Positions 1-64,000 of a stretch of 64,000 nt of DNA are shown in pieces (the stretch's first letter is position 1; every line of letters starts with the position of its first letter). This DNA is from Actinomadura rupiterrae (GTDB taxonomy: Bacteria > Actinomycetota > Actinomycetes > Streptosporangiales > Streptosporangiaceae). The position numbers and the translations under genes are program-made. The notes beneath the pieces are model-generated. The model did not search any database, was not told the DNA's origin, and saw only the letters and a program-made list of their open reading frames with translations. The stretch spans positions 744,001 through 808,000 of the forward strand of contig NZ_JAMZEA010000005.1 in assembly GCF_024172125.1 (NCBI RefSeq), read 5' to 3'.

Positions 1-405
1 GCCGACCACGCGAGCCGGGCAGGACGACTGCTCCCCCGGCGTCCCGAGGTAGATCGCGCGCCGGTCGAGCCGCACGCAGGCGCCCGGCTCGGCGTCCAGC
101 CGGTGCACCTCCCAGCCCCGCGGCACCGGCACCTCGACACCCCGGTAGACCACCACGCGCCGCCCCGACGAGGCACGGCCCGCGGACGCCTCCGGAGCGC
201 GGGCAACGGCACGCGCCGACCCGGTAGCAGTGCGCTCCAACCCGGTGGCGGTGCGCGCCGACCCGGTGGCGGCGGGTGCCGACGCGGCGGCGGGTGGCGG
301 TGCGTCGGCCGCGCCGGCGGCGGTGGGCGCCGGTACGGCTACGGCGAGGCCCGCGGCCAGCGGCGCGAGTCCCAGCACGACGATCGGCATGGCGGCTGGA
401 CGCAC
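1..405 (-). CDS. Secreted protein of unknown function, N-terminal part (runs off the window)
   Basis: The first 135 codons are visible and the frame continues past position 1. I chose the GTG at 405 because a GGGGAGAGGGG ribosome-binding site lies about 6 nt upstream; an in-frame ATG follows five codons later. The N-terminus is a hydrophobic, Ala-rich signal peptide (MPIVVLGLAPLAAGLAVAV). A low-complexity Ala/Thr/Pro/Gly stretch comes next. From about residue 85 a folded module begins (VVVYRGVEVPVPRGWEVHRL, then GACVRL, YLGTP and SCPARVVG) with two cysteines that could form a disulphide. Modules of this look occur at the start of actinobacterial exported proteins, some carrying a DUF1906-type glycosidase-like domain, but the rest of this protein is outside the window. 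It diverges from the gene at 543. Function not assigned. Confidence 0.7.
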   Translation of the reverse strand, partial: MRPAAMPIVVLGLAPLAAGLAVAVPAPTAAGAADAPPPAAASAPAATGSARTATGLERTATGSARAVARAPEASAGRASSGRRVVVYRGVEVPVPRGWEVHRLDAEPGACVRLDRRAIYLGTPGEQSSCPARVVG

Positions 406-542
406 GTCGATCCCCTCTCCCCGGTGAGCGCCCGCGGTCGCGGGCCGCGCGCCTCTCATGATCTTCAGGGGGCGCGCGCGGGCGGCGGGGCGCGCCGGGA
501 ATTTCCCCGATCTTTGGCCCGGCGTGCTGGGAGGATGGCGGA

Positions 543-821
543 ATGATCGCGATCACCCGGTTCCGGGTCCCGGCCGAGCGCGCCGCGGACTTCACCGCCG
601 AGATGAAGGCCCTGCTGTCCGACCTCGCCGCCGGTCCGGGCCACCGCGCGGGGCGGCTCGCCCGGACCGTGGACGACCCGGAGCTGTGGGCGCTGATCAC
701 CGAGTGGGACGGCGCGGGCTACTACCGGCGCGCGCTCGGCGTCACCTCCGTCCGGATGCGGCTTTACCCGCTCGCGGCGATGGCGATCGACGAGCCCGGC
801 GCGTACGAGGAGGTGCTCTGA
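543..821 (+). CDS. Small ABM-like (antibiotic biosynthesis monooxygenase fold) protein
   Basis: A 92-residue cytoplasmic protein. It starts MIAITRFRVP and ends at a TGA after YEEVL. The pattern of an N-terminal beta strand (IAITRFRVPAE), an amphipathic helix (FTAEMKALLSDLAAGPG), a strand (GRLARTVDDPELWALITEWD) and a final helix/strand is typical of the dimeric alpha/beta ferredoxin-like ABM superfamily. That family includes cofactor-free monooxygenases, heme-degrading enzymes and many proteins of unknown role. The ATG is preceded by GGGAGGATGGCGG, a good ribosome-binding site. No catalytic residue can be asserted. Some actinobacterial homologues are annotated only as hypothetical, so the substrate is unknown. 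It lies just upstream of the zinc operon but has its own 5' region. Confidence 0.75.
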   Translation: MIAITRFRVPAERAADFTAEMKALLSDLAAGPGHRAGRLARTVDDPELWALITEWDGAGYYRRALGVTSVRMRLYPLAAMAIDEPGAYEEVL

Positions 822-879
822 GGCCGAACCGGTCCGCTCCGGAACGCCTGTTGCGTCCGCCACATCCGTGATGACGGTT

Positions 880-908
880 TTGACAACCGTTTTCATTTTG
901 TCCAGACT
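880..908 (+). promoter_or_regulatory. Promoter of znuACB-zur
   Basis: TTGACA at 880-885 and CAGACT at 903-908 are separated by exactly 17 bp. The GTG start of znuA begins at 915, seven bases after the -10 box, so the transcript probably begins at or next to the start codon (leaderless). There is no Shine-Dalgarno sequence before the GTG, which fits. Confidence 0.65.
881..895. promoter_or_regulatory. Zur-box-like operator over the -35 element
   Basis: TGACAACCGTTTTCA is a 7-1-7 inverted repeat: TGACAAC against GTTTTCA, whose reverse complement TGAAAAC differs at one base. It resembles the Zur operators of Streptomyces (TGAAAAC-N-GTTTTCA type). It overlaps the -35 hexamer, so zinc-loaded Zur, encoded by the last gene of the operon, would block RNA polymerase. 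Recognition is by eye. Confidence 0.6.
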
Positions 909-914
909 TGGGGT

Positions 915-1874
915 GTGTTCACCAAGCCTGCCGACCGCCGTGCCTCCCGCCCCGCGAGGCGCCGCGCGCTCCCCCTCGTCCCCCTGACCGCCGTCGCCCT
1001 CGCCGGGACGCTCGGCCTGACCGCCTGCGGGTCCGGCTCCGCCGGGAGCGGCGGGCGGACCAAGGTCGTCGCGGGCTTCTACCCGATGGCGTGGCTCGCC
1101 CAGAAGATCGGCGGTGACCACGTCAAGGTGCAGACGCTGACCAAGCCCGGCGCCGAGCCGCACGACCTGGAGCTCACCCCCCGCCAGATCGCGGACGTGG
1201 GGAGCGCCGACCTCACCCTCTACGTCAAGGGCGTCCAGCCCGCCGTGGACGACGCGGTGGCCAAGCGCGCCAAGGGCAAGTCGTTCGACGCGGTGTCCGC
1301 CGTCAAGACCCTCCCGGCGCGCGACCTCGGCGAGGAGGGCGAAGGGCACCACACCGACTACGACCCGCACGTCTGGGTCGACCCGGGACGCATGGCCGCC
1401 ATCGCCAAGGGCGTCGGCGACCACCTCGCCAAGGCCGACTCCAGGAACGCCGCCGACTACCGGACCCGCACGGACGCGCTGGTCAAGCAGCTGAACGACC
1501 TCGACACCGCGTTCCAGACCGGCCTGAAGACCTGCAAGCGCAAGACGGTCGTCACCTCGCACGCCGCGTTCGGGTACCTCGCCGACCACTACGGCCTCAC
1601 CCAGGTCCCGATCGCGGGCGTGGACCCGAACGCCGAACCGTCCCCGAAGCGGCTCGCGCAGCTCGCCGACGAGGTGCGCAAGACCGGCGCGACCACCGTG
1701 TTCACCGAGACGCTCGTCAGCCCCAAGGTCGCCCAGACGCTGGCCCGGGAGGCGGGCGTGAAGACCGCCGTGCTCGACCCGGTCGAGGGCGTGAAGCCCG
1801 GCTCGTCCGACGACTACCTCTCGGTGCTGCGCCGCGACCTCGACATCCTCCGTCCCGCACTGGAGTGCTCGTGA
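915..1874 (+). CDS. znuA: Zinc ABC transporter, substrate-binding lipoprotein
   Basis: The extracytoplasmic zinc-binding component of a high-affinity ABC importer, cluster A-I (ZnuA/TroA-like). The 319-residue protein has a signal peptide with lipobox LTAC, Cys38 being the lipidation site. Ligand-type histidines are placed as in the family: AEPHDLELTP, a short acidic/His loop (EEGEGHH) followed by DPHVWVDP, SHAAFGYLADHYGL, and a late acidic position in AVLDPVEG. Downstream, znuC overlaps its stop codon and znuB and zur follow, so all four genes form one translationally coupled operon. The operator and -35 upstream indicate Zur control. The short His loop favours zinc over manganese. No sign of truncation. 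Confidence 0.92.
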   Translation: MFTKPADRRASRPARRRALPLVPLTAVALAGTLGLTACGSGSAGSGGRTKVVAGFYPMAWLAQKIGGDHVKVQTLTKPGAEPHDLELTPRQIADVGSADLTLYVKGVQPAVDDAVAKRAKGKSFDAVSAVKTLPARDLGEEGEGHHTDYDPHVWVDPGRMAAIAKGVGDHLAKADSRNAADYRTRTDALVKQLNDLDTAFQTGLKTCKRKTVVTSHAAFGYLADHYGLTQVPIAGVDPNAEPSPKRLAQLADEVRKTGATTVFTETLVSPKVAQTLAREAGVKTAVLDPVEGVKPGSSDDYLSVLRRDLDILRPALECS

Positions 1875-2662
1875 CCCCGCCCCCCTTCGCCATGACCGAT
1901 GGACCCCCGTTCGCCATGACCGATGGACGTGTTCGCCTGGACGGCCGGGAGGTGCTGTCCGGGATCGACCTGCGGGTCGAGTCCGGTGACGTGCTGGCCC
2001 TCACCGGTCCGAACGGGTCCGGCAAGTCCACCCTCGTCCGCGCGCTGCTCGGGCTGCTGCCGCTGAGCGGCGGACGCACCGAGATCTACGGCGCTACGCC
2101 CGCCCGGTTCCGGGACTGGGCGCGGATCGGGTACGTCCCGCAGCGGCTGCCCATGGGCGGCGGCGTCCCGGCGACCGTCCGCGAGGTCGTGGCGTCCGGG
2201 CGCACCGCCCGGCAGTCCCGCTGGCGCCCCGCGTCGTCCGCCGACCGCGCCGCCGTGGACCGCGCGCTCGAAGCCGTCGGCCTCGCGGACCGCGCGCGCG
2301 ACTCCGCCCACCTGCTGTCCGGGGGGCAGCAGCAGCGGGTGCTGATCGCCCGCGCGCTGGCCGGCGAGCCCGAGGTCATCGTCATGGACGAGCCGAACGC
2401 CGGGGTCGACGCCGACAACCAGCGCGCCCTCGCCCGCACGCTCGGCATGCTCACCGGCGAGGGCCGCACGGTCCTGCTCGTCCTGCACGAGCTCGGCCCG
2501 CTGGAGCCGCTGATCACCCGCACCGTCCGGCTGGAGAACGGCCGCATCGCCGCCGAGGCCCGGCTCCGCGGCGCGGACGCGGCGTCCGGACCGGCAGGCG
2601 AACCAGCGTCCGGACCGGCGTCCGGACCGGCCGCCGAGGAGACCGCGGGGAGCCTGGCATGA
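1871..2662 (+). CDS. znuC: Zinc ABC transporter, ATP-binding protein
   Basis: The ATPase that drives zinc import. Motifs in order are Walker A (GPNGSGKST), Q-loop (GYVPQ), signature LSGGQQQR, Walker B (VIVMDEP) and H-loop (LLVLHEL). The start I favour is the GTG at 1871, whose last bases form a GTGA overlap with the znuA stop. Two in-frame ATGs at 1892 and 1916 are also possible. They belong to a 24-bp tandem duplication, so the protein begins with PPFAMTDG-type repeats. The C-terminus carries a short tail of repeated ASGPA units encoded by GCGTCCGGACCG repeats. The stop overlaps the znuB start (ATGA), implying coupling. Confidence 0.9.
   Translation: MTPPPFAMTDGPPFAMTDGRVRLDGREVLSGIDLRVESGDVLALTGPNGSGKSTLVRALLGLLPLSGGRTEIYGATPARFRDWARIGYVPQRLPMGGGVPATVREVVASGRTARQSRWRPASSADRAAVDRALEAVGLADRARDSAHLLSGGQQQRVLIARALAGEPEVIVMDEPNAGVDADNQRALARTLGMLTGEGRTVLLVLHELGPLEPLITRTVRLENGRIAAEARLRGADAASGPAGEPASGPASGPAAEETAGSLA
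1886..1928. repeat. 24-bp tandem duplication containing alternative znuC starts
   Basis: TTCGCCATGACCGATGGAC occurs at 1886-1904 and again at 1910-1928. Each copy holds an in-frame ATG, so the duplication adds eight codons at the N-terminus of ZnuC without changing the frame. Confidence 0.9.
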
Positions 2663-3687
2663 GCAACGTCCTGGCCTACGACTTCATGCGGATCGCGCTG
2701 GTCATGGCGGTCCTGATCGGGCTGACAGCCCCGGCGATCGGCACCTTCATCGTGCAGCGCAAGCTGTCGCTGCTCGGCGACGGCATCGGGCACATCGCGC
2801 TCACCGGGATCGGGCTCGGGCTGCTCACCGGGACGTCCCCGATCCTCGGCGCGCTGGTCGTGACCGTCCTCGGCGCGCTCGCGATCGAGCTGCTGCGGGC
2901 GCGCAGCCGCAGCGGCGGGGACGTCGCGCTCGCGCTGCTGTTCTACGGCGGCCTCGCGGGCGGCGCGCTGCTCACCCAGGCGCAGAGCGGCGGCACCAGC
3001 CTCCAGTCCTACCTGTTCGGCTCGATCAGCAGCGTCACGATGGACGACCTGTACCTGGTCGCCGGGCTCGCCGTCGCGGTGCTCGCGATCGTGGCCGTGT
3101 TCGGCCGCGACCTGTTCCTGCTCTGCCAGGACGAGGAGCTGGCGCGCGCGGCGGGGCTGCGGGTGCGGTTCCTGTCGGTGCTGATCGCGGTGACCGCCGC
3201 GGTCACGGTCGTGATCGCGATGCGCGCGGTCGGGCTGCTGCTGGTCGGCGCGCTGATGATCATCCCGGTGGCGGCGGCGCAGCAGGTGGCCCGGGGCTTC
3301 CGTGCCACCATGCTGACCGCGATGGTGATCGGTGTACTGTCGGCGGTGTCGGGGCTGCTGAGCTCGTTCCAGTACGATCTTCAACCGGGTCCGGCGATCG
3401 TGCTGCTCGCCCTCGCGGTGTTCCTGGCCGCGGTCGCCGCCGGCGCGGCGCTCCGCCGCCGCCGGGCGGACGCGGCCCGGACGGGGCACGGTGGCGCGGC
3501 GGCGCCCGCGGGCCTCCCGCCGCACGCGGCGGGCGTCCCGGCGGACGGCGGTGGCCCGGGCGCGGCCCCGGTCGCGGCGTGCGGACCGGCGGCGGAGGCC
3601 GGGGCGTGCGGGCCGGGCGGGACCGCGGCGCGCGGTCCGGAGGGCCGGCACGACGTGGAGGCCGAGGCGGAGGTGCTCGGAAAATGA
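2659..3687 (+). CDS. znuB: Zinc ABC transporter, membrane permease
   Basis: The integral membrane channel of the zinc importer (ABC-3 family). The first 270 or so residues hold about eight hydrophobic helices, starting FMRIALVMAVLIGLTAPAIG, with the family's conserved GLLLVGALMIIPVAAAQQ region near residue 195. Start and stop both overlap their neighbours (ATGA with znuC at 2659 and with zur at 3684). Unusually, the protein continues for about 75 residues after the last helix as a Gly/Ala/Pro-rich hydrophilic tail, ending EAEVLGK. Standard ZnuB proteins stop shortly after the last membrane segment. The tail is probably cytoplasmic and disordered; it has no recognisable metal-binding motif beyond three cysteines. 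Confidence 0.9.
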   Translation: MSNVLAYDFMRIALVMAVLIGLTAPAIGTFIVQRKLSLLGDGIGHIALTGIGLGLLTGTSPILGALVVTVLGALAIELLRARSRSGGDVALALLFYGGLAGGALLTQAQSGGTSLQSYLFGSISSVTMDDLYLVAGLAVAVLAIVAVFGRDLFLLCQDEELARAAGLRVRFLSVLIAVTAAVTVVIAMRAVGLLLVGALMIIPVAAAQQVARGFRATMLTAMVIGVLSAVSGLLSSFQYDLQPGPAIVLLALAVFLAAVAAGAALRRRRADAARTGHGGAAAPAGLPPHAAGVPADGGGPGAAPVAACGPAAEAGACGPGGTAARGPEGRHDVEAEAEVLGK

Positions 3688-4079
3688 CCAAGGGGGGCAC
3701 GACGTCCCGGCGGAACGCGGTCCGCGAGGCGCTCTCGGGCAGCGAGCAGTTCCGCAGCGCGCAGGACATCTACGCCGACCTGCGCGCGGACGGCTCGAAG
3801 ATCGGCCTCACCACGGTCTACCGCGCGCTGCAGGCGCTGTGCGACGCCGGCGAGGTGGACGTGCTGCGCACCTCCGAGGGCGAGGCGGTGTACCGCGCCT
3901 GCCGCTCCGAGGAGCACCACCACCACCTGGTCTGCCGCCAGTGCGGCCGGACCGTCGAGGTGGCCGGGCCGGCCGTGGAGCGGTGGGCCGACGCCATCGC
4001 CGCCGAGCACGGCTTCAGCGACATCACCCACACCGTGGAGATCTTCGGCCGCTGCGCCGACTGCACCGCCGCCGGCTGA
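3684..4079 (+). CDS. zur: Zinc uptake regulator, Fur family
   Basis: A zinc-responsive repressor of 131 residues. An N-terminal winged helix (TTVYRALQALCDAGEVDVL) is followed by the metal-binding dimer domain: EAVYRAC, the histidine run HHHHLVC, and two CxxC pairs (CRQC and CADC) that form the structural zinc site. The ATG at 3684 overlaps the znuB stop as ATGA. An open frame extends upstream inside znuB, but it only shadows the Gly-rich tail. Being last in znuACB-zur, it should repress its own operon through the operator at 881-895. Its sequence is the Zur rather than the FurA/PerR type by context; the family alone would not prove the metal. Confidence 0.9.
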   Translation: MTKGGTTSRRNAVREALSGSEQFRSAQDIYADLRADGSKIGLTTVYRALQALCDAGEVDVLRTSEGEAVYRACRSEEHHHHLVCRQCGRTVEVAGPAVERWADAIAAEHGFSDITHTVEIFGRCADCTAAG

Positions 4080-4317
4080 CCCGCGCGGCCGTCCGGGTCC
4101 GCCGCACGGCGGGACACCTGCCGCCTGGGTGCGGGCACGGGGGCAGGATGCCTGGTCACGGTTGGTGACGGGTGACACCTCGCGAACATCCGTTCCGCTT
4201 TCTGTCACTTTTCACCAAGTAAACCGAATACCTCTCATGTCATAAATGTCCCCACGCCACGGCGGGCCCGCCGATCGGGCCCCGGGGGAGCCATGGCGCT
4301 CGCATGAGAGGGCGTTC

Positions 4318-5922
4318 ATGAGAAACACCCCCCGCCTGGTGCTCGGCGCCGCACTGCTCGCCGCGCCGGCCACCGCCGTGATCCCCACCGCCGCCTCGGC
4401 CGCGCCCGCCCCGACGGCACCCGCGCCCTCCGTCGCCGCGAGCCGCGCGCTCGGCGCAGCCGACGCGCACGCGGGCGACCTGAAGGCGGCGTCGGACCAG
4501 AAGTTCAAGGTCGTGGGCGTGGCGGTGGACCGGGACGGGACGTCCCACACCCGCATGGTCCGCACCTTCCGGAACCTGCCCGTGCTCGGCGGCGACGTGG
4601 TCGTCCACCAGAGCCGGTCCGGCGCGTACGAGGGGACGAGCGTCACGCTGCGGTCCGCGCCGAGCCCGACCGCGCCGAAGGTGACGGCCGCGAAGGCGAA
4701 GAAGGCCGCCGCGGCGAAGCACTACAAGCTGCGCGACGACGGGATGCTGGTCGTGGAGGCGCGCACCGCCGACCACCAGCCGCGGCTCGCCTGGCGGTTC
4801 AAGACCGAGGGCAAGAAGGCCGACGGCACGCCGAGCCGCGTCTTCACGTCGGTGGACGCGCTGACCGGCAGGGTGCTGTTCCGCGAGGAGACGATCAAGA
4901 CGGACGCGGGCGACGGCAAGGGCCTGTACTCCGGGACGGTCCCGCTCCAGCTCACCAGGTCCGGGTCGTCCTACCAGATGAAGGACCCGACGCGCGGCGG
5001 CACCTACACCGGCGACGCGCAGAACCAGACCGACTTCTGCATCTTCATCTTCTGCCTCTGGCGCGCCCCCACGAACGTGTTCACCTCGTCCACCACGCAC
5101 TTCGGCGACGGGACGAACTCCAACCGCGCTTCTGCCGGCGTGGACGCGCAGTACGGCACGGACGAGACCTGGGACTTCTACAAGGAGGTCTTCAACCGCA
5201 CCGGCATCAAGGGCGACGGCAAGGGCTCGTCCAACCGCGTCCACTATGACAACAAGTACGCGAACGCCTTCTGGGACGACTCCTGCTTCTGCATGACCTA
5301 CGGCGACGGTGACGGGCAGCAGCTCGCGCCGCTGACCTCGCTGGACGTCGCGGCGCACGAGATGACGCACGGCGTGACGAGCGCGACCGCGAACCTCACC
5401 TACAGCGGGGAGTCCGGCGGGCTGAACGAGGCGACCTCCGACATCATGGCGGCGGCCGTCGAGTTCTACGCCAACAACCCGAACGAGACGGGCAACTACC
5501 TGGTCGGCGAGCGGATCGTGCTGCCCGGGTTCGGCAAGCCCGCGCTCCGGTTCATGGACAAGCCGAGCAGGGACGGCAAGTCGCCCGACAGCTGGTCCGC
5601 GGACCTGAAGAACCTGGACGTGCACTACTCGTCCGGCGTGGCGAACCACTTCTACTACCTGCTGTCCGAGGGCAGCGGCGCCAAGACCATCAACGGCGTC
5701 AACTACGACAGCCCGACCTATGACGGCAAGGCGGTCAGCGGGATCGGTCGGGACGCGGCGACGCGCATCTGGTACCGGGCGCTGACCACCTACATGACGT
5801 CGAGCACGGACTACAAGGCCGCGCGCACCGCGACGCTGAACGCCGCCAAGGACCTCTTCGGCGCGGGCAGCACGCAGTACAACGCCGTCGCCGCCGCCTG
5901 GACGGCCGTGAACGTCAACTAA
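4318..5922 (+). CDS. Secreted thermolysin-like M4 metalloprotease (prepro form)
   Basis: An exported zinc endopeptidase of 534 residues. MRNTPRLVLGAALLAAPATA starts a Sec signal peptide. Residues 40-200 look like the FTP/PepSY propeptide, which acts as chaperone and inhibitor. The catalytic domain has HEMTH at 347-351 (zinc ligands and general base), the third zinc ligand Glu371 in GGLNEATSD, and the catalytic His436 in VHYSSGVANHFYYLL. The ATG at 4318 has GAGAGGGC just upstream; an earlier in-frame ATG at 4246 would place 24 non-hydrophobic residues before the signal peptide and is less likely. It is a single transcription unit, followed by a strong hairpin at 5981. A second, cytoplasmic M4 enzyme lies at 10546. 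Confidence 0.93.
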   Translation: MRNTPRLVLGAALLAAPATAVIPTAASAAPAPTAPAPSVAASRALGAADAHAGDLKAASDQKFKVVGVAVDRDGTSHTRMVRTFRNLPVLGGDVVVHQSRSGAYEGTSVTLRSAPSPTAPKVTAAKAKKAAAAKHYKLRDDGMLVVEARTADHQPRLAWRFKTEGKKADGTPSRVFTSVDALTGRVLFREETIKTDAGDGKGLYSGTVPLQLTRSGSSYQMKDPTRGGTYTGDAQNQTDFCIFIFCLWRAPTNVFTSSTTHFGDGTNSNRASAGVDAQYGTDETWDFYKEVFNRTGIKGDGKGSSNRVHYDNKYANAFWDDSCFCMTYGDGDGQQLAPLTSLDVAAHEMTHGVTSATANLTYSGESGGLNEATSDIMAAAVEFYANNPNETGNYLVGERIVLPGFGKPALRFMDKPSRDGKSPDSWSADLKNLDVHYSSGVANHFYYLLSEGSGAKTINGVNYDSPTYDGKAVSGIGRDAATRIWYRALTTYMTSSTDYKAARTATLNAAKDLFGAGSTQYNAVAAAWTAVNVN

Positions 5923-5980
5923 CCGCGGCCTGGACGGCCATGGACGTCAGCCAGCGGCCGTTCGAACGTCTCCGGGGACC

Positions 5981-6017
5981 GAAGCCCCGTGTCCGCCCCG
6001 CCAGGACACGGGGCTTC
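5981..6017 (+). terminator. Hairpin terminator after the M4 protease gene
   Basis: GAAGCCCCGTGTCC and GGACACGGGGCTTC form a perfect 14-bp stem with a 9-nt loop, 58 bp downstream of the stop. There is no T-run, as is common for actinobacterial terminators. The rest of the gap to 6268 shows no gene. Confidence 0.75.
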
Positions 6018-6268
6018 ACCGTCCCCGCCGCCTCACCCTCCTCGCGGCCGCACCGTCCCCCACCGCCGCACCGTCCTCGCGGCCGCAGCGTTCCCGCAGG
6101 TGGCGCCCCCATCCGGCACACGGTCACCCGGCAGCACGCGGTGCGCTCGCGCCACGTTTCGCCCTGCAACAAAGACCTTTTCGGCATGGTCCCTCTCGTG
6201 ACGGACCGGCATAGTGGTCAACTGCGTCAAAACAGACCACCAATGAAATCCTTCCCAGGGGGGACCAC

Positions 6269-6883
6269 ATGCTCCTCAACCGCCGCACAAGCCCGCTCCT
6301 GCTCACGGCCTGCGCGGCCGTGCTCGCCACCGCCACCGCCTGCGGGTCCGGCAGCTCCGACGCCGGGACGGCGGGCTCCGACTCGTCCCACAAGCCCAGG
6401 AAGTCGTCGAGCGGCGGTCCGGGGAACCCCACCGGCGTCCCCACCTCGCACGCGCCCGGCTCGTGCCACGCGTCCAGCACCGACCCCGCCACCACGCACC
6501 CGGACCCGAAGTGCACGCCCGGCGCCACCAACCCGGACGTCACGCAGGCCAACATCCACAAGACGGTCTGCGTCGCGGGCTACACCAAGACGATCCGCCC
6601 GCCGGTGTCCTACACCAACGCGCTGAAGAAGCAGCAGATCATCGAGTACGGCTACAAGGACACCAGCCCGTCCTCCTACGAGGAGGACCACTTCATCCCG
6701 CTCTCCATCGGCGGCAACCCCAAGGACCCGCGCAACCTCTGGCCCGAGCCCGGCAACCCCAACCCCAAGGACCAGGTCGAGTTCAAGCTGTACAAGGCGC
6801 TGTGCGCCGGGCAGATCACGCTCGCCGCGGCGCAGAAGGCGATCGTCACCGACTGGACCACCGCCGGGAACCTCGTCCACTGA
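6269..6883 (+). CDS. Secreted lipoprotein with an HNH-nuclease-like motif
   Basis: A 204-residue protein with an export signal and lipobox ending at Cys25 (TATAC). A Ser/Gly/Pro-rich linker follows to about residue 70, then a small domain with paired cysteines. The key stretch, residues 138-160, is EEDHFIPLSIGGNP followed by DPRNLWPEP. It matches the beta-beta-alpha-metal core of HNH enzymes: Asp140-His141, a Gly-Gly turn, and an Asn in RNLWPE. The usual third metal-binding His is replaced by the PNPKDQVEFKL segment, so activity is uncertain. AGGGGGGACC precedes the ATG. It could be an extracellular nuclease or a catalytically dead relative. No immunity gene is adjacent. Confidence 0.7.
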   Translation: MLLNRRTSPLLLTACAAVLATATACGSGSSDAGTAGSDSSHKPRKSSSGGPGNPTGVPTSHAPGSCHASSTDPATTHPDPKCTPGATNPDVTQANIHKTVCVAGYTKTIRPPVSYTNALKKQQIIEYGYKDTSPSSYEEDHFIPLSIGGNPKDPRNLWPEPGNPNPKDQVEFKLYKALCAGQITLAAAQKAIVTDWTTAGNLVH

Positions 6884-6918
6884 CGGGCCGTTCACGCGCG
6901 GTTGGCAGAATCGGGGGC

Positions 6919-7344
6919 ATGGCAACCACTCGAATCGCGAACGCGCACTGGGAAGGCCCGCTCATGGGCGGCCAGGGGACGGTGTCGCTCGACTCGTCCA
7001 AGATCGGCACTTACGAGGTCTCCTGGCCGTCCCGGGCCGAGGAGCCCAACGGGCGCACCAGCCCCGAGGAGCTCATCGCGGCCGCGCACTCCACCTGCTA
7101 CTCGATGGCGCTCTCGCACGGCCTCGCCGGGGCCGGGACGCCGCCGGAGAAGGTGGACACCAAGGCCGAGGTCACCTTCCAGCCCGGTGAGGGCATCACC
7201 GGGATCCACCTGACCGTCCGGGCGAGCGTGCCCGGGCTGGCCGCGGCCGACTTCGAGAAGGCCGCGCAGGACGCCAAGGCGAACTGCCCGGTGAGCAAGG
7301 CGCTGGCCGGAACGAAGATCACGCTGGACGCGGCGCTCGTCTAG
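6919..7344 (+). CDS. osmC: OsmC/Ohr-family hydroperoxide reductase
   Basis: A 141-residue thiol peroxidase that detoxifies organic hydroperoxides in the cytoplasm. Peroxidatic Cys60 sits in AAHSTCYSMAL and resolving Cys123 in ANCPVSKAL, with the family's glutamate in SPEELIAAA just before the first cysteine. I take the ATG at 6919 (MATTRIANAHWEG), preceded by TCGGGGGC. The open frame runs much further upstream only because it crosses the HNH-like gene in another phase. The N-terminal segment SRAEEPNGRTSPEEL is typical of the OsmC subgroup rather than Ohr. It stands alone, between a lipoprotein gene and a terminator. Confidence 0.9.
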   Translation: MATTRIANAHWEGPLMGGQGTVSLDSSKIGTYEVSWPSRAEEPNGRTSPEELIAAAHSTCYSMALSHGLAGAGTPPEKVDTKAEVTFQPGEGITGIHLTVRASVPGLAAADFEKAAQDAKANCPVSKALAGTKITLDAALV

Positions 7345-7356
7345 CCCCGCCGAGAC

Positions 7357-7390
7357 CGGTCCCCGCCGCCCGCACGGGCGACGGGGACCG
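7357..7390 (+). terminator. Hairpin terminator after osmC
   Basis: CGGTCCCCG pairs with CGGGGACCG, and inside it CGCCCG pairs with CGGGCG across one mismatch, leaving a very short loop. The stem begins 12 bp after the osmC stop. Between it and 7468 I see nothing else. Confidence 0.75.
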
Positions 7391-7468
7391 ACTCATCCGC
7401 CCCGGCCGGACGGACCGCTACATCCGGCCAGAGGCGACGCTCCGCGCAAGCGGTCCGCGGGAGTCGAA

Positions 7469-7564
7469 GCGGAAGCGCTCGGAGCGTGTCCTTCAGTAAT
7501 GCGGGTAAAGCCGAAGCGCTCGGTGAGCGCGCCTCATAGCCGCAGCGGTCGGAGAGCCGCTCAT
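7469..7564. repeat. Three degenerate 27-30 bp repeats reaching into the dioxygenase stop codon
   Basis: On the plus strand, units beginning AGCGGAAGCGCTCGGAG (from 7469), AGCCGAAGCGCTCGGTGAGC (7509-7537) and AGCCGCAGCGGTCGGAGAGC (7538-7564) align with few mismatches. The last two both end CTCAT. The minus-strand stop codon of the dioxygenase gene (7561-7563) lies inside the third unit. Confidence 0.7.
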
Positions 7565-8403
7565 GGATGCGGGTGGAGGGGCAGCGGGGCGCTTCCGGCG
7601 CAGGCCACCAGGCGCAGCCGCCGCTCCCCGGGCCCGCCCTCGCCGACGTCGCGGACGTCCCGGTGCTGGGTCGCGCGGTTGTCCCAGATCACCACGTCGC
7701 CCGGCCGCCACCGCCAGCGGACGGTGTTCTCCAGCGCCGTGACGTGCTCCTGGAAGAGGCGGATCAGCGCGGCCGCGTCCGCCTCGTCGCTGAGCCCCGC
7801 GACGCGCCGCGCGTACGCGCCGAGCAGCAGCACCCGCTCCCCCGTCTCGGGGTGGACGGTCACCAGCGGATGGTCGAGGACCCCGTCCGGGCCGGCGTGC
7901 TCGATCCACAGCCGGTCGGCGATCTCGCGCAGCTCGACCGGCAGGTGGTCGTAGGCGGCGGCCGTGTTCGCCCAGACGGTGTCGCCGCCGAACGGCGGGA
8001 CGGTCAGCGCGTGCAGCACCGACACGCCGGGCGGACGCATCGTGTCGCTTCCGTCGGTGTGCCAGCCGCCCGCCGGATCGTCGTCGGCCTCCCAGCTGCC
8101 CCGGTGCCAGGGCGCCGCGCAGCCGGAGCGGACGATCGGGGCCGACGGCTCGCCGAACAGCGCGGCCAGCTCCGCCTGCTCGGAAACGCCGAAATCGCCC
8201 TGGCCGCGGAGGAACAGCACCTTGTGCCGGAGCAGCGCGCGGCGCAGCAGGCGCGCCGTCTCGTCGTCGAGTCCGCTACACAGCCGGACGCCGGTGACCG
8301 CCGCGCCGATCCGTCCGGCGACGGGTTCGACGCGGGCCGCGCGAGCGGCGTGGCGGGCCCGGACGGGACGGGCGGTCGGCAGGTCCAGCAGACGGTACGC
8401 CAT
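7561..8403 (-). CDS. TauD/TfdA-family Fe(II)/2-oxoglutarate dioxygenase
   Basis: A non-haem iron oxygenase of 280 residues. The facial triad is visible as His115-x-Asp117 in GGWHTDGSD and the distal His247 in NRATQHRDV; the basic RRLRLV near 261-266 can hold 2-oxoglutarate. FLRGQG and PPFGGDTVWAN are typical of the alkylsulfatase/taurine dioxygenase branch (AtsK, TauD), so cleavage of a sulfonate or sulfate ester for sulfur supply is the likeliest job, but the substrate cannot be read. I chose ATG 8403 because a promoter ends 6 bp upstream (leaderless). An upstream GTG at 8442 would lie inside the -35 region. No transporter genes flank it. Confidence 0.85.
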   Translation of the reverse strand: MAYRLLDLPTARPVRARHAARAARVEPVAGRIGAAVTGVRLCSGLDDETARLLRRALLRHKVLFLRGQGDFGVSEQAELAALFGEPSAPIVRSGCAAPWHRGSWEADDDPAGGWHTDGSDTMRPPGVSVLHALTVPPFGGDTVWANTAAAYDHLPVELREIADRLWIEHAGPDGVLDHPLVTVHPETGERVLLLGAYARRVAGLSDEADAAALIRLFQEHVTALENTVRWRWRPGDVVIWDNRATQHRDVRDVGEGGPGERRLRLVACAGSAPLPLHPHP

Positions 8404-8409
8404 GGCTTG

Positions 8410-8438
8410 ACGGTAGGCCGCCGTCCCGCAAAAGTCAA
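8410..8438 (-). promoter_or_regulatory. Leaderless promoter of the TauD-type gene
   Basis: On the minus strand TTGACT (8438-8433) and TACCGT (8415-8410) are 17 bp apart, and the ATG begins 7 bp after the -10 box. This spacing leaves no room for a ribosome-binding site and supports the ATG at 8403 as the start. Confidence 0.6.
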
Positions 8439-8536
8439 CCAATCAGGTAGGGATTATCGACTAAGCGCCCACGCCGCACCACGAGAGTGATGCGGCGAAC
8501 CGCGCGAAAGCGGAGGCAGCGAGCGGACGACCGGAC

Positions 8537-8612
8537 GCAGGCGGACGCGCGGTGGCGGCAGGCGGACGCGCGGTGACGGCGAGCGGGCAGCCGGGCGTCA
8601 GGCGGACGGCGC
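8537..8612. repeat. 21-bp tandem array downstream of and into the uppS stop codon
   Basis: Units of 21 bp at 8537-8557 and 8558-8578 differ at one base (core GCAGGCGGACGCGCGGTG). A degenerate unit fills 8579-8599. A further partial copy, CAGGCGGACGGCGCG, covers the last codons and the TGA of uppS (8598-8600). The rest of the 8404-8597 gap has no gene. Confidence 0.75.
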
Positions 8613-9398
8613 GACCGGGAGCGGGTTCGGCTCGGCCCCGCCGTAGCGGCGGTCGCGGCTCGCGTAGACCTCGCAGGCGTGCCAGAGGTGCCGCCGGTCG
8701 AAGTCGGGCCAGAGCGTGTCGAGGAACACCATCTCCGCGTACGCCGACTGCCAGAGCAGGAAGTTCGACGTGCGCTGCTCGCCGGACGAGCGCAGGAACA
8801 GGTCGACGTCCGGGATGCCGGGCTCGTCGAGGTACTTCGCGAACGTCTTCTCGCTGATCTTGTCCGGGTTGACCTTGCCGTCCCGGACGTCCCGGGCGAG
8901 CTGCGCCGCGGCGTCCACGATCTCGGCGCGGCCCCCGTAGTTCACGCAGAACTGGAGGGTGAGGACGTCGTTGTGGCGGGTCATCGCCTCGGCGTCCTCC
9001 AGCTCCTTGATCACGCTGCGCCAGAGCCGCGGCCGCCGCCCGGCCCAGCGCACCCGCACGCCCATCGAGTCCAGCTGGTCGCGGCGGCGGCGGATCACGT
9101 CCCGGTTGAAGCCCATCAGGAACCGCACCTCGTCCGGCGACCGCCGCCAGTTCTCGGTGGAGAACGCGTACGCCGACACGTACGGGATGCCCAGCTCGAT
9201 CGCGCCCATGATCACGTCGAACAGCGAGTCCTCGCCGCGCTTGTGCCCCTCGGTGCGGGGCAGCCCGCGCTGCTTGGCCCAGCGTCCGTTGCCGTCCATC
9301 ACGATCGCCACGTGCCGGGGCACCAGCTCGGCCGGGATCGCGGGCGGGCGCACCCCGGTCGGGTGCGGGTACGGCGGCTGAACGGCGGCCCTGCTCAA
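8598..9398 (-). CDS. uppS: Isoprenyl (undecaprenyl/decaprenyl-type) diphosphate synthase
   Basis: A cis-prenyltransferase of 266 residues that condenses isopentenyl diphosphate units into the lipid carrier for peptidoglycan and other cell-wall polymers. Diagnostic motifs are [17 protein letters not shown] (catalytic Asp and the P-loop-like segment), [18 protein letters not shown], and the signature [14 protein letters not shown] near the C-terminus. I place the start at the TTG at 9398, which overlaps the recO stop as TTGA and has AGGGAGACAG upstream. Longer readings run through recO in another phase. Chain length (C50 or C55) cannot be told from sequence by eye. It is translationally coupled to recO. 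Confidence 0.93.
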
Positions 9399-10360
9399 AC
9401 TGTCTCCCTGTCGGTCGTCCCGCCGCTCCCGGCGGGTTGTTCGGCGTCCCGGCCCCCGGATGCGCCCCGGGCCCCCGGGACATCTCCGGCCCCGGGGAAG
9501 TCCCCGGCTCCCGGAACGTCCCTGGCCCCGAGGAAGTCCCTGGCCCCGGAGAGGTCTCCAGCGCCGGAGAGGTCCCCGGCCTCGGGGGTGTCCGGGCCGC
9601 GCTCGGGCACGGCGGTGCCGCGCTCGCCGGAGTCGCGTTCGACGTGGCGGAGGGAGCGGATGCCGTGCTCCAGGTGCCACTGGAGGTAGGCGGCCACCAG
9701 GCCGCTGCACTCCGTCCTATGCCGCTGCTCGGAGTCGTCGGCGTAGTCCCACTCGCCGCGCAGCAGCGCCAGCATCAGCGCGAACGTCGGCGGCGCGGGC
9801 GTGGCGGTGCCGGGCTGCCGGCAGCGGGCGCACATCGCGCCGCCGCCCGCGATGGAGAAGCCGCGCAGCTGGCCGCGGTCGCCGCAGCGGCCGCACTCGT
9901 CCAGCGCCGGGGCCCAGCCCGCCACCGACAGCGACCGCAGCAGGAACGCGTCCAGCACCAGGCGCGGGTCGTGCGTGCCGTCCGCCAGCGTGCGCAGGCC
10001 GCCGAGCAGCAGCAGGAACTGGCGCAGCGCGGGCTCGCGCTCGGCGGCGGTCAGTTTCTCGGCGGTCTCCAGCATCGCCGTCCCGGCGGTGTACCGCGGG
10101 TAGTCGACGACCAGCCGCTCGCCGTACGGCCGGAGCGTCTCGGCCTGGGTGATCAGGTCGAGCGAGCGCCGCTCGTAGAGCTGCAGGTCGACGTGCGTGA
10201 ACGGCTCCAGCCGCGCCCCGAACCGGGACCGGGTCTTGCGCACCCCCTTGGCCGCCGCGCGGAGCCGGCCGGAGCGCCGGGTCAGCACGGTCACGATGCG
10301 ATCGGCCTCGCCCAGCTTCTGGGTGCGCAGGACGATGCCTTCGTCGCGGTAGAGGGTCAC
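9395..10360 (-). CDS. recO: DNA repair protein RecO with a repetitive C-terminal tail
   Basis: A recombination mediator that loads RecA onto SSB-coated DNA in the RecFOR pathway. The N-terminal OB fold starts [21 protein letters not shown] helical domain follows with a zinc-binding set CGRCGDRG and CARC near residues 155-180. The body ends at about residue 240. After it comes roughly 75 extra residues rich in Gly, Ala, Asp and Pro, built of six-residue repeats such as GAGDLS and GARDVP. Most RecO proteins lack this. The GTG at 10360 gives the family's usual start; an upstream in-frame GTG at 10378 would add six residues. uppS is coupled downstream. Confidence 0.9.
9482..9589. repeat. In-frame 18-bp tandem repeats in the recO 3' end
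   Basis: Five clean 18-bp units run from 9500 to 9589, each beginning GTCCC or GTCTC and containing CGGCCCCG-like cores, with a degenerate copy before them. Because 18 is a multiple of three they encode hexapeptides (GAGD followed by two residues). Confidence 0.85.
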
Positions 10361-10545
10361 CCGCCCATTGTCGCCCACGTCCGGACGTGCCCCCGCACGA
10401 GATCACCCGATCCGCGCACACTCCGCACATCCCCGGCACGATCGGCGCGCCGAAACGAGATCATTACGCTCCGCGACCGGATTCGGCCGGGCGACGTTGG
10501 CCGAAGATGTGGCCCAAGTCACTCCGGGGATGGCAGCGTTGAACC

Positions 10546-11574
10546 ATGAGATGCACCATCGTGCCGCCGCACATCCTCGACCACATGGCCCGCGAGGCCG
10601 ACGAACCCGAGCTGCGCGAGCTCGCCCGCCGCAGCCTGGTGATCAGCTCCGCCCAGCGCACCGAGCGCCGGGTGCTGCCGGTCGCCGCCCCGTCCGCCAC
10701 GCAGGACTTCAACCCGAGCCGCACCATCAAGGACGCCGGCCATACCGAGACGCTGCCGGGCAAGACCGTCCGCGCCGAGGGCGCCGGGCCGACCTCCGAC
10801 GCCACGGTCAACACCGCCTACGACTGGCTCGGCGTGGTGTTCGACTTCTACGAGACCGCCTACCAGCGGGACTCGATCGACGGCGCCGGGCTGCCGATGA
10901 TCTCCACCGTGCACTACGGCCAGAACTACGACAACGCCTTCTGGAACGGCGAGCAGATGGTCTACGGGGACGGCGACGGCACGCTGTTCACCGCGTTCAC
11001 AGGCCCGCTCGACGTCACCGGGCACGAGCTCACCCACGGCGTCACCCAGTACACCGCCGCGCTGGAGTACTACGGCCAGTCCGGCGCGCTCAACGAGTCG
11101 GTCTCGGACGTGTTCGGCTCGCTGATCAAGCAGTACCACCTCGGCCAGACCGCCGACCAGGCCGACTGGCTGATCGGGCAGGGCCTGCTCGCCAAGAGCG
11201 TGCACGGCGTGGCGCTGCGCTCGATGAAGGCGCCCGGCACGGCCTACGACGACCCGCAGCTCGGCAAGGACCCGCAGCCCGCCGACATGGCGCACTACGT
11301 CGACACGTACCGTGACAACGGCGGGGTGCACATCAACTCGGGCATCCCGAACCGGGCGTTCTACCTCGCCTCCGCGGCGATCGGCGGGCACGCCTGGGAG
11401 AAGGCCGGGAAGATCTGGTACCAGACGCTGACCGGCGGGAAGCTGGCGGCCACGGCGGACTTCGCCGCGTTCGCCGCCGCGACGGTCGAGACCGCCGGGT
11501 CGCTGTACGGCGCGTCCGGCGCGGAGGCGTCCGCGGTACGGCAGGCGTGGACGGGGGTAGGCGTCCACGTGTGA
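10546..11574 (+). CDS. Protealysin-like M4 metalloprotease (no signal peptide)
   Basis: A 342-residue thermolysin-family zinc protease. It lacks a signal peptide and begins with the short protealysin-type propeptide (MRCTIVPPHILDHMAREAD, with the PPHIL motif) of about 45 residues. Catalytic parts are HELTH at 160-164, Glu184 in GALNESVSD, and His262 in VHINSGIPNRAFYL. Such enzymes from Serratia and other bacteria are intracellular or released without Sec. The next gene encodes the cognate emfourin-type inhibitor, so this is a protease-inhibitor operon. The ATG at 10546 gives the expected propeptide; its ribosome-binding site is weak. It diverges from recO across a 185-bp gap that should hold both promoters. 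Confidence 0.92.
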   Translation: MRCTIVPPHILDHMAREADEPELRELARRSLVISSAQRTERRVLPVAAPSATQDFNPSRTIKDAGHTETLPGKTVRAEGAGPTSDATVNTAYDWLGVVFDFYETAYQRDSIDGAGLPMISTVHYGQNYDNAFWNGEQMVYGDGDGTLFTAFTGPLDVTGHELTHGVTQYTAALEYYGQSGALNESVSDVFGSLIKQYHLGQTADQADWLIGQGLLAKSVHGVALRSMKAPGTAYDDPQLGKDPQPADMAHYVDTYRDNGGVHINSGIPNRAFYLASAAIGGHAWEKAGKIWYQTLTGGKLAATADFAAFAAATVETAGSLYGASGAEASAVRQAWTGVGVHV

Positions 11575-11636
11575 CCGTGAGATTCTCACCCTGGGTGGGA
11601 ATCCCGGTCCGCGCGACGAGAGCGGAGGAGACCTTG

Positions 11637-11888
11637 GTGAAGGTGACGGTGGTCCGAAGCGGCGGTTTCGCCGGGATCGAGCGGCGCGGCCAGGCCGACA
11701 GCGCCGACGACCCCCTGCTGGCAGGGCTGGTAGGCCGCGTCGACCTGGCGAAGGTCCCTCCGCCCGGCCGCATCCCCGACCAGTTCGTCTACGACATCGA
11801 CATCGACGGCCGGGAGGCCGTGGTCGGCGAGGCGCAGCTGACCGGGCCGCTGCGGGAGCTCGTCCACCACGTCCTCGACGGAGGCTGA
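11637..11888 (+). CDS. Emfourin-type inhibitor of the M4 protease
   Basis: An 83-residue protein starting VKVTVVRSGGFAGIERRGQ, with a following PPPGRIPDQFVYDIDIDG segment and a C-terminal helix (LRELVHHVL). This matches the layout of emfourin (M4in), the slow-binding inhibitor encoded with protealysin. I chose the GTG at 11637 because GGAGGAG ends 6 nt upstream. The open frame could begin earlier (11547), inside the protease gene, but then it lacks a ribosome-binding site. Position and size fit an inhibitor that keeps the intracellular protease silent. The match is by sequence feel and operon context, not by alignment. Confidence 0.8.
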   Translation: MKVTVVRSGGFAGIERRGQADSADDPLLAGLVGRVDLAKVPPPGRIPDQFVYDIDIDGREAVVGEAQLTGPLRELVHHVLDGG

Positions 11889-11894
11889 AGGGGG

Positions 11895-11932
11895 TTTCCG
11901 GGTGCCGACCCCGCGCGGGCGGCACCCGGAAA
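11895..11932. terminator. Perfect hairpin between the protease-inhibitor operon and leuA
   Basis: TTTCCGGGTGCCG pairs perfectly with CGGCACCCGGAAA around a 12-nt loop. It sits just after the inhibitor stop and upstream of the convergent leuA end, with A/T at the stem base on both sides, so it can serve both directions. Confidence 0.8.
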
Positions 11933-12005
11933 GCTCTCCTCGACCGGCCGACCGCCGACCGGCCGACCGGACGTCGGTCCGTCCCGGCCCGGACGGCGCG
12001 TGCCG

Positions 12006-13766
<1,761 letters not shown>

Positions 13767-13774
13767 TCAGATTC

Positions 13775-13816
13775 CCGCAGCGAGGGAGCCGACCTGACTA
13801 CAGGCCCCCGCTGCGG
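13775..13816 (-). promoter_or_regulatory. Possible leucine attenuator stem
   Basis: CGCTGCGG (plus strand 13809-13816) and CCGCAGCG (13775-13782) are perfect complements 26 bp apart. The upstream arm lies within the last codons of the leader peptide, so ribosome position on the leucine codons could control whether this stem forms. A classic terminator with a T-run is not visible. Confidence 0.4.
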
Positions 13817-13845
13817 CCGCTAAGGAGAAGCAGGTCCGCGAACAC
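13798..13845 (-). CDS. leuL: leuA leader peptide with four consecutive leucine codons
   Basis: A 15-codon frame reading MFADLLLLSGRSGGL and ending TAG, about 85 bp upstream of leuA on the same strand. The four adjacent codons are CTG CTT CTC CTT, including the CTT codon that is rare in such GC-rich genomes. That is the usual design of a leucine attenuation leader. The start could be the GTG at 13845, without a ribosome-binding site and possibly leaderless after a TTAGCT -10 element. An in-frame ATG at 13869 would give 23 residues. It is too short to be seen by ordinary gene calling. Confidence 0.65.
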   Translation of the reverse strand: MFADLLLLSGRSGGL

Positions 13846-13936
13846 GGTTGTCAAGCTAACAGATCCCATCCGCAACACGGAAACCACGTCTCGCGATCTG
13901 AGATGATCGTTTCTCGCGCGGCTCCTACCAGCGTAT

Positions 13937-14707
13937 TCAGGAAAGCCGTGTCGGGACGAGTACGGAGAGGCATGTCACACAGCCCTCCAGGGCCTCGAAC
14001 TCGCCGATGTCCACGACCGTGACGCGGAAGCCGTCCGCGGCGAGTAGATCGGCGGTGCGCGGCGCGGATGCGGAGAGCAGCAGGTGGTCCGGGCCGAGCA
14101 CGACCACGTGCGCGCCGGCCGGCTCGGGCGCGACCCGCAGCCCCGGCAGCGCCGAGGTGTCCAGCCACTCCGGGACGCCGATCAGCGAGCCGTCCGGGAG
14201 CGCGGTCATCGCCGACTTCAGGTGCAGCGCGCCCCGCACGTCCACCGGGACGGTCCGGCGCCCGCCGACGAGCCGGGCGAGCTGGCAGATGCCCTCCTCG
14301 TTGGTGCGCTCGCCGCGCCCGACGTAGACGGTGTCGCCGGCCGCCAGCACGTCGCCGCCGTCCAGGGTGCCGGGCTCGGTGATCCGCTCGATCCGGAGCC
14401 CGAGATCGCGGACGACCGCCTCGGTGCCCGCGACCTCGGCGCGCCGCTCCGGCGCGCCCGGCAGGGCCAGGACGGCGGTGTCCCCGCAGACGACGACGGT
14501 GTCCTCGACGAACACCGCGTCGGGCGCATCGTCGGCCTCCGGGACGGCCCGGACGCTCCAGCCCGCCGCGCGCAGCGCCGCCGTGTAGGCGTCGTGCTGG
14601 CGGCGGGCGAGCGCCAGGTCCACCGGCCGGCGCTCGATGTGGGTGACGATCCCCTCCGCGAGCCGGGGTCCCGGCCGCCGCACCAGCGCGATCCCTGCGT
14701 CCGCCAT
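13937..14707 (-). CDS. Dimethylarginine dimethylaminohydrolase (DDAH)
   Basis: A 256-residue guanidine-modifying enzyme of the amidinotransferase fold. It hydrolyses N-omega-methylated arginines to citrulline and methylamines. Supporting motifs are VFVEDTVVV (acidic substrate-binding site), the GTLDGGDVL turn, LHLKSAMTALPDG (catalytic His) and the C-terminal EGCVTCLSVLV, where Cys246 is the expected nucleophile. The ATG at 14707 is preceded by GGGAGGGGCGAGAGC. Arginine deiminase and related enzymes share the fold, but length and the VTCLSVL ending fit DDAH best. leuA follows on the same strand with its own leader, so the two are probably not one operon. Confidence 0.88.
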   Translation of the reverse strand: MADAGIALVRRPGPRLAEGIVTHIERRPVDLALARRQHDAYTAALRAAGWSVRAVPEADDAPDAVFVEDTVVVCGDTAVLALPGAPERRAEVAGTEAVVRDLGLRIERITEPGTLDGGDVLAAGDTVYVGRGERTNEEGICQLARLVGGRRTVPVDVRGALHLKSAMTALPDGSLIGVPEWLDTSALPGLRVAPEPAGAHVVVLGPDHLLLSASAPRTADLLAADGFRVTVVDIGEFEALEGCVTCLSVLVPTRLS

Positions 14708-14802
14708 GCTCTCGCCCCTCCCGGGCCCGTGCGGGCCGTCCCCGCCGTCCGTGCCGCGGCCGGCGGGCGTTCCCTGTGAGGTTAGTGTGCGGCGCTGTGA
14801 GG

Positions 14803-15414
14803 TCAGTGTGCGGCGCCTTCGGTCATGGTGATGACTCCGAGCGCGTGCGCGCGGCTCATGCCGAGGAGCTGGGCGACGCGGTGCAGGGTCTGCCGCTCGG
14901 GCTCGTCCAGGGGGCCGTCGGCCAGCCCGATCCGGACGCAGCGGGCGAGGAACCACTCCTTCGCCTCGACGGCCAGGCCGGTCCCGGCCCGCGCGACCTC
15001 CTCCTCCAGGAAGGCGTCGCGCAGCTCAAGGTCGGTGTCCACGGCGTCGTCGTCGTAGCCGGGCTCGCCGTAGCCGGTGACGGCCTCGATCGCGCGGGCG
15101 CGGCTGCGCTCGTCGTCGGGGTCCCCGGCGCGCAGCACGAGCCCGGCGGCGGCGCGCATCCCGGCGGGCAGCGCGGCGGCGAGCTGCTGGGCGGTCGGGG
15201 TGCGCAGCGCCGACACGGCGAACCGGGTCCTGCAGACGCGGCACTCCACCACCTCGCCCAGGCGGCGCAGCGGGACGACCGGGAGGAAGAAGAGGGTGAG
15301 CCAGCGGCGGGCGGACCGGCGGCGGTAGGCGCGGTCCCCGCCGCAGCGCGGACAGTGGAAGATCCCCTCACCCGTCGCGCGGAAGAACACCGAAAAGCCG
15401 AAAACAAGCAACAC
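14803..15414 (-). CDS. Zinc-ribbon plus TerB-like domain protein
   Basis: A 203-residue cytoplasmic protein. The start is the GTG at 15414, behind GGAGGAGAGACCG. The first 75 residues hold a zinc ribbon: CPRCGGDRAYRRR and, after the hydrophobic LTLFFLPVVPL, a second pair CRVC. The C-terminal third (FLARCVRIGLADGPLDEPE, then QTLHRVAQLLGMSRAHAL) resembles the helical TerB/tellurite-resistance module, which has an Asp/Glu-rich metal-binding-like pocket. Proteins with this pairing are widespread in actinobacteria and are not characterised. No ter operon is nearby, so tellurite resistance should not be inferred. Confidence 0.65.
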   Translation of the reverse strand: MLLVFGFSVFFRATGEGIFHCPRCGGDRAYRRRSARRWLTLFFLPVVPLRRLGEVVECRVCRTRFAVSALRTPTAQQLAAALPAGMRAAAGLVLRAGDPDDERSRARAIEAVTGYGEPGYDDDAVDTDLELRDAFLEEEVARAGTGLAVEAKEWFLARCVRIGLADGPLDEPERQTLHRVAQLLGMSRAHALGVITMTEGAAH

Positions 15415-15513
15415 CGGTCTCTCCTCCCATAACGGACGCATCCAAACTACCGATCCCCGCCGCCTCCCGCGTCCCGCACGATCAACCGGGCACCCGCCCC
15501 CTACGCTGGGCAC

Positions 15514-16128
15514 ATGACCGGTGACATGGGACGGCCCGAGTTCCTGCCGCCCGAGGAGGAGCCGCGGGCGCCCGCTCCCGGACCGGGACCGGAACTCCCG
15601 GCCCGGCCCGCGCGGCGCCGCCGCGCCGGGACGCTCTGGAGCGTGCTGACCGTACTGTCCGCCGGGACCCTGCTGGTGTCGGCGTTCCTGCCGTGGGCGC
15701 GGCTGGAGATGCTCACCGAGCTGCTCGGCGCCACGGTCAGCGACGACCTCGGCTCGGTGGCGGGCATCGAGCTGGACGGCACCATCGTGGTCGTCCCGGT
15801 GCTGGCCCTCGCCGCGGCGGCGCTCGCGCTCTGGGGCTCGGTCGGCCGGGACGCCCGGATCGGCTCGCTCGCCGCGCTGCCGGGGGCGCTCGCGCTGGTC
15901 GCCTGCGTCCTGTTCGCGCTGCGGCTGGGCCGGGCGAGCGACCACTTCAACGACGACGGCGCGCTGCTCGCGTCCCGCACGCACGCCACGCTCGCCTACG
16001 GCTGGTACCTGGGCGTCGCCGCGTCCCTGCTGGTCGTGGGGTTCAGCCTGGCCCGCCCGGTCGCCGTCCGGGCGCGCGGCCGGGTGCGGTCCCGGACGGC
16101 CGTCGCCGAGGCCCCCGAGCAGCCCTGA
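15514..16128 (+). CDS. Small membrane protein, four transmembrane segments
   Basis: A 204-residue protein of unknown function. After a 35-residue acidic/Pro-rich N-terminus and a basic patch (RPARRRRAG), four hydrophobic segments can be read: LWSVLTVLSAGTLLVSAFLP, a VVPVLALAAAALALW segment, ALPGALALVACVLFAL, and YLGVAASLLVVGFSL. The loop between the first two is long and probably outside. The start could be the ATG at 15514 or the one at 15526 (MGRPEFLPPEE); neither has a convincing ribosome-binding site. It diverges from the TerB-like gene and converges on era. No named family recognised. Confidence 0.75.
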   Translation: MTGDMGRPEFLPPEEEPRAPAPGPGPELPARPARRRRAGTLWSVLTVLSAGTLLVSAFLPWARLEMLTELLGATVSDDLGSVAGIELDGTIVVVPVLALAAAALALWGSVGRDARIGSLAALPGALALVACVLFALRLGRASDHFNDDGALLASRTHATLAYGWYLGVAASLLVVGFSLARPVAVRARGRVRSRTAVAEAPEQP

Positions 16129-16173
16129 CCCGTCCGGACGGCCGGCCCGCCGGCCGCCGGCGGTGGAAGCCGA

Positions 16174-17109
16174 TCAGTCGTAGAAGCCGAGGCGGCGGAG
16201 CTGCTTGGGGTCGCGCTGCCAGTCCTTGAGGACCTTGATCCGCAGGTCGAGGAAGACCTTGGTGCCGAGCAGGGCCTCGATCTGCCGCCGGGCGCGCTGC
16301 CCGACGTCCTTCAGCCGGGCGCCCTTGTGCCCGATGATGATGCCCTTCTGGCTGTCCCGCTCGACGTAGAGGTGGGCGTAGATGTCGGTGAGGTCCTCGC
16401 GGCCCTCGCGCGGGGACATCTCGTCCACGGTGACGGCGATCGAGTGCGGCAGCTCGTCCCGGACGCCCTCCAGCGCGGCCTCGCGGATCAGCTCGGCGAC
16501 CAGCACCTGCTCCGGCTCGTCGGTCAGGTCGCCCTCGGGGTAGAGCGGGTAGCCCTCCGGCAGGTGGTTGATCAGCAGGTCGCCCACCACGTCCACCTGG
16601 AAGCCGTCCTCCGCGGAGCAGGGCACGATGTCGGCGAAGGTCCCCAGCTCCCCGACCGCGAGCAGCTGCCTGGCGACCTGCTCGGGCGTGGCGAGGTCGG
16701 TCTTGGTGACGATCGCGACGACCGGCGTCCGCTTCACGTTCGCCAGCTCGCGCGCGATGTACTTGTCGCCGGGGCCGACCGGCTGGTCCGCCGGGACGCA
16801 GAAGCCGATCACGTCGACCTCGGTGAGGGTGGACCGGACCAGGCTGTCCAGCCGCTCGCCGAGCAGCGTGCGCGGCTTGTGCAGGCCGGGGGTGTCGACC
16901 ACGACGAGCTGGGCGTCCGGCCGGTGCACGATGCCCCGGATCGCCCGCCGGGTGGTCTGCGGGCGGCTGCTGGTGATCGCCACCTTCGTCCCCACCAGCG
17001 CGTTCATCAGGGTGGACTTGCCGACGTTGGGCCGTCCGACGAAGCAGGCGAACCCGGACCGGAACGGCTCGGGCTGCGGGGTCTCGGCTGGCGATCCTGG
17101 CGCTGTCAC
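16174..17109 (-). CDS. era: GTPase Era
   Basis: An essential small GTPase that binds 16S rRNA near its 3' end and checks maturation of the 30S subunit. The 311 residues contain G1 GRPNVGKST, G2 around TRRAIRGI, G3 DTPGLHKP and G4 TKTDLA, then a C-terminal KH domain (IIGHKGARLKDVGQRARRQI) ending DPKQLRRLGFYD. The GTG at 17109 starts it. In many actinobacteria era follows ybeY, corC and cytidine deaminase genes. Here a regulator, an MMPL exporter and other genes intervene between corC and era. The stop codon lies in the first of two weakly similar 17-bp units (16157-16190). Confidence 0.95.
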   Translation of the reverse strand: MTAPGSPAETPQPEPFRSGFACFVGRPNVGKSTLMNALVGTKVAITSSRPQTTRRAIRGIVHRPDAQLVVVDTPGLHKPRTLLGERLDSLVRSTLTEVDVIGFCVPADQPVGPGDKYIARELANVKRTPVVAIVTKTDLATPEQVARQLLAVGELGTFADIVPCSAEDGFQVDVVGDLLINHLPEGYPLYPEGDLTDEPEQVLVAELIREAALEGVRDELPHSIAVTVDEMSPREGREDLTDIYAHLYVERDSQKGIIIGHKGARLKDVGQRARRQIEALLGTKVFLDLRIKVLKDWQRDPKQLRRLGFYD

Positions 17110-17178
17110 GTCACCAATTGTCGCCGACGCGGCGCAGCGCCTCGTCCACCGCCGCCCCGGCTCGCGGCGGGACGGCGG

Positions 17179-20100
17179 TCAGGCGGCGGGGGCGCCCAGG
17201 GCGCGGAGCGCGTCGGCGGCGGCGCGCGACCAGTGGTCCACGCCCATCCGCCCGGCGATCGCGGCCGCGTGCCGGTAATGCCCGACGGCCTCGTCCGGAC
17301 GTCCCAGGAAGGCGGCCAGGTCGCCGAGGGTCTGCGCGATCGGGCCGAGCGTGGCGACCGCGCTCGCTCCCCCGGCGATGTGGTCGGCGTACGGCAGCAG
17401 GTCGTCCAGGCAGCGGACGGCGAGGTCGCGGTCGCCGAGCAGGATCGCGCGGCGGGCGCGCAGGGCGGTGACCAGCTCGAAGAAGTAGTCCGGACGGACC
17501 GGGCCCGCGTCCGCGACGGCCCGGCGGGCCTCGTCCATGCGCCCGGCCTCGGCGAGGCAGACCGCGAGGACGTCGGCGGTCGCGTTGATGTGCGGCCACC
17601 GCTCGGCCATCCACCGGGCGCTGTCGATCATCTCGGCCGCGCGGCCGCGCATGAGCCGCAGGCAGAAGATCCCGAAGAACGTGACACCCTGCTCGCTGGC
17701 CCAGATCCCGGTCCGGGAGATGGACTCGCCGACCTCCCAGTAGACACGCTCGGCCTCCTCGTACTCGGCGACGAACGCGTGGCTGAGGGCCCGGTGCCAG
17801 CCGCTGATCCGGCGCAGCAGCGGCAGCCCGTACAGGTCGGCGAGCCGCTGGCCCTCGTCGCGGTGCCGGGACGCCTCGTCCTGCCGCAGGTAGGCCATGT
17901 GCGACTGCTGGAGCTGGAGGTGCGCGAGGACCTGGTAGGCGCCCAGCTCGTGCTCGGTCGCGAGCTCCAGCAGCTCGGTCGCGGCGGCGTGCCGGTCGTC
18001 GCGGCCGGCGGCGTGCCGGAACCCGTTGAGGTAGCAGCCGTTCAGCGCCGCCGCGAGGGTCTCGGGACGGCTCAGCCGCCGTGCGATCGCCAGGGCCTCG
18101 CGCGCGGCCCGCGGGCCCTCGTCGCCGAACTCGCCCTCCTGCTCGATCGCGAGCGTGGTCAGCAGGCGGGCGCGCAGCTCGTCCGCGTCGTCCGGCAGGC
18201 CGTCCAGGGCCTCGCGGGCGGCGGCCAGCAGGTCGGTGTCGACGCTGCCGTACTCGCGCGGCGTCCAGAGCGTCGGCACGTCGTAGGAGGTGATCGCGCG
18301 GGCCAGCAGCTCCATGTCCCCCAGCGCGCGCGCCTCGGCGACGCACCGCGCCCGCCGGGCCCGCGACGGCACAACCGCCCCCGCCAACGCAGCCGCCCGA
18401 ACACCCCGGATCTCCAACTCCAACCGCTCCCGCGCCCGAACATCCCGTCCGGCGGCGTCGGAGGGCGTGGCGAAGGTTGGGCCGGTGGCGGTGGCCAGGG
18501 CGGCGGCGGCGCGCTCCCAGAGTTCGGCGGCCGAGGCGTAGGCGAAGCGGGCCTCGGCGGCGGACGCGGCGAGCGTCGCAAAGCGGACGGCGCGGTCCGG
18601 GTCGGTGCCCGCCGCGAGGTAGTGGTGCGCGATCGCGCCGACCTCGCCGGGCGCGTGCCGGACGAGCGCGGCGGCGATCCGCCCGTGCACGCGGGTGCGG
18701 CGGGTCGCCGACAGCTCCGCGCTGAGCGTGTCGCGGACGAGCGCGTGCGCGAACCGCATCCGGCCGGGCGCGGGCTCGGTGACCAGCCCGGCGGCGAGAC
18801 CGGCCTCCACCGCGTCCAGCACGGCGTCCTCGTCCCCGCCGGACAGGTCGGCGAGCACCCGCACGTCGGTCTCCGGCCCGGCGACGGCCGCGTGCCGCAG
18901 GACGGTCAGCGCCGGCTCGGGCAGCCGGGCGAAGCGGCGGCGCAGCACGTCCCCGACCCCGGCGGGCACCCCGCGCGCGGCGGCGTCCGGGCCCTCGGCG
19001 TCGAGCAGCCGCGCGGTCTCGCGGGCGAAGAACGGGTTCCCGCCGGTCCGCTCGGCGATCACGGCCAGCTCCGACGGGCCGACCTCGGCCGCGCAGGACG
19101 CCCGGACCAGCGCGGCGACCTCAGCGTCCGCCAGCCCGGCGAGGTCGAGCCGGACGGGCTCGTACCGGGCCAGCCGGGCGAGCGCGCCCGCCATCCCGTC
19201 CGCCTCGGCCGGACGGAACGTCCCCACGGCGAGGACGGGCAGCTCCCGCAGCCGCTCGGGCAGCCGCGACAGCAGGACCAGCGTCTCCTCGTCGGCCCAG
19301 TGCAGATCGTCCAGGACGAGCATCAGCGGCCCGCGCGCGGCGAGGTCGGCCAGGTAGTCGCCGACGGCCAGATGCAGGCGGAACCGCCCGGTCGCCGCGT
19401 CCATGGCGGTCTCGGAGCCCGCGGCGGACGCCTCGTCCAGCAGGGGCGCGAGCCGCGCGGCGAGGGACGCGTCCGGCGCCTGCCCGGCGGCGAGGATGCG
19501 CAGCAACTCCGCCCACGACCACGCCGCGGGCGCTCCCCCACCCTCCTCGGACCGCCCCCAGGCGACCCGCCAGCCGTCCGCCGCGAGCCGCCGCGCCACC
19601 CTCTCGACCAGCGCCGTCTTCCCGATCCCCGCCTCGCCGCCGACCAGCGCGACCTGGAACCGGCCCGCCTCGGCCCGCGCGGCGGCCTCCACGAGCCGCG
19701 CGCTCTCCTCGTCCCGCCCGACGAACGCCTCCTCGGCGCCCGAAACCAGCCGCAACCGCCCCCGCGCCGGCCGGGCCTCAACGTCCATCGCACCCGGCCG
19801 AGTCGCGTCCAGCCAAGCCACACTGCCCCAGGCCACCGCTGACGTGTCCACCCGCGCAACACCCTCACCCACCAACCCCACCCCGTCCGATCCAGGCAGG
19901 TCCAACCCAGGCACGTGCGAGCCAGGCGCGTCCGGGCCAGGCGCGTGCGAGCCAGGCGCGTGTGCGGGCACGTCCGGGCGAGGCACGTTCCGGTCGGGCG
20001 CGTGCGAACTGGGCGCGTTTGGGGCTGGCCTGTTCGGGCGAGGCGGGTTCGGGGCGTGTGGGGCGGTCAGGTGGGGGGCTTGGGTGAGGATGTCGGCTTC

Positions 20101-20823
20101 TAGGGGGCGGAGGGTCGGCCCGGGGTCTACGCCGAGCTGGTCGGTGAGGACGTTGCGGGCCCGGCGCAGGGCGCCTAGGGCGTCGCCCTGGCGGCCTGCG
20201 CGGTAGAGGGCCAGGGCCAGTAGGCGCCAGGCGTCCTCACGTAGCGGGTTGGCGGCCAGGTGCGCCTCCAGGTCGGGGACGGCCTCGGCCTCGGCGCCCA
20301 GGTCCAGCAGGGCCTCCGCGCGCCGTTCGACGGCGAGGCGGTGCAGCTCGTCCAGGCGGGCGGTCTCGGCGGCGGCCCAGGGCAGGTCCGCGAATTCGGC
20401 GTAGGCGGGGCCGCGCCACAGGTCCAGTGCTTGTTCGGCGAGTTCGCGTGCCTGGGACGGGTCGTCGGCCTCGCCGGAGCGGTTGACCAGTTCGTCGAAG
20501 CTCCACGCGTCCACGGCGGACGTCGGGAGGTGCAGTGCGTAACCGGGCGGGACGGTCACCAGCACGCGCGCGGGCGTACGAGGCGGACGGTCCGGTTCCA
20601 GCGCGCGCCGCAGGTGCGAGACGAACGACTGGAGGCCGGCGGCGGCCCGGGGTGGGGCGCCGTCCGGCCACAGCTCGTCCACCAGCCGGTCGGCCGGGAC
20701 GAGCCGTCCGTGCGCGGCGGCGAGCCGGGCCAGCACGGAGCGCTGCCGCGGACCGCCGAGGTCCACCGGCCCCCCGCGCACCACGGCCTCGAAGGCCCCC
20801 AGAACTCGCACCGCCAGCGCCAC
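17179..20823 (-). CDS. Large SARP-type regulator: DNA-binding BTAD + AAA ATPase + TPR
   Basis: A 1214-residue transcriptional activator of the AfsR/SARP type. The N-terminus is an OmpR-like winged helix (VRVLGAFEAVVRGGPVDL, VDELWPDGAPP, LQSFVSHLRRAL), followed by the bacterial transcriptional activation domain to about residue 250. A Pro/Ala/His-rich linker of repeated PGSHAPGPDA-like units follows. The STAND/AAA ATPase has Walker A GGEAGIGKTALVE near residue 390 and Walker B LMLVLDDLHWAD. TPR-like helices fill the C-terminal half; there is no C-terminal LuxR helix-turn-helix. The GTG at 20823 is the sensible start, with TAGGCT 7 nt upstream. The adjacent MMPL exporter is a candidate target. 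Such regulators often govern secondary metabolism, but no biosynthetic cluster is here. Confidence 0.85.
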   Translation of the reverse strand: MALAVRVLGAFEAVVRGGPVDLGGPRQRSVLARLAAAHGRLVPADRLVDELWPDGAPPRAAAGLQSFVSHLRRALEPDRPPRTPARVLVTVPPGYALHLPTSAVDAWSFDELVNRSGEADDPSQARELAEQALDLWRGPAYAEFADLPWAAAETARLDELHRLAVERRAEALLDLGAEAEAVPDLEAHLAANPLREDAWRLLALALYRAGRQGDALGALRRARNVLTDQLGVDPGPTLRPLEADILTQAPHLTAPHAPNPPRPNRPAPNAPSSHAPDRNVPRPDVPAHAPGSHAPGPDAPGSHVPGLDLPGSDGVGLVGEGVARVDTSAVAWGSVAWLDATRPGAMDVEARPARGRLRLVSGAEEAFVGRDEESARLVEAAARAEAGRFQVALVGGEAGIGKTALVERVARRLAADGWRVAWGRSEEGGGAPAAWSWAELLRILAAGQAPDASLAARLAPLLDEASAAGSETAMDAATGRFRLHLAVGDYLADLAARGPLMLVLDDLHWADEETLVLLSRLPERLRELPVLAVGTFRPAEADGMAGALARLARYEPVRLDLAGLADAEVAALVRASCAAEVGPSELAVIAERTGGNPFFARETARLLDAEGPDAAARGVPAGVGDVLRRRFARLPEPALTVLRHAAVAGPETDVRVLADLSGGDEDAVLDAVEAGLAAGLVTEPAPGRMRFAHALVRDTLSAELSATRRTRVHGRIAAALVRHAPGEVGAIAHHYLAAGTDPDRAVRFATLAASAAEARFAYASAAELWERAAAALATATGPTFATPSDAAGRDVRARERLELEIRGVRAAALAGAVVPSRARRARCVAEARALGDMELLARAITSYDVPTLWTPREYGSVDTDLLAAAREALDGLPDDADELRARLLTTLAIEQEGEFGDEGPRAAREALAIARRLSRPETLAAALNGCYLNGFRHAAGRDDRHAAATELLELATEHELGAYQVLAHLQLQQSHMAYLRQDEASRHRDEGQRLADLYGLPLLRRISGWHRALSHAFVAEYEEAERVYWEVGESISRTGIWASEQGVTFFGIFCLRLMRGRAAEMIDSARWMAERWPHINATADVLAVCLAEAGRMDEARRAVADAGPVRPDYFFELVTALRARRAILLGDRDLAVRCLDDLLPYADHIAGGASAVATLGPIAQTLGDLAAFLGRPDEAVGHYRHAAAIAGRMGVDHWSRAAADALRALGAPAA
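19885..20060. repeat. In-frame 15-bp repeats in the SARP regulator linker
   Basis: Degenerate 15-bp units such as GCGAGCCAGGCGCGT and CCGGGCCAGGCGCGT follow each other, with one 12-bp exception. They encode five-residue units (APGSH, APGPD, VPGLD) between the activation and ATPase domains. Confidence 0.8.
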
Positions 20824-20898
20824 GGATAAAAGCCTAATAGCCCGACGTACCGGACGTTGATCGCCCCGCACGCCGGGCTCTCGGGCCACTCCGCGTGA

Positions 20899-23019
20899 TC
20901 AGGCGGGCACGGGCGTCCGCTCCTCCTCGGCCTCCACCGGGCCGTGCGGGTCGAAGTGCGGCAGGACGCGGGCCAGCGGCTTCGGCAGCCACCAGTTCGC
21001 CTTGCCCAGCAGCGCCATCGTCGCGGGCACCAGGACGAGCCGGACGAGCGTCGCGTCCAGCGCCACCGCGACGGCGAGCCCGACGCCCATCTGCTTGACC
21101 ACCAGGCTCGGGTCGGACGCGAACCCGGCGAACACCGCCACCATGATCAGCGCGGCGCTGGAGATCACCCGTCCGGTGGCGGCGAGCCCGGTGCCGACCG
21201 AGCCGCGCGCGTCGCCGGTCCGCAGCCAGTCCTCGCGGACCCGCGAGAGCAGGAACACCTCGTAGTCCATCGACACGCCGAACAGCACCACGAACATCAG
21301 CAAGGTGATGAAGCTGGACACCGGCACCGCATGCGGCAGGCCGAGCAGCGACGCGCCCCAACCCCACTGGAACACCGCGACGAGCACGCCGTAGGCCGCG
21401 CCGATCGACAGCATGTTCATCGCGGCGGCCTTCAGCGGCGCCAGCACCGACCGGAACACCAGCAGGAGCATGACGAACGAGGTCGCGACGACGACGCCGA
21501 TCACCGGCCAGAGCCGGTCGTCCAGGCGCCGGTTGAGGTCCACGTAGATCGCGCTGAGGCCGGTGATCTCCGCGCCGTCCGGCAGCGCGTGCGAGCGGAG
21601 CCGGTCCACGACACCCGGACCGCGCTTGTCCTGCGGGCCGTAGGCGGGCGTCGCGATGAGCACGGCGGCGCTGCGGTCGGGCGAGAACTCCGGCGGCGCG
21701 ACGTTCACGACGCCCTCGGTGCGCGCGACGCGCTGCTGGATCGCGGGCAGCTCGGCGGCGTTCACCTTCCGCAGGTCCACGGCGATGAGCAGCGGGCCGT
21801 TCGCGCCCGGCCCGTAGCCCTCGGCGAGCAGGTCGTACGCCTGCCGGACGGTGCTGGAGGACGGCTCGCTGCTGGCGTCGCTCGGCCACGTCCGCATCCC
21901 GGCGGCGGGCGCGGCGAGGGTGAGCAGGATCACCAGGCTCGCGAGCAGCCACGCCCACGGGTGGCGGCCGACGTGCCCGGCCCAGCGGCGGACGAGCGGC
22001 GCGTCGGTGTGCACGACCGCGCCGGCCGCGCGGTCGCGGCGGCGCAGCACCCGGCGTCCGGCCAGGCCGAGGACGGCGGGCAGCAGCGTGAGCGCGGTCA
22101 GCACGGTCGCGGCGACCACGATCCCGGTCGCGAAGCCCATCGTCATGAAGACCGGGACGTCCGACAGCAGCAGCCCGCACAGCGCGAGAAGGACGGTGAA
22201 CCCGGCGAACAGCACGGACATGCCCGCCGTCGCCGTGGCGCGGCCGACCGCCTCGGGCACCGGCAACCCGGCGGCGAGGCCCTCGCGGTGCCGGGTCAGG
22301 ATGAACAGCGCGTAGTCGATCCCGACGCCGAGCCCGACCATGATCGCGAGCGTCGGCGCGGTCGTGGCGATGTCGGTCACGGCGGCGAGCAGGGTGATCC
22401 CGGAGACGCCGACGCCGAGCCCGGCGAGCGCCACCGCGAGCGGTAGCCCGGCCGCCACGACCGACCCGAACGCCAGGAACAGGATCACCAGCGCCGCCAC
22501 GATGCCGACGCCCTCGCCGACACCGCCGGGCGCCCCGACGTTCTCCGGCAGCTGCCCGCCGAACTCGACCTTGTAGCCGGCCGCCTTCAGGTCCGCGGTC
22601 GCGTCCTTCAGCTTGTCCAGGGACGGCGCGGGCTTGAGGTCGGTGACCGGCACGTCGTACCGGACGGTCAGCAGCGACGTCGCGCCATCCTTGCCCAGCG
22701 GCGCCGGATCCACGCCCGCGACGTGCGGCAGCGCGCGCAACCTCACCCCGGCGGCCTGCAGCTTCGCCTGGTCCACCTGGCCGGACGGGTTGTGCACCAC
22801 CACCCGCGCGTCCGCGCCCGACAGCGCCGGGAACCGGTCGGTCAGCAGGTCCGACGCCTGCTGCGCGCCGCTCCCGGAGAGCCGGTAGTTGTCATGTTCG
22901 GCGCCGCCGAACGCGGCGGCCAGCCCGGCGAACGCGCCGATCGCGACCAGCCAGACGACGATCATCCGCCAGGGCCGCAGCGCCGCGGCCCTTCCGAGGC
23001 GATAGAGCAAACGGGACAT
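20899..23019 (-). CDS. MMPL-family RND transporter
   Basis: A 706-residue membrane protein of the MmpL/RND superfamily, which exports lipids, siderophores or small hydrophobic compounds using proton motive force. The order is one transmembrane helix (MIVVWLVAIGAFAGLAAAF), a periplasmic loop of about 150 residues, five helices including the signature GLGVGIDYALFILTRHREG, a second loop, and five more helices with GVSMDYEVFLLSRVREDWL. The paired Asp-Tyr dipeptides in these helices are the expected proton-relay residues. The ATG at 23019 is preceded by GGGAGCCGAGA. The divergently placed lipid or peptide genes that usually reveal the substrate are absent. It may be controlled by the SARP regulator downstream. 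Confidence 0.92.
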   Translation of the reverse strand: MSRLLYRLGRAAALRPWRMIVVWLVAIGAFAGLAAAFGGAEHDNYRLSGSGAQQASDLLTDRFPALSGADARVVVHNPSGQVDQAKLQAAGVRLRALPHVAGVDPAPLGKDGATSLLTVRYDVPVTDLKPAPSLDKLKDATADLKAAGYKVEFGGQLPENVGAPGGVGEGVGIVAALVILFLAFGSVVAAGLPLAVALAGLGVGVSGITLLAAVTDIATTAPTLAIMVGLGVGIDYALFILTRHREGLAAGLPVPEAVGRATATAGMSVLFAGFTVLLALCGLLLSDVPVFMTMGFATGIVVAATVLTALTLLPAVLGLAGRRVLRRRDRAAGAVVHTDAPLVRRWAGHVGRHPWAWLLASLVILLTLAAPAAGMRTWPSDASSEPSSSTVRQAYDLLAEGYGPGANGPLLIAVDLRKVNAAELPAIQQRVARTEGVVNVAPPEFSPDRSAAVLIATPAYGPQDKRGPGVVDRLRSHALPDGAEITGLSAIYVDLNRRLDDRLWPVIGVVVATSFVMLLLVFRSVLAPLKAAAMNMLSIGAAYGVLVAVFQWGWGASLLGLPHAVPVSSFITLLMFVVLFGVSMDYEVFLLSRVREDWLRTGDARGSVGTGLAATGRVISSAALIMVAVFAGFASDPSLVVKQMGVGLAVAVALDATLVRLVLVPATMALLGKANWWLPKPLARVLPHFDPHGPVEAEEERTPVPA

Positions 23020-23179
23020 TCTCGGCTCCCAGGGGACGTCGCAACTCAACGCCGCCAGGCTGCCGCGCCCCTCTTGCCGCCCACTTGCCAACCACTTGCG
23101 ACCGAACCGTCCCCACTTGCGGCCCGCTCGCAAGGCGTCCGGACGGAGGCGGGAGGCGGGGCGTCGGTAGGGTGGCGGC

Positions 23180-23512
23180 GTGAGCGAGCTGAACCCCGAG
23201 GACTCCAAGATCATCACGCTGGCCCGGTCGTCGCGGGCCCGCAACGGCGCCGCAGAGGGCGCCGCGGTGCGCGACGAGACCGGCCGCACCTACGTCGCGA
23301 CCAGCGTCGACCTGCCGTCGCTGAAGCTGTCGGCGCTGCAGGTCGCGGTCGCGATGGCCGTGTCCAGCGGCGCGGAGGACCTGGAGGCCGCCGCGCTCGT
23401 CACCGCCGCCGGCACCGCGTCCGAGACGGACGTCGCCGCCGTCCGCGACCTCGGTTCCCAAGCGCCCGTCCTGGTGGCCGGGCCGGACGGGACCGTCCAG
23501 ACCACCCTCTGA
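23180..23512 (+). CDS. Cytidine-deaminase-like protein lacking the zinc site
   Basis: A 110-residue protein starting MSELNPEDSKIITLARSSRA from a GTG. Its length, start and the GAAVRDETGRTYVATSVDLP segment match the small actinobacterial proteins often labelled cytidine deaminase that lie near era. Real cytidine deaminases need a zinc site built from HAE (or CAE) and PCxxC. Here the corresponding stretch reads LSALQVAVAMAVSSG, and the whole protein has neither cysteine nor histidine. It therefore cannot be a zinc deaminase of the usual kind. It may be a structural or binding relative. Confidence 0.75.
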   Translation: MSELNPEDSKIITLARSSRARNGAAEGAAVRDETGRTYVATSVDLPSLKLSALQVAVAMAVSSGAEDLEAAALVTAAGTASETDVAAVRDLGSQAPVLVAGPDGTVQTTL

Positions 23513-23525
23513 TCCGTCCGGGCGC

Positions 23526-24356
23526 CTAGGGCGTCGGGCTCGGGCTGGGCGCGGCCTTCGGGCGAGGCCTGGGGCTCGGGCTGAGGCTGGGGCCTGGGGT
23601 CAGGATGACCTGCCGGTCATGGGCGTCCGCCAGCTTGCGCAGGACGCGCGCCTCTGTGGCCCTCAACTGCTTCTCACCGGCCTCGCTGAACTCGCCCGGC
23701 GCGGCCAGGATGAGCAGGTCGCCGTTGGCGCGGGCGAAGATGAGGTCGAGCCCGTAGCGGCTCCCGCCGTCCGGATGGCTGTACCGGACGGCGACCGCGT
23801 CCTTCAGCGTCTCCGGGTGGTTCAGGCGCGCGCGTGTGAGGCCGTGCTGGTCGAAGGCGTTGCCGTTCCAGCCGGTGGCGCCCGGGACGCCCATGTCGAG
23901 GGTCGGGCAGTTCGCGACCGCGCGCCGCGCCTCGTCCACGCGCCGGGCCGCCTCACCGGACGGCAGGCGCAGCACGTGCTCGACCAGGCTCGCCGCCGGG
24001 TCCGCCCGGTAGAACGCCGCGTGCGACTGCGACACGTCCCGCCGCGCCTTGGACGACGCGGAGCTGGCGTCGTCCACCATGCCCAGCAGCCGCGCGCACT
24101 CCGGGTCGGACGGCCGCAGACCGCGGAAGACCTGCTGGTCCTCGGCGGGCAGGAACCCCTCCGGGACGTCCGCCTGCCGGATGGCCGCCGACGCCAGCAC
24201 CGCCGACCCGGCGTTCAGCGCCGCGACCGCCGCACGCGACATTCCGGGACGTCCCGCACCGCACCCGGACGCGGCCAGCGCCACCAGCGCCGAGGCGGCC
24301 ACCGCACGACCCCATCCAGCGGGACGGACAGCGGGACGTCGGACGGTGCGCGCCAT
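23526..24356 (-). CDS. Lipoprotein of unknown function
   Basis: A 276-residue exported protein. The N-terminus MARTVRRPAVRPAGWGR leads into a hydrophobic segment and the lipobox AASGC, so it should be anchored to the outer face of the membrane. The body contains ADVPEGFLPAEDQQVF and SDPECARLLGM, and a second cysteine in AVANCPTLDM that may pair with Cys of DPECARL. This layout is reminiscent of sensor-like actinobacterial lipoproteins, but I do not recognise a named domain. The C-terminus is a Pro/Ser repeat tail (LSPSPRPRPKAAPSPSPTP). It converges with the gene at 23180 and is separated from corC by 167 bp. Confidence 0.8.
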   Translation of the reverse strand: MARTVRRPAVRPAGWGRAVAASALVALAASGCGAGRPGMSRAAVAALNAGSAVLASAAIRQADVPEGFLPAEDQQVFRGLRPSDPECARLLGMVDDASSASSKARRDVSQSHAAFYRADPAASLVEHVLRLPSGEAARRVDEARRAVANCPTLDMGVPGATGWNGNAFDQHGLTRARLNHPETLKDAVAVRYSHPDGGSRYGLDLIFARANGDLLILAAPGEFSEAGEKQLRATEARVLRKLADAHDRQVILTPGPSLSPSPRPRPKAAPSPSPTP

Positions 24357-24523
24357 GGAATCCCCCCGAACCCCGTGCCCGCCGGTCGCACGGCGGACGT
24401 GACGCGCGAGATCATGCCCGCCCGCCCCCGAGGTTTAACCCCGCCCGCTCACGGTCAGCAGCCTCACTGACACCTACAGCAACCGAGGTTCAAGGGGGTC
24501 GCGGGCCCCTGACCTGCGGACGG

Positions 24524-25819
24524 TCAGGAGCCGTCGGGGGCCAGACCCTCGGGTTCGGGCTTCTCGCGGTGCACCAGGACGGTACCGATCCGGTTCCGGC
24601 GGCCGGCCAGCGACTCGGCGCGCAACCGCAGCCCCGCCACCGTCGCCGTCGCGCCCTCGATCGGGACGCGGCCCAGCGCGTACGCGAGCAGCCCGCCGAC
24701 CGTGTCCACGTCGTCCACGTCGATCTCGACGTCGAACACCTCGGCGAGGTCCTCCACGGGCAGCCGGGACGTGACCCGCGCGGTGTCGCCGTCCAGCCAC
24801 GCGACCGGCGGGATCTCCACGTCGTACTCGTCGGTGATCTCGCCGACGATCTCCTCCAGGATGTCCTCGATGGTGACCAGCCCGGCGGTGCCGCCGTACT
24901 CGTCGATCACGATCGCGACGTGGATCCGGCGGGCCTGCATCTCGCGCAGCAGCTCGTCCACCGGCTTGGAGTCGGGCACGTACGTCGCGGTGCGCATCAC
25001 CGACTCCACCGAGGTCCCGGCGCGCGCCGCGTCCTCGTGCGTGGCCCGGACGATGTCCTTCAGGTAGGCGATGCCGACGACGTCGTCCTCGTTCTCGCCG
25101 ACCACCGGGATCCGCGAGAACCCCGAGCGCAGCGCCAGCGACATCGCCTGCCGCAGCGTCTTGTCGCGCTCGATGAACACCATGTCGGTGCGCGGCACCA
25201 TCACCTCGCGGACGAGCGTGTCGCCCAGCTCGAACACCGAGTGGATCATCTGCCGCTCGTCCGGCTCGATCAGGCTGCGCTGCTCGGCGAGGTCCACCAG
25301 GTCGCGCAGCTCCGCCTCGGTCGCGAACGGCCCCTCGCGGAAGCCCTTGCCCGGTGTCAGCGCGTTGCCCAGCAGGATCAGCAGCCGCGGCAGCGGCCCG
25401 AACACCCGCGCCACCGGCGGGATCACGGTCGCGCCCGCCAGCGCGAACCGCTCGGCGTGCTGCAGCCCCAGCGTGCGCGGCCCGACGCCGACCGCCACGA
25501 AGCTCACCACGATCATCGCGACCGCGGCCGACAGGTACGCCCGCCAGGTCTCGCCCAGCCAGGACACGCACAGGTCCGCCACGATCACGGTCGCGAGCAC
25601 CTCGCAGCCGATCCGCAGCAGCAGGACCATGTTCACGTACGGCCCCGGATCGGCCACGATCTCGGTCAGCTTCGCCGCGCCGCGGCGGCCCGCTGCGGCC
25701 AGCTCGCCCACCCGGTGCCGGGAGATCCGGGCGAACGCCGCCTCGGTGCCCGCCAGCAGCCCGGCCACCACCACCAGGACGACCGCCAGCCCCAGCAGCC
25801 ATCCCTGCCCGGAGGTCAT
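24524..25819 (-). CDS. Hemolysin-like CNNM/CorC-family membrane protein
   Basis: A 431-residue protein of the CNNM/CorC (HlyC) family, often linked to magnesium or cobalt efflux. The N-terminal DUF21 membrane domain starts [18 protein letters not shown] and has about four helices in 140 residues. Two CBS domains follow, with the entry motif [14 protein letters not shown] near residue 200 and the second around [13 protein letters not shown]. The C-terminal CorC_HlyC domain begins near [19 protein letters not shown]. The ATG at 25819 overlaps the ybeY stop as ATGA, so the two are coupled. The name hemolysin is historical; no toxin activity is implied. Confidence 0.9.
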
Positions 25820-26295
25820 GTCGCGGAGTTCTTCTCCCGCCAGGACCCGAGCAGCTCGTCCTGGAGCCCGAACATCTCCTTGTGCTCCTCGGGCTCGGCG
25901 TGGTCGTACCCGAGCAGGTGCAGGATGCCGTGCGTGGTCAGCAGCTCCAGCTCGGCCGCGGTGGAGTGCCCGGCCTGCTCGGCCTGGCGCTCGGCGACCG
26001 CCGGGCACAGCACGACGTCACCGAGCAGCCCCGGGTCGAGCTCGCCGTCGTCGCCGGCGCCTCCGTCCAGCTGGCCGGGCCGCAGCTCGTCCATCGGGAA
26101 CGACAGCACGTCGGTCGGGCCGGGCTCGTCCATCCACTTGACGTGCAGCTCGGCCATCGCCTCCTCGTCCACCAGCAGGATCGACAGCTCCGCCAGCGGA
26201 TGCACCCGCATCCCGTCCAGCACGTGCCGCGCCAGGTCCGAGATGGCGCGCTCGTCCACGGGCACGCCGGACTCGTTCAGTACCTCGATGCTCAC
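25816..26295 (-). CDS. ybeY: Endoribonuclease YbeY
   Basis: A single-strand-specific zinc endoribonuclease for 16S rRNA 3'-end maturation and 70S quality control. The 159-residue protein carries the diagnostic zinc motif [11 protein letters not shown] (three His ligands) and the conserved DVLSFPMDE segment. The start is the GTG at 26295, only 6 bp after the phoH stop, and its own stop overlaps the next gene. phoH-ybeY-corC therefore form one operon. An acidic 20-residue insert ([14 protein letters not shown]) between the conserved blocks is longer than in E. coli. Co-location with era, another 16S maturation factor, is typical. Confidence 0.95.
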
Positions 26296-26301
26296 CGCTC
26301 G

Positions 26302-27363
<1,062 letters not shown>

Positions 27364-27563
27364 CAGCCGGGCCTTGCGGCCTCTCGGACCTGCCTTCTCA
27401 TCGCCACGGGTATCGCGCGGCCGTCCTTGCGGCGGCCACGCCTCCATGCTACCGACCGCCGCGCGGCATGGCCTCCCCATTTGCCCGGGGTTGCCCGAAC
27501 GCGCCCCGGAAGGCCGCCCGGAATTGACCGGAAGGTCACCTGGCCCGTCCGGGCGACGGATCG

Positions 27564-27920
27564 CTATCCGGGGGGCCACTCCAGGCCGCGTCCGCCGAGG
27601 ACGTGGGCGTGCACGTGGAAGACGGTCTGGCCGGCGTGCGGTCCGGTGTTGAACACGATCCGGTAGCCGGTCTCGTCGACGCCGTCCTCGGCGGCGACCT
27701 CGGCGGCGAGGGTGACCACGTCGGCGAGCAGGGCCGGGGAGGCGGCGGCGAGCTCGGCCGCGGTCGGGTGGTGCTCCTTGGGGATCACCAGGACGTGCGT
27801 CGGCGCCTGCGGGTTGATGTCGCGGAAGGCCAGCGCCGTGCCGGTCTCCCGGACGACCGTGGCGGGCACCTCCTTGGCGACGATCTTGCAGAACAGGCAG
27901 TCCGCCGTGCTCGCTTCCAT
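27564..27920 (-). CDS. HIT-family nucleotide hydrolase
   Basis: A 118-residue histidine-triad protein of the HINT branch, which hydrolyses adenosine phosphoramidates and related nucleotide conjugates. The signature HVHAHVLGG near the C-terminus contains the catalytic histidines; DCLFCKIV at the N-terminus carries the CxxC often found in bacterial HINT proteins. The ATG at 27920 is preceded by GACGGAGGACGC, a good ribosome-binding site. The conserved placement between rsmE/dnaJ and phoH is usual in actinobacteria. The 200-bp gap to phoH shows no gene. Confidence 0.93.
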   Translation of the reverse strand: MEASTADCLFCKIVAKEVPATVVRETGTALAFRDINPQAPTHVLVIPKEHHPTAAELAAASPALLADVVTLAAEVAAEDGVDETGYRIVFNTGPHAGQTVFHVHAHVLGGRGLEWPPG

Positions 27921-28350
27921 GCGTCCTCCGTCTCGTGATCCGCGTCCGCATCCTAGCGAGCGGAGCCGCCGGAGCCGAGGACGCGCCCGGCGCGTGCGGG
28001 GCAGGAGGCGGCGCGGGATGTACGCGGTGTGCGCTCCGCGGCACCTTGCGTACGCGGCCGCTCCGGCCGATCGGGCGGGCCGAAAACGAGTTTTCCCGCC
28101 CCGACCTGCGATGCCGACTGAGACCGTGACCAACGCCACGCGCAGCGGGTAAGGTCCTTGATCGACCCTCGGTGGAACCTTCGGTGGAACGCCCGATTTC
28201 GGCGTGCCACTGGACTAGGGTTCCAAGTCAGGCGTTCCCCCCGGCCCGAGTCTGCGAGCCGCGCCTCGACCGGTCGGGTGCGCCCTGTCACGGGCCCGCC
28301 CCCGCGACCGCCCGAACCGGGGGTTGGGGGACGGCAAAGGCGGCGGATAG
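27921..28350. other. Intergenic region between HIT and the sigma factor gene
   Basis: About 430 bp between divergent genes, so it should carry both promoters. A short direct repeat, TCGGTGGAAC twice 12 bp apart (about 28170-28192), lies in the middle. I see no convincing reading frame, RNA or hairpin. Confidence 0.5.
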
Positions 28351-28959
28351 GTGACCGAGGCACAGCAGAAGATGCCCTTTCGTAAACCGGACGACGAGGG
28401 TGCGCGTCCCACAGACGTGACCGAGACCCTCGTGGCCAGGGGAACGGCGGGGGCAGTCGCCGTCGCCTGGGACGCCGACCAGGCGGTGACCGCGCTGTAC
28501 AGCGCCAACTACCGCTCGCTGGTGCGGCTCGCCGCCATGCTCGTCCGGGACGCGGGGACGGCCGAGGAGGTCGTCCAGGACGCGTTCGTCGCGATGCACG
28601 GCGGCTGGCGCAGGCTCCGCGACCCCGACAAGGCGCTGTCCTACCTGCGGCAGGCGGTGGTCAACCGGTCGCGCTCGGTGCTGCGGCACCGGGCGGTGGT
28701 GGAGAAGTACGCCCCCAAGGGCCTGCCGGACGCGCCCAGCGCGGAGGCCGGCGCCATCGGCGAGCTGGAGCGCTCGGCGGTGGTCGACGCGCTGCACCGG
28801 CTCCCGGCGCGGCAGCGCGAGGCGCTGGTGCTCCGCTACTACGCCGATTTGTCCGAAGCGGAGATCGCCGCGACGATGGGCATCTCGAAGGGCGCCGTGA
28901 AGAGCCACACGGCGCGCGGGATGGCCGCGTTGCGCAACGTTCTGGAGCAGTTCTCATGA
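28351..28959 (+). CDS. SigE-type ECF RNA polymerase sigma factor
   Basis: A 202-residue extracytoplasmic-function sigma factor. Region 2 is YSANYRSLVRLAAMLVRDAG followed by AEEVVQDAFVAMHGGWRRL. Region 4 is LPARQREALVLRYYADLSEA with the helix-turn-helix TMGISKGAVKSHTARGMAAL. The form matches the actinobacterial SigE-family group with a short region 3. The GTG at 28351 has GGCGGATAG in front. The stop overlaps the next gene (ATGA at 28956), which encodes a single-pass membrane protein, the usual position of an anti-sigma factor. Target promoters are unknown; the dnaJ-hrcA neighbourhood hints at a stress role but proves nothing. Confidence 0.88.
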   Translation: MTEAQQKMPFRKPDDEGARPTDVTETLVARGTAGAVAVAWDADQAVTALYSANYRSLVRLAAMLVRDAGTAEEVVQDAFVAMHGGWRRLRDPDKALSYLRQAVVNRSRSVLRHRAVVEKYAPKGLPDAPSAEAGAIGELERSAVVDALHRLPARQREALVLRYYADLSEAEIAATMGISKGAVKSHTARGMAALRNVLEQFS

Positions 28960-29636
28960 CCACGGGCCCGCACGACGAGCACGGCGAGACTCTGCGCCGT
29001 GCCCTGCACGCGGAGGCGGAGCTGGTCACGCCCTCGGCGGACGGCCTGGAGCGCATCCGCGCCCGGCTGGCCGAGCGGGAGCGGCGCCGGTTTCCGGGCC
29101 GGGCCGGCTGGGAGTGGTTCACCGCGAACTGGACGCGTCCGGTCCTGGCGGTCGGCGCCGCGGTGGCGATCGCGGGCCTTGGGGTGTCGGCGCCCCAGAC
29201 GTTCGACCTGATCCAGTCCCCGATGGGCAACGACGGGCCGTTCGCCAAGGGCCACCACGGCTCGCAGGGCGGCTCGGGCGCCGGGTCGCTCGACTCGACC
29301 GCGCCGACGCCCGGCGCGTCCACGCCGGGGCCCGACCCGTCCGGTTCGGGGCATCCGACGAGCTCGGAGTTCCCGGTGTCGTCCACGGTGTCGCCGACGT
29401 GCCCGCCGTCCCCGACGAACGCGCCGGGCACCTCGCCGAGCCACAGCCCGTCCAAGCACCCGGCGGCCGGGAAGACCGGCGCGCCGACATGCCCGACGCA
29501 CTCGCCGACGCCGAGCGGGTCGGCCACGCCGACGACGCCGAGCACGCCGACGGCCAAGCCGAGCGACTCGCCTCCCCCGCCCGCCAGCTCGCCGCCGCCG
29601 ACGCACGGCCCGGAGGTCCCCACGTCCAGCGGCTGA
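28956..29636 (+). CDS. Single-pass membrane protein, putative anti-sigma partner
   Basis: A 226-residue protein. The cytoplasmic N-terminus (about 55 residues, SADGLERIRARLAERERRRF) is short and charged, followed by one transmembrane helix (PVLAVGAAVAIAGLGVSAP). The outer part is a 140-residue Ser/Thr/Pro/Gly-rich region with scattered cysteines (SPTCPPSP, APTCPTHS) that looks like a cell-wall-spanning, possibly glycosylated stalk. No ZAS zinc motif (HxxxCxxC) is present, so it is not a classical zinc anti-sigma. The role is inferred from coupling to the sigma gene. A strong terminator follows. Confidence 0.75.
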   Translation: MTTGPHDEHGETLRRALHAEAELVTPSADGLERIRARLAERERRRFPGRAGWEWFTANWTRPVLAVGAAVAIAGLGVSAPQTFDLIQSPMGNDGPFAKGHHGSQGGSGAGSLDSTAPTPGASTPGPDPSGSGHPTSSEFPVSSTVSPTCPPSPTNAPGTSPSHSPSKHPAAGKTGAPTCPTHSPTPSGSATPTTPSTPTAKPSDSPPPPASSPPPTHGPEVPTSSG

Positions 29637-29652
29637 CCCTCGCACGCACCGA

Positions 29653-29682
29653 AAGACCCCCGGGCGCCTGCCCGGGGGTCTT
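29653..29682 (+). terminator. Strong intrinsic terminator after the sigma/membrane protein operon
   Basis: AAGACCCCCGGGC and GCCCGGGGGTCTT form a perfect 13-bp stem with a GCCT loop, followed by a T-rich stretch (TTCTGCGTTTTC). This is the most canonical terminator in the window. Just after it GGCCTTCCAGCCCGTTT occurs twice before rsmE. Confidence 0.9.
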
Positions 29683-29786
29683 CTGCGTTTTCGGGGCCTT
29701 CCAGCCCGTTTGAGGGCCCTTGGCGCGCAGGCTTCGCGGCGGCCTTCCAGCCCGTTTTGACGGCCTTGCGACGCGGGTTCGGTGGC

Positions 29787-30521
29787 CTACCAGCGTCCTG
29801 TGGCGGCGAGCAGGACGGACGCGGCGGCGACGCCGGCCGTCGAGGTGCGCAGGACGGTCGGCCCGAGCAGCGTCGGGCGCCCCCCGGCCGCGCTGAGCCG
29901 CTCGACCTCCTCGCCGGTGAGGCCGCCCTCGGGCCCGACCACGATGACGATCTCGCCGTCCGCAGGGGGCCGGAGCGCGGTCAGCGGCTCGGCGGCCTCC
30001 TCGTGCAGCAGCAGCGCGGCGGACGCGGCGGCGACGCGCTTCTCGACGTCCGCCGTGGACGCCAGGTCGGCGACGGCCGGGAAGTGCGCGCGGCGGGCCT
30101 GCTTGGCGGCCTCGCGCGCGGTGGAGCGCCAGCGGCCGAGGGCCTTCTCCCGGCGCTCCGGCTTCCACTGCGTGACGCAGCGCGCGGCCGACCACGGGAC
30201 GATCTCGTCGACCCCGACCTCGGTCATGGTCTCGACGGCCAGCTCGCCGCGGTCGCCCTTCGGCAGCGCCTGGACGACCACCAGCCGCGGGCTCGGCGCG
30301 GGCACCTCGCGCCGGGACAGGACGTCCAGGGTGAGGGACGCCTTGTCCGCCGCGGTCACGACGCACTCGGCGACCAGGCCCGCGCCGTCGGTGAGGTCGA
30401 CGCGCTCGCCGGTCCGCAGCCGCCGGACGGCCGCCGCGTGCCGGCCTTCCGGACCGTCCAGCAGGACGCTCCCCCCGGCCGCCAGCCGGTCCGCCTCCGC
30501 AAGGAACACCGGCGCACTCAC
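29787..30521 (-). CDS. rsmE: 16S rRNA (uracil(1498)-N3)-methyltransferase
   Basis: Methylates U1498 of 16S rRNA in the 30S subunit. The 244-residue protein has an N-terminal PUA-like domain (PVFLAEADRLAAGGSVLLDG, RHAAAVRRLRTGE) and a C-terminal SPOUT domain with the trefoil-knot signatures VVVQALPKGDRGE, SAARCVTQW, IVVGPEGGLTGEEVE and LGPTVLRTSTAGVAA. The GTG at 30521 (VSAPVFL) is the correct start. Open frame continues upstream through a repeat array as heptapeptides, but without a ribosome-binding site or conserved sequence. It is downstream of dnaJ on the same strand, as in other actinobacteria. Confidence 0.93.
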   Translation of the reverse strand: MSAPVFLAEADRLAAGGSVLLDGPEGRHAAAVRRLRTGERVDLTDGAGLVAECVVTAADKASLTLDVLSRREVPAPSPRLVVVQALPKGDRGELAVETMTEVGVDEIVPWSAARCVTQWKPERREKALGRWRSTAREAAKQARRAHFPAVADLASTADVEKRVAAASAALLLHEEAAEPLTALRPPADGEIVIVVGPEGGLTGEEVERLSAAGGRPTLLGPTVLRTSTAGVAAASVLLAATGRW

Positions 30522-30541
30522 CGCGCACCACCCGTCGCGCA

Positions 30542-30688
30542 CAGCACACCGCGGCCGACGCACTGCGCGCCGCCCCTCGGGCGCAGCACGCCGCGGCCCA
30601 CGGACCGCGCGCCGGGCCTCGTCCGCAGCACGCCGCCGCGCGGGCGCAGCACACTGCGGCCGACGCACCGCGCGCCGGACCTCGTCCG
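30542..30688. repeat. 42/21-bp tandem array between rsmE and dnaJ
   Basis: Four units begin CAGCAC at 30542, 30584, 30626 and 30647. Three are 42 bp and one is exactly half (21 bp). Shared blocks are CCGCGGCC and CGCGCGCCG. It adjoins a second array made of different 21-bp units (30699-30782). Confidence 0.85.
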
Positions 30689-30698
30689 CCGCGCGGCC

Positions 30699-30782
30699 GT
30701 CGTCCGTGCCGGTCGAGCCGTCGTCCGTGCCGGTCGAGCCGTCGTCCGTGCTGGTCGGAGCGTCATCCGTGCTGGTTGAAGA
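30699..30782. repeat. Four 21-bp repeats, the last one holding the dnaJ stop codon
   Basis: Units start at 30699, 30720, 30741 and 30762 and read GTCGTCCGTGCCGGTCGAGC or close variants. The unit at 30762 is the 3' end of dnaJ: its reverse complement contains CAGCACGGATGA, whose TGA is the stop. In the other three units the same position is CGA. Confidence 0.9.
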
Positions 30783-31902
30783 CGTCCCGGAGGCGGGAGA
30801 ACATGCCGCGCTGGCCCGGGGCGAACTTGCCGGGCGGGCGCTCCTCGCCGCGCAGGGTGGCGAGGTTGCGCAGCAGGGCCTCCTGCTCCTCGTCCAGCTT
30901 GGTCGGGGTCTCGACGTTGACGTGGATGTGCAGGTCGCCGCGGCCGGACTCGTTCAGGTGCCGGACGCCGCGGCCGTACAGCCGGATCACCTCGCCGGAC
31001 TGCGTGCCCGGCTTGATGTCGATCTCCTCCGCGCCGTCCAGGGTCTCGACGGTGACGCTGGTGCCGAGCGCGGCGGCGGTCATCGGGATGCCGACCGTGC
31101 AGTGCAGGTCGTCGCCCTCCCGCTCGAAGATCGAGTGCGGCTTCTCCACGATCTCCAGGAACAGGTCGCCGGGCGGGCCGCCGCCGGGGCCGACCTCGCC
31201 CTCGCCCGCGAGCTGGATGTGGATGCCGTTCTCCACACCGGCCGGGATCTTGACCTTGACCGTGCGCCGGGTGCGGACCCGGCCGTCGCCCGAGCACTCC
31301 GGGCAGGGGTGCCGGATCACCGAGCCGAACCCGCCGCACTGCGGGCACGGCCGGGACGTCATGACCTGGCCGAGGAACGACCGCTGCACCTGCTGCACCT
31401 CGCCGCGGCCCTGGCACATGTCGCAGGTCTCGGGGTGCGAGCCGGGCGCGGTGCCGTCGCCGTGGCAGGTGTCGCAGACCACCGCGGTGTCGATGGAAAG
31501 CTCGCGGGTGGTGCCGAACGCGGTCTCGTTCAGGTCGAGCTCGACCCGGAGCGTCGCGTTGCGGCCGCGGCGCGCGCGCGAGCGAGGGCCGCGCGCGGAC
31601 GCGGTGCCGAAGAAGGCGTCCATGATGTCGCTGAACGGGAAGCCCGCGCCGAAGCCGCCGGCCCCCGCGCCCGCCGCGCCGCCCGGGGCGAACGGGTCGG
31701 CCCCCAGGTCGTACATCTCGCGCTTCTTCGGGTCGGAGAGCACCTCGTAGGCCTGGGTGATCTCCTTGAACTTCTCCTGCGTCTCCGGATCGGGGTTGAC
31801 GTCGGGGTGCAGCTCGCGGGCGAGCCTCCGGTACGCCTTCTTGATCTCGTCCGGCCCGGCGTCGCGGCGGACGCCGAGGGTCGCGTAGTAGTCGTTGGCC
31901 AC
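30763..31902 (-). CDS. dnaJ: Chaperone DnaJ (DnaJ2 type)
   Basis: Hsp70 co-chaperone of 379 residues. The J domain begins [20 protein letters not shown] and has HPD in ELHPDVN. A Gly/Phe-rich linker contains FGAGFPFSD. The cysteine-rich domain has four zinc motifs: [24 protein letters not shown] and CPECSGDG. Substrate-binding domains end at DVFNQHG. The GTG at 31902 directly follows the hrcA stop (TAGGTG), so hrcA-dnaJ is one operon under CIRCE/HrcA control. Dimer interface and all zinc ligands are intact. The 3' end lies in a repeat unit. Confidence 0.95.
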
Positions 31903-32916
31903 CTACGACCCCGCCAGGATCTGTCCGACGTAGCGTGCCACTGCCCGTACCGCTCCCATCGTGCCGGGGTAGTCCATCCGTGTCGGCCCGAGTACTCCGA
32001 GGCGGGCCAATGTGAGGTCGCCGACGCCGTACCCGGCGGCGACCACGGAGGTCGAACGGAGGCCCTCGTCGGGGTTCTCCGTACCGATCCGAACCGTAAC
32101 AGTAGAGGAGTCGGCGGACTCGCCGAGCAGCCGCATCAGCACCACCTGCTCCTCCAGGGCCTCCAGGACGTCCCGGAGGCTGCGCGAGAAGTCCATGGCG
32201 GCGAGGTTGGCGGCGCCGGCGAAGACGACCTTCTCCTCGTGCTTCTCCACCAGGGTCTCCAGCAGGACCGACAGCACCGCCGCGGCGACGGGCCGCTCCT
32301 CCGCGGAGACCTGCTCGGGCAGCTCCGAGACCGCACCCGGGACGTCGCCGAAGGCGAGCCCGTCCAGGCACGTGTTGAGCAGCGCCCGCAGGTGGCCGAC
32401 CGACTCCTCGGACAGCTCGGCGGGCGTCTCGATCACCCGCTGCTCGACCCGTCCGGTGTTGGTGATCAGGACGAGCAGCACCCGCCCGGTCGCGACCGGC
32501 ACGAGCTCCACGTGCCGGACCGACGAGCGGGTCAGCGACGGGTACTGCACCACCGCGACCTGCCGGGTCAGCTGCGCGAGCAGCCGGACGGTGCGCCCGA
32601 CCACGTCGTCGAGGTCGTAGGCGCCCGAGAGGAACGTCTCGATGGCGCGCCGCTCCGCCTTCGACAGCGGCTTGATCGTGGACAGCCGGTCGACGAACAG
32701 CCGGTACCCCTTGTCGGTGGGGATCCGGCCGGCGCTGGTGTGCGGCTGGGCGATGTAGCCCTGCTCCTCCAGGACGGCCATGTCGTTGCGGATCGTCGCG
32801 GGCGACACGCCGAGGTTGTGCCGGTCCACCAAGGCCTTGGAGCCGACCGGCTCGTTGGTGGAGACGTAGTCCTCGACTATGGCGCGCAGGACCGCGAGTT
32901 TCCGGTCGTCGAGCAC
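31903..32916 (-). CDS. hrcA: Heat-inducible transcription repressor HrcA
   Basis: A repressor of class I heat-shock genes that binds CIRCE. It has 337 residues. The N-terminal winged helix contains [20 protein letters not shown] and [30 protein letters not shown], both highly conserved; a GAF-like dimerisation domain follows. The GTG at 32916 ([14 protein letters not shown]) has GGGGAGGTGACCAC upstream. A CIRCE element lies 25-50 bp upstream, indicating autoregulation. dnaJ follows with no gap. Activity in other species depends on GroEL; that cannot be seen here. Confidence 0.95.
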
Positions 32917-32940
32917 GTGGTCACCTCCCCTGCCCCCGTA

Positions 32941-32967
32941 CTGGCACTCCATACTTCCGAGTGCCAA
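32941..32967. promoter_or_regulatory. CIRCE operator
   Basis: CTGGCACTC, nine spacer bases, then GAGTGCCAA is the CIRCE inverted repeat (consensus TTAGCACTC-N9-GAGTGCTAA) with G replacing A in the outer positions, as usual for GC-rich actinobacteria. On the minus strand TTGGCA of this element can serve as -35 of the hrcA promoter. Confidence 0.92.
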
Positions 32968-33083
32968 GTGTACGGCCCGGAGGGGACATCCCGGATCCGC
33001 CCGGGGCACGGTTCCGCGTCAGAGGCCGCCATTCCGTCCTCCTGAGCCCGTCATCGCCGCGCCTCGGACCCATCGCCGCCGCC

Positions 33084-33188
33084 TCCGGAGTCGGCATCAT
33101 CGGCCCGGGGGCGGTCGTCGTCGTCCCCGGAGCCGCCATCGTCCTCCCCGGAGTCGGCATTGTCGCCCCCGGAGTCGTTATTGTCGTG
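33084..33188. repeat. Five exact-length 21-bp repeats ending 4 bp before the DUF3097 start codon
   Basis: Units begin at 33084, 33105, 33126, 33147 and 33168. Most start CCCGGAGTCGGCAT or a variant. The last unit is mutated to CCCGGAGTCGTTATTGTCG, which creates a TATTGT -10-like hexamer at 33179-33184. Confidence 0.85.
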
Positions 33189-33192
33189 CACC

Positions 33193-34011
33193 GTGCGGAG
33201 CAAGGACTACGGTGACGACGTTCTGGCGGGCGACTGGCGGCGGCCCCTCAAGGGCACCATCCCGGAGGTCCCGGCCGAGCCGGGCCTGGTCGCCGAGGAC
33301 CCGGCGAGCGGGTTCTGCGGCGCGGTCGTCGGCTGCGACAAGTTCGGCGTGACGCTGGAGGACCGGGACGGCCGGCGGCGGATCTTCCCGCTCGCCAAGG
33401 CCGGGTTCCTGATCGACGGGCGGCCGGTCACGCTGGTGCGGCCCGGGCCGTCCGCGCCGAAGGGGCCGCTGCGGTCGGCGTCCGGGTCGATCGCGGTCGA
33501 GGGGCTGAAGGCGCAGGTCGCCAAGGAGTCCCGGATCTACGTCGAGGGCGCGCACGACGCCGAGCTGGTCGAGAAGATCTGGGGCCACGACCTGCGCGTC
33601 GAGGGCGTCGTCGTGGAGTTCCTGGAGGGCGTGGACGACCTGCCCGCGATCGTCGATGAGTTCGCGCCGGACGAGGGCCGCCGGCTCGGTGTGCTGGTCG
33701 ACCACCTGGTGGCGGGGTCGAAGGAGAGCCGCATCGCCGCGCAGGTCTCGTCGCCGTTCGTCCTGGTCACCGGCCATCCGTTCATCGACATCTGGGAAGC
33801 GGTCAAGCCGTCCGCCGTCGGCATCCGGGAGTGGCCGCGGGTGCCGCGCGGCGTCCCCTGGAAGGAGGGCGTGCTGGACGCGCTGGGCTGGCGGATGGAG
33901 ACCGGCGAGGCGTGGAAGCGCATCCTCGGACGCGTGAACACCTACGCGGACCTCGAACCCGAGCTGCTGGGCCGGGTCGAGGAGCTCATCGATTTCGTGA
34001 CCGCCCCCTGA
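33193..34011 (+). CDS. DUF3097-family protein, Toprim-like
   Basis: A 272-residue cytoplasmic protein conserved in actinobacteria next to hrcA/hemW. The start VRSKDYGDDVLAGDW comes from the GTG at 33193, 8 bp after a TATTGT element, so it may be leaderless. An in-frame TTG at 33160 would begin inside a repeat array. The N-terminal 100 residues form a small beta-rich domain (GFCGAVVGCDKFGVTLEDR). The central part RIYVEGAHDAELVEKIWG and GVLVDHLVAGSKES resembles a Toprim core, with Glu in VEG, Asp in AHD and a later Asp. The C-terminus is predicted helical and ends LIDFVTAP. No activity has been assigned to the family as far as I know. Confidence 0.85.
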   Translation: MRSKDYGDDVLAGDWRRPLKGTIPEVPAEPGLVAEDPASGFCGAVVGCDKFGVTLEDRDGRRRIFPLAKAGFLIDGRPVTLVRPGPSAPKGPLRSASGSIAVEGLKAQVAKESRIYVEGAHDAELVEKIWGHDLRVEGVVVEFLEGVDDLPAIVDEFAPDEGRRLGVLVDHLVAGSKESRIAAQVSSPFVLVTGHPFIDIWEAVKPSAVGIREWPRVPRGVPWKEGVLDALGWRMETGEAWKRILGRVNTYADLEPELLGRVEELIDFVTAP

Positions 34012-34196
34012 CGCGCCTTTCCGCAGCACGTTTCATGACCATTGACCCGCACATCTGACGTCTATTTCGTGTTGCGGTCAGTGATGTGTATATAACGCTC
34101 TGTAATTTTGCCCTGTGAGCGGAATGCCGCCCTGCAATCGCTCCGTTACTGGTTGCGAGACGTGTTCTTCGTGCACTCGCGTCAGAGGGGGGCACC

Positions 34197-34976
34197 ATGA
34201 CCGGCCGTCACGGCAACACGCCTACCCGCCACCGCACGCCTGTCCTCGACCGTCCGACCCGCACCTCGCCGGTGCGCGAGACCGCCTTCCGCGAGTCTCC
34301 GGTCCGCGAGGCGCCGGTTCCCGACGCACCGATGCACAACACGCCGGTTCCGGAAATGCCGGCCCGCGAAATGGCGGCGCCCGAATCCCCGGTCCGCGAG
34401 CGGCCGACGGCGGCGCCCGAGTCGCCGGTCCGCGAGCGGCCGACCTTCGAGGCGCCCGTCTACGACGCGCCGGTCGCCGAGCCTGCGGCGGACGAGCCCT
34501 GGACGCACGGTCTCTCCGCCCGCGAGGCCGCGCTGGTCCGGGCCGAGGGCGAGCCCGGCATGCCGCTGCCGCCGCCGGTCACCCACTACGAGCGCGACAA
34601 GGCGGGCTGGGCCGAGCTCAGCGGCCTGGTCGGCATGTCCGCCGCGTTCTGCCTGTCCGCCTTCACCTTCGGCCTGCTCTGCCTGGTCACCTGGATCGCG
34701 CCGCTGGTGTTCCACACCACGTTCAAGGCGCGCTCGCCGTTCGTCCGCTACCACGCGGCGCAGGCGCTCAACGTCCAGATCTCCGGCCTGGTCGTCGGCC
34801 TGGCCGCGATCGCGCTGTCGGCCGCCACGCTCGGCGTCGGCGCCATGCTGGCGGTCCCGATAGCGATGCTCTTCTGGCTCGCCCAGTTCGTGCACGTCAT
34901 CATCGCGACCACGCGCGCGGACTCCGGCGAGTGGTACGCCATCCCGGCCTTCCTGGCCTGGCCGATCGTCCGGTGA
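34197..34976 (+). CDS. DUF4870-family membrane protein with a repeat-rich N-terminus
   Basis: A 259-residue protein. Residues 1-105 are hydrophilic and repetitive, built of units such as SPVRE, APVPD, ESPVRERPT and PVYDAPVAEP. The membrane part starts with HYERDKAGWAELSGLVGMSA and holds three to four helices, with the DUF4870 marker SPFVRYHAAQALNVQI near residue 180 and WYAIPAFLAWPIV at the end. The ATG at 34197 has AGAGGGGGGCACC. Upstream, 34012-34196 is notably AT-richer than the rest and contains TATATA (about 34090), a plausible -10. Function of the family is unknown. A second member lies at 41132. Confidence 0.85.
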   Translation: MTGRHGNTPTRHRTPVLDRPTRTSPVRETAFRESPVREAPVPDAPMHNTPVPEMPAREMAAPESPVRERPTAAPESPVRERPTFEAPVYDAPVAEPAADEPWTHGLSAREAALVRAEGEPGMPLPPPVTHYERDKAGWAELSGLVGMSAAFCLSAFTFGLLCLVTWIAPLVFHTTFKARSPFVRYHAAQALNVQISGLVVGLAAIALSAATLGVGAMLAVPIAMLFWLAQFVHVIIATTRADSGEWYAIPAFLAWPIVR

Positions 34977-35862
34977 CGCGCAACCACCGCGCGTAACACC
35001 TGACCCACCCGACCGCGCGCCCCCGGTTCCCCGGGGCCGCGCGGTCGCCGCGTCCGGGCCACCCGGACGGCGCGCCCGGCTCGTCCGTCGGGGCGTCCGG
35101 GCCACACGGTCAGCGCGCCCGCGCCACCCGATCGCCGCGCCCGCACCACACGATCGGCGCGCCCGCGCCACCCGATCGGCGCGTACGTGGCCGCAAGGTC
35201 GGCGCGTCCTGGTCCGCACGGAGGGCGCGTCCGGGCCACGCGGACGGCGCGTCCGGGTCGTCCGATCGGCGCGCCCGCGCCACACGGTCAGCGCGCCCGG
35301 GCCGCGCGGTCAGTGCGTCCGGGCCGCGCGGTCTGTGCAGACGGGGCTGCGCGGTGGGCGCGTCCGGAGCCGCCCGATCGGCGCGTACGTGGCCGCAAGG
35401 TCGGCGCGTCCTGGTCCGCACGGACAGCACGCCCGGGCCACGCGGACGGCGCGTCCGGGTCGTCCGATCGGCGCGCCCACGCCACACGGTCAGCGCGCCC
35501 GCGCCGCCTGATCGGCGCGCCCGCGCCGCACAGTTAGTGCGTCCGGGCCGCGCGGCCAGTGCAGACGGGGCTGCGCGGTGGGCGCGTCCGGAGCCGCCCG
35601 ATCGGCGCGTACGTGGCCGCAAGGTCGGCGCGTCCTGGTCCGCACGGACAGCACGCCCGGGCCACGCGGACGGCGCGTCCGGGTCGTCCGATCGGCGCGC
35701 CCACGCCACACGGTCAGCGCGCCCGCGCCGCCTGATCGGCGCACAGTTAGTGCGTCCGGGCCGCGCGGCCAGTGCAGACGGGGCTGCGCGGTGGGCGCGT
35801 TCGGGGGCGCGCGGTCGGTCCGTTCGGGGCGCGCGGACGGTGCGGACGGGACGGGGCGGTGG
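34977..35862. repeat. Gene-free 22-bp repeat array with a 182-bp internal duplication
   Basis: About 890 bp without a gene. From roughly 35080 it is a tandem array of GC-rich units near 22 bp, with cores such as GCGCGTCCGGGCCACGCGG. Units at 35224, 35246, 35268, 35290 and 35312 are exactly 22 bp apart. A larger block, 35337-35518, recurs identically at 35561-35742, and a third copy begins near 35785. As 22 is not a multiple of three, no long repetitive protein is implied. Confidence 0.9.
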
Positions 35863-37065
35863 TCAGGTGAGGTCGCGGACTACGGCGTCGGCGAGGAGGC
35901 GGCCGCGCAGGGTGAGGACGGCGCGGCCGTCGCGGACGGGTTCGAGCAGGCCGTCCGCGACCAGGCTCCGGACGGACCGCTCGTCCAGCAAGTCCACCGG
36001 GCAGCCGTCCGCGAGGCGCAGTTCCAGCATGATCCGCTCGATGTGCCGGTCCTCGTCGCCGAGGATCTCGCGCGCGTGCGCGGGAGTGACGCCCTCGGCC
36101 AGCCGGGACGCGTAGGCCGCCGGGTGCTTCACGTTCCACCAGCGCGTGCCGCCTACGTGGCTGTGCGCGCCGGGGCCGACCCCCCACCAGTCCGCGCCCG
36201 TCCAGTAGAGGACGTTGTGGCGGCACTCGGCATCGGCGTTCCGCGCCCAGTTGGAGATCTCGTACCAGTTCAGGCCGTGCGCGGACAGCAGCTCGTCGGC
36301 CATCAGGTAGCGGTCGGCCATCGCGTCGTCGTCCGGCGCGGCCAGCTCGCCGCGCCGGACCTGCGCGGCCAGGCGCGTGCCGTCCTCCACGATCAGCGCG
36401 TAGGCCGAGACATGGTCGGGCTCACACGCGAGCGCCGCTTCCAGGGACGCGCGCCAGTCGTCGTCGCTCTCCCCCGGCGTCCCGTAGATCAGGTCCAGGT
36501 TGACGTGCTCGAACCCGGCGGCGCGCGTCCATTCGACGACCTGGGGGACGCGTCCGGGCGTGTGCGTGCGGTCGAGCACCTTCAGGACGTGCTCGCGCGC
36601 GCTCTGCATGCCGTACGAGACGCGCGTGAACCCGACCTCGCGCAGGCGCGCGAGGTACGCCTCGTCCACGGACTCGGGGTTCGCCTCGGTCGTGACCTCC
36701 GCCCCCGCGGCGAGCCCGAACTCCTTGTCGATCGCCTCCAGGACGCGGCCCAGGTCGTCCGGCGAGAGCAGCGTGGGCGTGCCGCCGCCGACGAAGACCG
36801 TCTGGACGGGCAGGTCCGCGTCGCCCAGCACCCGGCGGGCCATCCGGACCTCGGCGACCGCGGTCTCCGCGTAGGAGTCGCGGCTCGCGCCGGGGCCGAG
36901 CTCGGTGGCCGTGTAGGTGTTGAAGTCGCAGTAGCCACAGCGGGTCACGCAGAACGGCACGTGGACGTAGAACGCGAACGGGCGCTCGCCGAGCCCCGCG
37001 AGGGCGCTGCGCGGCAGCGTCCCGTCTGCGGGGACGGGATCTCCGTCGGGAAGGGTCGAGGGCAC
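35863..37065 (-). CDS. hemW: Radical SAM heme chaperone HemW
   Basis: A radical-SAM protein related to oxygen-independent coproporphyrinogen oxidase that delivers heme in respiratory maturation. The 400 residues show the iron-sulfur motif CVTRCGYC (Cys39, 43, 46), the SAM-binding GGGTPTLL, EANPESVD, SYGMQSAREHVLKVLDR and DLIYGTPGESDDDW. A C-terminal HemN-like helix region follows from about residue 300. The start is the GTG at 37065 behind TGAGGG. The fourth cysteine typical of true HemN (CxxxCxxCxC) is absent, which supports HemW. It sits upstream of hrcA-dnaJ in the conserved order, here separated by an array and two genes. Confidence 0.93.
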   Translation of the reverse strand: MPSTLPDGDPVPADGTLPRSALAGLGERPFAFYVHVPFCVTRCGYCDFNTYTATELGPGASRDSYAETAVAEVRMARRVLGDADLPVQTVFVGGGTPTLLSPDDLGRVLEAIDKEFGLAAGAEVTTEANPESVDEAYLARLREVGFTRVSYGMQSAREHVLKVLDRTHTPGRVPQVVEWTRAAGFEHVNLDLIYGTPGESDDDWRASLEAALACEPDHVSAYALIVEDGTRLAAQVRRGELAAPDDDAMADRYLMADELLSAHGLNWYEISNWARNADAECRHNVLYWTGADWWGVGPGAHSHVGGTRWWNVKHPAAYASRLAEGVTPAHAREILGDEDRHIERIMLELRLADGCPVDLLDERSVRSLVADGLLEPVRDGRAVLTLRGRLLADAVVRDLT

Positions 37066-37555
37066 CCCTCAAGTCTGCCCGGCCCCTGCCCCTGCCCCTG
37101 CTCAGACCGTCCGCCACCGCGGCCCCATGATCAAGCCACCGCCCGAACCGCCCCCGCCCGAACCGGGCCAGCGCCGCCCGGCCAGCACCGTCCAGGCAAG
37201 CGCCGTCCGGGCCAACGCGGACCAGGCAAGCGCGGTCCAGGCCAACGCAGCCCAGGCGAACGCGGTCCAGGCCAACGCGGACCGGGCCAACGCGGACCGG
37301 GCCAACGCGGACCGGGTCAGCGGGAGCCGGGCCAGCGCGGGGCGGGCCAGCGCGGTCCAGGCCAGCGCAGGTCGGGCAAGCCCCGTCCAGGCCAGCGCGG
37401 GCCAGGCCAACGCGGGTCGGGGCAGCGCGGTCCAGGCCAGCGCGGGCCAGGTCAGCGGGAGCCGGGCAAGCGCCGTCCAGGCCGGCGCGGGCCAGGCCAG
37501 CGCGGACCGGGTCGGCGCGGGGCGGGTCAGCGCGGGCAGGGCGGGCAGGGCGGGG
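37066..37555. repeat. Exact 15-bp tandem array, 24 units, between the YezG-like gene and hemW
   Basis: From 37181 to 37540 the sequence is 24 consecutive units of exactly 15 bp (GCCAACGCGGACCGG at 37271, 37286 and 37301 are identical). Typical variation is GCCAGCGCGGNCCAG. Since 15 is a multiple of three, all frames give pentapeptide repeats, but none has a convincing start or a ribosome-binding site. 37066-37180 holds nothing else that I recognise. Confidence 0.9.
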
Positions 37556-38017
37556 TTAGTGGACGGAGGGGCCGGCTTCGCGGAGCTTGGCGCGGAGCCA
37601 TTCCGGGATGTGCTCCTCGGTGCGCGGGAAGCGGTCGAAGTCGATGCGGTAGGCGGACGGTCCGAGCGGCGGGGTGAAGTCGGGCTCGCCGTCGTAGTCG
37701 AACTCGGCGCTGAACCGCCCGGAGCGCTCGACCGACAGCTTCGCGGTGAACCAGGCGCCCTTGTCGCGCCGGTACATCGCGCGGCGCAGCTCGTCCATCC
37801 GGCCGACGGCCTGGCCGGGCGGCATCGCGGTGCGGGTCCGGCCGTCCGGCTCGACGATCTCGAAGGTGGCGCTGTCGATGCCGACCGTCGCGCGGAACTC
37901 CAGCCCCAGCCGCTCCCACTCCCCCTCCCCCTGCGCCGCCGACCGCAGCGCGCGGACGGCGCCGTTCACCGCCTCCCGCTCGCGCGGGCTGCGGAGAACC
38001 TGCTCGGAGTTGGTCAC
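37556..38017 (-). CDS. YezG-like (immunity-type) protein
   Basis: A 153-residue cytoplasmic protein. The start is the GTG at 38017 (VTNSEQVLRSPRERE) with GGAGGTTCCACC upstream. The central part, ELRRAMYRRDKGAWFTAKLS and SGRFSAEFDYDGEPDFTPP, resembles the YezG/DUF600 immunity family, in which a Trp-Tyr/Phe strand and an acidic FDYD loop are conserved. Many actinobacterial homologues stand alone, without a toxin gene, as here. The C-terminus TEEHIPEWLRAKLREAG is a conserved helix. The 15-bp array begins right after its stop. Function as an immunity protein is only by resemblance. Confidence 0.6.
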   Translation of the reverse strand: MTNSEQVLRSPREREAVNGAVRALRSAAQGEGEWERLGLEFRATVGIDSATFEIVEPDGRTRTAMPPGQAVGRMDELRRAMYRRDKGAWFTAKLSVERSGRFSAEFDYDGEPDFTPPLGPSAYRIDFDRFPRTEEHIPEWLRAKLREAGPSVH

Positions 38018-38267
38018 GGTGGAACCTCCGGACGAGACGGGAGCGGCGGGCACGGCGGACGCGACCCGCGCCCCGGACCGGCCGGGACCTGCGGCGAGAC
38101 CGTCCAGACGACGGTACCGACATATCGGCCCAGGCCAAGCTCCGCCCGCCGTGTCGCGGCCAACCCGCGCCGCCGGACCGCCGGACAGTCCCGGACATCC
38201 CGCCTTGATCACCGCGAAGGCACTCCGCCGCGCCGCACCGGCCCCGAGGGCGGATAGGGTCAGCGGC

Positions 38268-39137
38268 GTGGGACGGGAACGGGGGCTGGTGCCGGCGCGG
38301 GTGACGCTGCGCGGCGACGCGGACGGCTGGAGCTTCACGGTCGTCTCCGAGTGCGGCCGGTCGGACCGCGAGGAGCTGGCCGGGCCCGGCGTGCGCTGGC
38401 AGACCGGCGTCCGGCGCGGCGACCGCGAGCCGCCGTGGTGGTCCGGGCACCTCGCCGAGGTCGCGGACGGCCTGCGCGTGCTCGCCGCCCGCCGGCTCAC
38501 CGACCGGACCTTCGCCGAGCTGGGCGTCGAGGCGGAGGTCTCCTGGTTCGCCGTGCGCGACCCGTTCGAGTGGGAGGGCCTGGTCACGCTGCGCGACCCC
38601 GACCCGGCGCGGTTCCCCGGCGAGGTCCCGCCGTTCGTGGTCACCTTCCAGCCCGGCCGCGGCGCCCTGCTGCCGGACGACCACCTGCTGTTCTCCACCG
38701 AGGCCGCCGACGCCTGGACGACCCTCGCCTCCGTCGCCGGCCGCGTCGGCACCGATCCGCCGCGGTCGTCCTTCCTATGCGGCTGGTCGGCGCACCGCAG
38801 CATCCAGGTCGGGCGCGGCGTCCTGTCGCTGTCCACCCAGACCGGCTCGGACGGCGTGGAGCGGCTCGGCGAGGTCTGCGTCCGGCGCCCGCCCGGCTGG
38901 GGCGGCAACCCCGAGCTGCGCCCCCGGCTGGACGGCATCGACCTGCTGGACGAGCCCGCCGCCGACGTCGTCGGCCTGTTCCGGGAGCTCGGCCACGAGA
39001 TCGTCGAGCACGGGCGGATCGTGAACGTCCCCGCGATGGGCCTCGTCCTGTCCCGCCCGGACGACGCACCGGAGTCCTTCGCCTTCGCCGGGGCGACGCT
39101 CATCTTCCCCGAACTCCTCGCCGACGGCTTCCGCTGA
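38268..39137 (+). CDS. Conserved hypothetical protein
   Basis: A 289-residue cytoplasmic protein I cannot assign to a family. The GTG at 38268 (VGRERGLVPARVTLRG) follows TAGGGT by seven bases, so a leaderless start is likely. The first half reads as mixed alpha/beta (WSFTVVSECGRSDREELAG, PPWWSGHLAEVADGLRVLA). The second half has SFLCGWSAHRSIQVGRGVLS and ends with a helical GLFRELGHEIVEHGRIV. GC-rich third positions and lack of stops support real coding. It has no signal peptide or membrane segment and diverges from the YezG-like gene across a 250-bp gap. Confidence 0.75.
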   Translation: MGRERGLVPARVTLRGDADGWSFTVVSECGRSDREELAGPGVRWQTGVRRGDREPPWWSGHLAEVADGLRVLAARRLTDRTFAELGVEAEVSWFAVRDPFEWEGLVTLRDPDPARFPGEVPPFVVTFQPGRGALLPDDHLLFSTEAADAWTTLASVAGRVGTDPPRSSFLCGWSAHRSIQVGRGVLSLSTQTGSDGVERLGEVCVRRPPGWGGNPELRPRLDGIDLLDEPAADVVGLFRELGHEIVEHGRIVNVPAMGLVLSRPDDAPESFAFAGATLIFPELLADGFR

Positions 39138-39310
39138 CCGACCGGTCACCGCTGGTCCGGCGCGGAGCCCGACCGGATCTGCGCGCGGCCCGACCGCGCG
39201 GTCGGGCCGAGCTGACCGGGCGGTCATTCTCCGGTTCCCCACGAAGCCGACACGCTTCGGGGACCTTCCTTTCACCGGGCCGCAATCAGCCGCCCTTAGC
39301 TTCGCCGCTC

Positions 39311-40717
39311 ATGGACACTCGTCTGCGCCACCTCACCCTCGGCCTCGCGGCGGGCCTCGCCGCCGTCCCCCTGGTCAGCGCCGTCCCGGCGAACGCCGCG
39401 TCCGGGCTGGTCCTGGAGCGGTCCGGCCCGGCCCGCTCGGTCTCCTTCACCGCCGCCCGCGACGGCGAGGCGCTGCTCGGCCTGACCGTCGCCGCGCCCG
39501 GCGTGTCCTGGGCGCGCAAGGGCGCGGAGGCCGCCCTCGTCGCGGTCTCGGTGGACGGACGGCACGTCACGGACCTGCTCGTCCCGGCCGCCGGCCCGAC
39601 GCCGCGGACGCTCGGCCTCGGCGGCGTGCGGCACGGCAGGCACAAGGTCACGTTCCGGTTCGCGAAGGGCTCGGCGCCCGCGGCCCGGCGCGTCCTGCTG
39701 TCCAAGCCGAAGGTGCGCCAGCCGAAGGACGACCAGCTCGTCCTGCGCCACGCGCCGGTCGTGGTCGGCCGCACGCTCAACGCGACGGGCGGTCCGGGCG
39801 GCGACCCGTACCAGAACGCCTACACCGACGCGCCGCTGATCGCCTGGCACGAGACGCGGCCCGCCGCGACCCCCGGCCACAAGATCCTTGAGTACTCGGT
39901 GATCTGGAGCAACGAGGACGGCGGCACCGACACGCCCGCGCTGATGGCGCGCTGGGGCCGCACCACCGACATCGAGTGGGTGTACCGGGTCGAGGTGGAC
40001 GCCGCCGGGAACCGCGTCGCCGACACCGCCGTCTACCAGGCGCCCGAGCACCAGACCCTGAAGTTCACCGGACGGTACGAGGGCGACCACCCGGTCATGC
40101 AGACGTGCACGCTGAACAACAACATGTGCGACACGGTCACGCCGGACGCCGAGCTCCGCTTCCTGCTGGACACCACGTCCACCCGGCCGGACGACCGCGC
40201 CCGCGAGTACCTCATGGACCAGACCCCCTGGACGTACCGGATCACCGCCCAGGAGATGGACCGCGAAGGCAAGATCGAGAACCCGTCGTCCCCGGACACC
40301 CCGGCGGTCGGCGACCTGCGCACCTACCTCTACCTGGAGTTCTCCAAGACCACCGGCGCTCCGACCGGCACCGGCTCCGCGCCCGGTGTCAGCATCGGCG
40401 TCCGGCTGAAGAAGGACCCGGCGCGGCTGTACCGCTCCGACCACTCCGTCCCGTCCTGGTCGATCAGCCGGGACGGCTCGCCCGCGACGACCATCGAGCT
40501 TCCCGCCGGGACGACCGTCGCCGACATCGCGTCCGTCGAGGCCGTCCGGCAGCCCACCGGCGCCGGTGACAACGGCGCGTCCGCGACCGTGACCGCCATC
40601 CGCCGCGGCTTCTTCCTGGACCGCGACTACCTGCCGCAGTCCGGCTCCAGCATCACCTGGACGGGCTCGGTGACGGTCTCCCCGTCCACCCCGACCGCGC
40701 AAATCTGGCACTCCTGA
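39311..40717 (+). CDS. Large secreted protein of unknown function
   Basis: A 468-residue exported protein. MDTRLRHLTLGLAAGLAAVP continues into a signal peptide that ends near ANAASG. The mature part is Thr/Ser/Asp-rich and mostly beta-strand-like, with no recognisable catalytic motif. One disulphide pair is likely (TCTLNNNMCDTV). HETRPAATPGHKILEYSVIWSNEDGG and the repeated EVDAAGNRV style suggest a beta-sandwich binding or structural protein. The ATG at 39311 has a TTAGCT -10-like hexamer about 9 bp upstream and no ribosome-binding site. A perfect terminator follows. Confidence 0.85.
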   Translation: MDTRLRHLTLGLAAGLAAVPLVSAVPANAASGLVLERSGPARSVSFTAARDGEALLGLTVAAPGVSWARKGAEAALVAVSVDGRHVTDLLVPAAGPTPRTLGLGGVRHGRHKVTFRFAKGSAPAARRVLLSKPKVRQPKDDQLVLRHAPVVVGRTLNATGGPGGDPYQNAYTDAPLIAWHETRPAATPGHKILEYSVIWSNEDGGTDTPALMARWGRTTDIEWVYRVEVDAAGNRVADTAVYQAPEHQTLKFTGRYEGDHPVMQTCTLNNNMCDTVTPDAELRFLLDTTSTRPDDRAREYLMDQTPWTYRITAQEMDREGKIENPSSPDTPAVGDLRTYLYLEFSKTTGAPTGTGSAPGVSIGVRLKKDPARLYRSDHSVPSWSISRDGSPATTIELPAGTTVADIASVEAVRQPTGAGDNGASATVTAIRRGFFLDRDYLPQSGSSITWTGSVTVSPSTPTAQIWHS

Positions 40718-40724
40718 CCCCCCC

Positions 40725-40757
40725 GGCGATGCCCCGGCCCTCCACCGGGGCATCGCC
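40725..40757 (+). terminator. Perfect hairpin terminator after the secreted protein gene
   Basis: GGCGATGCCCCGG and CCGGGGCATCGCC form a 13-bp perfect stem with a 7-nt loop, starting 8 bp after the stop codon. Confidence 0.85.
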
Positions 40758-40884
40758 CCCGCCGCGCGGGATGCACAAGCGAACGGTCTTCGCGGCCGAA
40801 GGGTTTCGCGGTGCCCGGCATTCGCGAGCGGACGAGAACCGGCGGACGGACGGGCCTCGCGCTGCACCACGTCCGCGAGCGGAC

Positions 40885-40986
40885 GAGATTCGCGGACGCA
40901 CGAGATTCACGGACGCACGAGATTCACGGGCGCACGAGATTCACGGGCGCACGAGTGCGGCGAGCGCACAAGTGCGGCAGGCGCAC
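40885..40986. repeat. Six 17-bp tandem repeats
   Basis: Units start at 40885, 40902, 40919, 40936, 40953 and 40970, core GAGATTCACGGACGCAC, the last two diverged to GAGTGCGGCGAGCGCAC-like forms. The array sits between the secreted protein gene and the second DUF4870 gene. The rest of that 414-bp gap has no gene apart from the terminator. Confidence 0.9.
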
Positions 40987-41131
40987 GAGATCGGCGGGTG
41001 GGCGGGGTTACGGTCCGGCTTGGCGGGGGGTGGTGGCGGGGTGGGCGGAACCTTGGCGCGGGCGGGGGCGTCCTATCGGTCGTACACTTCTCGCCTCACC
41101 CCTTCGCCGCACCCCGGAGAGGACGCACCGC

Positions 41132-41743
41132 ATGGCCTACGGGCCTCCTCCTCAGCAACCCGGCCCCTGGCAGCAGCCGCAGAACGCCCAGCAATGGCAG
41201 CAGGGCGGACGCGACTGGCAGCAGCCGTCCCCGCAGAGCTGGCAGCAGCCCCCCGCAGGGCAGGGCTACCAGCCGCCGCCCGGCCAGGGCTACCAGCAGC
41301 AGCCTCCTGCGGGACAGGGCTGGCAGCAGCCGCCCGCCGGAGCCCAGGGCGGATGGCAGGGCGCGCCGCCCGCCAACGCTCCCGCTCCCGCCCCGGAGCC
41401 CGAGAACTACGGGGAGATCGGCTACGACGAGACGACGTGGGCGCTGATGGCCTACATCGGGCAGTTCCTCGTCACCATCGTCGCCCCGGCCGTCGTCTAC
41501 CTCGGCAAGGCGCGGCACCCGTTCGTCCGGCGGCATGCCGCGCAGGGCCTCAACATGGGCATCGCGTCCGTCGCGGTCTGGGCCGTCGGCGGCCTGATCT
41601 CCCTGCTGCTCCCGGCCGTCCTGTGGGTGCTGGTGCTGTTCTCGGCGGTCGAGATGGTCTTCCTGGTCTACGCGGCGCGCGCCGCCAACCGCGGCGAGTT
41701 CCGCCGGGTGCCGCCGTTCATCGCCTGGCCGCTGGTCAAGTAG
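41132..41743 (+). CDS. DUF4870-family membrane protein with Gln/Pro-rich N-terminus
   Basis: A 203-residue paralogue of the protein at 34197. The first 85 residues are a Gln/Pro/Gly-rich repeat region (QGYQPPPGQGYQQQPPAG, then GQGWQQPPAG), probably cytoplasmic and disordered. Three hydrophobic helices follow: LMAYIGQFLVTIVAPAVVYL, VAVWAVGGLISLLLPAVLWV and VLFSAVEMVFLVYAARAA. The DUF4870 marker HPFVRRHAAQGLN sits between the first two, and the C-terminus is RVPPFIAWPLVK. The ATG at 41132 has GGAGAGGACGC upstream. Its stop overlaps the convergent Uma2 gene by 8 bp. Confidence 0.88.
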   Translation: MAYGPPPQQPGPWQQPQNAQQWQQGGRDWQQPSPQSWQQPPAGQGYQPPPGQGYQQQPPAGQGWQQPPAGAQGGWQGAPPANAPAPAPEPENYGEIGYDETTWALMAYIGQFLVTIVAPAVVYLGKARHPFVRRHAAQGLNMGIASVAVWAVGGLISLLLPAVLWVLVLFSAVEMVFLVYAARAANRGEFRRVPPFIAWPLVK

Positions 41744-42539
41744 CCGGGTCGGGCTCGTCGCCGGGCGGGGCGGGCAGGATGGTCATCGTGCCGGGCTCGC
41801 CCGCCTCCTGGTCCAGCCGGACGACCCGGTCGGGGTAGGCGCGGCGCGCGATCTCGACGTCCCGGTCGTCCCACTCGCCGTAGAAGACGGGGCAGCCGCC
41901 CCACAGCTCGACCTTCTCCGCGCCGGTCGGCCAGCGGTGGCCGAACGCGTCGATGAGGATCGGGTCCTCGCCGTGCGGCAGGTCGGGGCCGACGCGGCGG
42001 CCCGCGCCGTCCGGGCCGGTGGTCGGGTCGGTGGTCGCGGACGCCGGGTCGGGCACGGCGGGGCTCCTTCGGGGGGCGCTGCGGCGGGGCAGCCGGTCGA
42101 AGATCTGGTCGGGGGCGAGCTCGATGTCGAACGGGACGGTCAGCTTCGCGGAGCGGCCCCAGGTGACCAGGGCGCGCTCGGCGTACCGGCCGTCCCCGTC
42201 CAGCTCGAACACCTGGAACCCGGGCTCGTCGCCGCGCAGGTCGACGATCCAGTAGGCGGCGACGCCGGCGCGCTCGTACAGGTCGCGCTTGGCGCCGAGG
42301 TCGGCCGCGCGGGACGCCGCGGAGGCGACCTCCACCGCCAGCAGCGGCGCGCCGCGGATGAACCACAGGTCGCCCTCGGCCTGCTCCTTGCGGAAGACCA
42401 TCAGGTCGCTGCGCAGCCACGTGTCGTCGGAGAGGCGGGCGCCGAAGCCCGTGAGGGACTCCTGGCCGCCGAGCTGGGCGAGGCCGACCGGGACCACCAG
42501 ATCGGACACCAGAACCTGGTGCAGGAGGGTGTGCGTCAC
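41736..42539 (-). CDS. Uma2-family (DUF820) restriction-endonuclease-fold protein
   Basis: A 267-residue protein of the Uma2 family, which has a PD-(D/E)XK nuclease fold but mostly unknown activity; families are often expanded in actinomycetes. Visible core motifs are LRSDLMVFRKEQ (Asp), LLAVEVASAASRAADLGAKRDLY (Glu-x-Ser and Lys of the active site) and GVAAYWIVDLRGDEPGFQVF. The C-terminal 110 residues are a Pro/Asp-rich extension with a second small module (HRWPTGAEKVELWGGCPVFY), longer than usual. The GTG at 42539 is the start. No partner gene is evident. Confidence 0.85.
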   Translation of the reverse strand: MTHTLLHQVLVSDLVVPVGLAQLGGQESLTGFGARLSDDTWLRSDLMVFRKEQAEGDLWFIRGAPLLAVEVASAASRAADLGAKRDLYERAGVAAYWIVDLRGDEPGFQVFELDGDGRYAERALVTWGRSAKLTVPFDIELAPDQIFDRLPRRSAPRRSPAVPDPASATTDPTTGPDGAGRRVGPDLPHGEDPILIDAFGHRWPTGAEKVELWGGCPVFYGEWDDRDVEIARRAYPDRVVRLDQEAGEPGTMTILPAPPGDEPDPAT

Positions 42540-42648
42540 AACGGACAGTGTCGCCCTCGCGGCACCGCGTCACCACCGCTTTCGCCAAAGCCGCATCACC
42601 CGGCGGACAGCCCGGCGCCGCCCACCTGATCCGGCCCGTCCGACGATG

Positions 42649-42732
42649 CCTTGAGAGCCCGCCGTAACGGCGCGACAGCGGGACGGTCTTGAGGAGCCGC
42701 CGCTGCGGCGGGGCAATCTTGAGGACGCGCCG
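42649..42732. repeat. Degenerate repeats downstream of lepA
   Basis: TCTTGAGGAGCC, TCTTGAGGACGC and CCTTGAGAGCCC recur about 30-40 bp apart, and CCGTAACGG occurs near 42661 and again near 42731. These border the cleaner 18-bp array at 42733-42786. Confidence 0.55.
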
Positions 42733-42779
42733 TAACGGAGCGGCCGCTTCCTACAGGGCGGCCGCTTCTCAGCGAGCGG

Positions 42780-42786
<7 letters not shown>
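42733..42786. repeat. Three exact 18-bp repeats spanning the lepA stop codon
   Basis: On the minus strand the units read GAAGTAGCCGCTCGCTGA, GAAGCGGCCGCCCTGTAG and GAAGCGGCCGCTCCGTTA. The first contains the lepA stop (TAG after AAGAAG). In the next two copies TAG is replaced by CGG. The palindromic GCGGCCGC cores also let the last two units fold into a hairpin (42739-42766). Confidence 0.9.
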
Positions 42787-44630
<1,844 letters not shown>

Positions 44631-44756
44631 CGGGATCCGTTCGCAAACTCACTGGTGGACAGGACGTGGCAGACTCTCACTACCGCCTTCCATGGTCCCA
44701 TGTCCCCGGGGATGCTCGGTGCATCGGCCCCGAGCGCCCTTTTCGGGCGCCGTGGT

Positions 44757-44785
44757 TTGGGGCGGTGGCGGCGGATTGGTAAGCT
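44757..44785 (+). promoter_or_regulatory. rpsT promoter
   Basis: TTGGGG at 44757-44762 and TAAGCT at 44780-44785 are 17 bp apart, upstream of rpsT, leaving a 5' leader of about 125 nt. A short GCGCCC/GGGCGC hairpin precedes it (44734-44750). The leader gives room for S20 autoregulation, but no site can be named. Confidence 0.5.
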
Positions 44786-44915
44786 GTGCGACTGCGTGTG
44801 GCGTAGCGTCGTGCCGAGGGGCACCGTCCGCCCCGTTCAACGTTCGTACAATCTCGGGCGCGCGGTCGTCGCGTGCCGGGAACCAGGATCGCAACCAAGG
44901 CTGAGGCACTACGAC

Positions 44916-45182
44916 GTGGCTAACATCAAGTCCCAGATCAAGCGGAACAAGCAGAACGAGAAGGCTCGCCTGCGGAACAAGGCCGTCAAGTCCGAGCTGA
45001 AGACGGCGATCCGCAAGTTCCGCGAGGCCGCCGAGGCCGGCGACACCGAGGCCGCCGTCGCCGCGCAGCGCGCCGCCGCCCGCAAGCTCGACAAGGCCGT
45101 CAGCAAGGGCGTCATCCACAAGAACCAGGCCGCCAACCGCAAGTCGGCGATCGCCAAGCGCGCCGCCGAGCTGGCCAAGTAA
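44916..45182 (+). CDS. rpsT: 30S ribosomal protein S20
   Basis: An 88-residue, very basic, all-helical 30S subunit protein that binds 16S rRNA helices 9 and 44. [20 protein letters not shown] at the start and [20 protein letters not shown] at the end are the conserved S20 ends. The GTG at 44916 has TGAGG about 10 bp upstream. Reading frames that extend leftwards cross the lepA gene antisense and are not real. A strong terminator follows at 45204. Confidence 0.97.
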
Positions 45183-45203
45183 GGCCACCTCCCAGGCACT
45201 TCA

Positions 45204-45243
45204 CGACGAGGCCGTAGTCCCACCCGGGACCACGGCCTCGTCG
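45204..45243 (+). terminator. rpsT terminator
   Basis: CGACGAGGCCGT and ACGGCCTCGTCG pair perfectly, and inside them GTCCC/GGGAC extends the stem across mismatches around a CAC-like loop. It begins 22 bp after the rpsT stop. Confidence 0.85.
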
Positions 45244-45280
45244 GCGTATGTGAAGGGACGGCGCGGATACGGCGGCGGCT

Positions 45281-45844
45281 ATGGACGAGCGCCGCCTGGT
45301 GAAGATCTCGAAGTACCTCGCCAAGCACCTGCGGCACCGTCCGGAGCGGATCGGCCTGTCCCTGAGCGAGGACGGCTGGGCCGACGTGGACGACCTGCTC
45401 GCGGCCGCCCGGCGGCACGGCTTCCCGATCACGCGCGCCGAACTGGAGCACGTCGTCGCGGCCAACGACAAGCGGCGCTACGCCTACGACGGCCGCCGGA
45501 TCCGCGCCAACCAGGGGCATTCGGTGCCGGTGGAGCTGGGTTTGCCGAGCGTCCCGCCGCCGCCCGTCCTCTTCCACGGGACGGTCCGGACGTCACTCGA
45601 CGCGATCATGGCCGAGGGGCTGCTGCCGATGCGGCGGCACGCCGTCCACCTGTCCTCCGACCGCGCGACCGCCGAGCGCGTCGGCGCGCGCCGCGGCGTT
45701 CCGGTCGTCCTGGCCGTCGCCGCCGCCGAGATGGCCGCGGACGGCCACGACTTCCACCTCAGCGAGAACGGCGTGTGGCTCGTGGCCCACGTCCCGCCGC
45801 GCTACCTGACCCGCCTTCCGCAAGATCAGCGCGAATCATCCTGA
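45281..45844 (+). CDS. kptA: RNA 2'-phosphotransferase (Tpt1/KptA)
   Basis: Removes an internal 2'-phosphate from RNA, transferring it to NAD+ to give ADP-ribose 1",2"-cyclic phosphate. The 187-residue protein starts with the conserved KISKYLAKHLRHRPERIGL (catalytic Arg18-His19) and continues with DGWADVDDLL. The C-terminal ADP-ribosyltransferase-like lobe has VLFHGT, RHAVHLSSD and ENGVWLV. The ATG at 45281 is preceded by a GGCGGCGG stretch, not a strong site. Bacteria that lack intron-spliced tRNA still carry KptA, presumably for RNA repair or NAD-linked nucleic acid modification. Its end overlaps the convergent HAD-like gene. Confidence 0.92.
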   Translation: MDERRLVKISKYLAKHLRHRPERIGLSLSEDGWADVDDLLAAARRHGFPITRAELEHVVAANDKRRYAYDGRRIRANQGHSVPVELGLPSVPPPPVLFHGTVRTSLDAIMAEGLLPMRRHAVHLSSDRATAERVGARRGVPVVLAVAAAEMAADGHDFHLSENGVWLVAHVPPRYLTRLPQDQRESS

Positions 45845-46310
45845 GCGCATCGGCCCAGTTCAGCGGGTTGGGTAGGCCCTCGGGCACCTCGCCGTCCTGC
45901 GGCCCGAACAGGTACCGGTACGAGACGACCCCCTCCAGCGCCCGATGCACGCCCCACCGGTCGTCGATCATGTGCGTGATGCCGAGCTCCGCGCAGTGGA
46001 CGGCCTTCTCCGCCCGTTTACGGCAGAACCGGATCTGGGTGCGCGGCAGCCCGGTCCGTCCGGCGACCCGGTGGTGGTCGAGCCACGCGCGCGTCTTCCG
46101 CTCGACCCGCTCGCCGCACTTGGAGATGATCCACACCCGTCCGCCGAACAGCCCGACCAGCTCTTCGAGCGCCTCGAACGCGCCCTCGTTGGGCGGCGAG
46201 GCGAGCGCGTCGCGCAGCGTCCCGCCGAGGAACGCGGTGTCCTCGCCCCCTGGGGCCAGCGGCCCGCCTTGAATGACACGTCCGAAATCAACGCCCAGCC
46301 TGGGTTCCAT
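45759..46310 (-). CDS. HAD-superfamily-like hydrolase
   Basis: A 183-residue protein. It starts MEPRLGVDFGRVI, where Asp8 would be the HAD nucleophile, but the second Asp (DxD) is replaced by Gly. VWIISKCGERVERKTR looks like motif II (Ser/Thr) and the following basic stretch like motif III, while HMIDDRWGVHRAL near residue 112 fits motif IV (DD). The ATG at 46310 follows GGAGGC. The last 28 codons overlap the 3' end of kptA antisense and encode a Gly/Arg-rich tail, so the true folded part ends before that. Substrate unknown; the convergent KptA makes RNA end processing an idea only. Confidence 0.65.
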   Translation of the reverse strand: MEPRLGVDFGRVIQGGPLAPGGEDTAFLGGTLRDALASPPNEGAFEALEELVGLFGGRVWIISKCGERVERKTRAWLDHHRVAGRTGLPRTQIRFCRKRAEKAVHCAELGITHMIDDRWGVHRALEGVVSYRYLFGPQDGEVPEGLPNPLNWADALRMIRADLAEGGSGSAAGRGPRATRRSR

Positions 46311-46380
46311 GCCTCCGAGCGTCGCAACCCGAGCACTTGAGCAGAACTATTACTTAGCCTTCGCTCTATAGTCCCTTCCT

Positions 46381-47235
46381 ATGAACGGCCCGTCGACGGA
46401 CGCCCTGACCTCCTTCGCCGTGTTCGCCGCGCACCTCAACTTCACCCGCGCCGCCGAGGCCCTGCACATCTCGCAGCCCGCCCTGCACACCAAGATCCGC
46501 AAGCTCTCCGAGGACCTGGGCCGCCCCCTCTACCGGCGCCAGGGCCGGACCCTCGTCCTCACCCCTGACGGCGAGCGCGTCGCCCGCTTCGCCCGCGAAA
46601 TGGACGACCGGATGTCGTCCTTCCTGTCCGACCTCAACGGGACGTCCCGGGCCCGCGTCCCGGTGCTCGCCGCCGGCGAGGGCGCCTACCTCTACCTGCT
46701 GGGCCCCGCGATCCGCCGCCTGCACGCCACCTCCGGCGTCCGGCTCGTCAACGGCGACCGGTCCCGCGTCCTGGCCGCCGTCCGCAGCGGCGCCGCCGAC
46801 GTCGGGGTCGCCGTCCTGGACGTCCTGCCCGCCGACCTAACCACGACCCCGCTGGCGACGTTCCCCCAGGTCCTGTCCATGCCCGCGGACCACCCGCTCG
46901 CCGCCCACCCCACCCTGACGCTGTCCGACCTGGCTGGGACGTCCCTGATCGTCCCGCCGCCGCACGGCCCCCACCGCGCCTCCCTCGAACGCGCCCTGCG
47001 CGCCGCCGACATCCCCTGGACCCTCGCCGTCGAAGCATCCGGCTGGCCCCTGATCCTCCACCTGGTAACCCTCGGCGCCGGCCTGGCCGTAGTGAACGGC
47101 TGCATCCCCGCCCCGCCCGGCCTGACCCACCGCGAAATCACCGACCTCCCCCCAGTCCGCTACCACACCCTCCACCACCCCGACCGAACGTCCTCCCCGC
47201 CCACAACCACCCTCCTCACCGCCCTCCACCCCTGA
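46381..47235 (+). CDS. LysR-family transcriptional regulator
   Basis: A 284-residue LTTR. The N-terminal winged helix-turn-helix is classical: LTSFAVFAAHLNFTRAAEAL, HISQPALHTKIRKLSEDLG, RPLYRRQGRTLVLT. A linker helix and the type-2 periplasmic-binding-protein-like effector domain follow, with ADVGVAVLDVLPADL and SLIVPPPHGPHRASLERAL. A TATAGT -10 element at 46367-46372 lies 8 bp before the ATG, so the transcript is probably leaderless. It diverges from the HAD-like gene, which is the natural candidate target given the short shared control region. The effector is unknown. Confidence 0.9.
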   Translation: MNGPSTDALTSFAVFAAHLNFTRAAEALHISQPALHTKIRKLSEDLGRPLYRRQGRTLVLTPDGERVARFAREMDDRMSSFLSDLNGTSRARVPVLAAGEGAYLYLLGPAIRRLHATSGVRLVNGDRSRVLAAVRSGAADVGVAVLDVLPADLTTTPLATFPQVLSMPADHPLAAHPTLTLSDLAGTSLIVPPPHGPHRASLERALRAADIPWTLAVEASGWPLILHLVTLGAGLAVVNGCIPAPPGLTHREITDLPPVRYHTLHHPDRTSSPPTTTLLTALHP

Positions 47236-47402
47236 GCGCTGCACGCGCGTTCCTTGTACCGACCCTGCGGGCGGAGCGATCATCTTGTCCGTGACCCGAG
47301 ACGGCACCCGGGACTTCAGCGGGCCCCCTTCGCGCCTGGTCGCCTGTCGTGGCGCAAGCAGCTCGTCCGGTCCGGGGGGTGTGGCATTGTTGGGGGGTGC
47401 CA

Positions 47403-48356
47403 GTGGACGCCATCACCCTGATCGTCGGAGACGAGGAGCTGCTCATCGAGCGGGCGGTGGGGGACATCGTCGCCTCGGCCCGCGCGGAGGACCCGGAGAC
47501 CGAGGTGATCGACCTCGTCCCCTCGGGGATGGAGCCGGGGCGCCTGGCGGAGATGACCTCCCCTTCGCTCTTCGGCGGCGGCAAGGTGCTGGTGCTCCGG
47601 TCCGCGCAGGACCTCAACAAGGATCTGGCGGCCGAAGTCCTCAGCTACGTGAAGAATCCCGCGCCGGACGTGGCGCTGGTCGCGGTGCACGCGGGCGGCG
47701 CCAAGGGCAAGGCCGTCGCCGACGGCCTGTCCAAGGCCGGCGCCCGCAAGATCGCCTGCCCGAAGATCACCAAGGCCGGTGAGCGGATCGACTTCGTCCG
47801 CGCCGAGATCCGCCGCCATGGCGGGAAGATCTCCGCTGACGGGGCGCGCACGCTCGTCGACGCGGTCGGCAACGACCTGCGCGAGCTCGCCGCGGCCTGC
47901 AGCCAGCTCGTCGCCGACACCGGCGGCAAGGTCGACGACGCCGCCATCGCCCGGTACTACCGGGGCCGCGCCGAGGTCAGCGGCTTCACCGTCGCCGACA
48001 AGGCCATCGAGGGCCACCTCGCGGACGCCCTGGAGCAGCTGCGCTGGGCCCTGGCCACCGGAGTCGCTCCCGTCCTCATCGTCAGCGCCCTCGCCCAGGG
48101 CGTGCGGGGTCTGGCCAAGGTGGGCGGCGCCCCCCGGGGAGCGCGCGGCGCCTCCCTGGCCAAGGACCTGGGCATGCCCCCCTGGAAGATCGACCGCGTC
48201 CAGCGCCAGCTGCGGGGCTGGTCCGGCGACGGCGTGGCCCGCGCCCTCACTGTCGTGGCCGAAGCGGACGCCCAGGTCAAGGGCGGTGCCGCCGACCCCG
48301 CCTATGCTCTCGAAAAGGCCGTGTCCCAGATCGTCCACGCCCGCTCCTCCCGTTAG
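47403..48356 (+). CDS. holA: DNA polymerase III subunit delta
   Basis: The clamp-loader subunit that opens the sliding clamp. It has 317 residues. Motifs are ITLIVGDEELLIERAV at the start (P-loop remnant), LFGGGKVLVLRSAQ, an AAA+-like lid, ELRELAAACSQL, and the C-terminal collar helices WKIDRVQRQL and GGAADPAYALEKAVSQIV. I prefer the GTG at 47403, with a run of GGGGGG 6 nt upstream; the GTG at 47397 is 6 bp earlier and also in frame. holA, comEC and comEA are adjacent in many actinobacteria. The 3' end overlaps the comEC stop by a few bases. Confidence 0.93.
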   Translation: MDAITLIVGDEELLIERAVGDIVASARAEDPETEVIDLVPSGMEPGRLAEMTSPSLFGGGKVLVLRSAQDLNKDLAAEVLSYVKNPAPDVALVAVHAGGAKGKAVADGLSKAGARKIACPKITKAGERIDFVRAEIRRHGGKISADGARTLVDAVGNDLRELAAACSQLVADTGGKVDDAAIARYYRGRAEVSGFTVADKAIEGHLADALEQLRWALATGVAPVLIVSALAQGVRGLAKVGGAPRGARGASLAKDLGMPPWKIDRVQRQLRGWSGDGVARALTVVAEADAQVKGGAADPAYALEKAVSQIVHARSSR

Positions 48357-50866
48357 TGGCGCGCGACGGTGGCCAGCCCCGTCCGCGTCCGGACGACGGC
48401 GATGTCTCCCTGCTGGTCGGTGCGGAGCACGCGGATGCCCAGGTGTTGCAGCAGCGCGACCGTCACCGGTGACGGATGCCCGTAATCGTTGTTCTTGCCC
48501 ACCGAGATCAGGCCGATCGAGGCGTGGGCCGCAGCCAGGAACGCGCGGTGCTGGCTGCGCGAACCATGATGCGGAACCTTGAGCACCTGGACGTGCGGGA
48601 CGGCTGACACGAGCGCCTGCTGCGCCTCGGTCTCCACATCGCCCGGCAGGAGCGCGCTGAAGCCGGGCCGAGTCGCGACCAGGACGATGCTGGCGTTGTT
48701 CATGGTCGTCCCGTCGTCGCCCGGAGTCAGCCGGGGCTTGGACGGCATCGGAGCCAGGACGGACAGCCCGAGATCTCCGATCCGCCACGTCTCGCCCGGA
48801 AGCGCGGGACGCATGGGAGTGCGCCCCGTGAACCGCGCCTCGCGACCGAAACCAAGCGGGGTGACCAGTACCAGCCCCACGCGCCTCCCGTGCAGGACGC
48901 CCGGCACCCCGTCGATGTGGTCGGCATGCGGATGCGTCAAGACCAGTAAGGGAACCTCGCGAACGCGCAGGCGGCTGAGGCACCCGTCCATCACGTCCGG
49001 ATCCGGCCCCGCGTCCACGACAACGCCACGTCCCGTGCCCGCGGCCAGGACGAGTCCGTCCCCCTGGCCGACATCACAGGCGACAAGCTGCCACCCGGGC
49101 GGCGGCCAACCCGGCGCAAGGACGTGCATGCAGACGACGCCGACCAGGACACCTACGACCGCGGCGGCGAACACCAACCGCAGCCGGGCTGAACGCAGCA
49201 TCACTACGGTCACGCCAGCCGCCGCGACCAGTCCGAACGCTCCCAGCGCCCCACTCGTCCAGGGCAAGGTGGCATAGGGCAGCGTCGCGGCCGTGCGAGC
49301 GACCCAGATGATCCATCGGACTGGGAACTGCGCCGGCCGGAGGATCATCCCCGCCAGCCCGTCCGAGAACGGCGCGACCACGGCGGCCACCGCTCCGAGC
49401 AGCGTCGCTGGGGCGACCGCCGGATCGGCGAGCAGGTTCGCAGCGATCGAAACGACGCCAAGCTCCCCAGACATCATCACCAGGATCGGCGCGACCGCCA
49501 GCTCGGCCGCCAGCGCAACAGCCAGGGCGTCCGCCACGCGCTCCGGCAACCTCCGTCGCAGCCGCTCCCGCCATGCAGGCGCGAGCACCAGCAACCCGGC
49601 CGTAGCAGCGACCGAAAGCGCGAACCCGTACGACCGACTCAGCTCCGGATCGACCAGGACGAGCAACAACACGGCACCCGCCAGAGCAGGCACCCCCTGA
49701 CGCGGACGCCCCGTAAAGAGCGCAAGCAGTCCCACCGCCGCCATCACCGCAGCCCGGAGCACGCTCGGATCCGGCCGCGCGATGACGACGAACCCCACGA
49801 CGGCCAGGCCCGCGATCAGCGGAGCACTCCGCCTCCCCACCCCGCACATCCGGCAGAGAGCCAGAACGGCCCCGACCACGATCGCCAGATTGGCGCCGGA
49901 AACCACCAGCAGATGGCTCAGCCCAGCCGTGGTGAAGTCGTCCGCAAGGTCCGGATCCAACCGCGATGTGTCCCCCACGACCATCGCAGGCAGGACGCCC
50001 CGAACGTCCGGCCGAAGCACGCTTGCCGCGTCCCGAAGCTTCGCCCGAACACCGCTCGCCGCCCGCTGCACCCGCGACGGCCCGCCCACCACGACCGGAG
50101 GCCCCCGCACCAGCACCACCGCCGCCAGCAACTCCGCCCGCTTGGACGGTACATACCGCCCGAAACACCGCACCTTCGCGCTCGGAACCAACCGGCTCCA
50201 CTCCCGTCCCGAAGCAAGCAACAGCACCGGCACCCTCGTCCGCGTCCCCTCGAACGACTCCACACGAGCCCGAACGATCACCACCTCCCGTCCGCCCACC
50301 CGCTTCACCTTCGGATCCCCCGCCACCGCAACCACCGCCCCCGCACTCCGATGCGCAAGCCCGGCTTCCCAAACCGGCCCGCCCCGAACCGCCTCCTCCC
50401 GAACCCCAACCCCCACTGCCGAAACCGCCACACAAACCAACCCAACCCCCACCCACCCCCCCAAACTCCGACCCCCACCAAGCACCAGCCGACCATCGCC
50501 CCGGCCACCCGCCCCCTCACGCCCCACACCTCGATCACGGACAACCTCACCATCCGCACCCCGGCCACAGGCCCCCTCAAATCCCCCACCTCCAGCCAGG
50601 GCCCCTTCCAACTCCACGACCCGCCCCCGCTTCACACCGCGCCGCCCCTCCCCACGCCGACCGACCGCCCACACGAGCAGCACGCACCCCACAACCCCGC
50701 AGACCCCACCCACCAACGCGCAAACCCACGCGTCGAACCCCAAACAAACAAGCGCCGCACCCCACGCCCCCGCCGCCGGCCCAACAAGCCGCAAATCCTG
50801 CTCAACTACCTCCCGCTCGTCCTCTCCCCCATCCCCCCGCTCCGACCGCACCCCGACCTCCCGCAT
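48353..50866 (-). CDS. comEC: Competence protein ComEC (DNA uptake channel)
   Basis: An 837-residue membrane protein that forms the channel for single-stranded DNA uptake. An N-terminal DUF4131-like soluble region (to about residue 235) is followed by a competence domain with about eight helices including LSHLLVVSGANLAIVVGAVL, then helices such as APATLLGAVAAVVAPFSDGL. The C-terminal metallo-beta-lactamase domain carries VACDVGQGDG, LTHPHADHIDG (zinc-type histidines) and VPHHGSRSQH. The ATG at 50866 has GGAGAGGGG at the usual distance. An open frame extends over 500 codons further upstream, but only through repeats. comEA, normally adjacent, lies 3.3 kb away. No natural competence is known to be implied in such organisms. 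Confidence 0.93.
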   Translation of the reverse strand: MREVGVRSERGDGGEDEREVVEQDLRLVGPAAGAWGAALVCLGFDAWVCALVGGVCGVVGCVLLVWAVGRRGEGRRGVKRGRVVELEGALAGGGGFEGACGRGADGEVVRDRGVGREGAGGRGDGRLVLGGGRSLGGWVGVGLVCVAVSAVGVGVREEAVRGGPVWEAGLAHRSAGAVVAVAGDPKVKRVGGREVVIVRARVESFEGTRTRVPVLLLASGREWSRLVPSAKVRCFGRYVPSKRAELLAAVVLVRGPPVVVGGPSRVQRAASGVRAKLRDAASVLRPDVRGVLPAMVVGDTSRLDPDLADDFTTAGLSHLLVVSGANLAIVVGAVLALCRMCGVGRRSAPLIAGLAVVGFVVIARPDPSVLRAAVMAAVGLLALFTGRPRQGVPALAGAVLLLVLVDPELSRSYGFALSVAATAGLLVLAPAWRERLRRRLPERVADALAVALAAELAVAPILVMMSGELGVVSIAANLLADPAVAPATLLGAVAAVVAPFSDGLAGMILRPAQFPVRWIIWVARTAATLPYATLPWTSGALGAFGLVAAAGVTVVMLRSARLRLVFAAAVVGVLVGVVCMHVLAPGWPPPGWQLVACDVGQGDGLVLAAGTGRGVVVDAGPDPDVMDGCLSRLRVREVPLLVLTHPHADHIDGVPGVLHGRRVGLVLVTPLGFGREARFTGRTPMRPALPGETWRIGDLGLSVLAPMPSKPRLTPGDDGTTMNNASIVLVATRPGFSALLPGDVETEAQQALVSAVPHVQVLKVPHHGSRSQHRAFLAAAHASIGLISVGKNNDYGHPSPVTVALLQHLGIRVLRTDQQGDIAVVRTRTGLATVARH

Positions 50867-51379
50867 CTCAACCCCTCTCCACCAACCCGACCCCACAAAT
50901 AAGTCCCGCCCACAACCTCGCCCCCCAACCGGCACCCCCTCCCACCAGCCAGCCACAACCACCAACGCCCTGGAGACCAGACAGCCGCCCCCTCCGCACA
51001 CCAAGGCGCACAACGCCCTTCCCACCGAGCCGACTTGGCTCGCAAACGCAGGCGTGCGCGCCACACACGCATGGACCACGCGTGCGAGCGCGGCACGCAT
51101 GAACCGATCGTGCGTTGGCCGGCCAAGCCTGGCGGACGGGCCCGTCCACATGTACGGGCAGCAGGAGCGCCCATCACGCGGGCATGCTCCAAGCGGGCGC
51201 GACACCGCGCCTCCGAAGCACCTGGCCAGCCCACCACCGGCCCCCGCCCTGCGCGGATCGCAATACGAGCACGAGTGGCAGGGACGCGCCCGCGCCACAG
51301 GTGCGTAGCCAGCAAGGCCACGTCGGGCCTCGCAAACCCGTGCCATCCAGTGCCAAAGCCCACAGCCCACAGCCGCAAC

Positions 51380-52320
51380 ACGGCGCGCGCGCCAGGCAGG
51401 CGCCCGCGACACCGGCCCGCCCACGCAGACGCACCCAGCCCGTGCATACGCGAAGCAGGGTGCACGAGGCAGGCGTGCACAACTTGAGCATGTGCGAGGC
51501 AGGCCTCCGCGAACCAGACGTGCGCGACACGGGCCCGCCCAGGCAGACGCACCCAGCCGGGGCAGGCGCAAGGCACACGGCGGCGAACAAGACTGCGCGA
51601 CACGCGTTTGCGCGACACGAGCGCGCCCAGCGCAGGCGCACCCAACCCGAGCCTGCGCGAGGCGAGCAGGCAAGCGCGGCACAGGGCGTCCGAAACGCAA
51701 GCGTGCGCGAGACAAGCTCGCCCAGGCAAAGGAACCCAGCCCGAGCCTGTGCCGCTCAAACGTGCACGAAGCAGAGGCGCACGGCGCAAGCATGCGCAAC
51801 AGGGGGCCGTTCCGGCAGGCCCACACAGCCCGCGCATGCGCGAGGCAGGCACGCACGAGGCAAGCAGGCACGACACCGGGCGTCCGCCGCGTCCGGAACA
51901 CAGGCATGCGGTACAGAGGCCCGCCCCCGCAGCCGCACCAACCCGAGCAGGCGCGAAGCGGGGGTCCGCGAGACAGGCGAGTGCAACACGGCCCGACCCA
52001 AGCAGACGCACCCAACCCGAGCCTGTGCGAGCCAAACATGCACGAAGCAGAGGCGCACGGCGCAAGCCTGCGCAAGGGGGGCCGTTCCGGCAGGGCCCAC
52101 ACAACCCGAGCATGCGCGAAGCCGGCACGCACGAGGCAAGCAGGCACGACACTGGACGTCTGCGGCGTCCGCGACACAGGCAGCGCTGCAGAGGCCCGCG
52201 CCACGCAGCGGCACCAACCCGAGCATGCGCGAAGCCGGGGGTGCGCGAGACAGGCGTGTGCAACACGGCCCGTCCCAAGCAGGCGCACCCGGCCCGAGTC
52301 CGCGCAAGGTAAACGCTCGC
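51380..52320. repeat. Degenerate higher-order repeat upstream of comEC (31-bp core, 276-bp period)
   Basis: A core like CAGACGCACCCAACCCGAGC recurs at 51426, 51544, 51633, 51727, 51930, 52003, 52206 and 52280. Between 51727 and 52280 the spacings alternate 203 and 73 bp, revealing a 276-bp duplication: CACGAAGCAGAGGCGCACGG at about 51765 repeats at 52041. Copies differ at roughly one base in ten. Confidence 0.8.
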
Positions 52321-52788
52321 GAACCAGACTGCGAGCGATGCATGCGAGACAGACATGCGCGCCACGTGGCGTATGCGAGACAGGCATGCGCAATACGGCA
52401 GGCGCGAGGCGACCGTCCGCAATATGCGGGGGTGACACGGCGCGGCCCAGGCAGGCGCGCGCAGCACGGGTAGGCGGGGCGTGCGGGCGGTAGCGGGCGC
52501 GGAACCGGCTGGCGTAGGGCGGTGGTGCATCGGGTGTTGGGGCGCTGGCGTGTGAAGTGGGGTCGTGTGCGGAGGCGAGCTGCGGGTGGGGTCGGCTGGT
52601 GCCGTTCCGCGCTGTGCTTCGTAGTCGCTCCGTCTTTCACCTTGCTGGCGGTACTGGGGCGGGCGGGTGCGTGTGCCTTCGCCCGGCCGCTTCGTGCGAT
52701 CTGCACTGGGTTCGTATCCAGGGTCATCGGTGCCTCCAGCGGTTGAGTTCTGGGTTGAGGTGGTCACCTCGGAGTCGGTCTCGTCGGA

Positions 52789-52829
52789 ACCCGGGCGCGA
52801 TCGGAGTGCTAGCTCGATCGCGCCCGGGT
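52789..52829. terminator. Perfect 15-bp inverted repeat (hairpin or binding site)
   Basis: ACCCGGGCGCGATCG and CGATCGCGCCCGGGT are perfect complements around an 11-nt loop (GAGTGCTAGCT). It could be a bidirectional terminator or an operator. It lies about 1.9 kb upstream of comEC and 1.4 kb downstream of comEA, away from any gene I accept. Confidence 0.6.
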
Positions 52830-53390
52830 CCGTTCGGCGCAGATTTGGATGAGCGGACCGTGGGACGCAGCGCGGGAGGGGCTAGAGAGCTGGGTGTGGA
52901 CGTGGCCATAGGAAGTTTTGAGGGCTGGGAGGTGACGTGGGTTGGGTGGTGACTGCTTCGGCTGTTGAGGTGGTTGGCGGCGGGCTCGGAGTTCGGCAGC
53001 ATGCGTGGGGTCCTGTTCGGGATGGCGGCGTGGGTGTTCCTGAGTGCGGCGCGGTGGTTGTGGTGTCGGAGGTGAAGGTCAGGAGGCGGCGCGGGAAGGA
53101 CGAACGTTCGGGCTCGTATGTCGTGTACTCGAGTGCTGCAGATGCGGGTTCGGGTGTTGTCGCTTGTGTCTGGCTTGGCGTGAAGCGGATCGGGCCAGGC
53201 GGGAGTGCTCGGAATCGGGCGCGTTCGTGCGGGTGGTCGGGCGCGAGCATGGCCTGTCGAGGGGCGATGGCCTGCGCCACTCGACGATGGATCGGATTCA
53301 GACAGTGCTAGGGCGGGTGAACGGGGCTCGAATGGGTCTGGGACGCACGCTCTGGATGGGGACGGACGGGCCTGGCACGGGCAGGTCTGG

Positions 53391-53715
53391 GACGGGCGGG
53401 CCTGGGACGGGCGGGCGCGAGCTGGACAGACCTGGCTGAGCTGGCCGGCCCGGACCGGGCTGGACAGGACGGCCCGGACCGGACCGGGTCGGGTGGAACG
53501 GGCCGGGACGGACCTGGCCGGGTGGGACGGGCTAGGACGGAACGGGTCGGGACGGAACGGGTCGGGACGGACCTGGCCGGGTGGGACGGGCTAGGACGGA
53601 ACGGGTCGGGACGGAACGGGTCGGGACGGAACGGGTCGGGACGGAACGGGTCGGGACGGAACGGGTCGGGACGGAACGGGTCGGGGCGGAGCGGGTCGGG
53701 GCGGAGCGGGCTGAG
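53391..53715. repeat. 15-bp tandem array downstream of comEA
   Basis: ACGGAACGGGTCGGG occurs as six perfect consecutive units from 53596 to 53685, followed by two units with GCGGAGCGG variants. To the left a 60-bp block containing CTGGCCGGGTGGGACGGGCT is duplicated (around 53530 and 53571), embedded in looser GGACGGGC repeats. Confidence 0.92.
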
Positions 53716-54204
53716 CCGGAACTGGCTGGCTGGAGCGTGTTGGACCTGATGAGGACGGTCTCGGAGGAGCGCTTGGGACGGGCGTGGACTTCGGGCAGTT
53801 CGGGCATCCGTCCGGCGGAGCCCTGCTGTTGGGGCCCCGCTGCTGCTGCCGTGACGCTCCTACTGGCGTGGCCCTCGTGTTGGCGGGCCCGCTGTTGGTG
53901 TGGATATGGAGCGTGCTTGGGCGTCTGGCTGGCGGGGCCTTTACGTGGGCCTCGTCCTCTTCTGGGCGGTGGTGGCGGCGGAGTTCTGGGGGCTCGGTGG
54001 AAGCTTCGGGCGCGGGGATGGGACGGGGGCGGGCCTGCGGCCTGAAGTAGGAGGTCATGGACTCTGGGTGGGCTGGTTCGGAGCGGGGTTGGAGTAGTCG
54101 GTGGGCGCGGAGTTGGGGTGGCTTGGTTCTGGAGAGATGGTTTGGGCTTTGGTGGCGATGGAGCTGGGTGGGGAGCGTGCGTTGGCGTGGGGCAGTTGGG
54201 TGGG

Positions 54205-55071
54205 TCAGTTTGAGGTTGTTAGTAGGGGTTTTAGGTCGGTTAGGCGGCGGGCTCCTATGCCGGGGACGTCTTGGAGTTGGTCGGTGGTGTGGAAGGGGCC
54301 GTGCTGGGTGCGGTAGTCGATGATGCGGCGGGCCAGGACGGGGCCTACTCCGGGGAGTTGGTCCAGTTGGTCGGCGGTTGCGGAGTTCAGGTCCAGGGGG
54401 CTTGTCGGTGCGGGGGTTCCTGCTGTGGTGGGCGGGGCCGGGCCTTGGCCTGGGGCTGGGGGCGGCGGGTGGATGCCTACGGCTATCTGTTCGCCGTCGG
54501 TGAGTTTGCGGGCCAGGTTCAGGGCACCGGTGTCGGTGCCTGGGCGGATGCCGCCGGCGGCGTTCAGGGCGTCCGCCACTCGGGAGCCGGAGGGCAGGGT
54601 CAGGACGCCTGGGCGGTGGACCTTGCCGATCACTTGGACCACCAGCTGAGTGGCGGTGGACGGCTGGGTGGACGTGGTGGAGGCCCGGTCGGCCGACGTG
54701 ACCGAGAGGGACGGGGCCGTGGCCGCGGATGGCGTCACCGGGTCGGGGCGGGGGCGGGCCATCCAGAGGTAGCCGACGGCGACGAGGATCGCGAGGGCGC
54801 CGACGATCAGGAGCGCTCGCGTGCCGCCCAGGCCCGGGTCCAGGCGGTCGTGGTCCAGCAGGGTTCGGGCGCGGGTCACCAGGCGCTTGGCCAGCGGTTC
54901 GGAGGTGGCGTTGCGGGTGTTCCGGGAGGTCGGGGCGCGGACGGCTTGCTCGGGTGGGTGTGCTTCGCGGCGCGGGCTGGGAGGGCGGTTCCGGGGGGAT
55001 GGGGGTTCGGGGGTTTGGGGGGTTGAGCGTAGGTGGGCGGACGGTGGGGGCATCGGGTCGAAAAGGTTCAT
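54205..55071 (-). CDS. comEA: Competence-type DNA-binding protein ComEA
   Basis: A membrane-anchored DNA receptor, 288 residues. A Pro-rich cytoplasmic N-terminus is followed by one helix (ALLIVGALAILVAVGYLWM). A Thr/Ser linker leads to an SLBB domain (VVQVIGKVHRPGVLTLPSGS, ADALNAAGGIRPGTD), then after a second Pro-rich linker the DNA-binding double helix-hairpin-helix: LDLNSATADQLDQLPGVGPV, LARRIIDYR, LQDVPGIGARRL. The ATG at 55071 is the start. The order holA, comEC, comEA is conserved, but here comEA is displaced by the repeat segment. Two domains of the com system being intact argues the genes are maintained. Confidence 0.93.
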   Translation of the reverse strand: MNLFDPMPPPSAHLRSTPQTPEPPSPRNRPPSPRREAHPPEQAVRAPTSRNTRNATSEPLAKRLVTRARTLLDHDRLDPGLGGTRALLIVGALAILVAVGYLWMARPRPDPVTPSAATAPSLSVTSADRASTTSTQPSTATQLVVQVIGKVHRPGVLTLPSGSRVADALNAAGGIRPGTDTGALNLARKLTDGEQIAVGIHPPPPAPGQGPAPPTTAGTPAPTSPLDLNSATADQLDQLPGVGPVLARRIIDYRTQHGPFHTTDQLQDVPGIGARRLTDLKPLLTTSN

Positions 55072-55208
55072 GCAATTGACGTTAGGAGAGACCGCGAGCG
55101 GGGTGCTAGTCGCTCGCCGATCTGTGGATAACTCCCGTTTCTGCTGGTGAGAGAGCTGAGCCTAAGAGGGAATCAAGATCGTCGGGGATGGGCGGTAGAT
55201 TGCCGGTC

Positions 55209-55571
55209 ATGTCGCGTCTGCTGGGGATTTTCGGGTGCATTCTGGTCTGTCTTGTGGCGGCGGATTCCCGGGCGGGGTCGGAGATCAACTCGGGATCCGC
55301 GGCTTGGCGGGCCGGGTTCGCGGCGGCGGAAACCGAGGTCACTCAAACTCCGCAGCAGCCGGGCGGAAGGATTGTGCTCGCCGTTTACGGGTTTACCGGC
55401 ACCCCTGGGCCCTATGCGCGGTGTGCTGCATTGTTCGAGGTCAAGCACGTCCGGCAGCGCGTTACGGACGTTCCGGTGTGGCCGATGCCGCGCGGTATTC
55501 GGCTCGGCAGTAAGGCCGGGAACGCGTACGAAGCGGGTTGGATCGAGCGGTGCCTGCGGCAGCGGCGCTAG
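55209..55571 (+). CDS. Small exported protein, unknown
   Basis: A likely 120-residue secreted or membrane-anchored protein. The ATG at 55209 starts MSRLLGIFGCILVCLVAADS, a signal-peptide-like segment. The mature part has a YGFTGTPGPYARCAALF segment and a C-terminal ERCLRQRR, giving two cysteines that could pair. Third-position GC is lower than in neighbours, so the gene may be recently acquired or weakly expressed. The stop shares a CTAG with the convergent degV stop. An alternative in-frame ATG at 55188 would put charged residues before the signal. No family recognised. Confidence 0.5.
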   Translation: MSRLLGIFGCILVCLVAADSRAGSEINSGSAAWRAGFAAAETEVTQTPQQPGGRIVLAVYGFTGTPGPYARCAALFEVKHVRQRVTDVPVWPMPRGIRLGSKAGNAYEAGWIERCLRQRR

Positions 55572-56416
55572 GAGAGCTGCGGCGCCACCACCACGCCGAG
55601 CATGCCCGGGCCGACGTGTGCGCCTATGACGGGTCCCACTTCGCCTATGTAGACGTCCACCACGTTCGGGATGCGCGCGCGGAGCTCTGCGGCCAAGGCT
55701 TCGGCCCGCGAGGACGCCGCGAGGTGCTGGATGCCCAGGTCGACAGGACGGTCAGCAGCCTCGGCCACGGCGAGGTCGGCCAGACGGGCCAGAGCGCGTG
55801 ACGTGGTGCGCACCTTCTCCAGGGGTTTGACGCGTCCGGACGAGATGCCCAGCAAAGGCTTCACCATGAGCGCGGTGCCGAGCAGGTTGGCAGCGGCTCC
55901 GATGCGTCCGCCGCGGCGCAGGTGTTCGAGGTTGTCGACGTAGAAGAGCGATCGCGACAGCTCGGCTCGGCGTTCGGCTGCGGCAACGGCCTCGGCAGGC
56001 GCTGTGCCTTGCAGGGCGGCCGCGGCGGCGGAGAGGGCGGCGAAGCCCAGGCCCATGCCGATCGTGCCCGAGTCGACGACGTGGACGGGGACGGGCGAGT
56101 CCTCGGCGGCGAAGCGCGCCGCCTCCACCGTCCCGGACATCGAGCCCGAAAGGTGCACCGAGACCACTGCGGACGCGCCCGACTCCGCGGCCGAGGCGTA
56201 GACGGCCGAAAAGCGTTCCGGCGACGGACGGGACGTCGTGACCGGATGCCATTCGCGTAGCGCGCGTGCGGTTTCGGCGGTCGTGATGGCGTCCTCGTCG
56301 CGGACGTCGCCGCCGACGATGAGTTGCAGTGGGACGACCGTGATGCCGTGCCGGTCTGCGAGGTCCCGGGGAAGGTAGGACGTGGAGTCCGTGACGACCG
56401 CTACCGCGCTGCCCAT
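55568..56416 (-). CDS. DegV-family fatty-acid-binding protein
   Basis: A 282-residue member of the DegV (FakB-like) family, which binds a single fatty acid for phosphorylation by FakA. Markers are VVTDSTSYLP (phosphate-side loop, Thr/Ser), TTSRPSPERF, SVHLSGSMSGT and VVDSGTIGMGLGFAAL, plus YVDNLEHLRRGGRIGAAANL. The ATG at 56416 begins MGSAVAVVT. In actinobacteria degV commonly neighbours comEA. No FakA-type kinase is in this window, so the partner lies elsewhere. All family residues are present. Confidence 0.9.
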   Translation of the reverse strand: MGSAVAVVTDSTSYLPRDLADRHGITVVPLQLIVGGDVRDEDAITTAETARALREWHPVTTSRPSPERFSAVYASAAESGASAVVSVHLSGSMSGTVEAARFAAEDSPVPVHVVDSGTIGMGLGFAALSAAAAALQGTAPAEAVAAAERRAELSRSLFYVDNLEHLRRGGRIGAAANLLGTALMVKPLLGISSGRVKPLEKVRTTSRALARLADLAVAEAADRPVDLGIQHLAASSRAEALAAELRARIPNVVDVYIGEVGPVIGAHVGPGMLGVVVAPQLS

Positions 56417-56541
56417 GAGGCTGAGGCTACTCCGACGAGGCCGAACGTTGGTGACCGAATTGTCTCAGACCGTAATGTCCCCGTGCCGAAGCCCCGCGTG
56501 CGCGCACGAGAGCGGGGCCAGGCGAGCGGGAGTGAAGAGTG

Positions 56542-57756
56542 TCAGGGCTGGACGGGAACGCCGCCGCGCCAGACGCGCAGTGCGCGGAGGCCGAAGGCCC
56601 AGGCGAACGCGCCCTCGTGGTCGGCGTCCCAGAGGACGATGTCGGCGAGCATGCCGGGCGCGAGGGAGCCGCGGTCGCCGACGCGCAGCGCGGCGGCTCC
56701 GCCGAGGGTGGCGGCGCGGAGGGCCTCGGTGACCGACAGGCCGTACATGGCGACGGCGAGGCCGATGACCAGCGGCATGGACGTGATGCCGCACTGGCCG
56801 GGGTTGTGGTCGGTGCCGAGGGCGACGGTGACGCCGCGGTCGAGCATCGAGCGCACGGGCGCGGCCGGACGCGAGGAGTTCAGCGCGCTGCCGGGGCAGA
56901 CGGTCGCCGTAACGCCCGCGTGCGCGAGGGCCTTCACGTCGTCGTCGTTGGCCTGGGTGAGCAGGTCGGCGGACGCGCAGCCGACCTCGGCGGCGACCTG
57001 GGCCGCGCCGACGCGCTCGTTGGCGCAGGCGTGCATGCGCGCCTTGAGGCCGCTGCGCTTGCCGGTCAGCAGCAGGATACGCGCCTCTTCGGCGGTGAAG
57101 TGGCCCTCGTCGCAGTAGACGTCGATGGAGTCGGCGCCGGCGACGGCCGCGTCGCCGGCCCACTGCCGGACGGCCTCGATGTAGTCGCGGCGGCGGCCGA
57201 AGTACTCGGGCGGCAGGATGTGCGCGGCGAGGAAGGTCGCGTGGATGCGCGGCATGGACGGCTCGGACTCCAGCGACCGCAGCATCCGGATGTCGGCGAG
57301 CTCGCCGTCGCGGGTGAGGTGGTAGCCGGTCTTGGCCTCGACCGTGGTGGTGCCCGCGAGGATCCACTGCCGGAGCCGCTCGCGGACGCCGTTGCACAGC
57401 GTCCAGGGGTCGGTTCCGCGGGTCACGGTGACGGTGGAGTTCACGCCGCCGCCGGCCGCCGCGATGGCCGAGTGGGACGAGCCGCTGGTGCGCATCGCCA
57501 GCTCGGCCCAGCGGTTGCCCGCGTAGACCGGGTGCGCGTGCGCGTCGATGAGGCCGGGTGTGACCAGGCCGCCGCCGAGGTTCTCCACGTGGTCGACGTC
57601 GACGATGTCGTCGATGATGCCGGGCACGCTCTGCGGGAGGTCGGAGGCCGGCCCCGCCCACACGATGCGGTCGTCGTGGATGAGGACGGCGGCGTTGCTG
57701 CAGACGTCGGTGCCCGTCCAGAGACGTCCGATGTTGGTGAGCAGCCTGACCGTCAC
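56542..57756 (-). CDS. hutI: Imidazolonepropionase
   Basis: The third step of histidine degradation: opens 4-imidazolone-5-propionate to N-formimino-glutamate. The amidohydrolase fold is clear in 404 residues: GLIDAHAHPVYAGNRWAELAMR (metal-binding HxH), TTTVEAKTGYHLTRDGE, HATFLAAHILPPEY, DEGHFTAEEARIL and GTDHNPGQCGITSMPL with the metal-binding Asp. The start is the GTG at 57756. No hutH, hutU or other histidine-catabolism genes lie beside it; the upstream kilobase is gene-free. It therefore stands alone, unusual for this pathway. Confidence 0.93.
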   Translation of the reverse strand: MTVRLLTNIGRLWTGTDVCSNAAVLIHDDRIVWAGPASDLPQSVPGIIDDIVDVDHVENLGGGLVTPGLIDAHAHPVYAGNRWAELAMRTSGSSHSAIAAAGGGVNSTVTVTRGTDPWTLCNGVRERLRQWILAGTTTVEAKTGYHLTRDGELADIRMLRSLESEPSMPRIHATFLAAHILPPEYFGRRRDYIEAVRQWAGDAAVAGADSIDVYCDEGHFTAEEARILLLTGKRSGLKARMHACANERVGAAQVAAEVGCASADLLTQANDDDVKALAHAGVTATVCPGSALNSSRPAAPVRSMLDRGVTVALGTDHNPGQCGITSMPLVIGLAVAMYGLSVTEALRAATLGGAAALRVGDRGSLAPGMLADIVLWDADHEGAFAWAFGLRALRVWRGGVPVQP

Positions 57757-58783
57757 GGGGTCACCGCCCGGTGGGGGTGGGAACGCCGCGCGGCGTGGGA
57801 CCTGACGCCATGGACTGGGCCACCTGCTCTCGATACGGGACGCCGACTGGGTGCCGGCGGTTCACCACTGGGGGAAGGGGTGACCGACTGATCACCTTGA
57901 GCAACGAGACCGGAGATATCGGTTTCGTCACGGTAGTGCACAGAAGGCCCGGCGGACAACCTTCGCCCGGCCAACGCCGCGCGCCGCCGGAAAGTTCCCC
58001 GGTGGACAGGGCGGACACCGGTCCCGGCGCGGCTCATGGACACCCGACAAGCAGGCAAAACCCGCCCAACATCCATTAACCATCCGAATACCGGGACGCA
58101 CCCCATCGACGCCATCACCCCACCCTTAGTCCTAAGACGGTACGGATTCCGGCAGGCCCGTCAAGCGGAATGGAGAAGCTGTCACCTTACGGCGACCACC
58201 GCGACTCCGGAAACGATCAGAGAACGGGCGCGGTCGCGCTCATGGCGCCGCCCGTTCCGATCCGGGTCCGCGCTGCTCGAAAGCCGCTTCCGAAAGCTTC
58301 GCCCGAACTCCCACCAGGCCGCAATTACGTCCGCCCGCGCGTCGCGCCCTCATCTGCGGGACGTACCGTCCGGTGTCCGCCGCGTCCAGGAAACGTTCAG
58401 ACATCCCAGGAAACCTTCAGCTACTCCCAACCCAACTGGCCCTGTCAGGACACCTCGCCGACCACGCCCCCCGCTCCCCCAACCGACCGGCGTCGCCCGC
58501 TCCCCCAACCGACCGGCGTCGCCCGCACCCCCAACCAACTGCGCTGCCGCCCGCTCCCCCAACCGACCGCGACGCCCGCTCCCCAGCTGACCGCTACGCG
58601 ACGCGCCCGGAGCGGCCCTGCCACGCGACGCGCCTGGAGCGGCCCCCACTCCGAGGCTGTCGCTATGGGTGGCCTCCGTGACCGTCGCCTCGTCTCACAA
58701 CCCCCCAGTAACGCGTTCGGCCCGACGCCGCGCCCCCGGAGGGGTGGCGGCATCGGGCCGGTGTGCGTGGCGGCTAGGCGCTG
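57757..58783. other. Gene-free kilobase between hutI and hflX with a 26-bp repeat array
   Basis: Upstream of hutI, 57880-57960 has short inverted repeats (GGTGA/TCACC). From 58472 to 58584 about four units of 25-28 bp, core CGCTCCCCCAACCGACCGG, form a tandem array. A further pair sharing CGACGCGCC lies near 58600-58640. The hflX terminator is at 58718-58760. I see no reading frame I believe. Confidence 0.75.
58718..58760 (-). terminator. hflX terminator
   Basis: GGCCCGACGCCGC and GGCGGCATCGGGCC form a long stem (one mismatch) with CCCC/GGGG inside. It lies about 25 bp after the hflX stop on the minus strand. Confidence 0.75.
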
Positions 58784-60235
58784 CTACGCGGGAATCGGGT
58801 CCTCGTAGGGGGACAGCTCCCCCGCCAAGTCCTCCGGCACGCGGGCCAGCAGGACCGTGCCCGCCGCCTCGTGCTCCTGCTTGAGGACCTCGCCCCGGTC
58901 GTGGACGGCGGCCACCAGGTCGCCGCGCTCGTACGGGAGCAGGACGCGGACCTCGCGCGCGAGCGTGGGGAGGTCGCGCTCGATCGCGGCGCGCAGCTCG
59001 TCCAGGCCCTGCCCGGTGTGGGCGGAAACGACGACGCTGTGCGGTTCGCGCCGCTGGAGGCGGGCGATGGCGAGCGGGTCGGCGGCGTCCGCCTTGTTGA
59101 TCACGATCAGCTCGGGCAGCGAGTCGGCGCCGATCTCGCGGAGCACCTCGCGGACGGAGTCGATCTGCCGTTCCGGGTCGGGGTCGGAGCCGTCCACGAC
59201 GTGCACGACCAGGTGCGCGTCGGTGACCTCCTCCAGGGTGGACCGGAACGCCTCGACGAGCTGGTGCGGCAGGTGCCGGACGAACCCGACGGTGTCGGCG
59301 AGCGTGTAGGCCCGTCCGGACGGGGTGGTGGCGCGCCGGACGGTCGGGTCGAGGGTGGCGAACAGCGCGTCCTCCACCAGCACGCCCGCGCCCGTGAGGC
59401 GGTTCAGCAGGGACGACTTGCCCGCGTTGGTGTAGCCGGCGATGGCGACGGCGGGCACCATGTTGCGGCGGCGCTCGCCGCGCTTGGTGTCGCGGGCCTT
59501 GGCCATCTCGGCGATCTGGCGGCGCAGCTTGGCCATCCGGGTGCGGATCCGGCGCCGGTCCAGCTCGATCTTGGTCTCACCGGGGCCGCGGCCGCCGATG
59601 CCGACGCCGCCCGCGGCGCGGCCGCCGACCTGGCGGGACAGGTTGCCACCCCAGCCGCGCAGTCGCGGCAGCAGGTAGTTGAGCTGGGCCAGCTCGACCT
59701 GGGCCTTGCCCTCGCGGCTCTTGGCGTGCTGGGCGAAGATGTCGAGGATGAGGGCCGTCCGGTCGATGACCTTGACCTTGACGATCTCCTCCAGGTGGCG
59801 GAGCTGGCTCGGCGCGAGCTCGCCGTCGCAGATGACGGTGTCGGCGCCGGTGGCGATCACCACGTCGCTCAGCTCCTCGGCCTTGCCGGAGCCGATGTAG
59901 GTCGCCGCGTCCGGGCGGGTGCGGCGCTGGGTGAGGCCTTCGAGGACCTGGGAGCCGGCGGTCTCGGCGAGCAGCGCCAGCTCGCGCAGCGAGTTCTCGG
60001 CGTCCTCGGCGGTGCCCTCGGTCCAGACCCCCACGAGGACGACCCGCTCCAGCCGGAGCCGCCGGTATTCGACCTCGGTGACGTCGTCGAGTTCGGTGGA
60101 CAGTCCCGCCACACGGCGCAGCGCCCGGCGCTCTTCGAGGTCGAGTTCCCCGGTCATGGGCTCGTCCTCGGCGTCGAGGCCGTCGAAGCCGGTCAGGACA
60201 TCGTGGTTGCGGTCTTCTTCGAAACGTTCAGTCAT
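58784..60235 (-). CDS. hflX: Ribosome-associated GTPase HflX
   Basis: A GTPase that splits stalled 70S ribosomes during heat or antibiotic stress. It has 483 residues, with a 60-residue acidic N-terminal extension ([19 protein letters not shown]). The HflX-specific N-terminal domain has SNSLREL-like helices and [18 protein letters not shown]. The GTPase motifs are [31 protein letters not shown] and NKADAADP. The C-terminal domain ends [15 protein letters not shown]. The ATG at 60235 has AGAGGG upstream; a further in-frame start at 60295 adds residues without a ribosome-binding site. A hairpin follows the gene. Confidence 0.93.
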
Positions 60236-60353
60236 AGGCCCTCTGTCAAACGCCGTGGGGCCCCGGTCGATTCCCCACGTCCGCGATCGTCCCATGGGCG
60301 GGCGGGCAGGTCACCCCGATTTCCCGGACGCGGAGAGTCATCCCGGCCCAGCA

Positions 60354-60450
60354 CGGGGAGTTATCCGAGGCGCGCGCGGGGAGTTATCTCGGGCGCGCGC
60401 GGGGAGGTGTCCCGTGACTATCCCGGGCGCGCGCGGGGAGGTGTCACGAG
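60354..60450. repeat. 23-bp tandem repeats in the aceB upstream region
   Basis: CGGGGAGTTATCCGAGGCGC begins a 23-bp unit at 60354, repeated with small changes at 60377; longer variants start CGGGGAGGTGTC at 60400 and 60434, and the block GGGCGCGCG links them. The array lies just upstream of the aceB promoter. Confidence 0.85.
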
Positions 60451-60462
60451 ACGGCCCCCGCT

Positions 60463-60492
60463 TTGACCCGGATCTGTACCGGCGAGTAGCGT
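60463..60492 (+). promoter_or_regulatory. aceB promoter
   Basis: TTGACC (60463-60468) and TAGCGT (60487-60492) are 18 bp apart, giving a 5' leader of about 60 nt before the ATG at 60557. Between them and the start, GGAATTTC and GAAATCC form an imperfect inverted repeat (about 60511-60533) that could be a regulator site. Confidence 0.6.
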
Positions 60493-60556
60493 TCTCCACA
60501 CAACAGAACCGGAATTTCACCATACGAAATCCATGGACGAAGGAAGGGCGGGCACC

Positions 60557-62158
60557 ATGACCGACGGTGTCGAGGTCCGGGGACCTCTGGGCGAGCGCTA
60601 CGACGAGATCCTCACCCCCGAGGCTCTGGGTCTGCTCGCCACCCTGCAGCGCGAGTTCGGCGCGCGCCGCAAGGAGCTGCTGAAGGCCCGCCAGGAGCGG
60701 CAGGAGAAGCTGTCCAGCGGCGGCACGCTGGACTTCCTCCCCGAGACGGCCGAGATCCGCACCGACGACTCCTGGCGCGTGGCCGACCCGGCGCCGGGGC
60801 TGCGGGACCGCCGGGTCGAGATCACCGGCCCGACCGACCGGAAGATGACGATCAACGCGCTGAACTCCGGCGCCAAGGTGTGGCTGGCCGACTTCGAGGA
60901 CGCCAACACCCCGCTGTGGACGAACATGATCGAGGGCCAGCTGAACCTGCGCGACGCCCTCGACCGCACGATCGACTTCACCGACCCCAAGTCCGGCAAG
61001 ACCTACGCGCTGAAGGACGACGAGGAGCTCGCCACCATCGTCGTGCGCCCGCGCGGCTGGCACATGGAGGAGAAGCACCTCCTGGTCGACGGCGAGCCGA
61101 TGTCGGGCTCGCTGTTCGACTTCGGCCTGTACTTCTTCCACTCGGCGCGCCGGCAGCTGGCCAAGGGCAAGGGCCCCTACTTCTACCTGCCGAAGATGGA
61201 GTCGCACCTGGAGGCCCGCCTCTGGAACGACGCCTTCAACCTGGCCCAGGACACCCTGGAGATCCCGCGCGGCACGATCCGCGCGACCGTGCTGATCGAG
61301 ACCATCCCGGCCGCGTTCGAGATGGAGGAGATCCTCTACGAGCTACGCGACCACTCCGCGGGCCTGAACGCCGGCCGCTGGGACTACCTGTTCAGCGTGA
61401 TCAAGAAGTTCCGCGACCGCGGCGCCGACTTCGTCCTGCCGGAGCGGAACGCGATCACGATGACCGCGCCGTTCATGCGCGCGTACACCGAGCTGCTGGT
61501 CCGCACCTGCCACAAGCGCGGCGCGCACGCCATCGGCGGCATGGCCGCGTTCATCCCGTCCCGCAAGGACGCCGAGGTCAACAAGGTCGCGCTGGAGAAG
61601 GTCCGGGCCGACAAGACCCGCGAGTCCGGCGACGGCTTCGACGGCTCCTGGGTCGCGCACCCCGACCTTGTCCCGGTCTGCCGCGAGGTCTTCGACGGCG
61701 TGCTGGGCGACAAGCCGAACCAGCGCGACCGGCTCCGCGAGGACGTCAAGGTCTCGGCCGCCGACCTGCTCAACATCAAGGCGACGCCGGGCGACATCAC
61801 CGAGGCCGGCCTGCGCAACAACATCGACGTCGCGCTGCGCTACCTCGCCACCTGGCTCGACGGCGCCGGCGCGGTCGCCATCCACAACCTGATGGAGGAC
61901 GCGGCGACCGCCGAGATCTCCCGCTCGCAGGTCTGGCAGTGGATCCGCAACGGCGTGAAGCTCAAGGAGGGCGAGACCGTCACGCGCGAGTTGGTCGAGC
62001 GCCTGCTGGACGAGGAGCTGGCCAACATCCGCGCGGAGCTGGGCGACGCCTACAACGAGCCCCGCTACAACGAGGCCGTGGCCCTCTTCAAGGAGGTCAC
62101 CCTGGCGGACGAGTACTCCGAGTTCCTGACGACCCCGGCGTACATCCGCTTCCCGTAA
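60557..62158 (+). CDS. aceB: Malate synthase A
   Basis: Condenses glyoxylate with acetyl-CoA to malate, the second step of the glyoxylate shunt. The 533-residue protein is the A-type. Key parts are [37 protein letters not shown], the family signature near [20 protein letters not shown], and [16 protein letters not shown]. Magnesium-binding acidic residues are in those blocks. The ATG at 60557 has GGAAGGGCGGGCACC upstream; the in-frame ATG at 60533 is eight codons earlier. Downstream glcD/glcE could supply glyoxylate from glycolate. No isocitrate lyase is in this window. Confidence 0.95.
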
Positions 62159-62210
62159 GGGACGGCCTCCTGTAGCAAGCGGTTTCATGGGCTGACAGGT
62201 GGTTTCACGG

Positions 62211-62239
62211 GCGCGGCGGCCTCTCCGGGGCCGCCGCGC
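62211..62239 (+). terminator. aceB terminator
   Basis: GCGCGGCGGCC and GGCCGCCGCGC form an 11-bp perfect stem with a 7-nt loop about 53 bp after the aceB stop. Confidence 0.8.
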
Positions 62240-62240
62240 C

Positions 62241-62300
62241 CAGAACCTCCGCCCCCAGGACCTCGCGCCCTGGACCTCCGCGCCCGGGGCCGCGCGCCCC
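62241..62300. repeat. Four 15-bp units before glcD
   Basis: CAGAACCTCCGCCCC, CAGGACCTCGCGCCC, TGGACCTCCGCGCCC and GGGGCCGCGCGCCCC follow one another at exact 15-bp steps, between the aceB terminator and the glcD ribosome-binding site. Confidence 0.75.
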
Positions 62301-62318
62301 TCGCCCTAGGGAGACGGC

Positions 62319-63773
62319 ATGGCAGACACTCTCCGGGACCTGGCCGAGCGCTGCACGCGCCTGCTCGGCCCCGAGTCGGTCATCTCCGATCCGGTCCGGT
62401 TGCGCACGTACGAGTGCGACGGGCTGACGTCCCACCGCGCCTCTCCCGGGCTGGTCGTCCTGCCGGAGACCGCCGAGCAGATCGCGGCCATCGTGCGCGC
62501 GTGCGGAGAGGCGGGCGTCCCGTACGTGGCCCGCGGGTCCGGGACGGGCCTGTCCGGTGGGGCGCTCCCCCGGACGGACGGCGTGCTCATCGTGACGGCG
62601 AGGATGCGCCGGATCCTCGACATCGACATCCCGAACCAGCGGGCGACCGTGGAGCCGGGCGTCATCAACCTGGACGTGACGCGGGCCGCGCGCCCGCACG
62701 GCTACTACTTCGCGCCCGACCCGTCCAGCCAGCAGATCTGCTCGGTCGGCGGGAACGTCGCGGAGAACTCGGGCGGCGCGCACTGCCTGAAGTACGGGTT
62801 CACCGCGCACCACATCCTGGCCTGCGAGATCGTCACGCCCGACGGCGAGATCGCGGAGCTGTCCCGGGACGATCCCGGTTTCGACCTGCTCGGGGTGTTC
62901 GTCGGCTCGGAGGGCACGCTCGGCATCACGACGAAGATCACCGTGCGGCTGACCCGGCTGCCGGAGACCGTGCGGACGCTGCTGGCGGCGTTCGACACGA
63001 TCGGGAAGGGCGGCGACGCGGTGTCGGCGATCATCGCGGCGGGGGTGGTGCCGGCCGCGATCGAGATGATGGACGCGCTGTCGATCGAGGCCGCGGAGGC
63101 GGCCGTGGCCTGCGGCTATCCGGAGGGCGCGGGCGCGGTCCTGGTGGTCGAGCTGGACGGCCCGGACGCGACCGTCGAGCACCAGTTCGCGCAGGTCGAG
63201 CGGCTCTGCCGGGAGGCGGGCGCGTTCGAGATCCGGGTGGCGGCCGACGACACCGAGCGGGCGCTGATCTGGAAGGGGCGCAAGTCCGCGTTCGCCGCGA
63301 TGGGCCGGATCAGCCCGGCCTACATCGTCCAGGACGGCGTGATCCCGCGCACTTCGCTAGGCGAGGTGCTCGGACGCATCGACGCGCTGAGCCGCGAGTC
63401 CGGTGTGCGCGTCGCGAACGTCTTCCATGCCGGGGATGGGAATCTGCATCCGCTCGTGCTTTTCGACGATTCCGTACCGGGCGCGCAGGAGCGGGCGGAG
63501 ACCGTCTCTGGCGCGATCCTCGATCTGTGCGTCGAGCATGGCGGTTCCATCACGGGGGAGCACGGCGTGGGTGCGGACAAGGCCCGCTACATGCCGCGCA
63601 TGTTCAGCGACGACGACCTCGACACCATGCAGATGGTCCGGTGCGGCTTCGATCCGGCGGGGCTGTGCAACCCGGGCAAGGTGTTCCCGACGCCGCGGCT
63701 GTGCGGGGAGGTTCCGGGCGTCCGGAAAGGGCCGCACCCGCTGGTCGCCGAAGGAAAGGCGGACCTGTTCTGA
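62319..63773 (+). CDS. glcD: FAD-linked oxidase, glycolate oxidase subunit GlcD
   Basis: A flavoprotein of 484 residues in the FAD-binding PCMH/VAO family that oxidises 2-hydroxy acids, here probably glycolate to glyoxylate (or D-lactate). The FAD domain contains YECDGLTSHRASPGLVV, PYVARGSGTGLSGGALPRTD and PDPSSQQICSVGGNVAENSGG. The C-terminal half ends HPLVLFDDSVPGAQERAETV and GGSITGEHGVGADKARYMPR (catalytic His). The ATG at 62319 has AGGGAGACGGC. The stop overlaps the start of the next gene (TGATG), which encodes the GlcE-like partner, so they form an operon. Confidence 0.92.
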   Translation: MADTLRDLAERCTRLLGPESVISDPVRLRTYECDGLTSHRASPGLVVLPETAEQIAAIVRACGEAGVPYVARGSGTGLSGGALPRTDGVLIVTARMRRILDIDIPNQRATVEPGVINLDVTRAARPHGYYFAPDPSSQQICSVGGNVAENSGGAHCLKYGFTAHHILACEIVTPDGEIAELSRDDPGFDLLGVFVGSEGTLGITTKITVRLTRLPETVRTLLAAFDTIGKGGDAVSAIIAAGVVPAAIEMMDALSIEAAEAAVACGYPEGAGAVLVVELDGPDATVEHQFAQVERLCREAGAFEIRVAADDTERALIWKGRKSAFAAMGRISPAYIVQDGVIPRTSLGEVLGRIDALSRESGVRVANVFHAGDGNLHPLVLFDDSVPGAQERAETVSGAILDLCVEHGGSITGEHGVGADKARYMPRMFSDDDLDTMQMVRCGFDPAGLCNPGKVFPTPRLCGEVPGVRKGPHPLVAEGKADLF

Positions 63774-64000
63774 TGCTGCCCCTGGACGCGTTCGCCAAGG
63801 TCTGCGCCGACGTCCGCCCTGGTGAGGACGCCGATCAGGTGGACGGCCTGACCCCGCCGGTCGTCGCCGCGCCTGCCACCCTGGACGAGGCGTCGGCGGT
63901 GATGCGGACGGCCGCCGAGCATGGTCTGGCCGTCGTCCCGTCCGGAACCGGGAGCAAGCTCGGCTATGGGCGGCCCGTCGAACGCTGCGACGTGCTCGTC
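63773..64000 (+). CDS. glcE: Glycolate oxidase FAD-binding subunit GlcE, N-terminal part
   Basis: The first 76 codons of a second FAD-binding oxidase subunit; the frame runs off the end of the window. It starts MLPLDAFAKVCADVRPGEDA with the ATG overlapping the glcD stop (TGATG at 63771). PPVVAAPATLDEASAVMRTA and AVVPSGTGSKLGYGR are the characteristic N-terminal FAD-binding sequence. GlcE pairs with GlcD and an iron-sulfur GlcF in glycolate oxidase. The third gene would be expected immediately to the right of the window. Confidence 0.85.
   Translation, partial: MLPLDAFAKVCADVRPGEDADQVDGLTPPVVAAPATLDEASAVMRTAAEHGLAVVPSGTGSKLGYGRPVERCDVLV

Follow-up and report, generated by a model that had tools for sequence, protein, structure and literature searches.

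Why do comEC and comEA, two intact neighbouring genes, stand more than three kilobases apart in an Actinomadura genome, and what fills the space between them? A kilobase-scale non-coding spacer between conserved and often overlapping bacterial genes is unusual. The analysed stretch of 64,000 nucleotides (the window) belongs to a genome of 10.24 Mb in 24 contigs; the named species closest to it are Actinomadura logoneensis, A. oligospora and A. harenae (83% identity over the ComEC core). A first-pass annotation of the window described the two genes as intact and pushed apart by a repeat-rich insert, a candidate for an undescribed element. The state of the genes and their distance are borne out by the sequence: the ComEC domains are intact by Pfam, and 3,338 bp separate the comEC start codon (ATG, 50864-50866) from the comEA stop codon (54205-54207). 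Two signs support the comEC start at 50866: an SD-like GGAGAGG lies just upstream of the ATG on the minus strand, and codon periodicity begins at about 50,880. The parts of the locus are listed in Table 1.

Table 1. Genes and sequence features of the comEC-comEA locus (coordinates in the window).
Feature	Coordinates	Strand	Basis
Spacer between comEA and comEC, non-coding, 3,338 bp	50867..54204		sequence; codon periodicity absent
comEC, 837 aa	48353..50866	-	Pfam Competence 9.2e-53, Lactamase_B 1.1e-07; periodicity from about 50,880
comEA, 288 aa	54205..55071	-	relatives in 58 of 59 genomes, E <= 0.001
Old degenerate 15-bp minisatellite	51380..52470		lag-15 z 7.8, lag-276 z 9.2
276-bp unit duplicated in tandem (2.0 copies, 88% matches), the copies differing by single-base indels	51734..52298		TRF and autocorrelation
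Strand-composition flip zone	52150..52504		G-C minimum 52220, T-A minimum 52504, combined 52422-52460
Hairpin, perfect 14-bp arms	52789..52829		folding z
Younger 15-bp array with 5-bp sub-repeat	53359..53740		TRF and autocorrelation
holA, convergent with comEC here, left-arm strand bias	47349..48356	+	directed-change analysis

The spacer does not behave as coding DNA. Codon periodicity over 26 segments of 240 nt had a median chi-square of 4.6 and a maximum of 12.1 (6 df), compared with 33.7 in the comEC core and 46.4 in segments sampled from the genome. Six denser tilings gave a median of 5.0, with six of the 155 overlapping segments above 12.6, all of them off the comEC frame. Five of these six start at 52907-52987 (top chi-square 21.9); coding at about 52907-53190 was considered and rejected, since both ORFs have negative codon scores (-82 and -70) and the GC pattern is not of the coding type. 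The open comEC frame extends upstream to 52438 and has no codon structure, GC being even across the three codon positions upstream of the comEC start. Long open frames occur in the spacer because the plus strand is poor in T, which the stop codons of both strands need there. The lack of period-3 led us to reject a coding N-terminal extension of ComEC. The stretch from GTG 52767, which resembles a disordered N-terminus, might have been left by a former comEC start lying further upstream, but it too has no codon structure. Pfam searches with eight ORFs returned only the ComEC domains and one chance match (E 0.62), and an Rfam search of 50000-56000 gave no match at E <= 1. Among 364 gaps in 464 kb sampled from the genome, the codon score makes the comEA/comEC locus the longest stretch poor in coding sequence, at 4,949 nt, a figure that takes in part of comEC missed by the score; the runner-up measures 2,545 nt.

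A discrete insert or element is not supported either: the spacer has no copies, no mobile genes and no phage or plasmid match. Transposase and integrase domains were absent from the ORFs tested with Pfam, as the first-pass annotation had held. A nucleotide search of 59 genomes with positions 51380-52320, the part singled out there as a probe for further copies, recovered only the sequence itself and three short matches in other genomes. The right half (52480-54204) had matches in 31 of the 59 genomes, its own included, nearly all short and in the array region; they represent other minisatellites or low-complexity DNA. Phage and plasmid records contained nothing resembling the spacer. The locus holds 106 inverted pairs, the 25 longest being 70-91% complementary; as terminal inverted repeats, the pair closest to both ends (50760-50789 and 54163-54192) is only 70% complementary. 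No DnaA-box-like sequence was found in the spacer with one simple 9-mer pattern, and GC is about 70% throughout. A mobile or integrated element, a coding extension of ComEC or an ectopic replication origin could be suggested by the frame open to 52438 and by an origin-like outward skew (see below); the missing copies, mobile genes, codon periodicity and DnaA boxes, together with the even GC content, largely refute these alternatives, and we regard them as extremely improbable.

Comparison with sister species points the same way. A. oligospora, A. harenae, A. logoneensis and a further relative, G016, carry sequence of other lengths that is unrelated to the spacer of the window. The best spacer-to-spacer scores were 28.3, 30.1, 24.7 and 26.5 bits, respectively, all below the best of 20 shuffled controls for each (34.6, 31.0, 31.0 and 34.6 bits). 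Alignments that include the end of comEA match A. harenae over 68 bases and A. logoneensis over 47, the first 60 being the comEA end. This comes close to what the first-pass annotation had named as evidence against its element, namely unrelated DNA in relatives.

The spacer is built largely from repeats. About 44% of it consists of two arrays (51380-52470 and 53359-53740), in which head-to-tail copies exceed chance by TRF and autocorrelation, as in minisatellites. Both repeats noticed at first sight are real. The 276-bp unit is a duplicated part of the older degenerate 15-bp array, and its copies differ by single-base gaps, as expected of non-coding DNA. The 15-bp array was recovered at 53480-53710 with 15.6 copies. 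The array-free stretches (50867-51380, 52480-53350 and 53740-54204) have weak periodicity at most, with best lag z of 2.5, 2.7 and 3.5.

The perfect hairpin is also present, with arms of 14 bp (52789-52802 and 52816-52829) in place of the 15 bp first given. Its fold z is -6.1 on the plus strand and -5.6 on the minus strand; it occurs once in its own genome and in none of 58 relatives. Hairpins of this class, perfect and with arms of 14 bp or more, are common, numbering 27 in 464 kb of the genome. A functional large non-coding RNA or structured comEC leader, selected as such, could explain this one strong hairpin and would be compatible with the skew described below, which may reflect transcription. 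It does not fit the absence of Rfam matches and of conserved sequence in the near species, or the many similar hairpins elsewhere in the genome, and we consider it very unlikely.

This genome carries an unusual load of minisatellites, so that repeats in themselves are nothing out of the ordinary in it. TRF cover in 40 stretches of 20 kb averages 3.9% (median 2.1%), and 18 of the 40 exceed 2.61%, the maximum among 40 stretches taken from 11 further genomes. Ten of these genomes belong to the same genus; several are single contigs, and some are drafts that may lose repeats. Loss of the mismatch endonuclease NucS was considered as a cause of the repeat load and rejected, as NucS is present. What stands out at the comEA/comEC junction is the place, the length of the spacer and a flip in strand composition.

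The junction itself proved to be a hotspot of length change among relatives, sampled at one genome per species. The first-pass annotation had called the arrangement normally compact. This holds insofar as an ATG in the comEC frame overlaps the comEA stop codon (ATGA) in 25 of 35 relatives, or 24 of the 32 same-genus relatives scored, an in-frame ATG being no proof of use; but the junction is highly variable in length. Junction length was measured from the comEA stop codon to ComEC residue 140, at the conserved core, and ranges from 161 to 3,755 nt among 38 loci, of which 35 belong to the same genus. The window locus is the longest (3,755 nt), followed by G016 (3,068), A. oligospora (2,411), A. 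harenae (G018; 1,707) and A. logoneensis (G034; 1,058); the other 33 loci range from 161 to 1,019 nt. With up to four arrays counted at each locus, the first ones listed, arrays occur at the junction in nine relatives that do not belong to the window clade, and they differ from species to species. The main periods are divisible by three in eight of them (192, 15, 81, 72/144, 147, 42/84, 36/108 and 63); the exception is a weak 17-nt array.

The window clade has support of 1.0 and excludes G016, so the two largest spacers need separate origins. The G016 spacer, of about 2.7 kb, is unrelated in sequence to that of the window, and 11 of 12 segments (240 nt) between its comEA and comEC lack codon periodicity, one reaching 18.6. 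The G016 comEC was located by Pfam and by BLAST without composition correction; this genome is included in the 38 junction lengths, the tree and the correlations of junction length with skew, and stands outside the ATG count over 35 relatives, the array count and the flip count over 36 junctions. G013 and the first G004 contig were left out, having no comEC on the stretch examined. The tree leaves out five partial loci (L035, L036, L045, L067 and L068), and the fourfold tables have no comEC row for L035 and L067.

The second peculiarity of the spacer is its strand composition. On the plus strand C and A prevail up to about 52.2-52.5 kb, beyond which G and T take over. With arms of 2.5 kb, the smaller of the two being taken as the score, the flip reaches 792; the next of 41 stretches of the same genome scores 508, and the best of 40 stretches from other genomes 344. 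With 1.2-kb arms it scores 264, below the highest value elsewhere in the genome (298), and it comes second when G-C alone is scored with arms of 1.5 kb, so that its breadth is what stands out. Three other flips in the genome (L221 at about 7060, L210 at about 12640 and L214 at about 13320) were rejected as instances of the same arrangement, being mostly codon-periodic DNA with few repeats.

The asymmetry extends beyond the repeats into the array-free stretches of the spacer and the fourfold sites of comEC, comEA and holA. At these sites comEC has a G-C skew of +0.41 and an A-T skew of -0.51, and comEA -0.45 and +0.76. When amino acids are corrected for, comEC has the second highest value among 275 genes, its 5' half exceeds all 274 others, and comEA is sixth lowest. 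Along comEC the skew declines, not monotonically, from +0.86 in the first 5' bin to +0.12 in the last; comEA has its strongest skew at the 3' end, which adjoins the spacer. A weak 5'-to-3' skew gradient is found in genes of this genome generally. These data bear on an alternative in which plain slippage and decay produce untranscribed neutral junk and the skew is inherited from multiplied short units. The frequency of minisatellites in the genome and the differences between species in their arrays agree with such an origin, which does not account for the skew in array-free DNA and at synonymous sites of conserved genes; we hold it to be possible, if rather unlikely.

Over the 400 nt after comEA, read on its own strand, the GC skew is -0.39, and A exceeds T (+0.51). 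A C-rich, G-poor stretch of this kind could load Rho and form a termination zone, selected to be C-rich, that insulates comEC. The last tenth of genes is C-shifted genome-wide (-0.13), as are the downstream 120 nt over 167 genes (-0.076), in agreement with such a function. Rho loading predicts neither the large excess of A over T, which is still stronger at the comEA fourfold sites, nor the G/T-rich comEC side, nor the drift of the inverted holA (see below). We therefore think a selected termination zone improbable.

A flip is found in relatives as well. It exceeded the 95th centile of the null at 12 of 36 junctions (1.8 expected) and the null median at 29, and was absent altogether at five; these counts are descriptive only, as the species are related and the search lengths unequal. 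The flip in relatives partly reflects biased protein sequence. In G016, comEA is followed by C/A-rich DNA (-0.70/+0.73) with a 25-bp array, then by the flip, and then by G/T-rich DNA with a 27-bp array leading into comEC; the first third of its comEC has skews of +0.45/-0.54, and its comEA -0.56/+0.65. The same mirror-image layout in the two unrelated spacers of the window and G016 hints at a recurring local process. Junction length correlates with the fourfold skew at the comEC 5' end over all loci (rho 0.47, p 0.005), with the window clade collapsed (0.33, p 0.07) and with the clade removed (0.26, p 0.17). For comEA the corresponding values are -0.37, -0.41 and -0.36 (p 0.03, 0.02 and 0.05); holA, the intended control, correlates with junction length too (-0.36 to -0.50, p 0.06-0.01).

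Directed changes on the window lineage were scored at fourfold sites with one state common to three near relatives and most of the outgroup. On the plus strand, G>C exceeds C>G both in comEC (22/60 vs 5/48, p 0.002) and in the inverted holA (18/37 vs 5/31, p 0.005). As holA is read in the direction opposite to comEC, the bias tracks the chromosome strand and not the gene. In A. harenae, holA is co-oriented with comEC and has a fourfold skew of +0.27, compared with -0.31 in the window. The gene to the left of holA shares the direction of holA, with p 0.18 in one count and 0.04 in the other. On the right arm comEA has the opposite direction, which is not significant (C>G 5/19 vs G>C 5/42, p 0.26 in the less strict count; p 0.48 in the strict one), degV gives p 0.07-0.08, and hutI shows nothing (p 1). 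G-C transversions, which read C-to-G along the strand of comEC, are the most frequent directed change. As plain deamination would give C-to-T, the data do not support deamination of cytosine as the only cause of the skew; damage to an exposed strand followed by error-prone repair is our guess for the transversions.

Thus the spacer is non-coding, repeat-built and not conserved; its layout recurs, and the flip is also seen at synonymous sites. The explanation we favour, giving it close to an even chance, is that the spacer is lineage-specific non-coding DNA grown by slippage, at a junction that repeatedly gains and loses sequence and is transcribed outward, and not an inserted element. In most congeners the junction is occupied by the 5' part of the comEC frame, which varies in length, often carries repeats and can overlap comEA. 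In the window genome this 5' stretch would have lost its coding role, with comEC now starting downstream at 50866; no longer coding, the spacer would be free to grow without the constraint of frame, built by tandem-repeat slippage and decay. An origin in the unconstrained 5' end of comEC is suggested by position, no homology being left.

The outward strand asymmetry from one centre is an indirect sign of a divergent promoter, and transcription from the spacer in both directions is the simplest single cause of an outward bias that fades over a few kilobases. The likeliest source is a comEC promoter within the spacer (about 52.2-52.9 kb) that would fire both ways and expose the non-template strand. 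The leftward transcript would run into comEC as a leader of 1.4-2 kb, and the rightward one would be antisense to comEA. Strand exposure would also favour repeat instability. We infer the promoter, the transcripts, the exposure and the link to repeat growth from this pattern; a scan for the sigma-70 consensus, which covers one promoter type, found no promoter-like site (0.2 expected). Other points that count against this explanation are the comEC correlation, which becomes weaker once the window clade is collapsed or removed, the correlation of the holA control, the general gradient within genes, the non-significant right arm, the prevalence of transversions, the lower rank of the flip with shorter arms, the five junctions that lack it and the part that biased protein sequence plays in it among relatives. 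The strand composition is compatible with outward transcription into comEC, and hence the long leader or non-coding RNA proposed in the first-pass annotation could exist.

A stronger version of this explanation would make the junction a self-reinforcing expansion site, in which a divergent promoter holds one strand open to either side and thereby biases substitutions outward and drives tandem duplication, so that unrelated kilobase spacers with mirror-image composition arise repeatedly. The inverted holA would later have drifted towards the regional strand bias. We speculate that this is so, and judge it unlikely.

One genus offers here a series from gene overlap to a 3.3-kb spacer, with two unrelated large spacers of the same layout. 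Should the layout be a record of outward transcription, promoters and antisense RNAs of GC-rich actinomycetes could be read from base composition alone, and the locus could be used to ask whether repeat growth in bacteria is driven by transcription. Otherwise it remains a clear example of the growth of non-coding DNA between adjoining bacterial genes.

Several known systems resemble parts of this arrangement. In vertebrates, GC-skewed promoters that form R-loops have a skew that changes sign at the transcription start. The present case is bacterial, involves both G-C and T-A skew and extends to synonymous sites of the flanking genes; R-loops here would be hypothetical. The same genes lie side by side as in the comEA-comEC-holA neighbourhood of Actinobacteria; here comEA and comEC are 3.3 kb apart and holA is inverted. 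Bacterial minisatellites, according to a survey (PMC6749651), are head-to-tail arrays of short units, intergenic or in frame within genes; repeat lengths divisible by three predominate, and in Clostridium difficile unique arrays cluster in two regions. In contrast to these minisatellites, a single gene junction here gathers arrays without common sequence across species, and in the window genome and G016 the arrays flank a flip in strand composition. Bidirectional bacterial promoters (PMC10268837, PMC12825309) would emit transcripts both ways from a common centre, which is what the skew suggests here; at the window locus, in contrast, the start sites are putative, and a sigma-70-like site was not found. 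In the accessible parts of the topical literature on Actinomadura repeats, actinobacterial minisatellites, comEC/comEA, Rho sites, skew and R-loops, divergent bacterial promoters and transcription-linked deamination, we found no description of a recurring mirror-image spacer. Measured against these sources, arrays, spacers and divergent promoters are already known, and the recurrence of a mirror-image spacer at one junction is the new part.

The same-genus species G016, which lies outside the window clade, carries its own non-coding spacer of ~2.7 kb between comEA and comEC (stretch L034, 1796-4500), separate from that of the window. The composition layout of the two spacers is the same, with a C/A-rich part after comEA, a strand-composition flip, and a G/T-rich part before comEC. 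In genome G013 the contig (C416, stretch L035) ends 168 nt beyond the end of the comEA match and no Competence domain was found in the entire assembly, as if assembly had failed at this junction.

Codons 1-150 of comEC are rich in Gly, Arg and Val, and their coding strand carries long runs of G; this 5' end may contain G-quadruplex sites. GC skew on the + strand at 50001-51000 is -0.54, the most extreme value among 907 windows. At fourfold sites of 299 predicted genes of the source genome, G-C skew declines along the gene, from +0.06 in its first tenth to -0.13 in its last; this 3'-end shift is smaller or absent in the four other genomes sampled.

In a comparison of the window with loci L085, L086 and L087, the holA gene is opposite to comEC in the window, A. 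oligospora and A. logoneensis, and in A. logoneensis the inverted holA and comEC are ~3 kb apart. In A. harenae, holA is not inverted relative to comEC. The product of the small gene upstream of comEA has no Pfam match at E <= 1.

Features in and around the comEA-comEC region and minisatellites elsewhere in the window
Feature	Position	Strand	Description
Minisatellite	35034-35818		22-bp unit, ~32 copies; also a higher-order repeat of 224 bp
Minisatellite	37166-37537		15-bp unit, ~25 copies
holA	47349-48356	+	
comEC, codons 1-150	50414-50866	-	
Small predicted gene	55188-55571	+	127 aa; upstream of comEA, opposite strand

Both minisatellites are large and additional to the spacer arrays. Tandem repeats cover 10-17% of some stretches of the source genome, e.g. 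C5:120001-220000 (L168-L170) and C1:200001-220000 (L206). Their repeat cover is far higher than in the congeners sampled. The mismatch endonuclease NucS is present in this genome.
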